Virus record (IMG/VR): IMGVR_UViG_3300048694_001134
Span: 1-64,000 of that record
Strand: one strand, 5' to 3'
Origin: a virus
Length of the DNA: 64,000 nt
Position 1 is the first letter of the stretch; each line of letters starts with the position of its first letter. The position numbers and the translations under genes are program-made. Of the stretch, positions 1 to 64,000 are shown one piece after another. A model generated the notes under the pieces. It saw only the letters and a program-made list of their open reading frames with translations, did not search any database and was not told the DNA's origin.

Positions 1-1179
1 ACCGCCGCCGGCCGTTGCTGCTGCGGGAGCAGAAGGCGATTCTTTCAGGTTTTTGATTTCAAGATCAATTGCTGTTTTTCTCTTTGTAGCCTCACCCTCC
101 ATCCAATCCATATTGGATTTTGTTTTTTCTATTTGTGCTCTGCCTTCTTCTGTATCAGCTTGACCTCTTTTGTGTATACCTTGAATAGCGCTTTCTGATA
201 TTTGCCGTTTGTAAGCAATACGTTTGTCAAGGCTTTCTTTTTCTTTTTTAAGCGCGGCTATTTTTTCTTCTTTTGTTGGCCCAACTGTTGTTACGGTTTC
301 TGCTGGTGCAGATGCGGCCGCCGGCGGCGGTTGCATTGGTGTTGCAGCTGGTGGTGGCGCTTGTGGGGTGACAGGAGTGGCAGCTGGTTCTGTCGCTGCA
401 GGTGTTTGTGGAAGAGCGGATGCAAGCGACGTCATTGACGTCATCATTGATCCTAAAGTTTGAGCGGGTGATGCTTCTTCTGCTGCAGGTGACGCTGACG
501 CGGCGGCAGGCGGCGGTGGTATAGCGTCCGTTTTGACTTCAGGCAGTTGAGGTATCGCTCCTTGTGGTACACCTTCTGCTGATGTTGCTATCTGTTCTTC
601 TTCTTGGTCGGCCGAGGACAAAGCATAAGCGGCCGCCGCGGTAGCAGCCGTGCCCACAGCAACAACGCCAGCAACGACAGCGAATCTTTTCAATAGACCG
701 GTTACAGCGGACCGTTGTTTTATAAATGCGCCGGATATCTGACCGAGCACGCCTTCTTTTTTGTCGCCACCTGCACCGCCTGTTGTAGCGGCAGCTGTTG
801 GTTGAAGAACGGCCTTTGTTTCGTTTGCAGCTTCTTCTGCTGCTGCCTTATCACGTGAAAGCTGCTCTTGTTGGAATCGACGAGCCTCTTCCATAGAGGT
901 CACTTGATGGCCCAACATGCCAGCAATATTATAAATGTTGTCAGCAATATTCATTACAACACGTTCAATACGCTCGAGCGTTGCTTGATTACGTTGTATT
1001 ACTGTTTGCTGTTCAGTTAGTGCTTCTACTTGGGGATCCTCGCCTCCATCACCACCAAATTTTGCATCGAGTTTCTTTTCGACAAGACGGCCGACTAACC
1101 CTTTACCAAGAAAGGCTTTGCTAACTTTCCGTAAGGCAAGTTCTTTAGCTGCTTTTTTGTAGTCGGCGTCGAATGCCAT
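1..1179 (-). CDS. Tape-measure/hub-like tail protein, N-terminal part (cut by window edge)
   Basis: The frame stays open from an ATG at 1179 to the left edge, giving 393 visible residues. They comprise a basic N-terminus (1-40), a helical segment with heptad character (about 50-125), one hydrophobic stretch that could cross a membrane (about 166-187, rich in Ala and Val), a long Pro/Ala-rich linker (about 200-310) and a charged coiled-coil-like region (about 320-385). It lies directly after the gp26/chaperone gene on the same strand, where tailed phages usually place the tape measure or hub protein. A membrane segment inside a long helical protein is common in tape measures. The role is inferred from position and architecture; I do not recognise the sequence as a T4 gene. 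Confidence 0.6.
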   Translation of the reverse strand, partial: MAFDADYKKAAKELALRKVSKAFLGKGLVGRLVEKKLDAKFGGDGGEDPQVEALTEQQTVIQRNQATLERIERVVMNIADNIYNIAGMLGHQVTSMEEARRFQQEQLSRDKAAAEEAANETKAVLQPTAAATTGGAGGDKKEGVLGQISGAFIKQRSAVTGLLKRFAVVAGVVAVGTAATAAAAYALSSADQEEEQIATSAEGVPQGAIPQLPEVKTDAIPPPPAAASASPAAEEASPAQTLGSMMTSMTSLASALPQTPAATEPAATPVTPQAPPPAATPMQPPPAAASAPAETVTTVGPTKEEKIAALKKEKESLDKRIAYKRQISESAIQGIHKRGQADTEEGRAQIEKTKSNMDWMEGEATKRKTAIDLEIKNLKESPSAPAAATAGGG

Positions 1180-1183
1180 TGTG

Positions 1184-1363
1184 TTACTTAGTGCTTAATC
1201 GTTGTTGTTCTTGTTCCAAGTATTCTTTCAGCATATCGACATAGAGATCACGTTCGTAAGGATACAGGTTTTCGAGTTCTGTTAATGAATATTTATGGTG
1301 CTGAACCATTGAAAATAACAACGTGTAGTAGTTAGCTACCGTATTGTGGCTCAGCCCAACGTA
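1184..1363 (-). CDS. Frameshift extension of gp26 (tail-assembly chaperone-like domain)
   Basis: This frame is open for 59 codons in the -1 register relative to gp26. It starts inside the run of seven T at 1363-1369 and ends with TAA at 1184-1186, five bases before the next gene. The peptide contains the stretch HHKYSLTELENLYPYERDLY, which resembles a segment I recall next to gp26/gp51 in T4-type phages. An internal ATG at 1309 could give a free 41-residue protein, but no Shine-Dalgarno sequence precedes it. Fusion to gp26 by -1 slippage is therefore the better reading. This parallels the G/GT tail-chaperone arrangement of other phages and is inference. Confidence 0.6.
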   Translation of the reverse strand, partial: YVGLSHNTVANYYTLLFSMVQHHKYSLTELENLYPYERDLYVDMLKEYLEQEQQRLSTK

Positions 1364-2061
1364 AAAAAATCAGTTAGTGACTTCAGTGTTATATTAACCT
1401 TCTTACCGTTTGAGTTTGTATAACTAATCACGTGCTCTATACGAGGCATTGCCTCAATAAACTGTTGAATTGCTTGATACGTTTTAATATCCAAGTCGTT
1501 AATAAATTGCTCGATCTCCGCTTGTGTATGATCAGCAAATTTATAAACGTTGTTTTCATCATACGCTGCCTCTAGACATGCTTGAAGGATAGCAAAACTG
1601 AAATCAGCCGCTGAGCTTGTTTTTTCGACAGCCTCAAGAATATTCATCGTTGGGTATTTTAGTAAAAGACCACACCCCGGTGCTGTTTCAAGTCTATTCG
1701 AAACATTACTGTCCTGAGTCACTTCCACTTGATCCAAGTCAACCTCGACGTTGTATATCTGACCATCTTCGTTGTCTTTGTAGGCAAGTGTAACAAGGTT
1801 TTGAACAGATCTAGCCCTTAGCTTGATAAAGAAATACTCCAGATCAAACGTAGTAAACGTTTCTACGTTTACGTTTGGGTCCATAATACAATTTTGTACG
1901 ACCTGTTTTATTGCACGGACCATGTCAGCTTGATCTTCACCAGCCTGAGCAATGAGAAGGATCTTTTCTTCCCTAACTAGGAAAGGACGGAAGGTGATTG
2001 TTTGCTTCGTTGAAGGAAGAACAAGACTAAACGTTGGATGGCTTGCGATAGGTAACGCCAT
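1351..2061 (-). CDS. gp26: Baseplate hub subunit gp26-like
   Basis: This 236-residue protein begins MALPI, followed by a compact N-terminal domain with 'PSTKQTITFRPFLVREEKILLIA', the kind of start seen in T4 gp26 (208 residues). In T4, gp26 takes part in building the central hub of the baseplate. A strong GAGGAG ribosome-binding site precedes the ATG. The gene follows gp54 after 19 bases and reads toward the tape-measure-like gene. Its 3' end carries the T-run slippery site, so two products (236 residues, and a longer one of about 293) are expected if frameshifting occurs. The family call is from remembered sequence similarity plus synteny. Confidence 0.7.
   Translation of the reverse strand: MALPIASHPTFSLVLPSTKQTITFRPFLVREEKILLIAQAGEDQADMVRAIKQVVQNCIMDPNVNVETFTTFDLEYFFIKLRARSVQNLVTLAYKDNEDGQIYNVEVDLDQVEVTQDSNVSNRLETAPGCGLLLKYPTMNILEAVEKTSSAADFSFAILQACLEAAYDENNVYKFADHTQAEIEQFINDLDIKTYQAIQQFIEAMPRIEHVISYTNSNGKKVNITLKSLTDFFTLG
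1363..1369 (-). promoter_or_regulatory. Candidate -1 ribosomal frameshift slippery site (T TTT TTT)
   Basis: In the gp26 frame the codons are GAT TTT TTT ACG, so the heptamer T TTT TTT fits the X XXY YYZ rule. It lies three codons before the gp26 stop. Slipping back one base opens a 59-codon extension. I see no strong downstream stem or internal Shine-Dalgarno-like stimulator. Confidence 0.5.
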
Positions 2062-2080
2062 AATAAACTCCTCAAATCAG

Positions 2081-2893
2081 TTAAAATATATTTTTGATAG
2101 TTGTAGCAGAGGCGAGAGCATCTTGGACGCCACGTGGTCTCTTCAGTGACGCAATCGTCTGGACAGCAGTACCAATCTTCACTAGCTTTTGGAAAGGTGT
2201 TAGTTGATTGAGACCGTTCTTTGTAAGCGCAAGGGGCTGGTCAACGTTTGCTAGCTCTGCCTGTAGGTAACAAAACGTGACAGAAAACTTCATCATGTTG
2301 CCATCTTCCCAGCTAAGCGAAACATCTGGCAATGTTTTTGGAAACGCGTTGAGAAGTTTGTAATCGAAAATTACATCACCCTGCTCGTTGTATGTCTTTA
2401 TATTGATTGTCGTTTCATAGTCACGTTTGAATTCGACTTCGTATGGAGCAAGACCGTTGTAACCAGTACGAGCGCCTGATACGTTATAATCCGAGCGTAC
2501 AATTCCCTGCATCCACCGGTAGAAGAACTTATACACATCCCCTTTCCCGTCTCCGATAAAGGAAAGTGTTATATCATTTACTCCGGAGGCGTAGGGGGAA
2601 TTGTCTTGTGGGCCAACACCGAAACGTTTGATACTATCGTCTGTCTGAATATTCAAACCAGGAAGCTGGGCACCCTCCGCATAGAGGGAAATCTTTTCAG
2701 CAACGGGGGAACCGGAAAGGATCCTTGGTGCCGACATTGTAACATCGAACAGGTTCGTACGCGCAACGGAAGTTTCACGGATTTCGGCCATGAACTTAGA
2801 AAGTTTACCGCCCGGTGAGGAGCTACCTCCACCGAGTAGTGACTTCAATGCAACGGCCGTGCCGATTGCATTCATTGCTGTGTTTAAGGACAT
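2081..2893 (-). CDS. gp54: Baseplate tail-tube initiator gp54-like
   Basis: This is a 270-residue protein (T4 gp54 has about 320). After a short Gly/Ser-rich N-terminus, it shows the tail-tube-fold pattern: 'RTNLFDVTMSAP', an 'ISLYAEGAQLPGLNI' strand region, 'DITLSFIGDGKGDVYKFFYRW', and a late 'LPDVSLSWEDGNMMKFSVTF' strand. gp54 sits on the baseplate and nucleates the tail tube. A C-terminal helical tail follows the tube-like domain. It is co-oriented with gp4 and gp26 and abuts the upstream gene with no spacing. gp48, its partner in T4, starts the divergent operon at 3956. The tube-fold call is firm; the exact paralogue (54 rather than another tube-like protein) rests on context. Confidence 0.7.
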   Translation of the reverse strand: MSLNTAMNAIGTAVALKSLLGGGSSSPGGKLSKFMAEIRETSVARTNLFDVTMSAPRILSGSPVAEKISLYAEGAQLPGLNIQTDDSIKRFGVGPQDNSPYASGVNDITLSFIGDGKGDVYKFFYRWMQGIVRSDYNVSGARTGYNGLAPYEVEFKRDYETTINIKTYNEQGDVIFDYKLLNAFPKTLPDVSLSWEDGNMMKFSVTFCYLQAELANVDQPLALTKNGLNQLTPFQKLVKIGTAVQTIASLKRPRGVQDALASATTIKNIF

Positions 2894-3502
2894 TTACACT
2901 CCGATTATCTGGCGACTGTCGCGCCACACTTTTTGTTTGTTAGCACCAACGAACCTTTCAAGTGGGAGAAACAGCGCCGTGTCCCATTGTTCATAAGGAA
3001 TCCAAAGGTATCTTGATTTTACATGGTTATTTAGGTAGTGCTTGACACATGGCTTGAAAAATCTAAAACGAGCAGACCTGTTCAATATGTCATATGTTAG
3101 CTTAAGGCGCGTTGTATCGTCTTTGTTTTTGTTATTTGCAGTTGCATACAGAGCATCCATTAGACGGGCTCGAAGCATATGTGGTAGGTAGTGCATATTG
3201 ATTCCGTAGAACCCACCTTGTGCTTGTTGGAACGGAAACACGAGCGGAAATCTATCGTAGTATGGGAGTGTATCTTTTGTTTTGGGATCATACATGAACA
3301 GGTACATTCGGCCAATACTCTGCGGGACCAGCCGAGTAACAAGTCTATCTGATTGTTGCGTAACAAGAGACTTAGGATTTTGAATTGACTTCACGGACAT
3401 GGCTTGTTCGCGGAGCCAATTTCTTGCATTGCTTTGAGAAGTTACAGGATCCCTTGCTGTCGTGAGTATCTCTGTGAAAAGTTGTGTGCGTTCTGTTGCC
3501 AT
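2894..3502 (-). CDS. Conserved myophage protein of unknown role
   Basis: This is a 202-residue protein. The ATG at 3502 overlaps the stop of gp4 (TGATG), which makes it a better start than the upstream TTG. It contains 'GRMYLFMYDPKTKDTLPYYD', then 'FPLVFPF' and 'GINMHYLP' followed by an Arg/Leu-rich helix. I recall this pattern as a conserved family in T4-like marine phages, but I cannot name its function. In T4, gene 2 (DNA end protector) lies near gene 4, so gp2 is one candidate by synteny only. There is no signal peptide or membrane segment. Its neighbours suggest a virion or head-tail joining protein. Confidence 0.6.
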   Translation of the reverse strand: MATERTQLFTEILTTARDPVTSQSNARNWLREQAMSVKSIQNPKSLVTQQSDRLVTRLVPQSIGRMYLFMYDPKTKDTLPYYDRFPLVFPFQQAQGGFYGINMHYLPHMLRARLMDALYATANNKNKDDTTRLKLTYDILNRSARFRFFKPCVKHYLNNHVKSRYLWIPYEQWDTALFLPLERFVGANKQKVWRDSRQIIGV

Positions 3503-3942
3503 CAGTATTTGATTCCTAGTTCGTGTTCTGTCATTATCATAAACTTCCATTTACGGTCGGCACAGAACTTTCTGGCCGCCTCCCATTTAGCACTATTTAC
3601 ACCCCATTTGTAAACTTCTTCTAAATATTGTTTGGTCGGTCTTTTTTTAACTACGGGCGGTCCTGTTTCCTTTGCAGGCTTTATTTCAATAACCACCGTT
3701 TCCTCAATGCCGGTTGTATTGATCTTCTTGACGAGGAAATCAGGGAAATAGCGATGAACTCGCCCATCAATCGGTGAACGGTATGGTATTGAAAACTCTT
3801 CACTGGACCATTGTTCAATATCTTTATGCGTGTCTAAATAAGACATAAAGCGAAGCTCCCACGAACTTCTGTAAACAATTTTCGTAGGATCACCTTTGTA
3901 TTTTGCAGGATTTCTAGGTTTGAAGAAGCCTTTATAACTCAT
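3502..3942 (-). CDS. gp4: Head completion protein gp4
   Basis: This 146-residue protein matches the length of T4 gp4 (150). The order of motifs is typical: 'NPAKYKGDPTKIVYRSSWEL', 'SSEEFSIPY', then 'VHRYFPDFLVK' and 'VVIEIKPAKE'. The last two resemble the acidic and lysine residues of a PD-(D/E)XK nuclease-like core, consistent with gp4 family members being nuclease-fold head-completion proteins. gp4 acts after DNA packaging so that tails can join heads. It is the first gene of the minus-strand operon. A TATAAATA element lies so close to the ATG that the transcript may have almost no leader. Confidence 0.85.
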   Translation of the reverse strand: MSYKGFFKPRNPAKYKGDPTKIVYRSSWELRFMSYLDTHKDIEQWSSEEFSIPYRSPIDGRVHRYFPDFLVKKINTTGIEETVVIEIKPAKETGPPVVKKRPTKQYLEEVYKWGVNSAKWEAARKFCADRKWKFMIMTEHELGIKY

Positions 3943-3948
3943 AGGAAA

Positions 3949-3956
3949 TATTTATA
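3949..3956 (-). promoter_or_regulatory. T4-type late promoter (TATAAATA) for the gp4 operon
   Basis: The minus strand reads TATAAATA within the 13-base gap between gp4 and gp48, a perfect match to the late promoter box used by gp55-type sigma factors. The box ends 7 bases before the gp4 ATG, so initiation about 6 bases downstream would give an almost leaderless mRNA. The same bases hold the gp48 leader on the other strand (AGGA at 3943-3946). Confidence 0.55.
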
Positions 3957-4999
3957 TGCCAGACGTAAATGTCGCATACAGTCAAAACGGCTCACTGAGT
4001 GCAAAAGCATTTGTCGATAACGTTGCAGATAAAATTAAGAGCGGCGTTGGAAGTCTATCGGAGGCGGCCCAAGGTGCCGCAGGTACAGCTTCGGCAAAAA
4101 TAAAGAGCTTCTTCAAACCAACCGACGTTCAGGGTAACCCAAGAGCAGGGGCTGGAACCTCGCCACAGAAGGCAATGGAAAATAACCAGCGTCCTCTTGG
4201 GCCGTTGGAATACCCAGCACAAATGAAGTACTACACATTATTTTCATTCAAGGAATATCAACGAGGGGTCGCTCTTTCAAAGCCAGCAGATAAAACAACG
4301 GCGCATATTATACTTCCTATTCCAAGTAACCTTACGGAAACATTCGGTGTCGATTACGATACACCCGCTCTTGGCCCTATCGTGGGTGCTGTCGCTTCGT
4401 CTGTACTTGCAGGTCAACGTCAAGCACAAGACTACTCAGGTCCCCCCGTCGACGGAAAGCAGGTTGCAACAGGTGCAGCTGCTGTTGTAGGAGCAGGAGC
4501 CTTGGGTGCAATAAAAGCAACATCAGAGCGCGCCGCTGGTGTTGCTGAAATAGCAGCCGGCGTTGCTCCAAACCCGCACATGGCTGTTGCTTTCAGAAAC
4601 ATAGGCCTGAGAGAGCATTCGTTTTCATACCGTTTAGCTCCAAACTCAGCCGCGGAGCTAGCAAAAGTTAAAGAAATTATTCGTCAGTTAAAAATAAGAA
4701 TGCTTCCAAACGTAACGGAGGGTGCAGATTCTCTTTTCACGTATCCGGATATATGTGATATATCGTTTGCTACAGGTACAATGGAATCTTTCAAAATAAA
4801 GCGCTGTGTTTTGAAAAGCCTTTCTGTCAACTATGCACCAAACGGACCAGCGTTCTTTAAAACAGGCGACCCTGTTATTGTTGAAATAAGTATGACGTTC
4901 ATGGAGTCGACAGTATTTACTCGTCGCGACTTGGGGGAAAAAGCAGCAAGCATTATTCCCTCACCAACAACACCACCATCATCAGCTCCAAAACCTTAA
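3956..4999 (+). CDS. gp48: Baseplate tail-tube cap gp48
   Basis: This is a 347-residue protein (T4 gp48 has 364). The first 75 residues form an Ala/Gly/Lys-rich helical arm. The core begins near 'LEYPAQMKYYTLFSFKEYQR' and contains 'PIPSNLTETFGVDYD', a long Ala/Gly-rich insertion that may be membrane-like or flexible, and a C-terminal half with 'LREHSFSYRLAP' and 'VNYAPNGPAFFKTGDPVIV', the tube-fold strands of the gp48/gp54 family. gp48 binds the baseplate dome and continues into the tail tube. It starts the plus-strand operon; AGGA lies 9 bases before the ATG, and gp53 follows after 6 bases. Confidence 0.8.
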   Translation: MPDVNVAYSQNGSLSAKAFVDNVADKIKSGVGSLSEAAQGAAGTASAKIKSFFKPTDVQGNPRAGAGTSPQKAMENNQRPLGPLEYPAQMKYYTLFSFKEYQRGVALSKPADKTTAHIILPIPSNLTETFGVDYDTPALGPIVGAVASSVLAGQRQAQDYSGPPVDGKQVATGAAAVVGAGALGAIKATSERAAGVAEIAAGVAPNPHMAVAFRNIGLREHSFSYRLAPNSAAELAKVKEIIRQLKIRMLPNVTEGADSLFTYPDICDISFATGTMESFKIKRCVLKSLSVNYAPNGPAFFKTGDPVIVEISMTFMESTVFTRRDLGEKAASIIPSPTTPPSSAPKP

Positions 5000-5005
5000 A
5001 AAGAT

Positions 5006-5875
5006 ATGTCTTCATTTTTCAGTCATTTTCCAACAGTTCTTTACGGCAATAATGCAGTAACAAACATTATTGCTAAAGTTAAATTTCAAGAAAGTGTCCA
5101 AAAGAACCTTGCCGTCTTTTATTCTTATACGGTGAAGGAAGGTGAGCGACCAGATCAAATAGCAGAAAACTATTATGAGGATTCGTCATATGATTGGTTG
5201 ATTTATTTCAGTAATGACATTGTTGATCCATATTATGAATGGCCACGCTCGCAAGAGGAAATGGAAAGACTAATTGTTACAAAGTACGGGACAGTCGCAA
5301 ACGCTTCTCTTCAAAAGGCGTTTTATAGAACAAATTATCAGACGGATGACCGCGTAATTTCAACAGCAGCCTTCAACGCTTTACCAGCTGGCGCAAAGCA
5401 ATACTGGCAGCCAATTATAGGTTACAATGAAGCCATTCTCAATTATCAGCGCAAAGAACAAGATTTAATGGTGGAAACAAACGCGCTTGTTACCTTGACA
5501 GGCACTTTCAATGAGGTGCCTACTACCTCGTCCGTAGTCAAATATAAATTACAACAAGATCCACCTTCCGGTGCTGTAGTGGGAACAGTAGCGTTTGCAA
5601 ATACAACCACAGTAATATTAAAACACATCAACGGTGTGTGGAGTACGGGTAACTTCATGGTATATGCTGGTAACAACGCAAGTATAAATGCCACCATAAC
5701 AACTGCTAACGTCACAACGTGGTGTATACCACAGGATGAGTTGACGTATTGGTCGCCTGTTACATACTTTGAATACGAATATGAAATGAACGAGGCAAAA
5801 CGAAACATACAGCTTGTATCGTCCGTTTATGTAAACAAAATTGAACGTGACATGAAAGAATTGTTACAGCAATGA
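5006..5875 (+). CDS. gp53: Baseplate wedge protein gp53
   Basis: This is a 289-residue protein (T4 gp53 has about 196). The N-terminal half holds the family signature: 'YTVKEGERPDQIAENYYED', 'YDWLIYFSNDIVDPYYEWP' and 'SQEEMERLIVTKYG', matching the T4 gp53 motif around 'DPYYGW'. gp53 joins wedges to each other and to the hub. Residues from about 165 to 245 form an inserted strand-rich segment rich in Thr and Val that T4 lacks. The C-terminus ('YEMNEAKRNIQLV') corresponds to the T4 end. It overlaps the next gene by 4 bases (ATGA). Confidence 0.85.
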   Translation: MSSFFSHFPTVLYGNNAVTNIIAKVKFQESVQKNLAVFYSYTVKEGERPDQIAENYYEDSSYDWLIYFSNDIVDPYYEWPRSQEEMERLIVTKYGTVANASLQKAFYRTNYQTDDRVISTAAFNALPAGAKQYWQPIIGYNEAILNYQRKEQDLMVETNALVTLTGTFNEVPTTSSVVKYKLQQDPPSGAVVGTVAFANTTTVILKHINGVWSTGNFMVYAGNNASINATITTANVTTWCIPQDELTYWSPVTYFEYEYEMNEAKRNIQLVSSVYVNKIERDMKELLQQ

Positions 5876-7113
5876 AGAGAATTTTTGAACCAGGTGACGT
5901 AAACATTAAACGTCTCGAGCTCGTCAACAAAACGTTGAAAGCAAGTGTATCCCCTATGGATCAGGTCCAGGGGTTTGATATCTTTGAGGACATATCAAAG
6001 CCAACTCTTTACGCTGCAGTCTACTTCAATGACGCTATTGGTTTGCTTGATAACTTTCCAATTATTGGCGAGGAGCAAGTGTTCATTGAATTTGAAACAC
6101 CTGGTATGAGTACGACAACAACCTATAAGTTTCGCTCATTTGAAGTTTGCGACGTTAACAAGGGATTGAACGGTAAGGCAACTACGTTCACTCTTCGTTG
6201 TGTTAGTGAAGAACATCTGACAAACGGGTCGTCGCTCGTTACGCAGTCGTATCAGAACATTATATCGAATATTGTACCAGACGTATTGCAAAACTATCTT
6301 AAAAGCAAGAAACCAATAATTGTTGATGAAACAAAAGGCATTCAAACACTTGCCGTTCCTCGCCTGTCGCCATTACAATTCATTGATATGTGCCGTCAGC
6401 GTGCAGTAAGTAAAGACATGCCACTTTCGTTATACTTTTTCTTTGAAAACCAAAAGGGATTTAACTTCAAAACCCTTGAGGGGCTTGTGAAGGAGGGAAA
6501 GAAAAACATCGGCACTCGCATATTCAATGCACAGGATACAACAGCAGGCACAAAGGAAACAATCACAAACTCGTGGCGGACGATCCTCAATTTTCAAAAT
6601 ATTGTTAATATGGATTCTAACATGAAGGCGATGGATGGTGTTTTCAAGGGCGTGTCAAAAACGTTTGACGTGGCCACAAAGAAGTTTGAGGAAACGCCAT
6701 TTGACTTTCAAAAGGTTTTTAATAAACTTGAAAAGTTTAACAATACAGACCAGATACCTGGGACGGACGCATTCATTAAAGACTTTGGAAGCGGTGTCCC
6801 AAAAAACTTCGTATCTGCAAAAAACACACTAGTACCTGACACGTTGATCGATACTACGCTTGCTTTGAGGGGATCTGTTCTTGCTCTAATCAACTCAAAC
6901 GTAACAAGAGTAATGATTCATGGTGATTCGGGTCTGAAAGTAGGTGATATGGTTACTTTGGAGTTGCCAGCAGCATCGGGGCTTACGGGCAAAAGAAAAG
7001 AAGACAAAACGTTCAGCGGCAACTATCTGGTTACGCGTATAAGACACATGATAACGCCAAGCACAAAATCAAAACACCAAATAGTGTTTGATTGTGTTAC
7101 AATGGGAATGTAA
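5872..7113 (+). CDS. gp27: Baseplate hub protein gp27-like
   Basis: This 413-residue protein is close to T4 gp27 (391). The N-terminal part ('VQGFDIFEDISKPTLYAAVY', then 'FPIIGEEQVFIEFETP') has the tube-like beta character of hub domain 1. It is followed by 'TFTLRCVSEEHL' and 'LSPLQFIDMCRQRA', patterns seen in gpD/gp27-type hub proteins. The C-terminal 70 residues ('LKVGDMVTLELPA', 'GNYLVTRIRHMI') are the typical end of the family. In T4 a gp27 trimer carries the gp5 spike, and the gp5-like gene follows 1 base after the stop. The call rests on fold-type motifs and on the gp5 neighbour. Confidence 0.72.
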   Translation: MKRIFEPGDVNIKRLELVNKTLKASVSPMDQVQGFDIFEDISKPTLYAAVYFNDAIGLLDNFPIIGEEQVFIEFETPGMSTTTTYKFRSFEVCDVNKGLNGKATTFTLRCVSEEHLTNGSSLVTQSYQNIISNIVPDVLQNYLKSKKPIIVDETKGIQTLAVPRLSPLQFIDMCRQRAVSKDMPLSLYFFFENQKGFNFKTLEGLVKEGKKNIGTRIFNAQDTTAGTKETITNSWRTILNFQNIVNMDSNMKAMDGVFKGVSKTFDVATKKFEETPFDFQKVFNKLEKFNNTDQIPGTDAFIKDFGSGVPKNFVSAKNTLVPDTLIDTTLALRGSVLALINSNVTRVMIHGDSGLKVGDMVTLELPAASGLTGKRKEDKTFSGNYLVTRIRHMITPSTKSKHQIVFDCVTMGM

Positions 7114-7114
7114 T

Positions 7115-7894
7115 ATGACAACAGAAGCGTTAGGCCAGGAAGGCTTTAGATGGTTTATTGGTGTCGTTGAGGACAGGGAAGATCCTAAAAAGATTGGCAG
7201 ATTAAAAGTTCGCGCACATGGTATACATGGGGACAAGGTTGAGGCACCAACAGATCAATTACCATGGGCAACAGTAATGATGCCAATGGTTAGCGCAAGC
7301 CTTAAGCGCGTTGGGATCTCTCCAACGGGAATCCAAGTCGGGTCAACAGTTGTAGGATTTTTTATGGACGGACAGGAAGGCATGGTACCAATCATACTTG
7401 GTGTTCTGCCTGGTGTTGATGACATACCGCTTGCAGCGACCGGTCAACAATCAATAAATAAAAATCAAGTAGGGATTGAGCCGACATCAGCATTCAATGC
7501 AAAATATCCATACAATAAAGTCACGCAGACCGAATCAGGGCACTTGATCGAGATTGACGATACTCCGAACAACGAACGACTTCATACATTTCACAGATCA
7601 GGAACGTACGAAGAGATTGATAAAGACGGTCGCCGCGTAAACAAGATTGTTGGTGATGATTTTGAGATCGTCCAGAAAAATCAAACAATTTATATACAAG
7701 GTAACGTTAATATAAAAGTGAATGGAAGCTACACACTCGACGTTGACGGGCCTGTTGTAATCAACGGCTCAACAGTTAACATCAACAAGGGCTCTAACGG
7801 CGCAGCAAGACTCGGCGATCTTGTTACTAACGATGACAACGCTGGCAACCAGCCAATCGCACAAGGTTCTTCGACCGTGCTTATAGGGGGATAA
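7115..7894 (+). CDS. gp5: Spike protein gp5-like, without lysozyme, with PAAR-like end
   Basis: This is a 259-residue protein. The ATG at 7115 follows the gp27 stop; the upstream TTG in frame lies inside gp27 and is rejected. Residues about 10-110 form the OB-fold domain ('FRWFIGVVEDREDPKKIGRL', 'LPWATVMMPM', 'VGSTVVGFFMDG'). Residues about 140-225 contain 'ESGHLIEIDDTPNNERLHTF' and short valine-rich strands typical of the triple-stranded beta-helix. The last 31 residues ('GAARLGD...', '...GSSTVLIGG') look like half of a PAAR tip. The T4 lysozyme domain is missing, so the cell-wall cutting function must lie elsewhere. It is followed immediately by gp25. Confidence 0.85.
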   Translation: MTTEALGQEGFRWFIGVVEDREDPKKIGRLKVRAHGIHGDKVEAPTDQLPWATVMMPMVSASLKRVGISPTGIQVGSTVVGFFMDGQEGMVPIILGVLPGVDDIPLAATGQQSINKNQVGIEPTSAFNAKYPYNKVTQTESGHLIEIDDTPNNERLHTFHRSGTYEEIDKDGRRVNKIVGDDFEIVQKNQTIYIQGNVNIKVNGSYTLDVDGPVVINGSTVNINKGSNGAARLGDLVTNDDNAGNQPIAQGSSTVLIGG

Positions 7895-8323
7895 ATGGCA
7901 ATTGTTTTACAAAAGATAAATTCTTCACCACTAAAAACAACAACGGAAGTTTTTTCAGATTTCCTGATTGATTTTGACACTCATCCTGTTAAGCATGACC
8001 TTGTCCGTCACGTAAATGAAGAAGCTGTCAAACGTTCGATTAAAAATCTATTACTCACAAATAGAGGAGATCGATTGTTTAACAGCACGCTCGGTAGCGA
8101 TATACGTGCTTTGTTGTTTGAACAGATGTCTCCCGCAACGGAACAAATCCTCGAAGATCTTATTAAAACAACCGTAGAGAATTATGAGCCAAGAGCAAAG
8201 ATTGAACAAGTTCAAGTTGTTTCGGACATGGACACACAAACTATACAAGCAACGATTGCTTTCACGGTAATAAATAAGCAAGAACCTGTAATTCTCGAAC
8301 TTATTCTCAATAGGATCCGCTAA
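7895..8323 (+). CDS. gp25: Baseplate wedge protein gp25
   Basis: This 142-residue protein (T4 gp25 has 132) belongs to the gp25/GpW sheath-polymerisation family. The hallmark segment is 'NEEAVKRSIKNLLLTNRGDR' followed by 'LFNSTLGSDIRALLFEQ', the conserved gp25 core. gp25 starts sheath polymerisation on the wedge together with gp6 and gp53. It starts directly after the gp5 stop, and its own stop overlaps the gp6 start (TAATG), indicating translational coupling. Confidence 0.93.
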   Translation: MAIVLQKINSSPLKTTTEVFSDFLIDFDTHPVKHDLVRHVNEEAVKRSIKNLLLTNRGDRLFNSTLGSDIRALLFEQMSPATEQILEDLIKTTVENYEPRAKIEQVQVVSDMDTQTIQATIAFTVINKQEPVILELILNRIR

Positions 8324-10110
8324 TGGCCAACACAAGTATTGATCTAGTTGGTTTAGATTTTGCTGCAATCAAAAGCAATCTAAAAAACTTTCTAAAGACA
8401 AACACACAATTCAAAGACGTAGACTTTGATGGAGCAAACATCAACGTTTTGCTCGATTTACTTTCGTATAACACGTACCTAAATGGCTACTATACAAATA
8501 TGGTTGCCAGTGAAATGTTTTTGGATTCCGCACAGTTACGGGATAGCATTGTCTCTCATGCAAAGGAATTGAACTATCTCCCTCGCTCTTTTGTCTCTTC
8601 AAAAGCAAAAATAACTGTTGACATAACACCAGGAACCACCGTATCGTCCGTTGCCGTTCCAAAATTTACTTCCTTTACTACTCGGGTTGGATCATCCACA
8701 TACACATTCTCAACAGATGAAGCGGTAGTATTGACAACATCTAACAATGGTGTGTTCTCTCTTGATGTTGATGTGTATGAGGGTAGTGTTATAACAGACA
8801 CATTTGTTGTTGATGGTGCAAACACCAATCAGCGATTTGTATTATCTAATCAAACTGTTGACACATCAAAGATTGATTTGGTCGTATATGAGGATAGCGG
8901 ATCGACGCAACTTACATACACGCAATCGTATGGTTTGATTGGAGTCAAAAATTCCTCGCAAGTGTTTTTTGTACAAGCAGCAGAGAATTCACAATACGAA
9001 GTGTTGTTTGGTGATAACGTTTTTGGTAGAAGACCAAAAAATGGCTCCTACGTTGTTGCTCGATATAGAGCTACATCAGGAGAACTGCCAAACGGGGCGA
9101 CACGGTTTGTTGTCGATGGACCTATCGATGGACATGCAAACGTTAGTGTTAGTGTAATAACGGCGGCTACTGGTGGTTCAGTTGCGGAGACAGTCGACTC
9201 AATTAGATTCAACGCGCCAAGAAGTTTCCAAGCACAAGATCGTGCAGTTACGTCATCGGATTACGAAACATTACTGAAGTCACGATTTGCTGATATTCAA
9301 ACAATAAGTGTGTTTGGAGGTGAAGAAGCAGATCCGCCGCAGTTTGGTAAAGTGTTCATATCTGTTGACGTTGCTGACGCTGACGGGGCGCCGGAGACGC
9401 GTAAGCAGGCGTATCTCGACTACATTCGAACAAAGACGCCACTTACAATTAACGTTGGGTTTGTTGATCCAGACTTCATGTACGTACGTGTAAATTCTAC
9501 AGTACTGTACAACGTCAACAATACAATGAAGACGTACTTGGATATTAAGTCACTGATACAGGCAGGGATCAGTGGATACAATCTCACTTCACTTTCTGAC
9601 TTTAAATCAACACTGTTTATCAGCGAACTTAGTGATGCAATAAACAACGCCGATACAAGTATCGTGTCCAATGATACAAAAATTAAACTTGTTCGTCGTG
9701 TAGTAATACCAACAAACAAAGCAACAAACATTGTAACGACGTTTGATAACCAGTTACAGACGGAAACAGGTGTAAAGCTAAAGGCGGATGAAATACACTA
9801 CGGTCATACACTGACAAGTTCAATTTTTAACGTAAACGGTATACCGTGCTTATTGGTTGATGATTCTCTCGGTAACATTTATGTTGGAACGCAGGCGGCG
9901 CAAGCAGTTAGCGTTGTGAGACCGGTGGGAACAATTGACTACGAGACAGGCAAAGTCGTCATCAGTGCTTTAACAGTTGATAGCTATGCTGGCAACTATA
10001 TTGAATTGCGCGCGACACCAAGAACACAAAACGTATCAAGCAAAAAGAGTACAATTTTACTTATAGATGATTACGATGTCGACGTTAACGTTGTAGGTAT
10101 CAAGAGATGA
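8323..10110 (+). CDS. gp6: Baseplate wedge protein gp6 (J-like)
   Basis: This is a 595-residue protein (T4 gp6 has 660). The N-terminus 'LVGLDFAAIKSNLKNFLKTN' and the nearby 'DVDFDGANINVLLDLLSYNT' and 'LDSAQLRDSIVSHAKELNYL' are strongly conserved in gp6/gpJ proteins. They are followed by 'VLFGDNVFGRRPKNGSYVV' and 'AVTSSDYETLLKSRFADIQT' of the baseplate-J core. gp6 dimers form the inner baseplate ring and tie wedges together. It ends in ATGA overlap with gp7. Confidence 0.93.
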   Translation: MANTSIDLVGLDFAAIKSNLKNFLKTNTQFKDVDFDGANINVLLDLLSYNTYLNGYYTNMVASEMFLDSAQLRDSIVSHAKELNYLPRSFVSSKAKITVDITPGTTVSSVAVPKFTSFTTRVGSSTYTFSTDEAVVLTTSNNGVFSLDVDVYEGSVITDTFVVDGANTNQRFVLSNQTVDTSKIDLVVYEDSGSTQLTYTQSYGLIGVKNSSQVFFVQAAENSQYEVLFGDNVFGRRPKNGSYVVARYRATSGELPNGATRFVVDGPIDGHANVSVSVITAATGGSVAETVDSIRFNAPRSFQAQDRAVTSSDYETLLKSRFADIQTISVFGGEEADPPQFGKVFISVDVADADGAPETRKQAYLDYIRTKTPLTINVGFVDPDFMYVRVNSTVLYNVNNTMKTYLDIKSLIQAGISGYNLTSLSDFKSTLFISELSDAINNADTSIVSNDTKIKLVRRVVIPTNKATNIVTTFDNQLQTETGVKLKADEIHYGHTLTSSIFNVNGIPCLLVDDSLGNIYVGTQAAQAVSVVRPVGTIDYETGKVVISALTVDSYAGNYIELRATPRTQNVSSKKSTILLIDDYDVDVNVVGIKR

Positions 10111-13058
10111 GAGAAGTCGAGAAGTTCATATCGCCATTCGTAGAGTCTCAGTTTCCGGAATTTTACCGCTCTGAGGGTCCGCGCTTTATAGATTTTGTAA
10201 AGCAGTATTATGTTTGGATGGAACAAACAAACAACGCGTTGGGCGCTTCTCGCAGCTTGTTTAATATACGTGATATTGATAAGACATCCGACGAATTTAT
10301 CAATCACTTTAAAGAGAAATACATTAAGGGTCTTCCTCTCGATACGGAAATAGATTCGCGAAAGTTTGTTCGTAATGCTGTTGGATTGTATCACGTTAAG
10401 GGAACGGAGCTTGGCGTACAGTTTGTTATCCAAGGTCTTTTTAATCAAGAAGCAAAAGTAAAATACCCAGGTCAGGATGTTTTCAAGCTATCGGACGGTC
10501 AGTGGGTTGTACCTCGTTACCTTGAACTTACAACTACGGAACGCACAAAGCAGTACGTTGGTAAAGAGATCATTGGCAACACGACCGGCGCAAAAGCATT
10601 CTGTGAAAGCGTAATTAGACGCCGTATAGGGACAAAGTACGTCGATGTTATCTACTTGAGTAACATAAGAGGTGACTTTGCGACGGGGGAAATAATTACA
10701 ACAACGGTTGACCGTGTGCTTGCCAATGCTCCTGTTGTAATTGGTTCTCTGACAAATCTAGTGGTCCGAACTGGCGGAGCCTTGTTCAAGGTTGGTGATT
10801 TGTTTAACATTACATCATCTAACGGTAAGCAAGGAGTAGCCCGAGTAACAAGTGTTTCCGATCAGACAGGTAAAGTCACATTTATTTTTAAAGATGCTTA
10901 CGAGAGTGGCGGATGGGGGTACTCAAACACTGCTAACGTCGTTATTTCATCAAAAGTACTCGAAGTTGCAAATGGTCAAAACGCAAACTCATTGATAACA
11001 ACTTTCCAACGGTTTGAGGTTATCAACCAGTCCTTGGCAAACATAGCTTATACAACAGCATCCCCAAACAATAACAATTTCACCGTTGGTACGGTGATAG
11101 AAAACTATGACGGCAACGGTGTTGTGATTGCTAACGCTGTGATTGTTGGTATTGGAACGACAAACACAACGGCTGGTTATTTGGTCGTAGCTCCTCGTAC
11201 AGGCAACGTTGCTTCTTACGACACTACATTTGCAACGAGTGGTAATGGGACAACAGCTGTTATTACAGCATATTATGATCGCTCAGTCACGGCAAATGTT
11301 GTTGGTTATAACACCACTCATGTAGGTGTCAATCAAATAGTTGGCGGTGCGTTTGTTCCAACGCCATACGCAAGAATAACAGGAAGAGAAAGTAACACCT
11401 CATTTGCTGTATCAAACGTTAGTACCGGCTATGGTGCAACATTCTCAATAGGCGAGTTGACAGACGTAGAGACGGTGTTTTTAACGCCAGACTTCATATC
11501 AAGTAACAATACACAAAAGGTACGTTACGCTGGATACCAGTCAAAATATATTACTGTAAACGCAAACACGGACATTTCCAATACAACAGGAAGAATAACA
11601 CAAAACAACCACGGCTTTGCAAACGGCGAGTACGTCCTTTATCAAGTTGCTACTGGTAACTCTGCCATTGGCGGTCTCACGAGTGGCGGCGGATATTACA
11701 TTGCGCAGGCGAATGGATCGACGTTTAGATTGTCTACGACGCAGGCTGGCACAACTACAATTAACCTCACCTCAGGAAACACTGAGACAGGTCATACGTT
11801 TAATAGTATATACAACACGTCAAATAATTCTGGTATCAATCTCAACGGCAACAACTCAGGCGCCGCGCTACAATATGGTGTGCCACAAGCTCTGAGTACA
11901 GGCGACACAGCATATGGAGGTTTTGGATTTCCAAAATACCCAAGCTCAAACTTAGATAGTATTCTATTTGATGTGCTACGTTTTGAATCAAAAACTATTG
12001 GCTCTATTGCATCGTTGATTGGTATTGACCCAGGCGCCGAATACAATATGGACCCGTTTGTTGCAATTATTGAGCCACAGGTATCTGCGTACAATCATCA
12101 TGATATTGTTTTGACAGTAGATTCCGCAACAGCAACGGGCCGCTTTATTGCAAAAGAGCAAATACAGCAAGCACTTGATAGTGTCGGCCGTCAGATAACC
12201 GTTGTTTCGTTTAGCGGCGTGACGGCAAACGGTACTGTTACGGACACGCCTTTTATTGGTGAGCGTGTTTATCAGAAGTATCCAAACAATGCAATTCGTG
12301 CTGACGGTATCGTCAGTGAAGGTTTGTTATCGGGCGGCGCAGGTTCGTTTAAATTAAAGACTTTCTCTGGTGTTTTTGTAAATACGTCAAATAACTCAAC
12401 GAAACTATACTCACAAACCTCCAATGCTACGGCAAACGTTACTGCGGTGAGCAATGTAACAATAACTTCCAACGCGCGCGGTATTGTACAGGATACATCA
12501 AATACAACCGTGCTTCACATTAAAAGAATAACGCTCGAAAACACTTTTGTCGAGGGAAAGACAATTGTTGGCCGCACGTCAGGTGCGACAGCAAACGTTA
12601 CAGTAGTTGATGAAAATAGAACAACCGAGGTTATCGGTTTGAATGCAAACGTATCCGCAAACGTTCAGACTGCACTTGGTGTCGTGACGGATTTGAGCGT
12701 GCAGGATTCAGGTTTTGGTTACGTTGACCAAGAACTTGTCACGCTGACAAGCGAGGACAGCATTTATCAAGTGACAGCTGTTGCATTGTTGGAGAAGCAA
12801 GGCGTAGGATCTGGTTACTATGCTTCGACTGGTAGTTTTCTCGATGCAGATAAAAAGTTGCACGACAATGATTACTATCAAGAATACAGTTACGAAGTTG
12901 AAACAAAGGTGCCTTTTGATATGTACGTTGACGTGTTGAAAACAATAACACACGTCGCCGGTACAAAGATATTTGGTGCTGTAGAAAGCATATCACAAGC
13001 CACAATGCCGATGAGTGTCATTGTTGGTGATACGATAAATAAGATAGAAATAAGCTAA
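10107..13058 (+). CDS. gp7: Baseplate wedge protein gp7-like
   Basis: This 983-residue protein is close in length to T4 gp7 (1032) and sits between gp6 and gp8 as in T4. The N-terminus ('FISPFVESQFPEFYRSEGPR', 'FVKQYYVWMEQTN', 'HFKEKYIKGLP', 'VRNAVGLYHVKGTELGVQF') is a conserved helical arm of marine T4-like gp7 proteins. The long middle part is strand-rich, with many Asn-Val and Thr-Ala segments and several 'GATANV'-type turns. A C-terminal domain carries 'YYQEYSYEVETKVPFDMY'. gp7 clamps gp6, gp25 and gp53 in the wedge. The name rests on the N-terminal family and on synteny. Confidence 0.75.
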   Translation: MREVEKFISPFVESQFPEFYRSEGPRFIDFVKQYYVWMEQTNNALGASRSLFNIRDIDKTSDEFINHFKEKYIKGLPLDTEIDSRKFVRNAVGLYHVKGTELGVQFVIQGLFNQEAKVKYPGQDVFKLSDGQWVVPRYLELTTTERTKQYVGKEIIGNTTGAKAFCESVIRRRIGTKYVDVIYLSNIRGDFATGEIITTTVDRVLANAPVVIGSLTNLVVRTGGALFKVGDLFNITSSNGKQGVARVTSVSDQTGKVTFIFKDAYESGGWGYSNTANVVISSKVLEVANGQNANSLITTFQRFEVINQSLANIAYTTASPNNNNFTVGTVIENYDGNGVVIANAVIVGIGTTNTTAGYLVVAPRTGNVASYDTTFATSGNGTTAVITAYYDRSVTANVVGYNTTHVGVNQIVGGAFVPTPYARITGRESNTSFAVSNVSTGYGATFSIGELTDVETVFLTPDFISSNNTQKVRYAGYQSKYITVNANTDISNTTGRITQNNHGFANGEYVLYQVATGNSAIGGLTSGGGYYIAQANGSTFRLSTTQAGTTTINLTSGNTETGHTFNSIYNTSNNSGINLNGNNSGAALQYGVPQALSTGDTAYGGFGFPKYPSSNLDSILFDVLRFESKTIGSIASLIGIDPGAEYNMDPFVAIIEPQVSAYNHHDIVLTVDSATATGRFIAKEQIQQALDSVGRQITVVSFSGVTANGTVTDTPFIGERVYQKYPNNAIRADGIVSEGLLSGGAGSFKLKTFSGVFVNTSNNSTKLYSQTSNATANVTAVSNVTITSNARGIVQDTSNTTVLHIKRITLENTFVEGKTIVGRTSGATANVTVVDENRTTEVIGLNANVSANVQTALGVVTDLSVQDSGFGYVDQELVTLTSEDSIYQVTAVALLEKQGVGSGYYASTGSFLDADKKLHDNDYYQEYSYEVETKVPFDMYVDVLKTITHVAGTKIFGAVESISQATMPMSVIVGDTINKIEIS
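13034..13041 (+). promoter_or_regulatory. Possible weak late promoter (GATAAATA)
   Basis: One mismatch from TATAAATA, 26 bases before the gp8 ATG, inside the end of gp7. Support is only the motif and its position. Confidence 0.25.
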
Positions 13059-13067
13059 TTTAAAAAT

Positions 13068-14825
13068 ATGACCCAGTTAATTACAAACTATTTCAGACTC
13101 CACAACGTAAAACAGTTCCGCGAGTCAATTAACGAAACAGCCAATAGCACGTACTATGTGTTTGCGGGTCAGCACGTGCCTTTTACCGGTGACGTTGTTC
13201 CGTCTATCACTAACAGCGTTGATAGTACTTTGTACCATGCTTATGATGAAATGATTTTTGGTAAGCGTGTAACCGTGAACGATGTTGCTGCTGTAGTGCC
13301 ACGTCACAACTGGACATCGGGCGAAGTGTATACACCATATAGAAGTGATTTGTCATTGGCGGATAAACCGTTTTACGTTTGTGTAAATGCAGCCTCAGAG
13401 TATCATATTTTTAAATGTCTTGATAATAACGGGGGAGCAAACTCGACAGCACAGCCTACCCGTTCTGAGACAAATCCCGACGATGAGTACTACAGTACCC
13501 AAGACGGATACGTGTGGAAGTATATGTACTCCGTAGACAGTACAACGTTTGCAAAGTTTGCAACACAAGATTTCATGCCTGTCGTGCCAAACGCAAACGT
13601 CGTAGGTAACGCGGTATCAGGTGCTATAGATGTGGTTACACTTAGCTACCGCGGATCTAACTACAATACCTATCTGACGGGAACATTTACATCGCCTGAT
13701 CTACGTGTTGGTGGTAACCCGCTGTACTATAACATAGCAAATACAGCTTCCGCTGCTGGTAACTTTTATAATGGAAGCTTTATGTATATTATATCCGGTA
13801 CGGGCCAAGGTCAAGGTCGCCGTATTGTAAACTATACAGTTTTGGGTAATTCGAAGACAGTAGAGATTGAGTCTGCGTTCAATATCAATCCTGATACAAC
13901 GTCGGTATATGAAATAACACCATATGTTATTGTAACAGGTGACGGAACAAACGCTGTTGCGCGCGCTCTTGTTAATACATCTGCAGCAAATAGCATCTCA
14001 CAGATAGAGATTATTAGTCGCGGCCGTGGTTACACTTATGCCTCTGCTATTGTTACTGGTAACACGGGTGGTGTGCAAAACGCAGCTGTGCTAAGTGTCG
14101 TGATGGGTCCAAAAGGCGGTCATGGATCTGATCCGGAATATGAGCTAGGAGCTTCATCACTTCTTCTAAGTGTAAAGTTTGAAAATAGTGAAGGTGCAAC
14201 AATACCTACGTACAATGGATACAGAACAATTGGTATTTTGAAAGACCCGTTATTTGCAAACGTCGAACTAACCTTTAACAGTCTGACAGGTGCCTTCAAT
14301 ATAGGAGAGACGGTCCAACAGGCAAACAGCTTGGCAACGGGCGTAGTCACTTCGTTTGATGGTCTGAATACGCTTGGGTTGACAAATGTGTATGGCACAT
14401 TCATAAGTAGCGCAGTGGTAACAGGCGCTAACTCATCTGCCACGTGTAATGTTGTATCTTACACAATAAACGGTCAGTCAAAATCGTTTACAACGTTTGA
14501 TCAGCGTCGACGTTATGCCTACACAATGCTGTCTGGTAGCCAGTTTACACAAAATGAGTATGTGTATCAGACAGATTCACAGCTAGCTAATGCAATTTTC
14601 CATGGCAGTACGTCAACAAATCTTTATTTGACGCACCTAAAAGGCACAATAAATACAGGGAATAGTATTATCGGCGTGACGAGTGGGGCTTCGGCAAACG
14701 TAACAACCTCATACCCACCCGATGTTGTTGTTGGTTCAGGTGAAGTGATTTATTTGGAGAACACAGACGCAATAACGCGCTCAAATACCCAATCAGAAAC
14801 AATCAAAATTATTTTGAGTTTTTAA
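13068..14825 (+). CDS. gp8: Baseplate wedge protein gp8
   Basis: This 585-residue protein is much longer than T4 gp8 (334) but has the gp8 start: 'FRESINETANSTYYVFAGQH' and then 'YDEMIFGKRVTVNDVAAVVP'. These are followed by 'DKPFYVCVNAASEYHIFKCL' and 'TQDGYVWKYMYSVD', a highly conserved gp8 block. The additional 250 C-terminal residues are strand-rich and include 'GRGYTYASAIVTG' and 'GPKGGHGSDPEYELGASSLL', which recur in marine T4-like gp8 proteins. gp8 dimers contact gp6, gp7 and gp10 in the wedge. A GATAAATA element at 13034-13041 could be a weak late promoter. Confidence 0.88.
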   Translation: MTQLITNYFRLHNVKQFRESINETANSTYYVFAGQHVPFTGDVVPSITNSVDSTLYHAYDEMIFGKRVTVNDVAAVVPRHNWTSGEVYTPYRSDLSLADKPFYVCVNAASEYHIFKCLDNNGGANSTAQPTRSETNPDDEYYSTQDGYVWKYMYSVDSTTFAKFATQDFMPVVPNANVVGNAVSGAIDVVTLSYRGSNYNTYLTGTFTSPDLRVGGNPLYYNIANTASAAGNFYNGSFMYIISGTGQGQGRRIVNYTVLGNSKTVEIESAFNINPDTTSVYEITPYVIVTGDGTNAVARALVNTSAANSISQIEIISRGRGYTYASAIVTGNTGGVQNAAVLSVVMGPKGGHGSDPEYELGASSLLLSVKFENSEGATIPTYNGYRTIGILKDPLFANVELTFNSLTGAFNIGETVQQANSLATGVVTSFDGLNTLGLTNVYGTFISSAVVTGANSSATCNVVSYTINGQSKSFTTFDQRRRYAYTMLSGSQFTQNEYVYQTDSQLANAIFHGSTSTNLYLTHLKGTINTGNSIIGVTSGASANVTTSYPPDVVVGSGEVIYLENTDAITRSNTQSETIKIILSF

Positions 14826-14834
14826 GAGAAAAAG

Positions 14835-17800
14835 ATGCCATTAGAAAAATCTTATAACATAAGTCCGTACTTTGACGATTTCAACCAGGCAAAAGACTTT
14901 TATAAAGTACTTTTTAAGCCTGGTGTTGCTGTTCAGACACGCGAACTTAACCAGCTTCAAACGCTGCTTCAAAGCCAGATCGAGCGGTTTGGGGACCACG
15001 TTTTTAAGTCTGGCACGATTGTCAGCGGTGTCAACTTTTCTTATATTCCTGTTTATAACTATGTGAAGATTCTTGACGTACAGGGTGATGGCCAACCGTC
15101 TGTGCCTCAAGCATATGTCGACTATTTTATCAAGAGCGGTCTTAACCTAACAGCGCGTATTGTTAACTATGAAGATGGTCTTGAGTCGCGCACGCCCGAC
15201 TTGAAGACGCTGTATCTACAATACATAAACAGCTCTGATCCCGACACTTCAAACGGTAATATCTCCTACACGCAGTTTGCACCTGGCGAAACGCTAACAA
15301 TCTTTAGCAAAAATAACGAAATCTTTAAGTACAACGTTCAGAGTGGTGGTCTTGGGTTTGCAAATGCTGACTCCCTTGTCATCATGAGCGCTATTGGTAT
15401 TTCTGGCAACTCAGGCGCTTTTAATGCTGGTGATACGATTACACAAGCCGGCGGTGCACGTGCGCAGATTCTCTACGTTAATACAACAATTGTTTCAAAC
15501 ACAGTCGTCTTGGGCGTTAAGCCGCTGCTTGATGATTTGACAAATACCGCTGTTACATCTACAGCGTGGACATTACAGAAAGGCGTCAACGTTGTCGATG
15601 CAAACACCTCTGCAACAGCAAACGTCGTGGCAATATACGGATCTGGTGCGCAGGGTTATTTAACAACGGATGCGTTGGGTATTGTGCAATCGATTGCGGT
15701 TGCGGACGGTGGTAGTGATTATACAATCCTTCCTCACGTGACCATCAAAACAGCAAACGCAGTTGCATCCTACTCAAACCCCTCTTTAAATGTAGTACCA
15801 CAAAACTATAAAACAACAATTACCGTTGGTAACAACTCAATCAATTCAGTTGGCACGGGTTATGCTTTTGGTGTTTCAGAGGGTGTTATCTACCAAAAGG
15901 GACACTTCCTCCGCGTTGATCCACAAATCATAGTTGTGGATAAGTTTACAACATCACCAAACAACGTATCTGTTGGTTTCAATACTGTTGAAACAGTAAT
16001 AACGGCAAGCAGTGATGATACGTTATATGACAACGCCTCAAACACGACAAACTTTGCAGCACCAGGTGCTGATCGTTTGCAGTTGGTTCCTAAACTTATT
16101 AAGAAAACAATCGATGAGGCTTCAGCAAACGCAGAGTTCTTCGTTCTTGCTGAATGGAAAGAAGGATTCCCTTATAAAGAAAATCGTTCGACGGTGTATT
16201 CAGGGCTAGCAGAAGAATTTGCTAGACGTACGCGTGAATCGGCTGGTGATTATGTCGGTGATATGTTCAGCGTTACAACGCGCGATAAGAATGTAGCAAA
16301 CAATAACTATATCAACGTTTTAATTGATCCGGGGTTTGCTTACATTAGTGGATACCGTGTATCAACATCATACAACAACTATCTCGATATCAAGCGCTCG
16401 CAGACGACCTCGAATTCAAGCAACCACAGTGTTACGGTCAACTATGGTAACTTCCTTTATGTGAAGGAACTAGCAGGCTTCTTTAAGTTCATAGCCGGCG
16501 ACACGGTTGAGCTTTACAATACGGCAAAGGGATACGTCACTGCCGGTACAATGACAACAAGCGGAAGCATTACTCCTCAAGGTACAAAGATTGGTACAGC
16601 TCGTATACGAAGCATTATGTACGACAGTGGTGTAATGGGTACGGCTTCTTGTGTGTATCGTTTGTATCTGTTTGATATCAACATCAGTGCTGGTTACACG
16701 TTCCGTAATGTGCGTTCTGTGTTCTATAACGGTACACCGGAAGATGGTATTTGTGACGCCGTTCTTGTGCAAGATCCTACGACAAGTACAAGCATTGCGG
16801 TACTACAAGACACAGCAAAAGATCAAATGCTGTTCCCTGTGGGTATCACGGGCGTTACTTCTATTGACAACGTCACCTACACATATAGAACAGCATCTAA
16901 TACGTCCCTGACATCGTCAGGTAATATGAGTATTGGTCCTCTTGGTGGTACTGCTGAACATCCATATACACACGGCGCAACGCTCTCTTCCGTAGAAGAG
17001 CGTGATCTGTTCCTTATTCCTCAGTCAAACAACCAAGCGGCAGCAAACCAAACAGGAACATTTACTGTCACGGCAGGTTCAGCGAACGTAACAGGTACAA
17101 CCGCTGGATGGACAGCTAATTTTGAACCTGGCGATTTTATTCGTCTAGGTAACACATCAACAGCAAACGACACGGCATCTGCACGTGTTGTTGGCCAGGT
17201 CAATGCTATTATTAACAGCACGGCTGTTTCGCTTGTCACAGCACCATCCAACTCCGTCACGGGCAATGCTGTACTTTTCTTCCCCGCACTCTATCCAATC
17301 AATCTTGGTCGTACGGGAAGAACAGCAACAAATTCCTCCGATGGAAAAACGCTTACCATTAACGTCAACGCGAGCCTGGCCAGTACAGTAAATGCTATTG
17401 CTATTCACAACGTACGACAAGCAAACGCAACGCCTGTGTCAAAAACAGTTAAGCGTAATTTGTATGTAAAGATTGATACAGCAACAAACGTTAACGGTGT
17501 TGAGGGCCCATGGTCGCTTGGTATACCTGGCGTGTTCCGTTTAAAAAATGTTTACAAAGCATCGAACTCTTCTGTAACTACATCAAGCACGGATGTGACA
17601 AAATACTTCTCCGTTGATGTTGGTGAAGAAGAAAATGCATCTCGCAACGCTCAATTAGTTCTTAATATTGGCGCACCGCTGACCATTACATCTGGCGACT
17701 TTCTGCTTGCCGAGGTTGATGCGTTTACAACGAACGGTAATGAGGGATTCTTTACATTTAACTCTTACACAGTTAATGCTACAGCAAACCTGACGCAACT

Positions 17801-19625
17801 ATCTGCAAACTCATCTGCCATTAACCTCCTTGAGTTGCCAGAGGTGTGCACAACAAAGGGCGTGTACTTTGATACACGTGATGTGATTGATTTCCGTCCA
17901 TTTGCTTCAAACACTGCTGCGCTTGCCAACACCGTTGGGTCAGCAACGGTGAATCCGGCAAACACGTTTGCTCTAAGTGGAGATAATCAGTTCTTCCCTG
18001 TTCCTGACTCTGTTGTCTCTTTCAATGTTCAATTTTATAACGGTAGAGTTGATAGAGTGGTTGCGCGGAAAGATGGTACGTTTGAGGTATTAGAGGGAGC
18101 GCCAGCTCCTACAAATCCCGTTGCCCCGCCGGAACAACGCGATTCAATGACGCTTTCTATTTTGAAGGTTCCTCCATACCCTTCAATTCCTTCTGCGTTG
18201 AATTCGTTTACAACAGAGTTTGCAGCCAAGCGAACATACAGTCCTAACGGTAGCGTAAACAAGCGCCTTAGCAATTTCCGCGTAACACAAGTACGTGCAC
18301 GCGATTCGCGTACATCACAACCACGTCGTTACTCAATGAAGGACATTGGCGCTCTTGATCGTCGCTTACAAGCTGTTGAATATCAAACTTCCTTGAACCA
18401 AGTTGAAGCAGCCGTAAAAGAGTTGACAATTCCAAGCGCAATTGCTCCAACGACAAATAGATTCAAAAACGGTTTCTTTGTTGATACATTTGATAATTAT
18501 ACAAAGGTTGATACAACACACAAAGAATACGCTGCGACAATTGATCAAGGCCGCGGTTTCTTGAAACCGCCAACAAGACAAGTGAACTTTGAGTCGCAGT
18601 TTGATCGCTCTCATGCAAATACAGCGGCTGGTATTGTTAATGGTGACACGTTGATGCTACCGTTCACATCAGTTGTTCTTGTTGATCAAAGCATTAAGAG
18701 TAGTGTTATCGGAACGACAGGCCAAAAGTTGCAGTTTGTCGGTGATGGTACAATTACTCCTTCTGCCTTTTCCATCCTTGCACGTGGTGAGGTCACACTT
18801 GTTGCAGACCCTTCGCCAGCCTCATATGATGGTGGTGGGTACTCAGACAACGGCGGCGGTGGTATGTCAGGGGAAGGTACTGCTGCTGACGGATCAAGTA
18901 GTGACGGTGGTGGCGGTGGCGGCGGTGGCGGCTGTTTCACAGCAGACACCTTAGTAACGTTGTTTGATAGAACACAGAAACGCATTGCTGATATTGTCGT
19001 GGGTGATCTTGTTCTTGATGCGTTTAGCAATACACCAAACAAGGTTATTGGTATCAAGACAACAGAGTACAAAGCTGGTCGTCAGTTGTTCACAACAAAT
19101 GATAAGTATGCACCATATATTACAGAGGAACATCCGTTCTTCGATAATGAAGGAAGTCTGTGCGCTATTTCTGACGTGTGTGAATATCAAGCACCATGGC
19201 TTGGTCCCGTCAAGATCGTTGAGGTTGCAAAAGTAGTTGACGTGGAAGCGCCTATTACGGTTTATAACCTAATGCTCGAAAACGGGTTCACTCACTATGC
19301 AAATGGTCAAAAGGTTCACAACATCGTCGGTAACGGCAATATGTTTATCCTGAATATGCGCGGTTGGCTGTCTGAGGAAGACTACAAAGGATACATTACG
19401 CTCCTGGAGGATGCGGGTGAACTTGATGCATGGCCAGCCTCGGCTAAGGCACGTATGTACAATATTACCGCAGCAATAAATACTTTTGTCTTGCGTAATG
19501 ATAACATACTTGGAAGAGTTGTTGGTAAGAGCGTTGCCTGCGCGGTCAAACACAGAGAAAAGTTACTCCCTGTGTTTGGTCTGTGGTTCCGTTCCGGTGT
19601 TCGTAAAATGATATTTGGAAAGTGA
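14835..19625 (+). CDS. DUF4815-type virion protein with C-terminal Hint domain
   Basis: This 1596-residue protein starts with the DUF4815-type block: 'YNISPYFDDFNQAKDFYKVL', 'FKPGVAVQTRELNQLQTLLQ' and 'IERFGDHVFKSGTIV'. A very long beta-rich body follows, ending near residue 1325. A Gly/Ser-rich linker with nine consecutive Gly (1358-1366) leads into a Hint domain (1367-1496). This domain has an N-terminal Cys (CFTADTLVTL), a block-B-like TEEHPFF and a terminal His-Asn at 1495-1496. The residue after Asn is Ile, not Cys, Ser or Thr. A further 100 residues follow, helical and basic at the end. The gene lies right after gp8, where wedge or fibre-attachment proteins sit. The N-terminal part is virion structure; the Hint part implies self-cleavage or ligation. 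Both roles are inferred. Confidence 0.85.
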   Translation: MPLEKSYNISPYFDDFNQAKDFYKVLFKPGVAVQTRELNQLQTLLQSQIERFGDHVFKSGTIVSGVNFSYIPVYNYVKILDVQGDGQPSVPQAYVDYFIKSGLNLTARIVNYEDGLESRTPDLKTLYLQYINSSDPDTSNGNISYTQFAPGETLTIFSKNNEIFKYNVQSGGLGFANADSLVIMSAIGISGNSGAFNAGDTITQAGGARAQILYVNTTIVSNTVVLGVKPLLDDLTNTAVTSTAWTLQKGVNVVDANTSATANVVAIYGSGAQGYLTTDALGIVQSIAVADGGSDYTILPHVTIKTANAVASYSNPSLNVVPQNYKTTITVGNNSINSVGTGYAFGVSEGVIYQKGHFLRVDPQIIVVDKFTTSPNNVSVGFNTVETVITASSDDTLYDNASNTTNFAAPGADRLQLVPKLIKKTIDEASANAEFFVLAEWKEGFPYKENRSTVYSGLAEEFARRTRESAGDYVGDMFSVTTRDKNVANNNYINVLIDPGFAYISGYRVSTSYNNYLDIKRSQTTSNSSNHSVTVNYGNFLYVKELAGFFKFIAGDTVELYNTAKGYVTAGTMTTSGSITPQGTKIGTARIRSIMYDSGVMGTASCVYRLYLFDINISAGYTFRNVRSVFYNGTPEDGICDAVLVQDPTTSTSIAVLQDTAKDQMLFPVGITGVTSIDNVTYTYRTASNTSLTSSGNMSIGPLGGTAEHPYTHGATLSSVEERDLFLIPQSNNQAAANQTGTFTVTAGSANVTGTTAGWTANFEPGDFIRLGNTSTANDTASARVVGQVNAIINSTAVSLVTAPSNSVTGNAVLFFPALYPINLGRTGRTATNSSDGKTLTINVNASLASTVNAIAIHNVRQANATPVSKTVKRNLYVKIDTATNVNGVEGPWSLGIPGVFRLKNVYKASNSSVTTSSTDVTKYFSVDVGEEENASRNAQLVLNIGAPLTITSGDFLLAEVDAFTTNGNEGFFTFNSYTVNATANLTQLSANSSAINLLELPEVCTTKGVYFDTRDVIDFRPFASNTAALANTVGSATVNPANTFALSGDNQFFPVPDSVVSFNVQFYNGRVDRVVARKDGTFEVLEGAPAPTNPVAPPEQRDSMTLSILKVPPYPSIPSALNSFTTEFAAKRTYSPNGSVNKRLSNFRVTQVRARDSRTSQPRRYSMKDIGALDRRLQAVEYQTSLNQVEAAVKELTIPSAIAPTTNRFKNGFFVDTFDNYTKVDTTHKEYAATIDQGRGFLKPPTRQVNFESQFDRSHANTAAGIVNGDTLMLPFTSVVLVDQSIKSSVIGTTGQKLQFVGDGTITPSAFSILARGEVTLVADPSPASYDGGGYSDNGGGGMSGEGTAADGSSSDGGGGGGGGGCFTADTLVTLFDRTQKRIADIVVGDLVLDAFSNTPNKVIGIKTTEYKAGRQLFTTNDKYAPYITEEHPFFDNEGSLCAISDVCEYQAPWLGPVKIVEVAKVVDVEAPITVYNLMLENGFTHYANGQKVHNIVGNGNMFILNMRGWLSEEDYKGYITLLEDAGELDAWPASAKARMYNITAAINTFVLRNDNILGRVVGKSVACAVKHREKLLPVFGLWFRSGVRKMIFGK
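18933..19322 (+). other. Hint (hedgehog/intein-like) domain
   Basis: These 130 codons run from Cys1367 to Asn1496 of the virion protein. Block A is CFTADTLVTLFD followed by 'KRIADIVVGDLVLD'. Block B is 'YITEEHPFF' (T-x-x-H). The end is 'VYNLMLENGFTHYANGQKVHN' trimmed at His-Asn. There is no homing endonuclease insert. The +1 residue is Ile, so ordinary intein splicing is not expected; bacterial intein-like or hedgehog-like cleavage is possible. Confidence 0.85.
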
Positions 19626-19626
19626 A

Positions 19627-20118
19627 ATGGTAATCAAATTTAGTTCGAACCATTTTTATTTACCAGTATCACCACTGATACGGCTATTCACATGGTCTCG
19701 CTACTCTCATTGTGAATTCGTGTTTTCCAATGGAGTATCGGTATTTCCAGCAATGGAAGTGGGGGTCGTCGTATCAACAAGAAAAAAATACCCAATAGAA
19801 ACTTTTGTTGAGGTTGACATTACACCGGCGGAAGAACGTATACTTTATCACTGGGCAAAGATGCAACTTGGTGTACCGTATGATTATACGGCGTTAGCAC
19901 CATTTAACGTTCTGATCCCACGGAAGAAAAAAAGTTGGAAAGATTCAACAGCGTGGATGTGTTCAGAATTTTGTGCTTTTGGTTTGGAAAAAATTGGTAT
20001 ACATCTTTTCGACGCCACCAAAAAGAAAATAACACCTGGTGAGCTGTTTAAGAAAATAATCATGCACCCCAAGGCTCGTGTGATCGAAAACACTTCTTCA
20101 TCATTAGTATCAGCTTAA
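19627..20118 (+). CDS. Permuted NlpC/P60 (YiiX/LRAT-like) cysteine hydrolase
   Basis: This is a 163-residue protein. The ATG at 19627 lies one base after the previous stop and is preferred to an upstream TTG. It has the circularly permuted order of the YiiX/LRAT-type NlpC/P60 fold: His first in 'FTWSRYSHCEFVF' (His28), then the catalytic Cys in 'AWMCSEFCAFGL' (Cys112). 'LGVPYDYTALAPF' between them matches the 'YDY' segment of the family. Members cut amide or ester bonds, often in cell-wall peptides. No signal peptide is seen, so it may travel with the virion. Since gp5 lacks lysozyme, this could be the tail-associated wall hydrolase; that role is inference. Confidence 0.75.
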   Translation: MVIKFSSNHFYLPVSPLIRLFTWSRYSHCEFVFSNGVSVFPAMEVGVVVSTRKKYPIETFVEVDITPAEERILYHWAKMQLGVPYDYTALAPFNVLIPRKKKSWKDSTAWMCSEFCAFGLEKIGIHLFDATKKKITPGELFKKIIMHPKARVIENTSSSLVSA

Positions 20119-20129
20119 AGAGAAAACAA

Positions 20130-20552
20130 ATGCCACAAAGAACCAACCCTCGGGTACAATTTATATCACGTGAACAGGTTTTTAGATTTGCTGTAAATGC
20201 TTTGCAGCCACTAACTATCCATAATTTTTATTTTGAACGCCAATTAGTTGATGCGTCAAAGCTAAAACCTGTTGGTGGCAAAATTGGTGATATTCTTAAA
20301 ACGGATGAAAACGGATACGTTGAGTTTGATTACTATTATGATTCGGGTCTTGCTGGTGGAGAGACTCCTCTAGAACAAGCACAAGCAGCAGCAAACGCTT
20401 TGGCAGGCGTTAAGGAAGTCATTCTTACGACGCTTGGGACAGCAACGTTACCAGACGATTACGAAACCTTAGCGTTATCATATTTTAGAAGTCATATTCG
20501 TGTCTCGGTATACATACCACCTGTAAGCGAATTTGAAGAAGTCGCTGGTTAA
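20130..20552 (+). CDS. Small unknown protein in baseplate/fibre cluster
   Basis: This 140-residue protein has a good ribosome-binding site (AGAGAAAA) 12 bases after the hydrolase gene. It has an N-terminal strand-rich part ('RVQFISREQVFRFAVNALQP', 'HNFYFERQLVDA'), then 'GGKIGDILKTDENGYVEFDY', a pattern typical of Ig-like or fibre-display domains in which a value is carried downstream. A helix with Ala/Gln repeats and an acidic C-terminus follow. I do not recognise a named family. Its position between the Hint protein and the 'AQTFF' protein suggests a virion role. Confidence 0.6.
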   Translation: MPQRTNPRVQFISREQVFRFAVNALQPLTIHNFYFERQLVDASKLKPVGGKIGDILKTDENGYVEFDYYYDSGLAGGETPLEQAQAAANALAGVKEVILTTLGTATLPDDYETLALSYFRSHIRVSVYIPPVSEFEEVAG

Positions 20553-20567
20553 ATAATAGGAAAACAA

Positions 20568-22598
20568 ATGGCAGGATTCGACTTAGCTCAAACATTTTTT
20601 CTTGATAAAGATGCTGTCCAGGGTGCTGATGTAGCTAGCATTACTGGTGTTGATCTTTACATATATGGTAAACCAGTCGCAGGAAAGACCAAGTCTGGTA
20701 TAGACAAACCTGGTATTTCTATCTTTCTTTGTGGATGCAACGAAGATGGCTCTCCTGATCTAACACTGTTCCATCACACATTCTCAGCACGAGTTGATTA
20801 CGATAACATTATTGCAGATACGGATGGCGGGGATGCAACGTCATTCATATTCAATCAGCCATTGCCAGCACCGACTGATCGCAAATACGCAATTATGATA
20901 AAGTTTGACGGTAGTGATCCAGATTTTAAAATTTGGTATAACAAAGCTGGTGAAAACATTCTTGGTACCACGCAGAAGACTTCTGTATCATCTGGTAAAG
21001 TAGACGGTTCATTGTTCACCATGACTAATGGCAAAAGTCTTACACCGGTCGTAGATGCCGATCTATCATTCCGCGTCAAAGTGGCAAAGCACACATCATT
21101 GTCAATGACTTTCCTAATAAAGAATCGTCCTTACGAGCTGATGGACGTGACGGATAAGGTTGGTATTTTCAAGGGTGGTGAAGACATTTACAAAGTATCA
21201 GCTAATGCAGCAGGTACTGTAAGCATCAACGCTGCTTCATTGTCTCTTATTGGTAACGGAACAAGCTTCTCCACTCTCAACGTCGGAGATGCGTTTGTTA
21301 TTACGGACGGTACAACGGATAACACGGAGGTGCGTGTTGTCACTTCAAGAGCAAATAACACACTACTAACAATCAACGAACAGCCATCGTTTACAAATGC
21401 TGTCGGTAAATATTACAAAACCGCCACAGCAAAAATGTTTTACAGTGATGGTGTCTCGGATAACATGGTTGTAAATGATTCAACATCAAACAGTACTGTG
21501 TACTTTGCAAGCAACGATGTAATCCGTGGTGTTGATTCTCTAGCAGAGGCAAAAATAACTTCTATTATTGATTATCAGCTAAACAGCGTTGTCCCTAACT
21601 TTACAATAAGAACACCTGGAGGCACAACAGCTGTCTCAACGTTAAATTTTGCAAACAATGGTGGTGTAATTGATGCAACGCGACAGGTTGACGCAACACT
21701 AGGTCAGCGTATGTTTGTTAATCAGTATGACGCTGTTATGCTTTCAGAAACAAATAGAGTGCTTGCGGGTAAATCAAATCCGTTTGCGGGAACACTGACA
21801 TTTACTACAAACAACCCCTTTGTTTCTCCTTATGTGAGAGAAGAAAACCTTGACTTGTTCGTCGAGCGTTATAGTATAAACAACATATCAACTAACGAAC
21901 ATAAGGGATCGGGTCTATCGCAGGCTCGTTATATAACCAAGCCCATCGACTTGGCTGATCAAGTATCAGAAGATATGAAGTTGTACATCCGTGGTTATAG
22001 ACCAGCAGGAACAACAATAGAAGCATATGCGCGCTTCCACAATAGCGAAGATCCGGAAAGTATTGATTTGAAAGACTGGACACAGCTTTCCTTTGCCGGC
22101 ACAGACGTTCCGTACAGTAGCCCTTCAAACATTTACGACTTTAAGGAGTTGCCGTTTGAGATGCCTCTTTATGGCTCAGGCACAGCAGCAACTGGTACAT
22201 TCACCGTATCTTCTGCATGTACCGTTATTACGGGAACGAGCGGTACAGTCAATACCGACATAGCCGTCGGATCGACGGTGCGTGTATACTCGTCAACATT
22301 TACAAACAACTATTTCGTTGATACGGTTGTTGCTTCAAACTCGACCACAATTACGGTTGCAACTGGCCCAGGATCAAACGCAAGCGTGTTGGGTAGTGGA
22401 TTTAAGATTGATGTTGTATCTCGTCCGCAAAGTGCCTTCCTCGATGTACAATCGGGTAATGTATTGACATACTTTAACAAAGCTGGAGCTATCTTTAGAG
22501 GCTATGACAAATTCACTGTCAAATTAGTTCTTCTATCAGAAGATGGTATTAGAATACCGTACGTCGATGATGTGCGTGCAATTGCGGTATCAGCATGA
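20568..22598 (+). CDS. Virion structural protein, possible detached C-part of DUF4815 protein
   Basis: This is a 676-residue protein. It begins 'GFDLAQTFFLDKDAVQGADV' and continues 'ITGVDLYIYGKP', then 'ISIFLCGCNEDGSPDLTLFH'. I recall this kind of block in long DUF4815 virion proteins of other phages, usually downstream of the N-terminal part in the same chain. Further on are 'SFRVKVAKHTSLSMTFLI' and a C-terminal 'SGNVLTYFNKAGAIFRGYDK' with 'KFTVKLVLLSEDGIRIPYVD', also typical ends of that family. Here it is a separate gene, separated from the N-terminal part by Hint, hydrolase and a small gene. It probably attaches fibres or finishes the wedge. It ends in ATGA overlap with the next gene. Confidence 0.7.
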   Translation: MAGFDLAQTFFLDKDAVQGADVASITGVDLYIYGKPVAGKTKSGIDKPGISIFLCGCNEDGSPDLTLFHHTFSARVDYDNIIADTDGGDATSFIFNQPLPAPTDRKYAIMIKFDGSDPDFKIWYNKAGENILGTTQKTSVSSGKVDGSLFTMTNGKSLTPVVDADLSFRVKVAKHTSLSMTFLIKNRPYELMDVTDKVGIFKGGEDIYKVSANAAGTVSINAASLSLIGNGTSFSTLNVGDAFVITDGTTDNTEVRVVTSRANNTLLTINEQPSFTNAVGKYYKTATAKMFYSDGVSDNMVVNDSTSNSTVYFASNDVIRGVDSLAEAKITSIIDYQLNSVVPNFTIRTPGGTTAVSTLNFANNGGVIDATRQVDATLGQRMFVNQYDAVMLSETNRVLAGKSNPFAGTLTFTTNNPFVSPYVREENLDLFVERYSINNISTNEHKGSGLSQARYITKPIDLADQVSEDMKLYIRGYRPAGTTIEAYARFHNSEDPESIDLKDWTQLSFAGTDVPYSSPSNIYDFKELPFEMPLYGSGTAATGTFTVSSACTVITGTSGTVNTDIAVGSTVRVYSSTFTNNYFVDTVVASNSTTITVATGPGSNASVLGSGFKIDVVSRPQSAFLDVQSGNVLTYFNKAGAIFRGYDKFTVKLVLLSEDGIRIPYVDDVRAIAVSA

Positions 22599-22819
22599 CA
22601 GATAAGTTTTTAAAAACACAAGATAGCAGGTTTGTACGAGATCGTAGGTCTACGGCCATTCTAAATATAGACAAACAAGGGTACGCACACTACCTCAAAG
22701 AACGAGAAAAGCATTTGCAACTTTACAAGGCAGTTGATCAGGTTCAGAGCCTGCAGCAGGAGATGAGTGATATAAAACAGATGCTACAACAATTATTGAA
22801 CGGGAAGACAAATGGCTAA
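22595..22819 (+). CDS. Small coiled-coil virion-cluster protein
   Basis: This 74-residue, charged protein has an N-terminal segment 'TQDSRFVRDRRSTAILNIDK' and a C-terminal helix with heptad-spaced Leu/Ile/Met ('QVQSLQQEMSDIKQMLQQLL'). It overlaps the genes on both sides (4 and 8 bases), so it is translated as part of the fibre operon. Small proteins of this shape recur in front of fibre genes in marine T4-like phages. A linker, trimerisation or chaperone role is possible but unproven. Confidence 0.7.
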   Translation: MTDKFLKTQDSRFVRDRRSTAILNIDKQGYAHYLKEREKHLQLYKAVDQVQSLQQEMSDIKQMLQQLLNGKTNG

Positions 22820-24686
22820 AGCAATAGCAAACGTTGTTATCGCATCAGATTCCTTTGCGACGTGGATTGGTATAACCAATCAGATGGCTGATACGTTTAC
22901 TAATCAAGCATTGACAGCAAACAGCGCCGCAGCGGGCGCTACCGTCACTGGCAACTCACAGTTGGTTGGTATTTTTGCAGCTAATACAATTGGTATAGGA
23001 ACAGCTCTCCGTGGTGGTAACGTTGCAACGTCAGCGAACCTTACCATTACATCTAACGCAAGCTTCACTGGCGCTAATCTACACAGCTCCGCAAACGTGT
23101 TTTTGAACGCGGCTAATGTTGATGTCAACACAACAATAACCACGCTGCGCGGTGGTAGTGTTACTGTTACGTCTAATGCATATACAAACGCAGCTAACGT
23201 TTTTGTTAATGCGGCAGCGATGACTATTCAAGGCGGACAAGCGACTGTCTCCTCAAACGTTGATATTAATAACGCAAACACGACTATCCGTGGCGGTCAA
23301 GCGTCAATTACGTCAAACACCTATATTCAGGCTGCTAACGTTTATGTGAACGCAGCTTCTACTATTGCCCTAGGTAACACAACCTTAAAAGGCAACACGT
23401 CTGTTAACAACATAGTTCTGACAGGTAACGCAACGTCGACAAACGTTGACTTGAATGTGTCCCAATTGACTATTAATGCTGTGTCTATTGCCACCGGTAA
23501 CACAACGTTGAAAGGCAACACGTCATCAAGTTCAGTCGTATTGACAGGCAACGCAACGTCAACAAATCTTGATGTCGCTGTCTCTCAGTTAACCGTGGGT
23601 GCAGTTTCTGTATTCACAGGTAATACAACAATCAAAGCAAATAGTACCGTAACAGTTGCAACAATTGTTGGCAATTCAACGGCAACAAACGTTGCTGTTA
23701 CCGCAACAGGTTTCAACATCAACGCAGTCACAATTGCAACGGGTAACACGACAATTAAAGCAAACAGTTCTCTCTCAAGCGTAGTGTTAACCGCTAATGC
23801 AACGGTGAGTAACTTGAATATTAGTGTTGATACACTATCCGTGACGGGTATTGTCTCTCTAGCAAATACACTCGGCGTTGCTGGTGCCGGCACTGTTAAC
23901 GGAGCCTTCACTGTTAACAATACAGCAGCTGTTGGCAATACATCAATTACCGGTTTTGCGAATGTTAGCACAACACTTAACGTCGTTGGTAACGCAACGG
24001 TCAATGGTGCGCTGACAGTCAATAATACAGCATCAGTTGGTAATACGACAATTACAGGATTTGCAAACGTCAGCTCGACATTGAACGTTACCGCAAACGC
24101 AACAGTTAACGGTGCGTTTTTAGTCAACAACGTAGCTGCTGCTGGTAATACTTCTATTACGGGGTTCATCAACGTTTCTTCAACAGCAAATATTGGTGGT
24201 GTGCTATCAGCGCGCGCTAACGTTGTTGCTAATGGCCAGTTGATTGTATCTAATGCAGTGTCGGTTGGTAACACAACAATTACAGGTTTCCTCAATGTTT
24301 CAAGTACAACAGCGTTAGGCGGTGATGTAACAATTCAGACGGAAATTGTACAAACCGTTGTTACTAATACAAACATTGGTAACGCCAATGCTGCCGGTTC
24401 ATTTACACCTGTTGAGATCTTTAGCTTCCCTATTGGTACGTATCATGGTGCAAAGATTCTTTCACGTACAACAACAAGAACTGGTGCCAATACACAAGTT
24501 CAAGAGCTTGTAATTGCGCAGAATGAGACAGACGTTACTCTTACATCCTATGCCGTTGTTGCTGCTCCTGAAGGTGCTAACGTTGGTGTGTATTCAGCAA
24601 CAATAAATAGCTCAGCTGTTTCAGTTAAATTCCAACAAACAAGCGCTAACACTAGTGCCAAGTTGTTTGTGCAGTACATAAAATAA
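22812..24686 (+). CDS. Repeat-built fibre-like structural protein (41- and 35-residue repeats)
   Basis: This is a 624-residue protein. The N-terminus 'NVVIASDSFATWIGITNQMA' followed by 'DTFTNQALTAN' looks like a conserved attachment domain. The middle is built of imperfect tandem units: about four copies of 41 residues starting 'GNTTLKGNTS', then about four copies of 35 residues containing 'VGNTSITGFANVSTTLNV'. Asn, Thr, Val and Ala dominate, as in beta-helical fibres. The last 100 residues ('SFTPVEIFSFPIGTYHGAKI') form a separate folded domain that resembles a small virion-tip domain. Function: probable fibre or fibre connector. Confidence 0.75.
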   Translation: MAKAIANVVIASDSFATWIGITNQMADTFTNQALTANSAAAGATVTGNSQLVGIFAANTIGIGTALRGGNVATSANLTITSNASFTGANLHSSANVFLNAANVDVNTTITTLRGGSVTVTSNAYTNAANVFVNAAAMTIQGGQATVSSNVDINNANTTIRGGQASITSNTYIQAANVYVNAASTIALGNTTLKGNTSVNNIVLTGNATSTNVDLNVSQLTINAVSIATGNTTLKGNTSSSSVVLTGNATSTNLDVAVSQLTVGAVSVFTGNTTIKANSTVTVATIVGNSTATNVAVTATGFNINAVTIATGNTTIKANSSLSSVVLTANATVSNLNISVDTLSVTGIVSLANTLGVAGAGTVNGAFTVNNTAAVGNTSITGFANVSTTLNVVGNATVNGALTVNNTASVGNTTITGFANVSSTLNVTANATVNGAFLVNNVAAAGNTSITGFINVSSTANIGGVLSARANVVANGQLIVSNAVSVGNTTITGFLNVSSTTALGGDVTIQTEIVQTVVTNTNIGNANAAGSFTPVEIFSFPIGTYHGAKILSRTTTRTGANTQVQELVIAQNETDVTLTSYAVVAAPEGANVGVYSATINSSAVSVKFQQTSANTSAKLFVQYIK

Positions 24687-24697
24687 TAAGGTAAGTA

Positions 24698-25906
24698 ATG
24701 GCTGCTAGTAATACAAAATTCAAAGTCGATAACGGATTAGAGGTTGTTGGTACAGCCAACGTTAGCGGCAACTTCAGAGTTGAAGGTGACTTTGCGGTTG
24801 GGGGTAACCTCGCTTTTAGTGGTACGAGCTCGGCCGACTATAAACCTACGACTGACGATACGTATGCCCTAGGTAACACATCAACCCGCTGGATTGTATA
24901 TTCTTCAAAAGGGTTTTTTGGTAATGTAACGTCGACTGGTATTGCACAGCTTACAAACGCAACGGCAGATGTAATAATTCCAACGTCGAATGCTGCAGCA
25001 CAGTTTGGTTCTGCTACACGTCTATGGCAAGTGACAGCAAACACTGTTACAGCTGTAACAACAGCAGTATCTAATACGGAAAGTATTGTTGGAACATCGG
25101 CAACATTCAATGCCTTGTCTGGTGTTTCTTCAGCAATAGACTTTATTACAACTATTGCAGCACATGGATTTTCTAATGGCGAACTCGTTCAATACCTTGT
25201 AGCTGCTGGCAATACAGCTTTGAGTGGACTGACAAATGCGTCCTTCTATTATGTCATTTCTGCTAACACGACTGGCTTCCAGCTATCAACAACGTTCGGT
25301 GGGTCAAACGTAAACATAACAGCCGGCTCGACAAGCGAGACAGGCCACACGCTTGTCCCAGTGAGAATCGTACTTTCAAGCAACGGTTCCCTATTTGCAC
25401 CAGCCGGCGTTGCAAACGTGGGTACACTCCGTGTACTTAATAATGCTGTCGTTAATGGTACACTGACAATCGCTAATGCATCAAGTTTTTCTGGCAACGT
25501 CGCTGTGGCCGTAGATGCGTTGTTCGTTGATACGGTTAATAAAGTTGTTGGTATCAAGAACAATTCACCATCCTCAACGGATGCTGTCACGATAACAGGT
25601 AACGTCTTTTTCACTGCAGCAAACACTGGACTCAGACTGCGCAGTACAGCAAACACCTCACAAAACGCATCAATTGCGTTTATGACGAGTAATACATCCA
25701 ACAGTCGTCTAACGTTTACGACGTACGATAATTCAAACTCTTCTGTCAAGGATGGTGGCTTTGCATTCAACTTACAACAGAATGCTAGTTCGACTACGAC
25801 GGGATTGACGATTGACATGACAAACGTTCAATATAAGGGTGGTAATGTCGTGCACGCAGGAAACTTTGGCATTTATAATGTCAGCGGCACACGTGTAGGA
25901 CCATGA
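24698..25906 (+). CDS. Fibre-like structural protein
   Basis: This 402-residue protein begins 'NTKFKVDNGLEVVGTANVSG' and 'FRVEGDFAVGGNLAFSGTSS', a beta-helix-like start. The motif 'YALGNTSTRWIVYSSKGFFG' is a common fibre element. Further on it has 'HGFSNGELVQYLVAAGNTAL' and 'YYVISANTTGFQLSTT', a block that also occurs in gp7 here (residues near 510-540). The end 'NVVHAGNFGIYN' is typical of short fibre proteins of marine phages. A role in host contact is inferred. It follows the previous fibre gene after 11 bases and precedes the tetrapeptide-repeat fibres. Confidence 0.75.
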   Translation: MAASNTKFKVDNGLEVVGTANVSGNFRVEGDFAVGGNLAFSGTSSADYKPTTDDTYALGNTSTRWIVYSSKGFFGNVTSTGIAQLTNATADVIIPTSNAAAQFGSATRLWQVTANTVTAVTTAVSNTESIVGTSATFNALSGVSSAIDFITTIAAHGFSNGELVQYLVAAGNTALSGLTNASFYYVISANTTGFQLSTTFGGSNVNITAGSTSETGHTLVPVRIVLSSNGSLFAPAGVANVGTLRVLNNAVVNGTLTIANASSFSGNVAVAVDALFVDTVNKVVGIKNNSPSSTDAVTITGNVFFTAANTGLRLRSTANTSQNASIAFMTSNTSNSRLTFTTYDNSNSSVKDGGFAFNLQQNASSTTTGLTIDMTNVQYKGGNVVHAGNFGIYNVSGTRVGP

Positions 25907-25907
25907 A

Positions 25908-27797
25908 ATGGGAAGACCTCTTAGAGCGAAATATAGCGGTGCAGTCGCTATTGGGGTTCAGGAGATGTCGGATGCAGAGATTGCAGACATCATTCTTCCT
26001 AAGCTAGTCAACTATGCAGTAGCTAATCCGGACTCTGTTTATGGGTCAAAATTAAGAATCAATGGTGCTGGCGCCTATGATGTTAATCGTGGCACGTTCA
26101 CTGACTATCGCACGTCAAGTTATGGCGGCGCTCATCCAATTACGGTTGATCTTATCAACACGTACAACTTTACTCAGAATGAACGTGCACTAACTCCTTC
26201 CCTCTCAGCACGTCCTGTTCATTATATCCAAAACGGTAATGAACAGCAAGTTGTTGAGATGTCTAATTCAGACATTTACGATTACCTTCTTCCTACCATT
26301 ATCGATACAATGGCGTATCGTTACTGGCTCCTTGACAACATCTATACGCCATCAGGATTGTCATTTCCAGGTACATGGGTTAGTGTTGGAACTTTTGCAG
26401 ATACGTATTGGTCCTCAACGTCATTGATAACAGTCAACTACACGCTATGGCAACGAACAGATACGTTGTCAGTGGGCACGACATACAGACCTCTCAAACA
26501 AACAATTGTGAGTGGTGAATCTCGGCTCGTAGAAATGACGGATCTTGAGATAGAATCAATGTATGTGTGCATTGGCGAATCAATTCGTACAAAGGGGATA
26601 GGTCAATACTCATTTAGTACATCTGCGCCTGGTACTGGTACATGGACATCGGTAGGATCGGCTATTGACCGTTTGAATATAAATTACGATGTAAACTACA
26701 CAGGATCGTATGCAGGCACTTACGTTGGTAGTTACACGGGGATCTACGCTGGTACGTATCAAAGCACGTTTACCGGCCAATATGGTAACACCTTTACTGC
26801 GCTGTACACTGGTATCTACAACCTACTGACACCGTTCACTGGCGGATATGCAGGAACGTATCAGCAAGCATTTACAGGAGCATTCTCTGGATCGTACACC
26901 GGCGCGTTCAGTGGTTTGTACAATTCTTCATTCAGCGCTGCGTATCAAGGTACATACACGGGTGGATATGCAAACAGCTACACGGGCGCATACAGTGGTA
27001 ACTACATTATATACTTTACGGGAATATATGCAGGCACATACACTGGTCTGTTTAACCGTACAAGTTACACGGGCGCTTACACAAGCGTGTATAGACGCAC
27101 ATTTGGTGGTCGAGAAGAAAACTGGTATGCGTCAAGCTACGCTGGAGCGTATAACAGCTTTGCCCTGACATATATTGGTTATTTCACTGGTTCATTCAGA
27201 CGTACATATGGTAGTAATGAGCAGGGTTATTATTCACAAGCGTTTGTTGGAGCATACGGTCCAGGCGGCACTGTCAGCTATATCGGTTATTATGTTGGCT
27301 CGTTTAGACGCACATATGGTAGCAGTGAGCAAGGTTATTATTCGCAAGCGTTTGTTGGAACATACCGCGGTGTATCGAAATCTTGGACAGGTAATTATGC
27401 AGGTGGGTACACGACAGGATACTACACGGGCGTCTATAGTCAGGCTTGGACAGCTGTTTGGTCCGGAGCATATACACGAGTAGTTAATCAAACATTCACC
27501 TCTACGTACAGCGGCGCGTATAGTAAAGCATTCGTAGGATCTTACGCTCAATCATTTACCGGTGCTTTCACCGGGATATATACAGGAGCATATTCTTCAT
27601 TAGTACCATACACGGGAGCTTATAACAGAGTCTACAGTGGCGGGTTCACAGGCGCTTATACAAGTGCATACTCGGGAGCATACACGGGCGTATATACGCG
27701 GGCGTGGACCGGAACGTATACAGGAGTTTACACAGGCCTCACTGCACAAAACACGCTGCAGACAATGACAAAGAGCTTGTACGTTCGTACAGCTTAA
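25908..27797 (+). CDS. Tetrapeptide-repeat fibre protein 1
   Basis: This 629-residue protein has two parts. Residues about 1-260 hold three related modules, each starting near 'EMSDAEIADIILP', 'EMSNSDIYDYLLP' or 'EMTDLEIESMYVC' and containing 'GTWVSVG' and 'LWQRTDTL' pieces. Residues about 263-613 are an aromatic-x-Gly-x tetrapeptide ladder ('GSYAGTYVGSYTGIYAGTY'), interrupted by two copies of a 36-residue unit containing 'SFRRTYG' and 'QGYYSQAFVG'. The last 15 residues leave the ladder. The protein is probably an elongated tail fibre. I know no function for the ladder. The same plan is used in the next gene, so they are paralogues. Confidence 0.8.
   Translation: MGRPLRAKYSGAVAIGVQEMSDAEIADIILPKLVNYAVANPDSVYGSKLRINGAGAYDVNRGTFTDYRTSSYGGAHPITVDLINTYNFTQNERALTPSLSARPVHYIQNGNEQQVVEMSNSDIYDYLLPTIIDTMAYRYWLLDNIYTPSGLSFPGTWVSVGTFADTYWSSTSLITVNYTLWQRTDTLSVGTTYRPLKQTIVSGESRLVEMTDLEIESMYVCIGESIRTKGIGQYSFSTSAPGTGTWTSVGSAIDRLNINYDVNYTGSYAGTYVGSYTGIYAGTYQSTFTGQYGNTFTALYTGIYNLLTPFTGGYAGTYQQAFTGAFSGSYTGAFSGLYNSSFSAAYQGTYTGGYANSYTGAYSGNYIIYFTGIYAGTYTGLFNRTSYTGAYTSVYRRTFGGREENWYASSYAGAYNSFALTYIGYFTGSFRRTYGSNEQGYYSQAFVGAYGPGGTVSYIGYYVGSFRRTYGSSEQGYYSQAFVGTYRGVSKSWTGNYAGGYTTGYYTGVYSQAWTAVWSGAYTRVVNQTFTSTYSGAYSKAFVGSYAQSFTGAFTGIYTGAYSSLVPYTGAYNRVYSGGFTGAYTSAYSGAYTGVYTRAWTGTYTGVYTGLTAQNTLQTMTKSLYVRTA
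26695..27750 (+). repeat. Coding tetrapeptide repeat region (fibre 1)
   Basis: In-frame 12-base units encode [Tyr/Phe/Trp]-[Thr/Ala/Ser]-Gly-x. Synonymous codons vary (GGC, GGT, GGA; TAC, TAT), so selection has kept the peptide pattern while the DNA diverged. Confidence 0.8.
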
Positions 27798-27812
27798 CTA
27801 TTTTTTGTTTCT

Positions 27813-30800
27813 ATGGCCATAACATCACTTAAGTACAATACAGCGTTAAAGGGATTACAGGCAATGTCCAATACGGACGTTGCTAGTTACCTTTCGCCTG
27901 TTATTGGAGCATACTTTGCTTCAAACACAAGTGTTGGTTCTCTTGCTGTTGGTTCAATGGCTAATGGTACATCGATCGGTACATGGGTCGATACTTACCG
28001 GACAGACTCGCTCGGTACGCACCCCGTCAATGCTGGTGCTATTACCACAAACAGCACAACGCTCTATCAAGATCTTTCCAACTCCTCTTTAAATGAAACG
28101 ACAGTACGACCTCTTGGGTGGAGTACGAGTAATAACTATTTCAAAGAGTTTACTGATACGGATATAAAAGACAATCTTTGTAATGCAGTTTTACAGGGCA
28201 TGCTTCTTTCCGGCGCAGGCGCATACGTGCTTCAGCCAACGGCTCCTGCTACTGGTACATGGGCGTCTCGAGGAACGTTAACAAATACGTTAACTACAGG
28301 AACAACAAACACAACAACGCTTTGGCAGCGCACAGATAGTACCGCTTCAACGGTTACAAGACCTATCAAGTTTGCGGCTGGCGTGCGCGAGATGACTGAT
28401 GATGATATCAGAACATTAACGCATAAAGTTCGTAACTACATTGTCACAAACGGTATTGGACAATATCAGTTATCAGCAACAACGCCTGTAACACCAGGAA
28501 CATGGGTTCAAGCAGGTAGCGGTTTTGATGATACGCGTTATCAAACTCAAGACCAAGCATATGCTGGCACGTACCAACAAGCATTCACCGGCGCCTACAC
28601 AGCAGCGTACACGGGAGCCTATGGTGGGAACTTTACCGGCGTTTACAATCAAACTTTCTCCGGAACTTACCAACAGGCATTTAGCGCAGCATACACTGGC
28701 CTGTACACAGGTGTTTATAGCCAAGCGTTCACAGGAAGCTACACTAACACGTTCACGGGCGCTTTTACTGGTGCTTATGTAGGTACGTTCTCCGGAGCAT
28801 ACACAGGTGCTTATTCACGTGTGTTCACTGGCTCATATACAGGCGCATACACTGGTATATACAGCCAAACGTTTACAGGGTCATACACAGGCAGTTACAA
28901 TCAAACATTTACTGGCGCTTACACTGGTATCTACAACCAGACGTTTACTGGTACCTATGCTGGTAATTATCAGCAGACATTTACTGGCGCATACACAGGT
29001 AATTATAACCAAACGTTCACGGGCACGTACAGTGGCGGGTACATTGGATATTTTACTGGCTCTTACGCTGGCACATATTCAAGCGTGTTCAGTGGTTCAT
29101 ATACCGGTGCTTACACGGGCGTATACAATCAGACGTTCACCGGAGCGTATGCTGGCAGTTACATAGGATACTTTACTGGTTCTTACGCGGGTACATATTC
29201 GCGCGTGTTTAGTGGTTCATATACTGGTACCTATACCGGTGTCTACAATCAAACGTTCACAGGTGCGTACGCTGGTGGATACGTTGGCTACTTTACTGGC
29301 TCTTACGCCGGCACATACTCACGTGTGTTTAGCGGTTCATATACTGGATTGTATTCTGGCGGATATACTGGTTACTTCACGGGCAACTACACGGGGTATT
29401 ATACTGGTTACTTTACAGGTAATTACACGGGTGCTTATTCACGTGTGTTTACTGGAGCGTACGCTGGTGCATATACGGGATATTATACTGGGTACTTCAC
29501 CGGGTACTATGCAGGATCATATACCCGCGTGTGGACGGGATCGTATGCTGGTACGTACGGTCAAACATGGACGGGTGTGTATGCTGGCGCTTATGCGCGA
29601 TCGTGGACGGGCACATATACGGGCTACTTCACGGGCAATTACACTGGTTACTACGCAGGAGCGTACACGGGGTACTACACTGGTTATTTTACTGGATACT
29701 ATACAGGGTATTATGCACGTGTAAGCTACACAGGATATTATACTCGAGTATTCAGTCGCACGTATGGCGGCAACGTTGCGGGTGGTGGCTGGTTTGCAGG
29801 TAGTTTTGTTGGTACTTATAACGTCAACGCAGTCTCTTATGTTGGGTATTATACTCGAGTATTCAGTCGCACGTATGGCGGCAACGTTGCGGGTGGTGGC
29901 TGGTTTGCAGGTAGTTTTGTTGGTGCCTATAATGCAACCGGGGCAGTCTACATGGGCTACTATGTTGGCTCGTTCAGTCGCACGTATGGCGGCAACACTG
30001 CGGGCTGGTATTCATCTAGCTACCTTGGTGGTTATCAAAACGTGGCTAAAGCGTTTGCAGGTAGTTACGCAAGTTCATTTGCCGGTGCGTATACAGGCGC
30101 GTACGCAGGAACGTATGCGGGCGCCTATGCACAAAGCTTTGCAGGAACGTATACTTCATACTTTACAGGTAACTATACTGGTTCGTATTCTCAATACTGG
30201 ACGGGAACTTATGCTGGAAATTACTCAGCGACTTGGACAGGAACATACGCCGGCGTATATGCAAATACATTTGTAGGGTATTACACTGGCGTGTACGCAG
30301 GTAATTACACGGGAACGTTCTCAGGTATATACGCTGGTGCTTATGCGCAAGCGTTCGCTGGTTTGTATGCTGGCACATATGCACAGGTGTTCACAGGAAC
30401 ATATGCTGGCGCATATGTTGGTAACTACACTGGTAGCTTCACTGGCGCGTACGCTGGTGCGTACGCTCAAACGTTTACAGGTATCTATAGCGGTGGTTAT
30501 GTGGGTGCATTCACAGGCCAATACAGCGGCGCCTATATTGGTAACTATACAGGTAGCTTCACCGGCGCATATGCAGGAGCTTATGCACAATCATTCACTG
30601 GGTCATACAGCGGCGGTTATGTTGGCTCGTTTACCGGACAGTACAGCGGCGCCTATATTGGCAACTATACCGGTAGCTTTACTGGCGCGTATGCCGGCGC
30701 GTATGCGCAGACATTCACCGGACTGTATAGTGGTGGCTACGTTGGTACGTTTACTGGTCAGTATAGTGGTGGTTATGTCGGCACATTCTCCGGACTCTAT

Positions 30801-31265
30801 AGCGGCGGCTACGTTGGCTCCTTCACTGGTCAGTATAGTGGTGGTTATGTTGGCACGTTTAGTGGCGCCTATGTGGGAAATTACTCACAATCCTACACCG
30901 GTATATACGCTGGTGCGTATGTTGGTAATTACACAGGAACGTTTACAGGAAGCTTTGTTGGCAACTACCAAAGTACATTTACCGGTATTTACTCCAACAC
31001 ATTTTCCGCAGCATATGTTGGGTCTTATGTTGGCTCGTTCACCGGACAGTACTCAGGCTCATATGGTAATGCATGGACAGGAGCGTTTACAGGCTTGTAC
31101 ACGGGTCAGTTCACAGGAATTTACACGGGACTATATACCGGGGTATATTCAACAGCATATTCAGGCGCTTATGTTGGGTCGTTCACCGGTTCGTATACAG
31201 GGTTGACTATCATTTCAAGTCCTGAGACAATATCAACGATAAAACTTTGGGTAAGGATAGCATGA
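27813..31265 (+). CDS. Tetrapeptide-repeat fibre protein 2
   Basis: This is a 1150-residue protein. Residues 1-245 hold three modules like those of the previous gene ('AMSNTDVASYLSP', 'EFTDTDIKDNLCN', 'EMTDDDIRTLTHK'). Residues about 249-1130 are almost purely tetrapeptide ladder, Tyr/Phe/Trp at every fourth position followed by Thr or Ala and Gly ('FTGAYTGIYNQTFTG'). Trp replaces Tyr in short stretches ('RVWTGSYAGTYGQTWTG'). An interruption near 640-740 has 'RVFSRTYGGN' and 'GGGWFAGSFVG' units, two of them identical over 78 bases. The C-terminus 'ISTIKLWVRIA' resembles the end of gene 25908. Expected: a very long fibre; the repeat may form a solenoid with stacked aromatic rings. Confidence 0.8.
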   Translation: MAITSLKYNTALKGLQAMSNTDVASYLSPVIGAYFASNTSVGSLAVGSMANGTSIGTWVDTYRTDSLGTHPVNAGAITTNSTTLYQDLSNSSLNETTVRPLGWSTSNNYFKEFTDTDIKDNLCNAVLQGMLLSGAGAYVLQPTAPATGTWASRGTLTNTLTTGTTNTTTLWQRTDSTASTVTRPIKFAAGVREMTDDDIRTLTHKVRNYIVTNGIGQYQLSATTPVTPGTWVQAGSGFDDTRYQTQDQAYAGTYQQAFTGAYTAAYTGAYGGNFTGVYNQTFSGTYQQAFSAAYTGLYTGVYSQAFTGSYTNTFTGAFTGAYVGTFSGAYTGAYSRVFTGSYTGAYTGIYSQTFTGSYTGSYNQTFTGAYTGIYNQTFTGTYAGNYQQTFTGAYTGNYNQTFTGTYSGGYIGYFTGSYAGTYSSVFSGSYTGAYTGVYNQTFTGAYAGSYIGYFTGSYAGTYSRVFSGSYTGTYTGVYNQTFTGAYAGGYVGYFTGSYAGTYSRVFSGSYTGLYSGGYTGYFTGNYTGYYTGYFTGNYTGAYSRVFTGAYAGAYTGYYTGYFTGYYAGSYTRVWTGSYAGTYGQTWTGVYAGAYARSWTGTYTGYFTGNYTGYYAGAYTGYYTGYFTGYYTGYYARVSYTGYYTRVFSRTYGGNVAGGGWFAGSFVGTYNVNAVSYVGYYTRVFSRTYGGNVAGGGWFAGSFVGAYNATGAVYMGYYVGSFSRTYGGNTAGWYSSSYLGGYQNVAKAFAGSYASSFAGAYTGAYAGTYAGAYAQSFAGTYTSYFTGNYTGSYSQYWTGTYAGNYSATWTGTYAGVYANTFVGYYTGVYAGNYTGTFSGIYAGAYAQAFAGLYAGTYAQVFTGTYAGAYVGNYTGSFTGAYAGAYAQTFTGIYSGGYVGAFTGQYSGAYIGNYTGSFTGAYAGAYAQSFTGSYSGGYVGSFTGQYSGAYIGNYTGSFTGAYAGAYAQTFTGLYSGGYVGTFTGQYSGGYVGTFSGLYSGGYVGSFTGQYSGGYVGTFSGAYVGNYSQSYTGIYAGAYVGNYTGTFTGSFVGNYQSTFTGIYSNTFSAAYVGSYVGSFTGQYSGSYGNAWTGAFTGLYTGQFTGIYTGLYTGVYSTAYSGAYVGSFTGSYTGLTIISSPETISTIKLWVRIA
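28559..31203 (+). repeat. Coding tetrapeptide repeat region (fibre 2)
   Basis: About 880 codons with an aromatic residue at nearly every fourth position. Higher-order units of 12 residues (such as GAYTGIYNQTFT) and longer blocks ('GGYVGTFTGQYS') are visible, indicating repeated internal duplication. Confidence 0.8.
29736..29924 (+). repeat. Exact 78-bp direct duplication inside fibre 2
   Basis: Bases 29736-29813 and 29847-29924 are identical, 111 bases apart. A third, diverged copy begins near 29958. The identity contrasts with the synonymous drift elsewhere in the gene and marks a recent duplication or conversion. Confidence 0.85.
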
Positions 31266-31714
31266 AGAGAACCATAAAAAACCCGCATTGGGTCAATAAT
31301 GCAAGAACAGTAATGTCGGCTGAGTTTCACTACGATGATGGAAGAGTGATTACGGCGGTTATCAATTCTAACGAAACAAACAATCCCGACTATCAAGAGA
31401 TACGTGCAACGTTCTCTGAAGCAGAGCTGGAACAGAATACACAAAACAATATTCGTAAAATCCAGGGCGACAGGGATCGTCAAAAGGCGCAGGAAGAAGC
31501 TCAAAAGGAACGTGAGCGTCAGGAGCGGTTGTTCCAGGTTAAACTTGCTGCCTTTGAAGTTGATGCTATTAAGAATACCACAAATAAAGCTTTGAAGTCA
31601 GCACTCCGCCGTTCGAAAAGCGATTTTGAAGTATATGCAATGGCAGCAGCAATTATCCTTGACTCGGTACAAAATCCTCCCGCTCAAACTGACGAGCCGT
31701 CAGAGGAACAATAA
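31262..31714 (+). CDS. Small coiled-coil protein behind the fibres
   Basis: This is a 150-residue protein. The ATG at 31262 overlaps the stop of the fibre gene (ATGA); the TTG upstream is rejected. An N-terminal strand-rich part ('HWVNNARTVMSAEFHYDDGR') is followed by a long charged helix rich in Gln, Glu and Arg ('KAQEEAQKERERQERLF') and a short acidic tail. Similar small proteins after fibre genes act as fibre-tip or assembly partners in some phages. That role is a guess from position; no named family is recognised. Confidence 0.65.
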   Translation: MKRTIKNPHWVNNARTVMSAEFHYDDGRVITAVINSNETNNPDYQEIRATFSEAELEQNTQNNIRKIQGDRDRQKAQEEAQKERERQERLFQVKLAAFEVDAIKNTTNKALKSALRRSKSDFEVYAMAAAIILDSVQNPPAQTDEPSEEQ

Positions 31715-32433
31715 TGACTGATCTTCGTAATGGTTTTTTGATCGTAGCCTCAAAGGATCCCGGCTACGTGATTGGTGCAAATTTTCTCGCTGCAAGTATA
31801 AAGGATTTCTATCCTGAAGCACATATTACCATGTTTGTCACTCCCGATTTACGAACCCGGGTTGATGATAGCGTGTTTGATTTAGTCGTTAGTGAGGATG
31901 TCCCTTCACACATAAGAACGAAGCTGTACGCTCTATCACAAACGCCTTACACGGAACTAACTTGTTACGTTGATGCTGACATGGAATGCATGCATGAAGA
32001 TGTACGCAACATTTGGAATGAAATGCCAAACGATTGCGATATTTTGATTACAAAAATTAGACCATATAATGGAAAAGAAGATAAGTGGCCTGGTGGCACC
32101 ACAATCCCCAAGGGTCGCATGACTTACCACGGCGGCTTCTTTCTCTACCGTTCAAACGAACAAACAAAATACTTCATGGAAAGGTGGTGGCAAGATTACG
32201 TCAAGCAGCGCGCCGAGCCATGGCCATACAATGAGGATGAAATACCAAAATCATTTGCTCAATGGGATCAATTTACTTTTTGGAAGTTGATGAACGAGGA
32301 CAATCTCCCAATCAACGTTCAGGTATTCAATGACGACGCTAGGTGGAATTTTGTCAATGGGTACTATCTGACCGAGACGCAACAGCCGATCGTTTTTTAT
32401 CATCACACACTACCGCATAGAGTTGGCCAATGA
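31714..32433 (+). CDS. Glycosyltransferase-like protein
   Basis: This 239-residue protein looks like a nucleotide-sugar-dependent glycosyltransferase of the GT-A fold. A beta-alpha-beta start ('GFLIVASKDPGYVIGANFLA') is followed by 'TKLYALSQTPYTELTCYVDA' and the DAD metal motif at 87-89. Later come 'MTYHGGFFLYRSNEQTKYFM' and 'SFAQWDQFTFWKLM', the acceptor-side Asp/Gln region seen in GT8-like enzymes. The start overlaps the previous stop and the end overlaps the next gene by 4 bases. Substrate is unknown. It may decorate fibres, DNA or host glycans. Confidence 0.7.
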   Translation: MTDLRNGFLIVASKDPGYVIGANFLAASIKDFYPEAHITMFVTPDLRTRVDDSVFDLVVSEDVPSHIRTKLYALSQTPYTELTCYVDADMECMHEDVRNIWNEMPNDCDILITKIRPYNGKEDKWPGGTTIPKGRMTYHGGFFLYRSNEQTKYFMERWWQDYVKQRAEPWPYNEDEIPKSFAQWDQFTFWKLMNEDNLPINVQVFNDDARWNFVNGYYLTETQQPIVFYHHTLPHRVGQ

Positions 32434-33038
32434 AAACTATTGAAATAAACAACAAAGACCTAAAAGTAATCCTTGACAAGTTTCTACAACAGCTATTATT
32501 GCAAGATCGATCAAACTATCCCTACGGCCGTTCAGATATAACTCCGGAGTATGCATGTGGTAATGAATACTTGCATCACATGCAAAATAAACCGGTTGAT
32601 GGCTTTCCGGAAAAAACGTATGGTGTTGATCTCTCACGTCATATCCCACCCAACTTGAAAGAAGCATTGAAGACGCTAGATCAAGAGTTGCTTGCTTGGT
32701 CGGGATCGAGGAACAACGCTGTCAAGATGTTGTATCCTAAAGGTGGGTACATGGGATGGCATCACAACGCCAATGCGGCTGGCTACAACATCCTTCTTTC
32801 ATGGTCAAAGGATGGAAAGGGATATTTTAGATACCAAGATCCGCTGACGAAAGAAATCGTAACAATGCAAGATACGCCGGGATGGACTTGTAAAGTTGGA
32901 TACTACGGTCCTTGGAATGAACCTGATAGAATTTATTGGCATTGTGCAAACGCAGAAAACGAAGAAAGATTGACGCTGGGTTATATTATTCCTCATGAGG
33001 GAATGTGGGAAGACATGATAGACGATATTCAGAGCTGA
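32430..33038 (+). CDS. 2OG-Fe(II) oxygenase-like protein
   Basis: This is a 202-residue protein. The core 'YMGWHHNANAAGYNILLSWS', 'GKGYFRYQDPLT' and 'IYWHCANAENEERLTLGYII' has the layout of a double-stranded beta-helix 2-oxoglutarate oxygenase: His111-x-Asn113, a distal His171 and an Arg180 that could bind 2-oxoglutarate. The usual motif is His-x-Asp; Asn here is unusual, although I recall similar His-x-Asn sequences in T4-like phages. It could hydroxylate protein or DNA, or be inactive. It follows the glycosyltransferase and converges on the minus-strand glycosyltransferase with a 10-base overlap. Confidence 0.5.
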   Translation: MKTIEINNKDLKVILDKFLQQLLLQDRSNYPYGRSDITPEYACGNEYLHHMQNKPVDGFPEKTYGVDLSRHIPPNLKEALKTLDQELLAWSGSRNNAVKMLYPKGGYMGWHHNANAAGYNILLSWSKDGKGYFRYQDPLTKEIVTMQDTPGWTCKVGYYGPWNEPDRIYWHCANAENEERLTLGYIIPHEGMWEDMIDDIQS

Positions 33039-33844
33039 CGTAGGAGCATGTCGCGGCCAATCTCTTTGCGAATATCTTCCCGCTGCTCTGTAGTGCCGTT
33101 GAACGCCTCTTCAAATCTTGAATAATAGCTTTTGTAACCGTTAGATACAAAATCGTCTATATCTTCCTGTGTTGTTGGCCCATTGAAAAGAACAATTGGT
33201 ACTGAGTCTTTGTATACCTCATATTCTTCTGGCGATGACATAATTCGTTTTACTTTCCTATCGATATCATACAGAAAAGAATAAAAGCAATCCTCAGGAA
33301 GGCCACCTCTGATTTTATGTTCATAAAAAAGAAAGCCATCCATTCCTCTCCAGTATTTTTTTAAGAAGGCTTGCTTGTTTTCTATGAATGATGACCATAA
33401 ATGATTTGTTGTTCCTGGTATCCAGAACATGCAGCTCGAGTTGATGGTGTGATCAAGGTATGGTGGTTCTATATCCTTACGTCTTAAAGATTTCCAAACA
33501 GCATTAATTGTTTTAAAGGTGCTTGTTTCTTTTGAACGGTTGATAAACCCGTCAATGTTTTTCTTAATTACAATGTCAAGATCAAAGAAAAACGTCGGAT
33601 TATTATTAATCTTTAACGCAAACTCGTCGCTGAGAAGAAACAGTTTGTTAAAAACAATTGGATGTAGATCAAAGTCAACGTATGGTATAACTTTGATTTC
33701 TGGGTGCAGACCGACAGGATCATCTGTATAACAGAAAAACTTAAATGGCTGCGACACAAAAGCGCTGCACATGCCGTGCAGCTTGTTTGCATAAATACTG
33801 CCATACTTCGATCCAATCTTCACACAAACGATGTTTATCATCAC
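33029..33844 (-). CDS. Glycosyltransferase-like protein on the minus strand
   Basis: This 271-residue protein starts at the first of two ATG codons. It has a GT-A-like N-terminus ('INIVCVKIGSKYGSIYANKL'), 'FKFFCYTDDPVGLHPEIKVI', and the acidic motif DLD at 88-90 in 'NPTFFFDLDIVIKKN'. 'FNKLFLLSDEF' and 'SSCMFWIPGTTN' are seen in phage glycosyltransferases of this type. It is the only minus-strand gene between 3956 and the right end of the window. It therefore has its own promoter or is expressed at another time than its neighbours. Substrate unknown. Confidence 0.7.
   Translation of the reverse strand: MMINIVCVKIGSKYGSIYANKLHGMCSAFVSQPFKFFCYTDDPVGLHPEIKVIPYVDFDLHPIVFNKLFLLSDEFALKINNNPTFFFDLDIVIKKNIDGFINRSKETSTFKTINAVWKSLRRKDIEPPYLDHTINSSCMFWIPGTTNHLWSSFIENKQAFLKKYWRGMDGFLFYEHKIRGGLPEDCFYSFLYDIDRKVKRIMSSPEEYEVYKDSVPIVLFNGPTTQEDIDDFVSNGYKSYYSRFEEAFNGTTEQREDIRKEIGRDMLLRQL
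33790..33797 (+). promoter_or_regulatory. Possible late promoter (CATAAATA)
   Basis: One mismatch from TATAAATA, 72 bases before the ATG at 33870, inside the start of the opposite-strand gene. The genes from 33870 cannot be read from the upstream operon without passing through an antisense gene, so a promoter here would make sense. Motif evidence only. Confidence 0.3.
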
Positions 33845-33869
33845 AATTTAACTTTTTAGAGGTGCAAAT

Positions 33870-34478
33870 ATGTACATTGTAGGAACAGGTCGCTCAGGTT
33901 CTACAGCTTTCACAATCCACAAGGCATTAGAAGCTGGCGTTCCTTTCAAGGGTGAAATAAATTATTTCCCAGCAATTGCTGGGCCTAACCCATCTCGTCC
34001 CGTTTGGAAGCGTGATTTCCACGAAACAGGTATTCAACCAACATATACCGTTGATGAATATCTCGATGCGTGGGACAACTTATCCGATCCCAATTCTATG
34101 TATCTCGTGTCTGCACAGAGTGGTGATGTTTCTGTTTGGGCTGGCGCGTCTGCATTCATTACGCGTAAGAACATCCGCAACGCAATGCTTTCTCACGCAA
34201 ACCTTCTAATAAAGAGCTACTATGGCAACACACCGGTTGTTCGTCCTTACCATTTCATTAGACAAGCCGTTGAAAGAAACTTTATCACGACATGCTTGAT
34301 GCTCAAGTTCTGCGCCAAACACAACAAGACCATTACATGGTACGAGGATGTGTTTGAAAAGACAACCACATACAGCGCTTTCAACGATTGGCCACATAGA
34401 CAAGAACTTCTTACGTTCCTTGACGAACTCATTGCAGAATTCCGGCCGGAACTACTGAACCAGAATATCGTTGTGTAA
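33870..34478 (+). CDS. Sulfotransferase-like P-loop protein
   Basis: This is a 202-residue protein. The start 'MYIVGTGRSGSTAFTIHKAL' has the strand-loop-helix with GTGRSGST that matches the 5'-phosphosulfate-binding loop of sulfotransferases. The remaining residues are helical and contain 'FITRKNIRNAMLSHANLLIK' and 'WYEDVF', the second resembling the end of a small sulfotransferase ('YEDL'). A typical 3'-phosphate-binding Arg/Ser helix is less clear. It may transfer sulfate to glycan or protein, but a related kinase-like role is not excluded. A good AGAGGTG ribosome-binding site precedes it, and its stop overlaps the next start. Confidence 0.55.
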   Translation: MYIVGTGRSGSTAFTIHKALEAGVPFKGEINYFPAIAGPNPSRPVWKRDFHETGIQPTYTVDEYLDAWDNLSDPNSMYLVSAQSGDVSVWAGASAFITRKNIRNAMLSHANLLIKSYYGNTPVVRPYHFIRQAVERNFITTCLMLKFCAKHNKTITWYEDVFEKTTTYSAFNDWPHRQELLTFLDELIAEFRPELLNQNIVV

Positions 34479-35095
34479 TGTTTAGTTATCTTTGTAATGT
34501 TTCTGATGTTCTACGCACACTACCAAAGCATCAGATAGATGATTTTGCTGATTCGTTTAGTAAGACACAATACAGATCGAAAAAGTGGTTAGTTGAAACA
34601 CTGGCCCAAACAAAACTCCCCTCATCACCGTCTATATTAATATTAGGCGGATGGTATGGGAGTTTTCTTGTTCCTATGTTGCAACAACAGTACCCCGAGT
34701 GCTCCATTCTTTTAACTGACAAACAAAGTGAGCCCCTCTCCGTTGCAGAATACCTACATGACGCGCGATACAGCGGCACGTCAAAAATAAGAATGGGTGT
34801 TGTTGATGTCGAGCAGAATTTGCAACGCGTGCAGAATCAAAGTTTTGATGTTGTTATAAACACGTCCTGTGAACACATGACCAACCTCCACAATATCAAA
34901 GTTGCAAACGAGGATGCTCTGTATGTGTTTCAAGCGTGCGATGAAAAAGATGATCCCGGCCATATCAACCCTATACAAACAACGGATGATCTGGTGAAGC
35001 AATGTAAACTGACCAACATCATTTTTCGGGGTAGGTTGGATCTTGGTCACAAGAACAGACTAATGATCATTGGCAAAAAGCAACAGATTTTGTAA
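34478..35095 (+). CDS. Class I methyltransferase-like protein
   Basis: This is a 205-residue protein. A Rossmann-like start 'SILILGGWYGSFLVPMLQQQ' gives a variant of the SAM-binding motif I (GGWYG), followed by an acidic end of strand two ('SILLTDKQ') and 'FDVVINTSCEHM' at motif IV. The last fits phage methyltransferases with a Cys-Glu-His turn. The substrate is unknown; a sugar or small-molecule acceptor is as likely as nucleic acid. It closes the accessory island before the late-promoter box at 35097. Confidence 0.6.
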   Translation: MFSYLCNVSDVLRTLPKHQIDDFADSFSKTQYRSKKWLVETLAQTKLPSSPSILILGGWYGSFLVPMLQQQYPECSILLTDKQSEPLSVAEYLHDARYSGTSKIRMGVVDVEQNLQRVQNQSFDVVINTSCEHMTNLHNIKVANEDALYVFQACDEKDDPGHINPIQTTDDLVKQCKLTNIIFRGRLDLGHKNRLMIIGKKQQIL

Positions 35096-35096
35096 A

Positions 35097-35104
35097 TATA
35101 AATA
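35097..35104 (+). promoter_or_regulatory. T4-type late promoter (TATAAATA)
   Basis: A perfect TATAAATA, 33 bases before the ATG at 35138, in the short gap after the methyltransferase gene. It is well placed to start the second fibre cluster. Confidence 0.7.
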
Positions 35105-35137
35105 CCGCGATAATACTATTATAAGCGGAATTGGTAC

Positions 35138-35470
35138 ATGGCAATCAAAGCAAATCTTGTCATTGATCAGGGAACAGACTATTCAACATCTATAAACCTA
35201 ACGGATGATGATGGAAATCTTGTCGATTTGACAGGGTACTCAGCTAGTTCTCAGATTAGAAAGACACCATCATCATCAAATGCAGTTAGTTTCAGCGTTT
35301 CTGTCGCCGAGGCGCAGGGGCTGGTTCTTTTGTCTTTGACTGATCAACAAACATCAAATCTAGTGCCGGGTAGATATGTTTATGACGTTTTGCTTACAAA
35401 TAACAACAACAATCTAACTTCACGTATTTTAGAAGGAATTGTTACTGTGACGCCGGGAGTAACGAGATGA
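35138..35470 (+). CDS. Small beta-rich virion-type protein
   Basis: This 110-residue protein resembles the N-terminal domain of baseplate or receptor-binding display proteins: 'MAIKANLVIDQGTDYSTSIN', 'LTDDDGNLVDLTGYSASSQI' and 'GRYVYDVLLT'. The pattern (a strand, 'DLTGYSA', then a Pro-rich turn) is the one seen in BppU-type and Ig-like domains. It follows a perfect late promoter and overlaps the next gene by 4 bases. Probably a small structural subunit of the fibre cluster. Confidence 0.65.
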   Translation: MAIKANLVIDQGTDYSTSINLTDDDGNLVDLTGYSASSQIRKTPSSSNAVSFSVSVAEAQGLVLLSLTDQQTSNLVPGRYVYDVLLTNNNNNLTSRILEGIVTVTPGVTR

Positions 35471-35688
35471 CAGCTATTGTTGTGAAAGTTACAAATGGTC
35501 AGTTACAAGCCAGCTCACCAGTTACATTAAAGAACACAATTCAAGCGGATGCCAATAGACGATTAGATGGTCTTTTGGATGTGACAGCCGATACTGCGAA
35601 TACGCCAGTAAATAGCACCCTCGTTTATGATCCGTCAACAGACAAATACGTTGTAAAATTACTAGACCTAGACGGGGGAACATTTTAA
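35467..35688 (+). CDS. Small protein linked to the fibre gene
   Basis: This 73-residue protein has the core 'VTNGQLQASSPVTLKNTIQA' and a C-terminal 'VYDPSTDKYVVKLLDLDGGT'. The second part looks like the N-terminal region of fibres ('YDPSTDKY.V' before a repeat domain). It abuts the 961-residue fibre with no gap, so it may be an adapter for it. No known family name can be given. Confidence 0.6.
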   Translation: MTAIVVKVTNGQLQASSPVTLKNTIQADANRRLDGLLDVTADTANTPVNSTLVYDPSTDKYVVKLLDLDGGTF

Positions 35689-38574
35689 ATGGCAAACCAA
35701 ATTCAAATAAAGAGAAGTAACACCACGGCATTGCCTGCAAGCCTTGCCGTCGGTGAACTTGCGTACTCTGGAAACGGTGAGGTACTATTCATTGGTAGCG
35801 TGAACGGGGTTGCCAACTCAGCAAACGTCGTTGCCATTGGTGGTGTCCGTAACCCAGGTACATTGACAGCAAACCAAGCACTCGTTGCTAACTCAACGAG
35901 CTGGATAGATGCAATTCAAACAACAAAGCTGATTGTTGGACCCGTCGGCACAACAGTAAACGTTGCTTCGATATCAACTCAATCTAACAGCTCTCAACTT
36001 GGTGCAACGGCAGGTGGATCAAATACTGAGCTTGTTTCTTCATGGGCTGTTAAGAACTACGTTGACACACGTACGGGCGTTGTAACGGCGGGTCAGGTCG
36101 TATACGCAAACTCGACTGGCGGGCTTTCTGGTGATGCAGGGTTTACGTTTGTTGCTGCAACAGACGCGCTTACAGTTAACGGATCTATTCTTGTCGGTGC
36201 AAACGTTGTTACAAACACAACAGCTTTGTACGTTGGTAACTCTACATCCAACTCCGTTCTTTCTCAGGGCAGCTTGGTTCTTTCGAACGGCACCGGAACA
36301 GTAACAGTCAACCTTTCACAGATATCCGTTGGATCAAACGTCGTTGCAAACGCTACTGCCGTATATGTTGGCAACTCAACTGTTAATGCAGTTCAAAGTC
36401 AGACAGGCGTTGTTGTTACAAGCGCAACAACCACGACCACGGTTAATACGACACAAGTTTCCGTAGGTGCAAACGTTGTTGCAAATACAACTGGTATACT
36501 GGTTGGTAACAGCACCGTCAATGCTACCGTTGTTTCAACACTCATCCAGGCGGCGAACAGTACCGGAACAGCAAACATTACACCGACAGCATTTGTTGTT
36601 GGTATTGCGACCGTCAACTCAACGGCCGTTTCCGTTGGAGCGAACGTTACTCTTAACGCGACAACGCTGTTCATGGGTAACAGCACTGTTAACACAACAC
36701 TGACAGCAGGCAACCTACAACTCAAGGGTACAATGTTGACAGTAAGCAACGTCACCATTGACGGTGATGCTGTTCTTGTTGGCAACTCAACTGTCAATGC
36801 TTACACAAACAGTTCGTTCATTACTGTACGTAACGCATCAAGCTCGTCAAACGTCACACCGACATCCATTGACGTTGGAACAAGTAGAGTTAACACCACG
36901 GTCGTTGCTGCTGGCGCGAACGTTATTGCTAATACTACAGCGTTGTATATTGGTAACTCGACTGTCAATGCTGTTGCTACGCAGGTTGGGTTCACTGTTA
37001 CGAACGGTACAGTCACCTCCGTTGTCAACACTTCTCAAGCATCCGTGGGTGCAAACGTTGTTGCTAACACGACAGCGGTATATGTTGGTAACTCGACCGT
37101 CAACGCAGTTCAAAGTCAAACCGGTGTTGTTGTTGCAAGTGCTACTCAAACAACAACAGTCAACAACACAGTAGTTGCTGTTGGTGCAAACGTTGTTGCA
37201 AACTCAACACAGTTGCTCGTTGGTAACACGACAGTTAACGCGTCGATCACGTCAACACAAATAAGAGTAGCAAACAGTACAGCGTCTGCAAACGTTAACC
37301 CTAATGCCGTCTTGGTTGGTACGTCTGTTGTTAACACAATAGCTCTTGCAGCTGGTGCAAACGTTATTGCTAACACAACGGCGTTGTATGTTGGCAACTC
37401 GACTGTCAATGCGGTTACGACTCAGACTGGCACCTCATGGGCGTCAGCTACTCAAACAACTGTTGCTAACAACACAGTAGTTGCGGTCGGTGCGAACGTT
37501 ATTGCAAACGCGACGGCTTTGTTTGTCGGCAATTCAACCGTTAATGCCGTCACAACACAAGTTGGCACATCTTATCAAACAGCTACACAGACGGTTGTTG
37601 TTAACAACAGCGTAGTCTCCGTCGGTGCAAACGTTATTGCAAACGCAACGGCTGTGTTTGTTGGTAACAGCACAGTTAATACGGTAATTACTGGCATTGG
37701 TCTAACGTCAGGTAACTCCGTCGTTAACACTACAACAATCGCTGTAGGCGCAAACGTTGTTGTCAATACATCAGCAGCGTCGATTGGTAATTCGACGGTA
37801 AACGTCCAGATTACACAATCGTCTATTACCACTACCAATGCAACAGCAACGTTTGGTAACACGACGGTTAATGGTTTTGCAAACGTAGCAACAACACTTA
37901 ACGTCGTTGCTAACGCATCGTTCGGTGCAAACGTCTCTGTTACAAATAACATTACCGCTAACCAAATGGCGGTCGGTGACTTGAGCGTCTCTGGTAACTT
38001 GAACGTTACTGGTACGCTGACAACAATTAATGCTAACAACATTACCGTTACAGATCCGTTGATTCAGTTGGGTACGAATAATAACGTATCAGACTTGTTG
38101 GATATTGGTGTCTATGGTAATTATGGTCTCGACGCAAATACAAACAACCATAGACACGCTGGTATCTTCCGTGATGCGAGTGATAGCGGTGTTTGGAAGT
38201 TGTTCGATGGTTTGTTGGCTGCGCCAACGACAACCATTGATACAGCAAACAACACCTACAATCCTGCTACGCTTCAGGCGTTCCTCAAGACAGGTGGCAC
38301 AGGTCTAACTGGTTTCATTGCCAACTCAACATCGATTACGTTGACGGCAAACAGTACAATGAACGTCAACATAACGGCAAATACGTTGTCGTTGTCAACC
38401 CCGCTACCAGGTACATCCGGTGGTCTTGGTTTGAATACGTTCACAGCGGAAGACATTCTTGTTGCTAACAGCACAAACGGATTCCGTAAACTGAGCAAGG
38501 GTTCGGAAGGAACTGTTCTTCAGATTTCCGGCGGCGTGGTCGCTTACAGTACACTTGATGGTGGCACATATTAA
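35689..38574 (+). CDS. Repeat-built fibre protein with Mtd-like N-terminus
   Basis: This is a 961-residue protein. Residues 1-50 ('IQIKRSNTTALPASLAVGEL', 'FIGSVNGVANS') are a phage-fibre N-terminal domain related to the major tropism determinant type. The next 600 residues are tandem units of about 45 residues built on 'VGANVVANTTAVYVGNSTVN', at least ten copies with variable second halves. The C-terminal part ('ITVTDPLIQLGTNNNVSDLL', 'RHAGIFRDASDSGVWKLFDG') is a conserved non-repeat domain of marine phage fibres. The end 'KGSEGTVLQISGG' is common in fibre tips. Probable tail fibre. Confidence 0.8.
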   Translation: MANQIQIKRSNTTALPASLAVGELAYSGNGEVLFIGSVNGVANSANVVAIGGVRNPGTLTANQALVANSTSWIDAIQTTKLIVGPVGTTVNVASISTQSNSSQLGATAGGSNTELVSSWAVKNYVDTRTGVVTAGQVVYANSTGGLSGDAGFTFVAATDALTVNGSILVGANVVTNTTALYVGNSTSNSVLSQGSLVLSNGTGTVTVNLSQISVGSNVVANATAVYVGNSTVNAVQSQTGVVVTSATTTTTVNTTQVSVGANVVANTTGILVGNSTVNATVVSTLIQAANSTGTANITPTAFVVGIATVNSTAVSVGANVTLNATTLFMGNSTVNTTLTAGNLQLKGTMLTVSNVTIDGDAVLVGNSTVNAYTNSSFITVRNASSSSNVTPTSIDVGTSRVNTTVVAAGANVIANTTALYIGNSTVNAVATQVGFTVTNGTVTSVVNTSQASVGANVVANTTAVYVGNSTVNAVQSQTGVVVASATQTTTVNNTVVAVGANVVANSTQLLVGNTTVNASITSTQIRVANSTASANVNPNAVLVGTSVVNTIALAAGANVIANTTALYVGNSTVNAVTTQTGTSWASATQTTVANNTVVAVGANVIANATALFVGNSTVNAVTTQVGTSYQTATQTVVVNNSVVSVGANVIANATAVFVGNSTVNTVITGIGLTSGNSVVNTTTIAVGANVVVNTSAASIGNSTVNVQITQSSITTTNATATFGNTTVNGFANVATTLNVVANASFGANVSVTNNITANQMAVGDLSVSGNLNVTGTLTTINANNITVTDPLIQLGTNNNVSDLLDIGVYGNYGLDANTNNHRHAGIFRDASDSGVWKLFDGLLAAPTTTIDTANNTYNPATLQAFLKTGGTGLTGFIANSTSITLTANSTMNVNITANTLSLSTPLPGTSGGLGLNTFTAEDILVANSTNGFRKLSKGSEGTVLQISGGVVAYSTLDGGTY

Positions 38575-38591
38575 AAAGTGAAAGGTTTATA

Positions 38592-39104
38592 ATGGAAGCT
38601 GAATTTGTTAATGTCTTTGTGCAAAAGCAGAAAGACATGATGAATGATTTATTATCTCGACTAGTAATGTTGGATACCCGAGCAACGCTTGCAGAAGCTA
38701 AACTCAAAGACACCACTGAAACAAACATACAGCTTCAGGAGGAGATGGGTAGGTTGCATCAAGCGCTTGCGCAATCAAAAAATGACGTTAATGATTTGCA
38801 ACTGCAAAATCAACGACATGAACGGGTGCAAGCTGAGCTGCATGCGCGGCTTGACGTTCAGCTACCGTCGAGAAATGAACTTGATGTTGCTTTGGAGAAA
38901 GCACGTGTTGCTGAGGAAGAGAAGAACAAACTACAAAAGCTATACAAAGATTTAGAAGTGAAAAACAGTGTATTGCAAATGAAAGTAATTAGCTCAGCTT
39001 CGATGAAACCGGAATTCATTGCCTCGAGTCCTGCTCCCGTTCAACAAAAACAAACAGCGGTTAAGCCAAAAGTTCAAACAAAAAGAAGACAAGCTAAGTC
39101 TTAA
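38592..39104 (+). CDS. Coiled-coil protein of the fibre cluster
   Basis: This 170-residue protein has an almost continuous helix over residues 5-140 with heptad spacing ('LQEEMGRLHQALAQSKNDVN' and 'EEKNKLQKLYKDLEVKNSVL'), then a Lys/Gln-rich disordered tail. It lies between two Mtd-type fibre genes. It could be a fibre-assembly chaperone or structural spacer; it has no catalytic motif. The N-terminus ('EFVNVFVQKQKDMMNDLLSR') resembles small coiled-coil genes of cyanophages. Confidence 0.65.
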   Translation: MEAEFVNVFVQKQKDMMNDLLSRLVMLDTRATLAEAKLKDTTETNIQLQEEMGRLHQALAQSKNDVNDLQLQNQRHERVQAELHARLDVQLPSRNELDVALEKARVAEEEKNKLQKLYKDLEVKNSVLQMKVISSASMKPEFIASSPAPVQQKQTAVKPKVQTKRRQAKS

Positions 39105-39134
39105 ATAAGACGACAATCCTAGATAGGAGCTATC

Positions 39135-39845
39135 ATGGCAAATAAATTACAAATTAAAAGAACATCGGTATCAGGTCGGGCACCAAACACAACAAACGCC
39201 GCAAACACAACATACATCGATGCAGGCGAGCTTGCGTTAAACTTAGCAGATGGTAAGTTGTTTAGCTCGAACGGAGCTGGGCTTATCGAGTTTGGTACAG
39301 GGACGCCCGTATACGATTCGACGGGTACGTTGCTAACAAACACGTATATGACATACGTTGCAATGGGTGCATTGCAAACAAACGTAACTCCAGCAACAGA
39401 TAACATTATATCCGTAGGTCAGATTCTCTATCGTTTTGCAGATGGTTACTTTGCTGGTACTCTTTCTGTCGGCAACACGTCCGTCAATACACAGATAACA
39501 AGCAGTAAAGTCACAACACCTTACCTGACACTAACGGGCGCCGGTAATGCAGCATTGATTGATACAACAAACAGCAATGCATCGTATGCAAACGGAGCAG
39601 CAGTGCACTTCCCCAACTTTTCAGGAATGATTATTGTCAATAACACCGGTACAACAGGACAGGTTGCACTACATCTTTGTGGTGGGGGCTCTGTCGGTGT
39701 TTTGGGATATAGCGGCACCGGTGTTCCACACAAGACGGGCACAATCACATCCAACGTAACAAACAACGGTTATACTTGGGTCAACGATAGTGGTGCAACG
39801 GACACCTTTAGCTTTGCCGTAATCAAGACACGTGCCGGCGCCTAA
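39135..39845 (+). CDS. Short fibre-like protein with Mtd-type N-terminus
   Basis: This is a 236-residue protein. The N-terminus ('MANKLQIKRTSVSGRAPNTT', 'YIDAGELALNLADGKLFSSN') is the same domain as in gene 35689. The middle has 'GQILYRFADGYFAGTLSVGN', and the C-terminal 80 residues ('GTTGQVALHLCGGGSVGVLG') are a compact strand-rich domain with a C-terminal 'DTFSFAVIKTRAG'. The pattern is that of a short fibre or of a receptor-binding tip protein. It is the last fibre gene before the neck genes. Confidence 0.75.
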   Translation: MANKLQIKRTSVSGRAPNTTNAANTTYIDAGELALNLADGKLFSSNGAGLIEFGTGTPVYDSTGTLLTNTYMTYVAMGALQTNVTPATDNIISVGQILYRFADGYFAGTLSVGNTSVNTQITSSKVTTPYLTLTGAGNAALIDTTNSNASYANGAAVHFPNFSGMIIVNNTGTTGQVALHLCGGGSVGVLGYSGTGVPHKTGTITSNVTNNGYTWVNDSGATDTFSFAVIKTRAGA

Positions 39846-39870
39846 TCCTAAATAAGCAAAAGGAGTAGAT

Positions 39871-40614
39871 ATGGCCGTTCCAGCAACAAGATCACAATTC
39901 AAAGAATACTGCCTGCGTAAGTTGGGCAAACCCGTCATTGAAATTAACGTTGATGATGATCAGGTTGAGGACCGTATTGACGAGGCAATCCGTTATTACT
40001 GGGATTACCATTTCGATGGTACGGAGAAGGTGTACTACAAACACCAAGTATCTCAGCAAGATATAGACAATAGATATATCACTCTTCCCGAAAACATTAT
40101 TGGTGCTGTCCGGGTATTTCCTATTGGGGACCCGTCAATCCGTTCGGATGATATGTTTAATATCCGTTACCAGATTGCTCTCAACGACCTGTACACACTG
40201 ACTGCTTACTCGATGTTGCCATACTATATGGCCATGCAGCACCTCGCTTTAATTTCTGAATTCCTTGTTGGCCAACAACCGATTCGATATAGTCGCCACC
40301 GCGACCGCTTGTACATTGATACCAAGTGGACAAATTATAACGTTGGCGACTTCCTTTTAATCGAAGCGTATGAAGTTCTTGATCCTGATACGTTTAGTGA
40401 TATGTGGGCCGATCGTTGGCTGCAGAACTACGCAACAGCAAAGATCAAGTACCAGTGGGGGTCAAATCTGACAAAGTTTACCGGTATGCAGTTACCAGGT
40501 GGTGTACAGTTCAACGGTGAAAAGATATTTGACGATGCTAAAACAGAAATCGAAGTGATGGAAAAAGAAATGATTTCCAGTTACTCATTGCCAGTAATGG
40601 ACATGATAGGATAA
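39871..40614 (+). CDS. gp13: Neck protein gp13
   Basis: This is a 247-residue protein (T4 gp13 has 309). The start 'TRSQFKEYCLRKLGKPVIEI' with 'NVDDDQVEDRIDEAIRYYWD' and 'YHFDGTEKVYYKH' is diagnostic of gp13, as is 'YYMAMQHLALISEFLVGQQP'. gp13 joins the portal to the tail terminator and closes the head after packaging, together with gp14. A good AAAAGGAG ribosome-binding site precedes the ATG. It precedes gp14, gp15, gp16 and gp17 in T4 order. Confidence 0.9.
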   Translation: MAVPATRSQFKEYCLRKLGKPVIEINVDDDQVEDRIDEAIRYYWDYHFDGTEKVYYKHQVSQQDIDNRYITLPENIIGAVRVFPIGDPSIRSDDMFNIRYQIALNDLYTLTAYSMLPYYMAMQHLALISEFLVGQQPIRYSRHRDRLYIDTKWTNYNVGDFLLIEAYEVLDPDTFSDMWADRWLQNYATAKIKYQWGSNLTKFTGMQLPGGVQFNGEKIFDDAKTEIEVMEKEMISSYSLPVMDMIG

Positions 40615-40617
40615 GTT

Positions 40618-41388
40618 TTGGCAACCAACTTCTTTTTCAACAACTTCCAAAACAGCGGTGAGCAGCTGTTAATAGAAAATCTGATTATAGAATCTATCAA
40701 GATCTATGGTCACGATGTCTATTTCATACGTCGAAGAACTCGTAACGTGGATAAGATCTTCAATGAAGATCCACTACATGAGTACACAGACGCGGTACTG
40801 GTGGAGATGTACATAAAGAACGTTGATGGGTTTGGCGGGGATGGTGATTTCTTGTCTAAATTCAATTTACAAATTCGTGATCAAATAACCTTTTCAATTG
40901 CACGCCGCACGTTTGCGGATGAAGTCGGTTCTGTAGCAACCGCACCGCCGACCGCTGATTTGTCCGTGGAACAGCTCGCAACGATAGAACGCGACCGTCC
41001 GCTTGAAGGTGATTTAATATATTTTCCATTGAATAAGAAGCTTTTTGAAATAAAATTTGTCGAGCATGAAGCTATATTTTATCAGATGGGAGCTCTTCAA
41101 ACATACGATCTGCGCTGTGAGTTGTTCGAGTACAACAATGAATACTTTGATACAGGAATATTGGAAATCGATAGAATGTCCGATTCCTATTCTCTTTCTT
41201 CAGACCTCTTTGGTTTGATGACAGAGTCGGGACTGTTTATTACCGATGAAGAAGGACATCCGTTGCTTTTAGAATCGTATGATATTGTTGAGAATGATCC
41301 TACAGCGGATAACGAAATAATAGAAGTAGAGGCAGACGGTATTATTGATTTTACCGAACGTGATCCTTTCAGTGAAGGAACATACTAA
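40618..41388 (+). CDS. gp14: Neck protein gp14 (TTG start)
   Basis: This is a 256-residue protein, the same length as T4 gp14. There is no in-frame ATG near its start; TTG at 40618 gives M-A-T, the same first residues as T4 gp14, and AGGAT lies 6 bases upstream inside the end of gp13. Typical segments are 'EQLLIENLIIESIKIYGHDV', 'VYFIRRR' and 'GGDGDFLSKFNLQIRDQITF'. gp14 forms part of the head-tail connector. The acidic C-terminus ('EGHPLLLESYDIVENDPTAD') is longer than in T4. It abuts gp15. Confidence 0.88.
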   Translation: MATNFFFNNFQNSGEQLLIENLIIESIKIYGHDVYFIRRRTRNVDKIFNEDPLHEYTDAVLVEMYIKNVDGFGGDGDFLSKFNLQIRDQITFSIARRTFADEVGSVATAPPTADLSVEQLATIERDRPLEGDLIYFPLNKKLFEIKFVEHEAIFYQMGALQTYDLRCELFEYNNEYFDTGILEIDRMSDSYSLSSDLFGLMTESGLFITDEEGHPLLLESYDIVENDPTADNEIIEVEADGIIDFTERDPFSEGTY

Positions 41389-42184
41389 TGCTAGGCCATA
41401 CATTCTATCACGGGCTTGTACGAAAGTATGTTGCGTTGTTTGGAACGCTTTTCAATGACATTCACATTAACCGTCCTGATCCAGACAAAAATATAACACA
41501 TTCGATCAAAGTACCAATCTCCTACGGACCAAGAGAAAAAACGCTTGCTCGTGTAACGGCAGATCCAGACTTGAATAAAATGCCAGCAATCCAGCTGCCC
41601 CGCATGTCGTTTGAGTTGCTTGATATGACATACGCTACCAGTCGTAAACTTAATACGCTCGGCAAACGATACAAAGTGGATCCTGGTTCTCCTAATGACT
41701 TGAAGTATCAATACAATCCAGTACCGTACGATCTTCGCTTTTCACTCTCCATCATGGTGAAGAATACAGACGATGGTACCCGTATAGTGGAGCAAATACT
41801 TCCCTACTTTACACCCGAGTGGACAACGACGGTACATTTAATTCCAGAGATGGACATTGTTATGGATATACCGATCGTGCTTACAGACGTTTCTGTGAGT
41901 GATGATTACGAAGGTAACTTTGAACAAAGAAGAGCTGTTATATGGACGTTGAACTTTACCTTAAAGGGGTATTTGTTTGGTCCTGTACGTCGAGGTGGTG
42001 TAATCAAGTTTACAGAAACAAATATATACAACAGCCTGGCAGCAAATGTTCAACTGCAGACCGTCGGTATACAGCCCGGCCTGACAGCTAATGGACAACC
42101 TACATCAAACGCAAATACAAGCGTTGGTATTGAGTCAATTGATGCACAGGATAATTTTGGATATGTTGTTACGATTACAGAACC

Positions 42185-42188
<4 letters not shown>
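41388..42188 (+). CDS. gp15: Tail sheath stabiliser/terminator gp15
   Basis: This 266-residue protein (T4 gp15 has 272) begins 'MLGHTFYHGLVRKYVALFGT', typical of the family. It contains 'DITHINRPDP'-like spacing ('FNDIHINRPDPDKNITHSIK'), 'VPYDLRFSLSIMVKNTDDGT' and 'QILPYFTPEWTTTVHLIPEM', all conserved in gp15. gp15 caps the sheath and tube and binds the neck. The gene overlaps both neighbours by 1-4 bases. Confidence 0.92.
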
Positions 42189-44246
<2,058 letters not shown>

Positions 44247-44259
44247 GAAAACCCAGAAT

Positions 44260-44267
44260 TATAAATA
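44260..44267 (+). promoter_or_regulatory. T4-type late promoter (TATAAATA) before gp18
   Basis: A perfect TATAAATA in the 75-base gap between gp17 and gp18, 54 bases before the gp18 ATG. GAGGGGAG, a strong ribosome-binding site, lies just before the gene. Confidence 0.75.
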
Positions 44268-44321
44268 CCAGGAACCAAACTTTCGTTTCTAAAATAATAA
44301 TACCTCAGAGGGGAGATAAAC

Positions 44322-46391
44322 ATGCCATTTCAAGTTAGTCCTGGCGTAAATGTATCTGAAATTGATCTGACCACAGTCGTCCCCGCTGTTTCTACTACAG
44401 AAGGTGCTCTCGCCGGTGTATTCCGTTGGGGCCCAGTAGAAAAGCGCACTCTCGTCGACTCAGAAGCAAATTTAGCTGCAAGATTTGGTAAGCCAACCAA
44501 TCATAATGCCGAAACATTCTTCACAGCAGCAAACTTTTTGTCTTACGGCAACAAGCTGTACATTGCTCGTGTAGCCAATACCACTTCTTCTAACACTTCC
44601 GTTGTTGTTCGTAACGCTGTTGCAAACATCGCGGCTATCAGTGATCTGAATGATTTTATTATTAAAAATGACGATCACTACGAAACAAAAACATTCTCTG
44701 CTGATTTGGATGCAAAGTATGTTGCAAAATATCCAGGGGCACTTGGTAACTCACTAAAGATTTCCGTCTGCGATTCCGCAGCCGGCTACACTTCGACAGC
44801 AAACCTCGATAACGGTGGCGGTAACCTAAGCTCCTCACTTGGTAACGTTAGCATCTCCGTCGGTCAGAGCAACGTTGTTGTTAACATTGCTGTTGGTAAC
44901 GGTGTTATTGCAAACGCAACAACCTACGCAAATACACTAGCAACTGGTATTACTGTTGGCGACTACATTCAAGTCGGCAACTCATCTATCGGTCTTCAAT
45001 ACATGAAGGTTGCTTCTGTTAGTAACGTCTCTAACACGTCTTCCGTAGCCACGTTCACAATTGTAACAGAAGATATCTACAGCCTTGCGCAAGATTATTC
45101 AACAACAAGCGGTCTTACACGTAAATGGGAGTACTTCAACGTTGTTGATAAGGCTCCTGGCACATCCGTATATCAATCAACTTTTGGTGCTAACACGTCA
45201 GCGATCGATGAGATCCACGTCGTCGTGGTTGATGAAAATGGTGCATTCACAGGCGTACCTGGAACAGTGTTGGAAGTGTTCTCTTCTATGTCTCGTGCAA
45301 CAGATGCAAAGACAGAAGACGGAGCAACAAACTTCTGGCAAACTGTTATCAACCAAACGTCAAATTATGTCTGGTGGACAAATGAGCGCTCTGGTGCAAC
45401 AAGCGCAGCAGCTGCTTCTCTAGCATCACCTTCTACAACAACGCCTCTGACTCTTACCTTCCAAGGCGGCTCAGACGGTCTTGATGAAAACAACGTTGCA
45501 GTAGGTACCGTGTTGGCGGGTTACGACCTGTTTGCATCTGCTGAGGATGTTGACGTGTCGCTCGTTCTTACAGGCGTTTCTCGTGGCGGTACAAACGGCG
45601 AGCAAATTGCTAACTACCTGATCGACAACGTTGCAGAGCGTCGTAAAGATTGCGTCGTGTTTGTGTCTCCACAAAAAGCTGACGTTGTTAACAACGCAGG
45701 AAACGAAGCAAGCGATACTGTTACTTTCCGTAACTCTCTACGCAGCACCTCTTATGCTGTACTGGATTCCGGTTACAAATATCAGTACGACAAATACAAC
45801 GATTTGTATCGTTGGATTCCTCTGAACGGCGACGTCGCAGGTCTCTGTGTACGTACTGATGAGCAGCGTGACGCATGGTGGTCTCCAGCTGGTTTCAACC
45901 GTGGTCAAGTTAAGAACATTGTTAAGCTCGCTTTCAACCCACGTCAAGCGGATCGCGATATTCTTTACAAAGCGGGCGTTAACCCTGTCGTTACGTTCCC
46001 TGGACAAGGTACTGTATTGTACGGCGACAAGACGTTGCTTGCAAAACCAAGCGCATTCGACCGTATCAACGTTCGTCGCTTGTTTATTGTCTTGGAAAAA
46101 GCGATTGCAACAGCTACTAAGTTTACACTGTTCGAATTCAACGATGATTTTACTCGTGCTCAGTTCCGTAATCTCGTTGAGCCGTTCCTACGTGATGTCC
46201 AAGGACGTCGCGGTATCTACGACTTCAAGGTGATTTGTGACACAACAAACAATACCGGTGAAGTAATTGATCGCAATGAGTTTATTGGTGACATCTATGT
46301 CAAGCCAGCAAAGAGTATCAACTTTATCCAGTTGAACTTTGTTGCTGTAAGAACAGGTGTTGAGTTCTCCGAAATTGTCGGTCAGTTTTAA
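44322..46391 (+). CDS. gp18: Tail sheath protein gp18
   Basis: This is a 689-residue protein (T4 gp18 has 659). The start 'PGVNVSEIDLTTVVPAVSTT' and 'EGALAGVFRWGPVEKRTLVD' is diagnostic, as is 'TFFTAANFLSYGNKLYIARV'. The C-terminal domain carries 'WWSPAGFNRGQVKNIVKLAF' and 'DILYKAGVNPVVTFPGQGTV', and ends 'EFSEIVGQF' like other sheath proteins. The middle holds the variable protruding domains. The sheath contracts to drive the tube into the cell. It has its own promoter and a strong ribosome-binding site, as expected for an abundant protein. Confidence 0.97.
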   Translation: MPFQVSPGVNVSEIDLTTVVPAVSTTEGALAGVFRWGPVEKRTLVDSEANLAARFGKPTNHNAETFFTAANFLSYGNKLYIARVANTTSSNTSVVVRNAVANIAAISDLNDFIIKNDDHYETKTFSADLDAKYVAKYPGALGNSLKISVCDSAAGYTSTANLDNGGGNLSSSLGNVSISVGQSNVVVNIAVGNGVIANATTYANTLATGITVGDYIQVGNSSIGLQYMKVASVSNVSNTSSVATFTIVTEDIYSLAQDYSTTSGLTRKWEYFNVVDKAPGTSVYQSTFGANTSAIDEIHVVVVDENGAFTGVPGTVLEVFSSMSRATDAKTEDGATNFWQTVINQTSNYVWWTNERSGATSAAAASLASPSTTTPLTLTFQGGSDGLDENNVAVGTVLAGYDLFASAEDVDVSLVLTGVSRGGTNGEQIANYLIDNVAERRKDCVVFVSPQKADVVNNAGNEASDTVTFRNSLRSTSYAVLDSGYKYQYDKYNDLYRWIPLNGDVAGLCVRTDEQRDAWWSPAGFNRGQVKNIVKLAFNPRQADRDILYKAGVNPVVTFPGQGTVLYGDKTLLAKPSAFDRINVRRLFIVLEKAIATATKFTLFEFNDDFTRAQFRNLVEPFLRDVQGRRGIYDFKVICDTTNNTGEVIDRNEFIGDIYVKPAKSINFIQLNFVAVRTGVEFSEIVGQF

Positions 46392-46392
46392 T

Positions 46393-46400
46393 AATAAATA
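46393..46400 (+). promoter_or_regulatory. Possible late promoter (AATAAATA) before gp19
   Basis: One mismatch from TATAAATA in the 28-base gap before gp19; AAAGGAG follows as ribosome-binding site. Confidence 0.4.
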
Positions 46401-46419
46401 AAACAAAGGAGAACAAAAC

Positions 46420-46971
46420 ATGGCGTTTAATGTAAACGAAATTAGAAGTCAACTTGCGCTTGGCGGCGCACGTGGCAATCTGTTCCAAGTTACATTCACC
46501 AATCCAGCGAACGGCATTGCAGATATTAAGGTGCCGTTCATGGTGAGATCTACATCTATTCCTGAGTCAACGCTCGGTACTATTGAAGTGCCGTACTTTG
46601 GTCGTAAGGTAAGATTAGCTGGTGATCGTACATTTGGCGATTGGTCCGTCACAGTCATCAACGATGAAGACTTCCTAATCCGCAATGCAATGGAAGAATG
46701 GTCAAGCAAGATTAACTCTAATCAAACGAACCTCCGTGGGTTTGGCGCTGCTTCCCCTCTTCTATATAAATCAACAGCGGAAGTAACACAATTCTCAAAG
46801 ACTGGTGTACCGATCCGTTCGTATAAATTCAATGGTATTTTCCCATCGAACATTTCATCAATTGACCTCAACTGGGGCGATACGGATTCGATTGAGGAAT
46901 TCAACGTAACCTTCCAGTACGACTGGTGGGAAGTGAGTGGTGGCGTTACCGGCGACGGTGGCGGAGCTTAA
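46420..46971 (+). CDS. gp19: Tail tube protein gp19
   Basis: This 183-residue protein (T4 gp19 has 163) follows the sheath gene as in T4. It has the tube-fold pattern: 'NLFQVTFTNPAN', 'KVPFMVRSTSIPESTLGTIE', 'VPYFGRKVRLAGDRTFGDWS', 'VTVINDEDFLIRNAMEEWSS', and a final 'EEFNVTFQYDWWEV'. Tubes of gp19 hexamers conduct DNA. The C-terminal tail ('SGGVTGDGGGA') is Gly-rich. A hairpin with a T-rich end follows at 46979. Confidence 0.95.
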   Translation: MAFNVNEIRSQLALGGARGNLFQVTFTNPANGIADIKVPFMVRSTSIPESTLGTIEVPYFGRKVRLAGDRTFGDWSVTVINDEDFLIRNAMEEWSSKINSNQTNLRGFGAASPLLYKSTAEVTQFSKTGVPIRSYKFNGIFPSNISSIDLNWGDTDSIEEFNVTFQYDWWEVSGGVTGDGGGA

Positions 46972-46978
46972 TAAGAGC

Positions 46979-47005
46979 GAGCGCTTTAACGGCGCTCATT
47001 CTTTT
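46979..47005 (+). terminator. Terminator-like hairpin between gp19 and gp20
   Basis: The stem is GAGCGC / GCGCTC (46979-46984 and 46992-46997) with a 7-base loop, followed by ATTCTTTT. It could lower transcription after the abundant tube gene before the portal gene. Confidence 0.6.
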
Positions 47006-47016
47006 ATGGAGTAAAT

Positions 47017-48612
47017 ATGGCAAATTTCTTTGGCTTCGAGATCCGCCGCGCGGATCCGGAGAAAGAGCAGGACAAACAACCTTCCTTTGCACCAGAAGTT
47101 CATGACGATGGTGCTGTCGTTGTTGCTGCCGGTGGTGCCTATGGAACGTATATTGATTTACAAGGTGCAGCAAGAACGGAAGCGGAGCTTGTAACAAAGT
47201 ACCGTGAAATGTCCATGCACCCGGAAGTAGAACGTGCGGTAACGGACGTCCTCAATGAAGCAATTATTGTTGAAGATAAGCAAAAGATTGTTCAGATAAA
47301 TCTTGACGATGTGAAGTTGTCTTCTAATATTAAAAAGCTGATAACGACGGAATTTGAAAATATCCTCAATCTGCTGAACTTCAATAAATCTGCTTTCGAT
47401 ATTTTTAAGCGCTGGTACATCGACGGTCGTATCTACTACCATATTATTATTGATACGAGCAAACCATCTGATGGTATAAAAGAGCTTCGTTATATTGATC
47501 CTCGTAAGCTGCGTAAGATACGTGAGATTAAGCGCAAGCGTGACAAGCAAGCAAACGTGACAATGACACAAACTCACCAAGAGTATTTTGTGTACAACGA
47601 ACGTGGGTTTCAAAATAAGGCCGGCGAGATAGGCACAAACTCAGCTGTACAAGGTCTTAAGATTGCTACTGATAGTATTGTGCATGTTACTTCTGGTGTA
47701 CTTGATCCAAACAATACGGTTGTCCTTTCCTTCCTGCATCAAGCGATCAAACCTCTCAATCAATTAAGAGCGTTGGAAGATGCAACTATTGTATACCGTA
47801 TATCACGCGCGCCTGAGCGCCGTATATTCTACATTGACGTTGGCAACTTACCAAAAATGAAAGCTGAGCAGTATCTACGCGATATGATGCAACGTCATAA
47901 AAACAAGGTTGTGTATGACGCATCGACAGGCGAGGTGCGCGACGATCGTAAGTTCATGACGATGCTTGAAGATTACTGGCTACCGCGCCGTGAAGGTAGT
48001 CGTGGAACGGAGATAACAACTTTGCCAGCAGGCCAAAACCTAGGTGAGCTTGCAGACGTTGAGTATTTCCAAAAGAAACTGTACGAGTCATTGAATGTTC
48101 CTGCTACCCGTTTGCAATCGGAAGGCACATTTAATTTTGGTCAAGATTCGGAAGTATCTCGTGATGAAATGAAGTTTGTCAAATTTATTGATAGACTCCG
48201 TACTCGTTTCAACGAGTTGTTCCTTGTTGCATTAGAAAAGCAATTGATTTTGAAAAACGTCATGACAGAAGACGACTGGGAGTCAATTGCTAGTAACATT
48301 ACTTTCGACTATGCAAAAGACAACTATTTTGAACAACAAAAAATATCTATTGTATTGCGTGACAGATTGAACACGCTTATACAAATTCAACCATTTGTCG
48401 GCATGTATTATTCGAACGAATGGGTACGCAAGAATGTTCTTTATCAATCTGATGAAGAGATTGAAGAAATGGATGAGCAATCCGTGAGCGAGCAAGAAAA
48501 CCCTCTATACCAGCAACAAGCCGCTGGTGAAGGAAATGCACCGCAAGATCAAGCGCCAGGTGGACCTCAAGGTGGTGTTAGTTCTGTTGCACCGGGTGAA
48601 CAGAATAACTAA
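47017..48612 (+). CDS. gp20: Portal protein gp20
   Basis: This is a 531-residue protein (T4 gp20 has 524). It holds the block widely used as a marker for T4-like phages: 'YREMSMHPEVERAVTDVLNE', 'RWYIDGRIYYHIIIDTS', 'ELRYIDPRKLRKIREI', 'EDATIVYRISRAPERRIFYI' and 'DVGNLPKMKAEQYLRDMMQR'. Further conserved are 'EDYWLPRREGSRGTEITTLP' and 'SLNVPATRL'. The portal dodecamer starts prohead assembly and is the channel for DNA. The C-terminal 45 residues are Gln/Gly/Pro-rich. Confidence 0.97.
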   Translation: MANFFGFEIRRADPEKEQDKQPSFAPEVHDDGAVVVAAGGAYGTYIDLQGAARTEAELVTKYREMSMHPEVERAVTDVLNEAIIVEDKQKIVQINLDDVKLSSNIKKLITTEFENILNLLNFNKSAFDIFKRWYIDGRIYYHIIIDTSKPSDGIKELRYIDPRKLRKIREIKRKRDKQANVTMTQTHQEYFVYNERGFQNKAGEIGTNSAVQGLKIATDSIVHVTSGVLDPNNTVVLSFLHQAIKPLNQLRALEDATIVYRISRAPERRIFYIDVGNLPKMKAEQYLRDMMQRHKNKVVYDASTGEVRDDRKFMTMLEDYWLPRREGSRGTEITTLPAGQNLGELADVEYFQKKLYESLNVPATRLQSEGTFNFGQDSEVSRDEMKFVKFIDRLRTRFNELFLVALEKQLILKNVMTEDDWESIASNITFDYAKDNYFEQQKISIVLRDRLNTLIQIQPFVGMYYSNEWVRKNVLYQSDEEIEEMDEQSVSEQENPLYQQQAAGEGNAPQDQAPGGPQGGVSSVAPGEQNN

Positions 48613-48630
48613 ATAAAATGGAGAAAAAAG

Positions 48631-48876
48631 ATGAGTGAAAAACAATTTACTATTGCTGACATGATTAACGCTGCACGTGCGGAAAGTCCAAGCGAATTTG
48701 AAACAGCATTTAACTCAATGATTGTTGATCGAGTGGCAGACGTTGTTGATGTAGCAAAAGAAGTTATTGCTCGAGATTACTTTAATGCTGATGAGGAGCA
48801 ATCATCAGAAGAAGAAAAAGAGGAAACCCCTGATGAAAACATTGAAGCAGATATTGGAAGCGGCGAAGAAGCCTGA
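48631..48876 (+). CDS. gp67: Prohead core protein gp67-like
   Basis: This 81-residue acidic protein (T4 gp67 has 80) lies directly after the portal gene as in T4. The N-terminal half is helical ('FTIADMINAARAESPSEFET', 'FNSMIVDRVADVVDVAKEVI'), and the second half is almost all Glu, Asp and Ser. gp67 is a core component of the prohead scaffold, usually destroyed by the gp21 protease. Its end overlaps the next gene by 44 bases in another frame. Confidence 0.75.
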   Translation: MSEKQFTIADMINAARAESPSEFETAFNSMIVDRVADVVDVAKEVIARDYFNADEEQSSEEEKEETPDENIEADIGSGEEA

Positions 48877-49702
48877 AGTTCCACAACCATCAGCTCCTAT
48901 TGAGCCTGACTCTATTACTGCGTTTGTTCCTAAAACAAAAGATGAAAAGCGCTTTATGGACAAGCACGTAGTCCAAAAAAAGGATGACGCGAATGGTAAC
49001 GGTGATGATGTTTTTAGAGCATCAAATATTAATTACAGCGACCGTACACCAACACGTCATGGATACAATGCTGGTGAAGATCAAAAAGTGTATGAGGAAA
49101 AGAACGTGAAAACTTTAGCACAGGTTCTAGGTGAAAAGCATTTGACCCCAGCGGAAAAAAAGAAGCGTGAAGATATTGCTCAGGGAATTGAAAAGTCGAG
49201 CCCAGGTATGTCAATGGGCAAGAAAATGGCAATTGCTACTGCAAAAGCAAAACAAGTCGCTGAAGAAGTTGAAGATTTGGATGAAGCAGTACGTCACGAA
49301 CAATACGCAACATACCATGCAGGTGTTAAGGATATGTTGAAGAAGATTGGTGAGCATGTTGACGGCCACAAAGAAGCAGCAATGTCACCAACGGAATATA
49401 ATAAAGAAAAGGGTGCAAGCATGCACTCTGGCCACGTGTATGCAATGAAGAACCTTCATCGCACACTTCAAGACATGCATGATGACCTGCAGCAAGCAGT
49501 TGAATATGCTAAGCCACCGAAGCCTATCAAAATGAAAGAAGAGCTCGATCTTTTTGCTTGCTTCAGTGAAGAAACAAAAAAACAAGTCGAGCAAGTATTT
49601 GAGCAGCTTGATGATGATAACAAACAAATCATTATTGAAATGATTGAAGCAGAAGATTACGACACAGTTGTTGAAGTTGTTCAGGAGGTGCTAAATGCCT
49701 GA
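48833..49702 (+). CDS. Prohead core / scaffold-associated protein (gp68-like position)
   Basis: This is a 289-residue protein. The ATG at 48833 gives 'MKTLKQILEAAKKPEVPQPS', a common start for core proteins of marine T4-like phages; an earlier in-frame TTG is rejected. Features are 'FVPKTKDEKRFMDKHVVQKK', 'TLAQVLGEKHLTPAEKKKRE', 'GMSMGKKMAIATAKAKQVAE', and an acidic helical C-terminus ('FSEETKKQVEQVFEQLDDDN'). It occupies the gp68 position between gp67 and gp21. Its heavy charge and helix content fit a scaffold component. T4 gp68 is much shorter (about 140), so the name is not certain. Confidence 0.65.
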   Translation: MKTLKQILEAAKKPEVPQPSAPIEPDSITAFVPKTKDEKRFMDKHVVQKKDDANGNGDDVFRASNINYSDRTPTRHGYNAGEDQKVYEEKNVKTLAQVLGEKHLTPAEKKKREDIAQGIEKSSPGMSMGKKMAIATAKAKQVAEEVEDLDEAVRHEQYATYHAGVKDMLKKIGEHVDGHKEAAMSPTEYNKEKGASMHSGHVYAMKNLHRTLQDMHDDLQQAVEYAKPPKPIKMKEELDLFACFSEETKKQVEQVFEQLDDDNKQIIIEMIEAEDYDTVVEVVQEVLNA

Positions 49703-49961
49703 TGTAATCAAACTTAAAGGACCTACTGTCACTCTTACAACAACAGCAAACGCTGTCGGTAATGCGACTATTGTTCGTATTGTTCATAGCAGTGCTGGTA
49801 ACGCGGATCGTATTCTAACTCAATCATATGCAAATGGTACGGCAATTGCAAATACATACCTTCTTGCCGGCGAGACGTTGTATCTTTTGAAAGGTACAAC
49901 AGATACGCTAAAGACTGATAACGGTACAGACGTTTTTGCAACACCGGTTGCTTACAGTTAA
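49695..49961 (+). CDS. Small virion-cluster protein of unknown role
   Basis: This 88-residue protein overlaps the previous gene by 8 bases. It is strand-rich with 'VIKLKGPTVTLTTTANAVGN' and 'AGETLYLLKGTTDTLKTDNG'. The style resembles small cyanophage proteins that sit between portal and protease genes, and that may be capsid decoration or head-associated proteins. No catalytic or membrane motifs. The role is unknown. Confidence 0.65.
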   Translation: MPDVIKLKGPTVTLTTTANAVGNATIVRIVHSSAGNADRILTQSYANGTAIANTYLLAGETLYLLKGTTDTLKTDNGTDVFATPVAYS

Positions 49962-49969
49962 GGACTAAC

Positions 49970-50629
49970 ATGAAGCTGATCACGGAATTAAACGAAGAAG
50001 TTAAGTATTTGATCGAAGAGCGCGAAGGCAAGAAGCACGTATACGTGGAAGGTGTTATTATGCAAGGCAACATTGTTAACCGCAATGGTCGCATGTATGG
50101 AATTAATATCTTGGAAAAAGAAATGGGCCGCTACAACGAGCAGTACGTTTCGAAGAACCGCGCGTATGGTGAGCTTGGTCATCCATCTGGTCCGACTATC
50201 AACCTTGAGCGTGCATGTATCATGTTTAAGAAGTTGTATCGTGAAGATAATAACATTCTTGGCCGTGCAAAGGTTCTCGATACTCCAATGGGTAACATTG
50301 TCAAGGGATTAATTAGTGAAGGCGCTTCGCTGGGTATTTCATCTCGTGGCATGGGCAGTATAAAAGAAACAAAAGACGGTATCATGGAAGTACAAGATGA
50401 CTTCTTCCTTGCAACGGCAGGTGATATTGTTGCGGACCCTTCAGCTCCGGATGCTTTTGTGCGAGGAATTATGGAAGGTGTTGAGTGGGTTTGGGATAAC
50501 GGTCTTCTCAAAGCCCAGAGACTAGAACAATTCAAGGAACAAATTAATCGTGGCGCTCGTCAGAGAATATCTGAGGAGACAGCAATTAATGTATTTAAAC
50601 AGTTCCTCTCTGACCTTTCGAAAAGTTAA
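49970..50629 (+). CDS. gp21: Prohead protease gp21
   Basis: This is a 219-residue protein (T4 gp21 has 212). The serine protease motifs are visible: His71 in 'YGELGHPSGPTINLERA' and Ser124/Ser125 in 'GASLGISSRGMG', followed by 'FFLATAGDIVADPSAPDAFV'. The N-terminal 'HVYVEGVIMQGNIVNRNGRM' is typical. It is made inside the prohead, cuts the scaffold and the N-terminus of gp23, and then itself. It has an AAGGAC-type ribosome-binding site and lies just before gp22. Confidence 0.95.
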   Translation: MKLITELNEEVKYLIEEREGKKHVYVEGVIMQGNIVNRNGRMYGINILEKEMGRYNEQYVSKNRAYGELGHPSGPTINLERACIMFKKLYREDNNILGRAKVLDTPMGNIVKGLISEGASLGISSRGMGSIKETKDGIMEVQDDFFLATAGDIVADPSAPDAFVRGIMEGVEWVWDNGLLKAQRLEQFKEQINRGARQRISEETAINVFKQFLSDLSKS

Positions 50630-50632
50630 TTT

Positions 50633-50640
50633 TATAAATA
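50633..50640 (+). promoter_or_regulatory. T4-type late promoter (TATAAATA) before gp22
   Basis: A perfect TATAAATA in the 35-base gap after gp21, 24 bases before the gp22 ATG, with AAGGAG as ribosome-binding site between. Confidence 0.75.
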
Positions 50641-50664
50641 AATAAAAATCATAAGGAGCTTTAA

Positions 50665-51690
50665 ATGACTGTTAACAAAAAACAATTGGAAGAAAAGGTC
50701 CAAACCGGCGGAGGCGCTACTGGTGTTTCACACACAGCTGATCCTGTCGACAAGAAGGCTACTCTTCCTGCTTCCAATCTTGGCAACGGCGAGTCAATGA
50801 ATACTATTGCTCACATCCAGCCAGGCGAAGGTGAGCAAGATACAGATACGGAAAACAACGTTAAGACAACAAAAGACGCAGCAGGTTCAAACAAGGCCTC
50901 TGTTGCTATGAAGGGCAGCGATGCAACTCCTGGCCAGTCTTACAGTTTTGTTCCTAACAGTGTTAAGGAAGACATCGACGCTATGTTCAATGGTAGCGAG
51001 CTGTCAGAAGACTTCAAAGAAAAAGCAACAACAATTTTTGAAGCAGCTGTTGTCGCTAAAGTAAATGAAGCTGTTACAGATTTGGAAGAGCAGTACAATA
51101 CCGCTCTTGCAGAGGAAGTTGCTCGTATTGAAGACGAGATTACAAACAAAATTGATCAGTACATGGATTATGTTGCTGAACAATGGCTTGAGCAAAACCA
51201 GGTTGCTGTCGAAGCATCTCTAAGAACAGAAATTACAGAGAGTTTTATTAACGATCTGAAGTCTCTATTTGAACAACACAACATTAACGTCCCAGAAGAC
51301 AAATTCGAAGTCGTTGAAGAGTTGAGAGATGAAGTAGCATCCGTTCAAGCACGCTTGGATCAAGTCATGGAAGAAAACATGGCTCTGAAGAACGACTTGA
51401 ACGAAGCAGCACGCACGCAAATTCTTGCAGATGTTGCTGAAGGTCTTGCCGCTACTCAAGCAGAAAAGCTGACTGCTCTTGCAGAAGGTGTCGAGTTTGA
51501 TACAGCTGAAAGCTATCGTAAGAAGTTGGAAATTGTCAAAGAGAACTATTTCCCTTCTGAGAAGCCTGTTGCTGGTGCTAAAGCTCTCATGGAACAAGTG
51601 GAAGAAAGCAGCGAACAACCAGCTTCGGCTCCTGCCAATAGCATTGTGTCACAATACGCAAAAGCTATTTCCAGAACGGTTAAAAAATAA
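50665..51690 (+). CDS. gp22: Prohead scaffold protein gp22
   Basis: This 341-residue acidic protein (T4 gp22 has 269) is mostly helix. The N-terminal 90 residues are Gly/Asp-rich. The core runs from 'SVKEDIDAMFNGSELSEDFK' through 'VEELRDEVASVQARLDQVME' to 'LPESEKP'-like spacing near 'NYFPSEKPVAGAKAL'. 'SELSEDFKEKATTIFEAAVV' is a strongly conserved block in gp22 of T4-like phages. The C-terminus 'IVSQYAKAISRTVKK' is also typical. It forms the inner core around which gp23 assembles. Confidence 0.93.
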   Translation: MTVNKKQLEEKVQTGGGATGVSHTADPVDKKATLPASNLGNGESMNTIAHIQPGEGEQDTDTENNVKTTKDAAGSNKASVAMKGSDATPGQSYSFVPNSVKEDIDAMFNGSELSEDFKEKATTIFEAAVVAKVNEAVTDLEEQYNTALAEEVARIEDEITNKIDQYMDYVAEQWLEQNQVAVEASLRTEITESFINDLKSLFEQHNINVPEDKFEVVEELRDEVASVQARLDQVMEENMALKNDLNEAARTQILADVAEGLAATQAEKLTALAEGVEFDTAESYRKKLEIVKENYFPSEKPVAGAKALMEQVEESSEQPASAPANSIVSQYAKAISRTVKK

Positions 51691-51695
51691 TTCTT

Positions 51696-51703
51696 TATAA
51701 ATA
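51696..51703 (+). promoter_or_regulatory. T4-type late promoter (TATAAATA) before gp23
   Basis: A perfect TATAAATA in the 54-base gap before the major capsid gene, 41 bases before the ATG, with AAGGGGAAG as ribosome-binding site. Confidence 0.78.
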
Positions 51704-51744
51704 AAAATATCCAACTTAACTACAACAAGAAGGGGAAGAAGAAA

Positions 51745-53094
51745 ATGTACCTTAATGAAGAAATTCAACAAAAGTGGGCTCCTGTATTGAACCACGACGA
51801 TCTTCCAAAGATCGAAAGTGCTCACAAGCGTAGCGTCGTCGCTACTTTGCTTGAGAATACAGAAAAAGCTCTGATGGAAGCTTCCGGCCAAGCTCCTGGC
51901 AGCCAGATGCTTACCGAGTCGCCAATTCCTGTCAACAACGGTGTTGCAGGTGGTGCAGGTAACGTTGCAACTTTCGATCCTGTGCTTATCAGCCTGGTTC
52001 GTCGTGCAATGCCTAACCTGATCGCTTACGACATTTGCGGCGTTCAGCCAATGACTGGTCCTACCGGTCTGATTTTCGCAATGCGTTCACAATACGCTAA
52101 TACCACAGCAATGACTGGTGAGAACTTCTACAACGAAGTTAACACAGCATACAGCTCTGTTACCTCTGGTGCAAACACCCTTGGTCAGAAGCATGTTGGT
52201 GGTGTTCCTGGTTCAACAAGCCAAACTTCTAACCTCGCTTCTAGCGGCGTTTACAACTTTGGTTCTGGTATGTCTACAGCACAGGCAGAAGCTCTGGGTA
52301 CTACAAGCAATACTGCATTCCCACAAATGGGTTTCAGCATTGACAAAGTTACCGTCACTGCTAAGAGCCGTGCACTGAAGGCTGAGTACACAATGGAACT
52401 CGCACAAGATCTGAAGGCAATTCACGGTCTTGATGCTGAGACAGAACTCAGCAACATTCTGACCGGTGAAATCCTTGCTGAAATTAACCGCGAAGTTGTT
52501 CGCACAATTAACGTAACTGCAACCCAAGGTGCTTCTTCTGGTACCACAACCGCTGGTGTGTTTGACCTTGACGTCGACGCTAACGGCCGTTGGTCTGTTG
52601 AGAAGTTCAAGGGTCTGATGTTCCAAATCGAACGTGAAGCCAACGCTATTGCTAAGGCAACCCGTCGCGGTAAGGGTAACATCATCATCTGCTCAAGCGA
52701 TGTTGCATCCGCTCTGCAGATGGCTGGTGTCCTTGATTACACTCCTGCTCTGAACAGCAACAACCTCCAGATCGATGACACAGGCAACACGTTTGCTGGT
52801 GTTCTGAACGGTCGTATGAAGGTTTACATCGATCCATATGCAACTGGCAACTACATGACCATTGGTTATAAAGGTTCGTCTGCATTTGACGCTGGTCTGT
52901 TCTACTGCCCATACGTTCCTCTGCAAATGGTTCGTGCTGTTGATCAAGACAGCTTCGCACCTAAGATTGGTTTCAAGACCCGCTATGGCATGGTTGCAAA
53001 CCCATTCGCAGAAGGTCTGACACTAGGCGCTGGTGCTCTGACAAAAGACAGCAACGTCTACTATCGCCGTATCATCGTCGAAAACTTGCTGTAA
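51745..53094 (+). CDS. gp23: Major capsid protein gp23
   Basis: This is a 449-residue protein (T4 gp23 has 521). Marker segments are 'FDPVLISLVRRAMPNLIAYD', 'ICGVQPMTGPTGLIFAMRSQ', 'FPQMGFSIDKVTVTAKSRAL', 'KAEYTMELAQDLKAIHGLDA' and 'TGEILAEINREVVRTI'. The C-terminus 'DSNVYYRRIIVENLL' is conserved. A probable gp21 cut site is L-T-E at 56-58. It is shorter than T4, mainly because loops and part of the insertion domain are reduced. It is the most abundant protein of the capsid; a strong promoter precedes and a strong terminator follows. Confidence 0.97.
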   Translation: MYLNEEIQQKWAPVLNHDDLPKIESAHKRSVVATLLENTEKALMEASGQAPGSQMLTESPIPVNNGVAGGAGNVATFDPVLISLVRRAMPNLIAYDICGVQPMTGPTGLIFAMRSQYANTTAMTGENFYNEVNTAYSSVTSGANTLGQKHVGGVPGSTSQTSNLASSGVYNFGSGMSTAQAEALGTTSNTAFPQMGFSIDKVTVTAKSRALKAEYTMELAQDLKAIHGLDAETELSNILTGEILAEINREVVRTINVTATQGASSGTTTAGVFDLDVDANGRWSVEKFKGLMFQIEREANAIAKATRRGKGNIIICSSDVASALQMAGVLDYTPALNSNNLQIDDTGNTFAGVLNGRMKVYIDPYATGNYMTIGYKGSSAFDAGLFYCPYVPLQMVRAVDQDSFAPKIGFKTRYGMVANPFAEGLTLGAGALTKDSNVYYRRIIVENLL

Positions 53095-53130
53095 TATTAC
53101 AATTACAACAGACAGCATTACGATGCTTCA

Positions 53131-53157
53131 AAGGGGATCTTCGGATCCCCTTTTTTA
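53131..53157 (+). terminator. Strong intrinsic terminator after gp23
   Basis: The stem is GGGGATC / GATCCCC (53133-53139 and 53144-53150) with a TTCG tetraloop, followed by six T. This is a textbook rho-independent terminator 37 bases after the capsid stop. Confidence 0.93.
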
Positions 53158-53160
53158 TTG

Positions 53161-53168
53161 GATAAATA
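53161..53168 (+). promoter_or_regulatory. Possible late promoter (GATAAATA)
   Basis: One mismatch from TATAAATA, directly after the terminator and 18 bases before the ATG at 53187. It would restart transcription downstream of gp23. Confidence 0.45.
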
Positions 53169-53186
53169 GAACAGTGAGGACATAAC

Positions 53187-53711
53187 ATGAGCGCTATCGA
53201 CAATCAACCATCCAATCCATCGTTTCTTTCACCACTTGGATATTCTTTACAGATAAAGAAGTGTCCTGGTGTTAACTTCTTTGTTCAAGAGGTAGCAATC
53301 CCTAGCGTTGCGTTGGGAACGGCCGATGCGGAGACCCCGTTCACAAAGATTCCGTTTCCAGGTACACGGCTGACATTTGGTAACTTACAAGTTACGTTCA
53401 AGGTCGATGAGGACATGAAGAACTATCTTGAGATCTACTCGTGGCTCAGAGCAATTGGCTTTCCGGATAATTTTGCACAATATAGTAACATAGCAGGAGC
53501 AAACATTACTTCCGGTGATGGGGTGTTTTCTGATATCTCGTTACTTGTGACAACGAGTGCAAAGAACCCAAACATGCTCGTTACATTCTATGATTGCTTC
53601 CCTGTTGACCTTTCAGAATTAAAGTTTGATAGTACATCTGCTGATGTGGAATACTTAACAGCCACAGTGGCTTTTGCAAACCGTCGTTTTGATATACAGC
53701 AGATAATTTGA
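53187..53711 (+). CDS. Tail-tube-fold protein (gp3 position)
   Basis: This is a 174-residue protein. It has the tube-like pattern of a short strand pair, a loop, and 'FGNLQVTFKVDEDMKNYLEI' followed by 'SWLRAIGFPDNF'. The start 'NPSFLSPLGYSLQIKKCPGV' and 'NFFVQEVAIPSVALG' are the family signature in marine T4-like phages. Cyanophages are often annotated with gp3 (tail completion; 176 residues in T4) at this place after gp23, and the length fits. The fold suggests a gp19 relative, so I name it by fold only. Confidence 0.65.
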   Translation: MSAIDNQPSNPSFLSPLGYSLQIKKCPGVNFFVQEVAIPSVALGTADAETPFTKIPFPGTRLTFGNLQVTFKVDEDMKNYLEIYSWLRAIGFPDNFAQYSNIAGANITSGDGVFSDISLLVTTSAKNPNMLVTFYDCFPVDLSELKFDSTSADVEYLTATVAFANRRFDIQQII

Positions 53712-53715
53712 TATA

Positions 53716-54150
53716 ATGAAATTTGATGATATTATGGATCTGTGGCAGCAAGATGCTAACATGGATAACAGTGAGCTTGGTGAAGAAAGTTTAAAGATTC
53801 CTCTCCTCCATCACAAGTATTATAAGATGCTTGTCAATGAAGGTCTAATGTTAAAAAAGTACGAGCAAGATTACAAAGCTCTGTACAGAATTAAGTTTGA
53901 ATACTATATGGGCGTTCTAGATGAAGATACGCTACGGGAACGTCAATGGGAGCCGTTTCAACTCAAGGTGTTGAAACAAGACCTAAGTACCTATATCGAT
54001 AGCGACATCGACATGCAAGCTATTCAAGCAAAGATGGATATCCAGAAACAAAAGATCTCGTTTTTGGAATCAGTGGTAAAGATAATATCTAACAGAGGCT
54101 TCCTAATTAAGAATGCAATTGATTGGGAGCGGTTCAAGGTAGGTGGATGA
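53716..54150 (+). CDS. uvsY: Recombination mediator UvsY
   Basis: This 144-residue protein (T4 UvsY has 137) shows the UvsY pattern: 'MKFDDIMDLWQQDANMDNSE', 'LHHKYYKMLVNEGLMLKKYE', 'KFEYYMGVLDEDTLRERQW' (T4 has LDYYSGRGD), and the end 'IISNRGFLIKNAIDWERFKV' (T4 has SRGFAIKHIQDMRAFEAG). UvsY loads the UvsX recombinase on gp32-coated single strands. Its stop overlaps the UvsW start (ATGA), so both are translated together. Confidence 0.88.
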   Translation: MKFDDIMDLWQQDANMDNSELGEESLKIPLLHHKYYKMLVNEGLMLKKYEQDYKALYRIKFEYYMGVLDEDTLRERQWEPFQLKVLKQDLSTYIDSDIDMQAIQAKMDIQKQKISFLESVVKIISNRGFLIKNAIDWERFKVGG

Positions 54151-55622
54151 GTGAAATAATACGTGTAACGAAGTTCAATGACGTTCACATAAAATTACAT
54201 TGTGATGCAAGTGTAGCATACGAACTAAACGAGTACTTTACATTTTCTGTTCCAGGTGCTCGCTTTTCTCCCGCGTTTAAAAATAAGATGTGGGATGGTA
54301 AGATTCGTTTGTTCCATTTGATGCGTCAAACGTTATACGTTGGCCTACTTGAAAAAGTTAAACAGTTTGCAAACGATAGAGGATATCAAATCACTTATGA
54401 TGATCTATCAGATTTTGGAGATAACGTATTCCCTTTAGCTGCAGCACAGCAGCATGTCGCAGAATCAGAGTTATCAATAACACCACGTGATTATCAATAT
54501 GAAGCATTTCTTCACGCAATACGAAAGAAGCGTGCTGTCCTTCTATCTCCAACTGCGTCGGGTAAATCGCTAATTATTTTTCTTATTACGTCTTACCTTA
54601 TTGCAAAGAAAGTATTGATCATTGTACCGACCACAGGTCTTGTACATCAAATGGCAAGCGACTTTGAAGATTATGGTTGCCCTCCGGATATTATACATAA
54701 GATTTTTTCCGGTCAAGAAAAAGCAACAAACGCCTTCATAACTATTACGACATGGCAAAGCATATACAAATTACCAGCTAAGTGGTTTGATCAATACGGC
54801 TGCGTGATTGGAGACGAGGCACACACGTTCAAAGCTAAATGTCTTGTCGACATTATGGAGAAATTAACAAAGTGTGAATACAAGTATGGGTTCACTGGTA
54901 CGCTTGATGGGACGCAAACAAACAAACTCGTGCTCGAGGGACTGTTCGGTCCGGTAAAAGTAGTCACTACCACAGCGGAGCTAATGGAGCAAAAAACAGT
55001 TGCACAAATGACAATAAAGGCAATTGTTCTCTCGTACCCGGATCAAACGAGACAGTCGTTTGCAAACCGTAAGCCAAAAATGACTTACAAAGAAGAGCTC
55101 TTATATTTGTTGCAAAAGAAAAGTCGCAGCAACTTTATTGCTGGCCTTGTTTCTTCGCTGCCAAATAACACTTTACTGTTGTTTAATAACATTGATCATG
55201 GTAAAATGCTAATGCAGTTAATTCAGTCGAAAGATCCTTCCCGCAAAGTGTTTTTTGTTTATGGTGGGGTCGAGGGGTTGGAGCGTGAGCAAATACGAAA
55301 GTATGTTGAAGAGAATAAAAACGTTATTGTCGTTGCTTCGTACAAAACATTTGCTACTGGTACGAATATAAAGAACCTACATAATGTTGTTTTTGGTAGT
55401 CCTAGTAAATCACGTATACGTGTACTGCAATCGATAGGTCGCGGTCTGCGGACAAGCAGCGAAAAGTCAGAAGCTATGTTATATGATGTTGCTGATGATT
55501 TGTCGTGGAAGTCATATCAGAACCATACGATCAAACATTTTTCTGAGCGTATTCAAATGTACAATCAGGAAAAATTTGATTATAAGATCTTTACTGTTCA
55601 ACTGAAAGAGAGCGGCACATGA
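54147..55622 (+). CDS. uvsW: Recombination helicase UvsW
   Basis: This is a 491-residue SF2 helicase (T4 UvsW has 587). The ATG at 54147 overlaps the UvsY stop; the track of TTG upstream is not needed. Residues 1-100 form the N-terminal DNA-binding domain ('FTFSVPGARFSPAFKNKMWD'). Walker A lies at 134-141 (SPTASGKS), the DEAH box at 223-226 (VIGDEAHTFKA), 'YGFTGTLDGT' is motif III, and motif VI is 'LQSIGRGLRTSSEK'. UvsW unwinds branched and R-loop structures and favours recombination-dependent replication. It overlaps the next gene by 4 bases. Confidence 0.93.
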   Translation: MSEIIRVTKFNDVHIKLHCDASVAYELNEYFTFSVPGARFSPAFKNKMWDGKIRLFHLMRQTLYVGLLEKVKQFANDRGYQITYDDLSDFGDNVFPLAAAQQHVAESELSITPRDYQYEAFLHAIRKKRAVLLSPTASGKSLIIFLITSYLIAKKVLIIVPTTGLVHQMASDFEDYGCPPDIIHKIFSGQEKATNAFITITTWQSIYKLPAKWFDQYGCVIGDEAHTFKAKCLVDIMEKLTKCEYKYGFTGTLDGTQTNKLVLEGLFGPVKVVTTTAELMEQKTVAQMTIKAIVLSYPDQTRQSFANRKPKMTYKEELLYLLQKKSRSNFIAGLVSSLPNNTLLLFNNIDHGKMLMQLIQSKDPSRKVFFVYGGVEGLEREQIRKYVEENKNVIVVASYKTFATGTNIKNLHNVVFGSPSKSRIRVLQSIGRGLRTSSEKSEAMLYDVADDLSWKSYQNHTIKHFSERIQMYNQEKFDYKIFTVQLKESGT

Positions 55623-56011
55623 TAGTAATACTCAAACTAACAAATACGCAAGAAGTCGTCGGAGAACTAATTGATAGTTCGCCAACGGTTGTTCATCTCA
55701 AACGTCCTCTTCTAATCAATTATAGATATTACATAGCAGGTACACCTTCCGTTTCGTTTGCTCGTTACGCAATGTTTTCCGCTAATGAACAGATGTCTTT
55801 TCAAAGACAACACATTCTTAACGAGATTGAAGCACGCTCGAGTTTCGTAAATGTATATGAGCGCCAAGCGGATTACTTTTTTACTGAACATGAAAAGGGT
55901 ATAGATGCGGAGCTGGATTCGTTTGCTGAACGGGGCAACGAGCAGCAGGATACAGATCAATTGAAAAAACTTTTGGAGATGATGCCAGTTGATGGCGCAC
56001 AAGTGAACTAA
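55619..56011 (+). CDS. Conserved small protein between UvsW and gp55
   Basis: This is a 130-residue protein. It has an Sm-like N-terminal strand pattern ('MIVILKLTNTQEVVGELIDS', 'TVVHLKRPLLINYRY') and 'SFARYAMFSANEQMSFQRQH', a block that recurs in cyanophage genomes at this position. The C-terminal half is an acidic, Gln-rich helix. The Sm-like core might bind RNA or protein, but this is speculative. It overlaps UvsW and gp55 by 1-4 bases. Confidence 0.65.
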   Translation: MIVILKLTNTQEVVGELIDSSPTVVHLKRPLLINYRYYIAGTPSVSFARYAMFSANEQMSFQRQHILNEIEARSSFVNVYERQADYFFTEHEKGIDAELDSFAERGNEQQDTDQLKKLLEMMPVDGAQVN

Positions 56012-56547
56012 TGGCTACACACTACGTTGATAACAAACAGCTCTACGCTGTCATAATTGATTATAAGACTCGAGTCGCACAAGCAGAAGCAACTAATACA
56101 GCACCACCGCAGATACCCAATTACGTGGGTGAATGTATTTTACAGATTGCAAAGCGTCTTTCTACAAAACCAAACTTTATTAACTACTCCTATCGAGAGG
56201 AAATGATCAGTGACGGGATTGAAAATTGTGTTTCTTATTTTGATAATTTTGATCCTAGTAAAAGTGATAACCCATTTGCGTACTTTACACAGATCATTTA
56301 CTACGCCTTCCTTAGACGTATCCAAAAGGAAAAGAAACAAGTATATGTGAAGCATAAACTATCTGAGCATAGTATGCTGTTCAATGAACTAGTTGAACTA
56401 AGTGATGATCCTGACTTCAACTTTAGCCCAACTGATTTCGATAGCGAGAATGTTTCTGATTTCATCAAAGCGTTTGAAGAAAACATTAACAAGAAAAAGA
56501 TTAAGCGAAAGAAGGGACTCGATGCATTTCTTGAGGAGGAACAATAA
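56011..56547 (+). CDS. gp55: Late transcription sigma factor gp55
   Basis: This is a 178-residue protein (T4 gp55 has 185). Sigma region 2 is visible in 'NYSYREEMISDGIENCVSYF' and 'FDPSKSDNPFAYFTQIIYYA' with 'FLRRIQKEKKQVYVK'. This is the short-sigma pattern that recognises the TATAAATA box. gp55 binds host RNA polymerase, with gp33 and gp45, to start late genes. The promoters found in this window match its expected box. The C-terminus is Lys/Glu-rich and helical. Confidence 0.93.
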   Translation: MATHYVDNKQLYAVIIDYKTRVAQAEATNTAPPQIPNYVGECILQIAKRLSTKPNFINYSYREEMISDGIENCVSYFDNFDPSKSDNPFAYFTQIIYYAFLRRIQKEKKQVYVKHKLSEHSMLFNELVELSDDPDFNFSPTDFDSENVSDFIKAFEENINKKKIKRKKGLDAFLEEEQ

Positions 56548-57605
56548 TGAAAGTTGCGCTTCTTGGCGATACGCATATTGGTGCTCGTAACGACAGCCCA
56601 TCGTTCCACAAACACTTTGCAAAGTTTTATAATGAAGTATTCTTTCCCTATCTTGAACAACACAACATCTTACACGTGGTTCAACTTGGTGATGTATTTG
56701 ACCGACGCAAATACATTAACTTTAACTCGTTGAAACAAAGTCGTGAATATCTGTTTGATCGGCTCAACAAGGACTATCAGACGTGGATGCTCGTTGGTAA
56801 TCACGACACGTATTTCAAAGACACAAATAATGTCAACTCGCTAGAGTTGCTACTTGATGGATACTATAACATAACACCGGTGCATCATTGCATGGATGTG
56901 ATGTTTGAGGATGTTCCCTTCTTGCTTGTTCCTTGGTGGTGTCAGGATAACAATCAACATATAACCGATACACTAACACAGACGAGCGCAACTCATGTGA
57001 TAGGACATTTTGAAATCGACGGATTCGAGATGTACAAAGGATCCGTACATCAAGGTGGTACAACAAAGAAGCTGTTTGAAAACTTTGAAGCGGTGTACTC
57101 AGGCCACTTCCATCACCGTTCATCTCATGGAAACATTCACTATCTTGGTACGCCATATGAAATGACGTGGTCAGATTATGATGACCAAAAAGGATTTCAT
57201 GTTTTTGATACAGACACAAGAGAGCTCACATTTATACCAAATCCTTCCTCGATCTTCCACAAGATACACTATGATGATACTGATCGTCAAATAAGTGATG
57301 TTGTCAACATTGATTTTAGTAAGTACAATGAGACTTTTGTAAAGTTGATTGTGCGGAACAAAACTAATCCATACTGCTTTGATATGTTTGTTGATAAGTT
57401 AGAGAAAGCGGGCGTGTACAATGTACAGGTTGTTGATGATCATTTTCATATGGATACTATTGATGATAGTGACATCACAAGCGATGCAGAGGACACTCTC
57501 ACAATCCTTACAAAATTTGTGAATCAGATTGATTCACCTGTCGATAAGAAGCAACTAGAGTCGCTAATGATTACTCTATACAATGAAGCATTATCCGTTG
57601 AATGA
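56547..57605 (+). CDS. gp47: Recombination nuclease subunit gp47
   Basis: This is a 352-residue protein (T4 gp47 has 339), an Mre11-like phosphoesterase. The metal-site motifs run in order: 'GDTHIGARND' (6-15), 'QLGDVFDRRK', 'LVGNHDTYF', 'HVIGHFEIDGF' and 'YSGHFHHRSSHGN'. It works with gp46 to resect DNA ends for recombination and to degrade host DNA. It overlaps gp46 by 4 bases. Confidence 0.96.
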   Translation: MKVALLGDTHIGARNDSPSFHKHFAKFYNEVFFPYLEQHNILHVVQLGDVFDRRKYINFNSLKQSREYLFDRLNKDYQTWMLVGNHDTYFKDTNNVNSLELLLDGYYNITPVHHCMDVMFEDVPFLLVPWWCQDNNQHITDTLTQTSATHVIGHFEIDGFEMYKGSVHQGGTTKKLFENFEAVYSGHFHHRSSHGNIHYLGTPYEMTWSDYDDQKGFHVFDTDTRELTFIPNPSSIFHKIHYDDTDRQISDVVNIDFSKYNETFVKLIVRNKTNPYCFDMFVDKLEKAGVYNVQVVDDHFHMDTIDDSDITSDAEDTLTILTKFVNQIDSPVDKKQLESLMITLYNEALSVE

Positions 57606-59317
57606 TTATATTTAAAACGATACGTTGGAAAAACCTTCTAAGCACGGGAAACGCATTTACAGAAATATCCCTCAACACTCATAATCAAACATTGATCGTG
57701 GGTGAGAACGGCGCAGGCAAGTCAACAATACTTGACGCACTTTCTTTTGCTTTATATGGCAAACCTTTCCGAAAAGTTAATAAAGGTCAGTTGATTAACT
57801 CTATTAACAACAAAGGGCTTGTTGTTGAGTGTGAATTTGGTATTGGTAGCAAAAACTATTTGGTTCGACGTGGTGCAAAACCAAACTTGTTTGAAATACA
57901 AGTAGACGGCACATCTCTGAATCAGGATGCATCAGCTAACGATTTCCAAGAGATGCTAGAGAAGCATATCCTCAAGCTAAGTCATAAAACGTTTTCACAA
58001 GTTGTTGTTTTGGGAAGTGCTTCGTTTGTTCCGTTTATGCAACTAGCTGCACAGCCACGGCGCGAAGTGATCGAGGACTTATTAGACATCCAAGTGTTCA
58101 CAACAATGAACGTTTTGTTGAAAGATAAAATTACATCCAATAGAAGTCAAATTACAGATGTCGATTATAAGACTCACAGTACAGAAGAAAAAATAGAGAT
58201 TGAGGCTTCACACCTTTCAACGCTTGAGCAAAACAATGACGCTCTTAAAAAGCAGAAGATGCTACAGATTAGTGAATACATAAAGCAGGTGAATGATGTT
58301 AGTGAACAAACAACTAAACTATTGCGCGAGATTGCCGAACTATCAAGTACTATTGCAGATCAAGACAAGGTACGGTCAAGGCTGGAGAAAGTCGGCACGT
58401 TGGCAAGACAAATTCGTAGCCGACGCGATTCGATTATCAAAGAGGCAGAATTCTTTGATGTCAATCACGACTGTCCAACTTGTCGTCAAGGCATTGCCGT
58501 GGAACACAGGACCCAGATCGTTGAAGAAGCAAATGCAAAACTTGCTGAAATTGAACAGGGTGAACAAAAGATTACAGAAGAACTGGACCGTCTTAATACA
58601 AGACTCACCGACATCTCAAATATACTCACTGCCATATCTTCTAAACAAACCGAAGCGCATACGCATCAAATTAGGTCCGCCCAGCTCGAGCAGTTTATTC
58701 AATCCATCAAGGGAGAGCTCGACCAGCTGAATGAGACAAAACAATTTGATACAACTAAGACATCTTTAAAGGAACTTAAACGTACTTTAGGAAACTTAAA
58801 AGAAGAAAAAGAACAGCTGGTCAATCAAAGAGCTGTTCTTGATGTTGCTGGTGTTCTCTTGAAAGATGCTGGTATAAAAACAAAAATTATTCGTCAGTAC
58901 ATCCCAGTTATTAACAAATTGATTAATAAGTACTTAGCGGCAATGGACTTCTTTGTCAACTTTGAGCTAAACGAAAACTTTGAGGAAACAATCAAATCTC
59001 GCTTTAGGGATGAGTTTAGTTATGCGTCGTTTAGTGAGGGTGAGAAATCAAGAATTGATCTCGCCTTGTTGTTTACATGGCGTGCTGTTTCTAGATTGCG
59101 TAACAGTGCAAGTACAAATTTGTTGATTCTTGATGAGGTGTTTGATGGCTCTTTGGACACGCAAGGTAACGAAGAGCTATTAAAGATACTTCAAACGGTG
59201 ACGGAAGGTAATAATGTGTTTGTCATATCTCATAAAACGGATGCTTACCTTGATAAGTTTGAGCGTGTATTGAAATTCCAAAAACAAAAGAACTTTAGTG
59301 TAATGGTAGAATCATGA
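57602..59317 (+). CDS. gp46: Recombination nuclease ATPase gp46
   Basis: This is a 571-residue Rad50-like ATPase (T4 gp46 has 560). Walker A is at 34-42 (GENGAGKST). A coiled coil of about 300 residues carries the zinc hook C-P-T-C at 291-294. The ABC signature 'SFSEGEKSRIDLALLF' (about 477) and Walker B 'NLLILDEVFDGSLD' follow. It pairs with gp47 to process ends for UvsX/UvsY. It ends in ATGA overlap with the deformylase gene. Confidence 0.96.
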   Translation: MIIFKTIRWKNLLSTGNAFTEISLNTHNQTLIVGENGAGKSTILDALSFALYGKPFRKVNKGQLINSINNKGLVVECEFGIGSKNYLVRRGAKPNLFEIQVDGTSLNQDASANDFQEMLEKHILKLSHKTFSQVVVLGSASFVPFMQLAAQPRREVIEDLLDIQVFTTMNVLLKDKITSNRSQITDVDYKTHSTEEKIEIEASHLSTLEQNNDALKKQKMLQISEYIKQVNDVSEQTTKLLREIAELSSTIADQDKVRSRLEKVGTLARQIRSRRDSIIKEAEFFDVNHDCPTCRQGIAVEHRTQIVEEANAKLAEIEQGEQKITEELDRLNTRLTDISNILTAISSKQTEAHTHQIRSAQLEQFIQSIKGELDQLNETKQFDTTKTSLKELKRTLGNLKEEKEQLVNQRAVLDVAGVLLKDAGIKTKIIRQYIPVINKLINKYLAAMDFFVNFELNENFEETIKSRFRDEFSYASFSEGEKSRIDLALLFTWRAVSRLRNSASTNLLILDEVFDGSLDTQGNEELLKILQTVTEGNNVFVISHKTDAYLDKFERVLKFQKQKNFSVMVES

Positions 59318-59835
59318 TAATGAATCTTGTGAAAAGTGATGATGTGATCCTTCGTACTCCAGCATCCGCGTTCGACTTCTCAAATCCACCACACGATCCG
59401 TCACAACTTGCACGGGACTTGTTTGAAACGATGCTTGAGCACAAAGAAAGCAGCTTATCAGCCCCTCAGTGTGGATTACCATACAAAGTATTAGTCATAA
59501 GCGCAAACCCTGGACTAGCTTGTTTTAACCCGCGTATAATCGATGTATCCCAGGAACAAATTCTCCTCGAAGAACGGTGCGTGTCTTTCCCACACCTTTT
59601 CTTGAATGTCAAGCGGCCTCGACGCATTAAGGTCCGCTACACGCAAGCTAATGGAGAAACAGTTACACAAACATACGATGGTCTCACTTCTCGCTTGTTT
59701 CAACATGAGGTTGACCATTTGAATGGTATTGTGTATACTAACCGCGCAAATAAAATTCACCTTGAACGCGCATTGCGAAAAAAGAAGGAGCTAGATCGTA
59801 TGGTAAAAAAAGCTGAGGCAAGAGGTCTTGCATGA
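59314..59835 (+). CDS. def: Peptide deformylase
   Basis: This 173-residue protein has the three deformylase motifs in changed form: 'SSLSAPQCG' (Gln52; usual GxGLAAPQ), 'EERCVSFP' (Cys89; usual EGCLS, Gly replaced by Arg) and 'FQHEVDHLNG' (HExDH at 131-135). Metal ligands Cys89, His131 and His135 and catalytic Glu132 are all kept. The enzyme removes the formyl group from new proteins; many marine phages carry it. It is read with gp46 by overlapping stop and start. Confidence 0.88.
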   Translation: MIMNLVKSDDVILRTPASAFDFSNPPHDPSQLARDLFETMLEHKESSLSAPQCGLPYKVLVISANPGLACFNPRIIDVSQEQILLEERCVSFPHLFLNVKRPRRIKVRYTQANGETVTQTYDGLTSRLFQHEVDHLNGIVYTNRANKIHLERALRKKKELDRMVKKAEARGLA

Positions 59836-60590
59836 ACGTAGTTATATTTGGTAATGGAAAGGTCGGCAAGGCTACCGATCTTACAATGAAGTTGAATGCC
59901 GACTTCCATGATCCATACAAAGGATTGGTAGTCAATGACTTTTCAAAGTATGATATTGCTATTATTTGTGTATCGTCTTTGAATGATGGTCCTTATGATC
60001 ATGATGCAATATATCAATGCCTCGACACACTTAATAAAGCTGCGTTCGCAGGAACTATTGCAATTCGCTGCACAGTTTCACCAGTATTCCTACGAGCGTG
60101 GGATATTCAATTCCCCAACTTGAAGATGATTCACTTTCCCGAGTTTATGAAACAAGGTGACGAGGAATATCTCGATAAGCCATGGATTCTTGTTCTTGGC
60201 GGTGATATGAAACTGACTGTACCGTTTGGAAAGTGGCTTGTCGATAATGGTTACGGTCATGAAGAGCAATGGCATTTTTGCACGAAGGTTGAGAGCGCGT
60301 TGATCAAGTTGCATCAAAACGCTGGACTGGCGTTGAAGGTTGTTTACGCAAATATTATGTACGAGGCGTGTGAAGCGTTTGGAGCTGATTATGAAGTTGT
60401 CAGAAAAGGTGTCGCTGCTGATGTTCGTGTTGGGCCAGGTCACCTACAGGTTCCTGGAGAACATGGCTTTGGTTTTGCTGGTCATTGCTTGCCTAAAGAT
60501 TTGAGATGTTTAGACAGGGTTGCTTTTAATAGAGGGTTCTGGGAAAATGTACTTCATGTTAATGAAGAGTTAGGGAAAAAGAATGTCTAA
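59832..60590 (+). CDS. Short nucleotide-sugar dehydrogenase-like protein
   Basis: This is a 252-residue protein. It has a Rossmann start 'MNVVIFGNGKVGKAT' (GxGxxG), 'AIICVSSLNDG', and the UDP-glucose/GDP-mannose dehydrogenase middle domain: Lys159 and Asn163 in 'SALIKLHQNAGLALKV', and 'GFAGHCLPKDLRCL' with the catalytic Cys219. Family members usually have about 390-450 residues; the C-terminal sugar-nucleotide-binding domain is missing here. It could act on another substrate or as a dimer partner. It may feed the glycosyltransferases of the island. It overlaps queE by 8 bases. Confidence 0.75.
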   Translation: MNVVIFGNGKVGKATDLTMKLNADFHDPYKGLVVNDFSKYDIAIICVSSLNDGPYDHDAIYQCLDTLNKAAFAGTIAIRCTVSPVFLRAWDIQFPNLKMIHFPEFMKQGDEEYLDKPWILVLGGDMKLTVPFGKWLVDNGYGHEEQWHFCTKVESALIKLHQNAGLALKVVYANIMYEACEAFGADYEVVRKGVAADVRVGPGHLQVPGEHGFGFAGHCLPKDLRCLDRVAFNRGFWENVLHVNEELGKKNV

Positions 60591-61491
60591 ACAAATTGCG
60601 TATAGCGAGATCTTTCATTCGATTCAGGGCGAAGGACATTATTGTGGCCGGCCAACGGCCTGGCTAAGATTCTTTCTTTGCAACCTACAGTGCGATGGTT
60701 TTGGTCAGAAGGATCCTACAGACCCTTCAACGTATGTGTTACCTTACAAGATGATCAAGGTGGAGGACTATAAGAAGTTAGAAGATCTACCTGTGTGGAA
60801 GTATGGCTGTGATTCTTCTTATTCGTGGTCAGCAAAGTTTAAGCACTTACAACATAAGCATACAGCGGCTGAAATTTGCGATCGTATTCGCCAGTCAATG
60901 TATCATCCTAATAACCCTGAGGGACTATTCAATAAGTCTGACGGGACAGAACAACATCTTTGCTTCACGGGCGGTGAGCCTTTAATGAAGCATGCACAGA
61001 TGGCAGCAATTGATATTGTTGATCACTTTGTAAGTGAGGGTGATTATCCTCATTATATGACCTGGGAAACGAATGGTACACAGCCACTGACGTCAGAGTT
61101 TGCGAATTACTTTGGTGACTACGCTGGTGAGGTGTTCTTCTCTGTATCGCCGAAGCTGTGGAGAACATCCGGTGAGAAACCAGAAGATGCAATTAAACCA
61201 GAGATTGTTAGATCATACACAGAAATATCTTCGTGGGGACAACTAAAGTTTGTCGTCAACGGAACGGAAGAATCATGGAACGAGCTAGAGGAAACTGTAG
61301 CTAAGTTCCGCGAAGCAGGCGTGACATATCCTGTCTGGATTATGGGTGTTGGTGCAACACTTGAAGCTCAGAAGGGAACCGAAGCTGGTTATATCGGCGA
61401 AGCGAAGATTGCTACAGAAGCATTCAAGCGTGGTTACAACTATTCCTCACGTGTGCATGTGCATATATGGGGAAACACAATGGGAACTTAA
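60583..61491 (+). CDS. queE: 7-carboxy-7-deazaguanine synthase QueE
   Basis: This is a 302-residue radical-SAM protein. The start 'YSEIFHSIQGEGHYCGRPTA' is the QueE signature. The cluster cysteines are Cys33 and Cys37 ('LCNLQCDGFG') and Cys76 ('KYGCDSSYSW'), with about 38 residues between the second and third instead of the usual two. 'CFTGGEPLMKH' is the SAM-binding GGEP. 'WETNGTQPL' and 'FFSVSPKLW' follow as in other QueE. It turns carboxy-tetrahydropterin into 7-carboxy-7-deazaguanine. It is longer than bacterial QueE because of the insert. Confidence 0.9.
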   Translation: MSKQIAYSEIFHSIQGEGHYCGRPTAWLRFFLCNLQCDGFGQKDPTDPSTYVLPYKMIKVEDYKKLEDLPVWKYGCDSSYSWSAKFKHLQHKHTAAEICDRIRQSMYHPNNPEGLFNKSDGTEQHLCFTGGEPLMKHAQMAAIDIVDHFVSEGDYPHYMTWETNGTQPLTSEFANYFGDYAGEVFFSVSPKLWRTSGEKPEDAIKPEIVRSYTEISSWGQLKFVVNGTEESWNELEETVAKFREAGVTYPVWIMGVGATLEAQKGTEAGYIGEAKIATEAFKRGYNYSSRVHVHIWGNTMGT

Positions 61492-61492
61492 T

Positions 61493-62020
61493 ATGTGGGA
61501 CTCAACACTAGGCAATAGACCAATTCAATACAAATACACATCGACGAAAGAATATGTCGATGCATTTCCGTGTGCATACCGTCAGTGGAGAGCTGATAGT
61601 CATTGCAATTTGATTCATGGCTATAGTTTTAGCATGAAGTTTTATTTTGGAACAAACGATCTCGATGTCCGTAATTGGGCTGCGGATTATGGTGGCCTGA
61701 AGGACTTGAAGAAGATTCTAGAGGATCAGTTTGATCACACCCTCTTGGTTGCGGAGGATGATCCTTACCTATCAGTGTATGAAGAGTTAGCAAACAAGAA
61801 CTTGGCCAAGCTAACTGTCCTTCCGAAACTAGGTTGTGAGGGATTGGCTGACCAACTTTACAAGTTTGTTAATGGTGTTTATATTCCAGACCATTGGGGT
61901 CCTGGTGAAGCAGAGCGTCTATGGTGCTATCGTGTCGAGGTTCGTGAGACACAGGCCAACATGGCGTTTAGAGAAGGACATCGCGAATGGAATGAAGACC
62001 TCTTTGAGGACGTGAGGTAA
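61493..62020 (+). CDS. queD: 6-carboxy-tetrahydropterin synthase QueD-like
   Basis: This is a 175-residue protein. The ATG at 61493 follows the queE stop by one base; the longer frame starting at 61346 inside queE is rejected. The QueD core is 'SHCNLIHGYSFSMKFYFG' with the catalytic Cys38, then 'NWAADYGGLKDLKKIL' and 'FDHTLLVAEDDP' (Asp81-His82). Of the three expected zinc His residues only His42 is clear; the other two places have Tyr29 and Tyr44. The pterin-binding Glu is likely in the C-terminal 'YRVEVRET'. It works between FolE and QueE. Confidence 0.85.
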   Translation: MWDSTLGNRPIQYKYTSTKEYVDAFPCAYRQWRADSHCNLIHGYSFSMKFYFGTNDLDVRNWAADYGGLKDLKKILEDQFDHTLLVAEDDPYLSVYEELANKNLAKLTVLPKLGCEGLADQLYKFVNGVYIPDHWGPGEAERLWCYRVEVRETQANMAFREGHREWNEDLFEDVR

Positions 62021-62025
62021 TCAAC

Positions 62026-62235
62026 ATGGCGTTCAAACAGTTTAGTTGGGTTCCTGATGGAACTTACGACCACCTCAACTTTTTTGTTCGTTATGTAATT
62101 GTTGACGGTAACGCGAAAACAGTTATTTCAAAGATATGGGTTGACAAAGGTGGTCCAGATCATGTATCATTGGAATTGAAACAACCATGGGGATCGTTTC
62201 CTGATTTTCCACCAAAGCCAGAAAAGAAAGGTTAA
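62026..62235 (+). CDS. Small unknown protein
   Basis: This 69-residue protein lies between queD and folE with 1-5 base gaps. It starts 'MAFKQFSWVPDGTYDHLNFF' and ends in a Pro/Lys-rich tail ('SFPDFPPKPEKKG'). It contains aromatic residues spread evenly and no known motif. Genes between pathway genes often belong to them, but no function is visible. Confidence 0.55.
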   Translation: MAFKQFSWVPDGTYDHLNFFVRYVIVDGNAKTVISKIWVDKGGPDHVSLELKQPWGSFPDFPPKPEKKG

Positions 62236-62236
62236 T

Positions 62237-62941
62237 ATGGCAGTAGATTGTAATGAGCACGGTGAATACTTTTCAGACGTTGTTCGTAGACGCTTGAAAG
62301 AATCAAACAAACGCTTTTGGGCAAGTGATAACATCTCCGATGTACTACAGGAGAGGGAACTGCCAATGCTTGTTGAAGAGCTTACGGATAAGTTTCAAGG
62401 GGTGCTCAAATCCCTCGTCATTGACACAGACAATGATCCCAACTCACATGATACTGCGCGTCGTCTTGCGAAGATGTATGTTTACGAACTGATGGCAGGT
62501 CGGTACGAGCCACGTCCATCTGCTACTGCATTTCCCAATGAGGGCCCAGATCGCTTTGAAGGAATGCTTGTTGTTCGTGCTGAGCTGGTATCGATGTGTT
62601 CACATCACCATCAGCCAGTGAAGGGAACAGCTATCATTGGTATTATTCCTACAGGCGAGGTAATTGGTCTTTCAAAGTATGCGCGTATTGCACAGTGGTG
62701 CGCCCGCCGCGGTACGCTCCAAGAAGATCTTGCTAATCAGATTGCTAGGGAAATTATGAGAGCCACAGATACTGAGAACTGTGCTGTGTATGTCCAAGCT
62801 ACTCATGGGTGTATGGAGAACCGTGGTGTTATGGCTCATTCAAGTTTGACTCAGACGTGTGTGGTACATGGTTTGTTCCATAATGACTCCGTCAAGTCAG
62901 AATTTATGTCGCACGTTAAGTTACAACTATTGAGCAAGTAA
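62237..62941 (+). CDS. folE: GTP cyclohydrolase I FolE
   Basis: This is a 234-residue protein. Zinc ligands are Cys121 and His124 in 'LVSMCSHHHQPVKG' and Cys192 in 'QATHGCMENRGV'. 'GLSKYARIAQWCARR' and 'LQEDLANQIAREI' are the conserved middle, and the N-terminal 'DPNSHDTARRLAKMYVYELM' is the family start. It makes dihydroneopterin triphosphate from GTP, the entry to both folate and 7-deazaguanine synthesis. Beside queD and queE the second is the likely use. Confidence 0.94.
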   Translation: MAVDCNEHGEYFSDVVRRRLKESNKRFWASDNISDVLQERELPMLVEELTDKFQGVLKSLVIDTDNDPNSHDTARRLAKMYVYELMAGRYEPRPSATAFPNEGPDRFEGMLVVRAELVSMCSHHHQPVKGTAIIGIIPTGEVIGLSKYARIAQWCARRGTLQEDLANQIAREIMRATDTENCAVYVQATHGCMENRGVMAHSSLTQTCVVHGLFHNDSVKSEFMSHVKLQLLSK

Positions 62942-63303
62942 TGGCTAAGGTATACTTTTGTAAGTTTACAGACAAGACATCAAAGAAAGTATTCTACAAA
63001 TTCGGTCACACGAAATACAGCGATGTACTGAAACGTTTTAATACTCAGTTTGATGAGCGATACGGTCTTTTTGACATTAAATGTGTTGCAAGCATTGCGG
63101 GGGATTTACATTGGTGTATTGAGATAGAAGAACTACTGAAGACGTTGTTTCCGAAGAACATCTGGCTTGAGGAGTTTTTTAACGATGAAAGAACGTGGGA
63201 TGATTTCTCAGGCATTACAGAGATAGTTGAATTGGATGACACACAGTACACAAGAATTTGTAAGGCGTTTTATAGACTTAAGGCGTTACGATATGGACAA
63301 TGA
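62941..63303 (+). CDS. GIY-YIG/T5orf172-like small protein (uncertain)
   Basis: This 120-residue protein starts 'MAKVYFCKFTDKTSKKVFYK' and continues 'FGHTKYSDVLKRFN', close to the 'YKiGhTk...Rf' pattern of T5orf172/GIY-YIG proteins. A Glu-rich region with 'IEELLKTLFPKNIWLEEFF' could supply the catalytic Glu. Such nicking proteins are common in phages, but the first Tyr of GIY-YIG is not certain here. It overlaps folE by one base. Confidence 0.5.
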   Translation: MAKVYFCKFTDKTSKKVFYKFGHTKYSDVLKRFNTQFDERYGLFDIKCVASIAGDLHWCIEIEELLKTLFPKNIWLEEFFNDERTWDDFSGITEIVELDDTQYTRICKAFYRLKALRYGQ

Positions 63304-63679
63304 TAATTTTAGTTTTATTTGGGTGACGTTCCAGAAGGAAGGCATCCACAAATATCCCGCGGCCGCTACAGACCCAAGACTGGCTACGGGTGATTGGTTG
63401 GATGTCAGCTTTCTTGGAACGCCACACAGACACATCTTTCACTTTCGCGTAGAGATGGAAGTGTTTCATGATGATCGCGATGTTGAATTTATTCAAGCAA
63501 AGCGTATAATGGAGCGTTGGTACTCTGACGGCACGTTGCAACTTGACTATAAGTCTTGTGAGATGATGGCGAAAGAGTTACACAAGAAGTGCGCTGCACA
63601 ATGGCCAGACCGCACATATGTGATCGAAGTCTCCGAGGACGGAGAGAACGGTTGTCGCATTTATTTCCCGAAAGGTTGA
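63293..63679 (+). CDS. Conserved phage protein of unknown role
   Basis: This is a 128-residue protein. The ATG at 63293 overlaps the end of the preceding gene by 11 bases; the TTG start in that gene is not used. It has a hydrophobic core 'DWLDVSFLGTPHRHIFHFRV', then 'EVFHDDRDVEFIQAKRIME', which I recall as a conserved cyanophage protein that has no assigned function. A second half with Cys and Lys-rich helix follows ('MMAKELHKKCAAQWPDR'). Its pattern of paired His and Asp might bind metal. Confidence 0.6.
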   Translation: MDNDNFSFIWVTFQKEGIHKYPAAATDPRLATGDWLDVSFLGTPHRHIFHFRVEMEVFHDDRDVEFIQAKRIMERWYSDGTLQLDYKSCEMMAKELHKKCAAQWPDRTYVIEVSEDGENGCRIYFPKG

Positions 63680-63681
63680 TC

Positions 63682-64000
63682 TTGATTAACTTCTGCCACA
63701 TCTCACCCACAGCTTATCTCGATAAGTACACTAAGAGTAACGGAGCGCACTTGCTTCTTGCCCACTTGGTTGAAGAGGATTCACAATATCGCGATTACTA
63801 TGCGAACCTCAACGACAACAAGTACAAGATTATGGATAACAGTGCTTTCGAGATGTTTAAGCTCGGACGTCCGATGTATGAGTCGTCAAAGCTGATTGAA
63901 ATGGGCAAGGCATGCAATGCAAATTGCATCGTGCTTTCCGATTACCCCAAGCAACCTTCACGAGTGACAGTGGAAGCCGCTAAGCGGTTGATCCCCGAGT
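63682..64000 (+). CDS. Possible tRNA-guanine-transglycosylase-like protein (cut by window edge)
   Basis: The frame is open from a TTG at 63682 to the right edge (106 residues visible); no ATG precedes the first conserved residues, so the start is likely TTG. The translation has 'MINFCHISPTAYLDKYTKSN', 'YKIMDNSAFEMFKLGRPMYE' and 'CNANCIVLSDYPKQPSRVTV'. The 'DNSAFE' block and the 'IVLSDYP' strand resemble the TIM-barrel N-terminus of transglycosylase-like proteins (DpdA type) encoded with 7-deazaguanine genes in phages. The catalytic Asp region is outside the window. The call is tentative. Confidence 0.5.
   Translation, partial: MINFCHISPTAYLDKYTKSNGAHLLLAHLVEEDSQYRDYYANLNDNKYKIMDNSAFEMFKLGRPMYESSKLIEMGKACNANCIVLSDYPKQPSRVTVEAAKRLIPE

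Follow-up and report, generated by a model that had tools for sequence, protein, structure and literature searches.

The window, by which we mean the whole 64,000-nucleotide stretch of viral DNA analysed, carries on its + strand an ORF of 1596 codons (14835..19625). As delineated by the ORF, Pfam and phrog_358, its product consists of the N-terminal half of a DUF4815/VrlC protein followed by a Gly-rich linker, a Hint domain and a tail. Genes gp6 and gp8 are located upstream, and the window also contains those for sheath, tube, portal, terminase and scaffold; judged from its sequence, the genome of this uncultured virus is T4-like. Pfam finds DUF4815 at E 7.9e-49, and residues 637-1310 match phrog_358 at E 7e-179, over the N-terminal part of that 2056-position family. 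In tblastn for VrlC homologues (1271 phage records), residues 1-1310 (14835..18764, +) formed a conserved virion part homologous to VrlC of cyano-, pelagi- and alphaproteobacterial T4-like phages; over this part locus L002 is 83% identical, with a dN/dS of ~0.05 at saturated dS. Marine T4-like phages have a two-layered baseplate, of which VrlC is considered an integral component (PMC7029224). In cyanophages VrlC is a single long protein; in the window and in one clade of uncultured relatives three genes take its place, for the N-terminal half, a small middle domain and the C-terminal half, and the latter two lie here at 20130..20552 (+, by synteny) and 20568..22598 (+, by synteny and by phrog_358 positions 1703-2054, E 5e-29). 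With its DUF4815 domain and the adjoining gp6 and gp8 baseplate genes, the 1596-aa host protein is identified as the N-terminal half of the VrlC/DUF4815 baseplate protein.

Downstream of the conserved part, a Gly/Ser/Asp-rich linker (18840..18932, +) ends in GGGGGGGGG, its poly-Gly stretch running to Gly1366, directly before Cys1367. The Hint domain (residues 1367-1496; 18933..19322, +), delimited by profile, phmmer and AlphaFold/Foldseek, begins with this Cys1, whose codon (18933..18935, +) would encode the thioester nucleophile, and contains block B ITEEHPF with the T..H pair, block F VYNLMLENG and block G KVHN. The latter ends with His1495-Asn1496; Asn1496 (codon 19320..19322, +) is the predicted C-terminal cleavage residue by sequence and family alignment, and the Ile1497 codon is next. 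A 100-aa tail (19323..19622, +), delimited by comparison with L002, by relatives whose Hint lacks His-Asn (HN-less) and by the model, starts IVGNG and had no match in Pfam.

When cultured phages were searched by BLAST with the window Hint, no convincing match emerged, and a profile survey was therefore chosen. With the window sequence left out of its construction, a Hint profile scored the domain at 58.4 bits (E 6.2e-17), and still at 53.2 bits when the HN-less relatives were also removed; with the same profile the best other of 1050 six-frame segments in the window reached 4.8 bits, and the maximum among 20,000 shuffles was 10.3 bits versus 58. Pfam sees the domain only below its curated cut-offs (Hint PF01079, E 6.6e-4; Vint PF14623, E 0.004), so ordinary annotation would overlook it. 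Single-sequence phmmer against the PDB found BIL2 of Tetrahymena BUBL1 (5e-5). AlphaFold, given a 35-row alignment, modelled the Hint confidently (most block means 80-98, lower at residues 81-100) and the tail as helical with low to moderate confidence. Foldseek of this model against the PDB placed BIL2 (6y75/6tmm) first at E ~1e-9, followed by Vint, inteins and the Clostridium thermocellum BIL, and the nearest solved sequence to the family profile was the C. thermocellum BIL domain 2lwy (E 5e-22). With fold and block A, B, F and G motifs recovered by profile, AlphaFold, Foldseek and alignment, residues 1367-1496 are, on homology and modelling, a real Hint domain with a complete catalytic set. 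The sequence-only reading had placed a Hint domain at the end of a 1596-residue baseplate-region protein and named a fold comparison as a check. The profile score (E 6e-17), the confident fold and shuffles at no more than 10.3 bits uphold the domain, the comparison returned a Hint fold with BIL2 as top PDB match, and DUF4815/VrlC with gp6/gp8 adjoining bears out the setting. The features it had listed, namely poly-Gly, Cys1, a TEEH block B, a terminal His-Asn and then Ile in place of a splicing nucleophile, are all read in ORF 14835-19625.

A family scan seeded by the Hint from the middle of the long VrlC of L064 yielded 55 viral loci with a Hint. Inside VrlC there is one Hint each in L050, L055, L059 and L064, and four in tandem in L087. 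N-terminal Hints are found on tail proteins, in L113 with Phage-tail_3 and in L127 and relatives with flanks that by eye are lambda J-like, and others lie in Gly-rich proteins (L102). Viral Hint flanks are Gly-rich on both the N and C sides, and related Hints sit in Gly/Pro-rich virion-protein linkers. Phages thus carry, as far as sequence comparison can tell, a family of Hint modules in flexible virion-protein linkers, of which the window domain is one member. Among 60 distinct domains, counting only positions that are present, Cys1 is found in 53/53, the block B Thr/Ser and His each in 51/52, and the block G His in 51/53. We found no studies of phage virion Hints in open-licence PMC papers and, judged on these, the family is apparently unstudied. 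BFVD Hint proteins of uncultured Caudovirales and gene 28 of Achromobacter phage JWF are structural matches with a Hint in phage tail-region proteins; their names come from database annotation, and no functional work on them was found in open-licence PMC papers. The JWF gene, annotated as tail-fibre related (L171, a cultured phage; ORF 5077-6528), has an HN-less Hint, CFPAGT...SEEH, at its C-terminus. The VlrC of Stenotrophomonas phage DLP6 (L004:13011-13472, GGGGGGC...SHN) looks Hint-like by eye, but it gave 4.7 bits and E 0.002 in a one-sequence search, is without the block B His, and was not counted. Tandem arrays were seen at L087:9956-11866 (the four Hints of a 3022-aa VrlC), in L190 (several in a 1926-aa ORF) and in L202, from an archaeal Thermoplasmata MAG (about nine in one 1917-aa ORF).

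The residue following His-Asn (+1) sets the viral domains apart. Inteins need Cys, Ser or Thr at this position. The scan that yielded the 55 loci used VHNKGGGG as one search pattern, so that its +1 Lys rate is biased; the counts given here come from an N-part-only query without the C-terminal block, which leaves the junction out of the search. In 23 viral Hints with His-Asn, +1 was Lys in 18, Ala in 2, and Gly, Asp and Val in one each, while in 29 bacterial and archaeal Hints it was Ser in 13, Thr in 8, Cys and Lys in 3 each, and Gly and Ala in one each. Cys, Ser or Thr therefore occurs in 0/23 viral versus 24/29 bacterial plus archaeal Hints (Fisher p 3e-10, a descriptive value, the copies being related). 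The residue before the DPLAQTF domain is Lys in 3/3 proteins where a Hint abuts it, and in 0/27 Hint-less sequences, which argues that the +1 Lys belongs to, and travels with, the Hint module. A module-borne Lys predicts a chemical role for this residue; BIL2 of the BUBL1 polyubiquitin locus (6y75, 6tmm), the best PDB match by sequence and fold, is reported to join the neighbour on its N-terminal side to the epsilon-amine of a lysine (PMC8616854), and by analogy we infer that the phage +1 Lys may act like the BIL2 lysine acceptor. BUBL1 BIL2 differs in being eukaryotic with ubiquitin-like flanks. In the window and L002, unlike the usual family member, +1 is Ile; this variant has swapped Lys for Ile and fused a tail.

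What stands at the end of the N-terminal VrlC half varies among relatives. Nothing was recognised in L012 and L013, and L009 has only a Gly-rich end; L007 has a CFI-box domain (weak, E 0.002), L010, L011, L014, L016, L017, L039 and L061 have a VICT domain, L089 has two Hints plus a VICT domain, L008 and L015 have a Hint without His-Asn plus a tail, and the window and L002 have a Hint with His-Asn plus a tail. This C-terminal module is, on such comparisons, swappable and dispensable. The survey of the gene in related phages that had been suggested came out both ways: a Hint is present in L002, L008, L015 and L089, but many close relatives lack one. The domain is therefore not essential to baseplate assembly in general, nor is processing needed in general. 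VICT is an unnamed C-terminal domain ([KV]IICT.L..LG.L ... PWA..MA..MGV) on various phage virion-region proteins, often after a Gly linker or Hint, and without a Pfam match above cut-off; copies lie at L010:13985-14512, L016:13988-14491, L039:13979-14506 and L092:1903-2262, and in L172 (SynMITS9220M01_028) and L173 (HMO-2011 gene 49). Homology of the window tail to the VICT/KIICT tail of Hint-less relatives, plausible by eye, was not supported (hhalign probability ~1%), the VICT profile also giving no match. Directly after the Hint gene begins a possible permuted papain-like gene of YaeF/NlpC-P60 type (19627..20118, +; SHCEF and MCSEF motifs; NCBIfam PRK11479, E 0.0037, below cut-off), with four matches, all window or L002 copies. 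A general association of this NlpC-like neighbour with Hint or VICT modules was not found, the pairing occurring only in the window and L002.

From these residues and by analogy with studied Hint domains, the window Hint probably cuts or relinks its host protein after translation. We moderately favour an A-type BIL-like module with predicted cleavage at both Gly1366-Cys1367 and Asn1496. The A-type BILs (C. thermocellum, PDB 2lwy) likewise have Cys1, block B T..H, a terminal His-Asn and no +1 Cys, Ser or Thr, and reside in variable host proteins; in the window, Cys1, T..H and KVHN (the latter also in an L002 piece) are joined by Ile1497 at +1. Known BILs have been reviewed as bacterial, whereas this one belongs to the baseplate protein of a tailed phage, where poly-Gly precedes it and a conserved helical tail follows. 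Reviews describe BILs as having no +1 nucleophile, as mostly cleaving and as capable of weak splicing (PMC7664689, PMC4031507); for the A-type, cleavage dominates and weak splicing is proposed to proceed via the freed amine (PMC4031507). The expectation of the sequence-only reading, that cleavage and not normal splicing is the outcome for such domains, agrees with this literature. Under the A-type BIL reading, the swappable C-terminal linker of a VrlC/DUF4815 baseplate protein would have acquired an A-type BIL Hint module. The Hint, whose fold is predicted, would fold within the nascent protein, and Cys1367, aided by the block B Thr and His, would take the Gly1366 carbonyl onto its thiol, as conserved residues and family chemistry suggest. 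Because +1 is not Cys, Ser or Thr, most of the thioester would be lost to hydrolysis or to another nucleophile, and what remains would be a virion protein of 1366 residues with a Gly run at its end. Asn1496 would cyclise and free the 100-aa tail from the Hint, and in a minor ligation the freed alpha-amine of Ile1497 might attack the thioester, as proposed for A-type BILs. A single chain would thus be made and then separated after folding or assembly; the tail might work in cis while still attached or in trans once cut off. For this reading we counted the profile score, the BIL nearest matches, the near-invariant catalytic residues, purifying selection and the lack of viral +1 Cys, Ser or Thr; against it, the long unplaced branch, a +1 other than Lys, the L002 frame break, dS near saturation and the Hint-less relatives, which do without processing.

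If the domain were instead an intein-like passenger, it would splice out, joining Gly1366 to Ile1497, and be neutral to the host protein. In Hint-less L010, L016 and L039 the Gly linker is directly joined to the C-terminal domain, so excision would recreate the same layout, and the family is patchy with tandem copies. Nevertheless, the tail differs from the domain in these three (hhalign probability ~1%), a homing endonuclease domain is absent, and there is no +1 nucleophile, a lack that normally makes cleavage dominate (PMC4031507). As a class 1 intein the domain fails at Ile1497 and also by location, its position being a swappable C-terminus and not a conserved site of an essential protein. 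Phage inteins of UvsX, terminase and helicase have a related core (~55-62% identity over ~46 aa between one Hint of the family and T4-like phage proteins of UvsX type), but their hosts are enzymes acting on nucleic acids, where they splice, with a nucleophile, at conserved sites, whereas the window Hint lies in a dispensable virion linker. We consider a passenger very improbable.

Selection and phylogeny bear on whether the domain works at all, and on how much of its chemistry is used. Between the window and L002, dN/dS is 0.14 and 0.075 in two parts of the Hint, with dS near saturation, and ~0.09 (0.089) in the tail, which is 70% identical; by this comparison Hint, catalytic residues and tail are under purifying selection. 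L002, the only close relative with an HN-Ile Hint, has a one-frame break inside the Hint near 9471 (real or an assembly error); evidence for an unbroken HN-Ile form therefore comes from a single contig and two in-frame pieces. At L064:4709-4790, a 26-base tandem duplication breaks the frame inside that Hint (again real or an assembly error). These breaks, the loss of the usual +1 Lys and the long branch are what a catalytically dead structural leftover might show; such a leftover is highly unlikely, given that every catalytic residue is kept at near-invariant positions and that both Hint and tail are under purifying selection. In the tree, the HN-less Hints of L008, L015, L193, L195, L225 and L230 form one clade (100/99) and end GT[TPN]S. 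No branch is longer than that of the window Hint (2.31 changes per column), and because of this length its placement is uncertain: grouping with the HN-less clade was neither supported nor rejected (p-AU 0.49).

This grouping matters for a hedgehog-like alternative with N-terminal chemistry only, in which the Gly1366-Cys1367 thioester would be hydrolysed or attacked by a nucleophile, with Hint and tail remaining a single unit, the tail guiding folding or the nucleophile and His-Asn being an unused or slow remnant. The likely closest sisters, the six HN-less loci, keep Cys1 and the block B His (with Thr in most) and have in common with the window a PW[LI]-type motif and the tail start I[IV]xxG (I[IV]GNG in the window and L002); the cultured phage JWF also has an HN-less Hint. 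Hedgehog (Hog) domains have the same fold (1at0, E 1.6e-3) and a C-terminal region after the Hint, but Hog is without His-Asn and has a sterol-binding region, to which Pfam showed no homology in the window tail, itself modelled with low to moderate confidence. Against a hedgehog-like mode, KVHN is kept at the exact position in the window and L002 despite great divergence elsewhere, and we regard it as unlikely, though the least so of the alternatives. The tail appears to be more than a by-product, since relatives that have lost His-Asn from their Hint conserve its beginning.

BIL domains have few clear biological roles so far. If the window domain is active, an autoprocessing step in the contractile-tail baseplate would proceed via BIL chemistry. 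A further and quite doubtful proposal is that phage virion Hints are ligation devices, the Cys1 thioester attaching a Gly-ended virion protein to an amine. For the majority of the family the acceptor would be the +1 Lys of the module itself, giving an amide or isopeptide bond. The HN-Ile and HN-less forms would instead use a nucleophile, such as an amine, that is offered by the host surface or by an adjacent subunit of the baseplate and selected by the conserved tail. Were this true, an autoprocessing domain would provide a covalent, ATP-free cross-link or anchor in the virion. Elsewhere in the tail region, L002:16258-18159, the homologue of window 25908-27797, encodes a protein consisting mostly of short YTG[AS]Y-type repeats.
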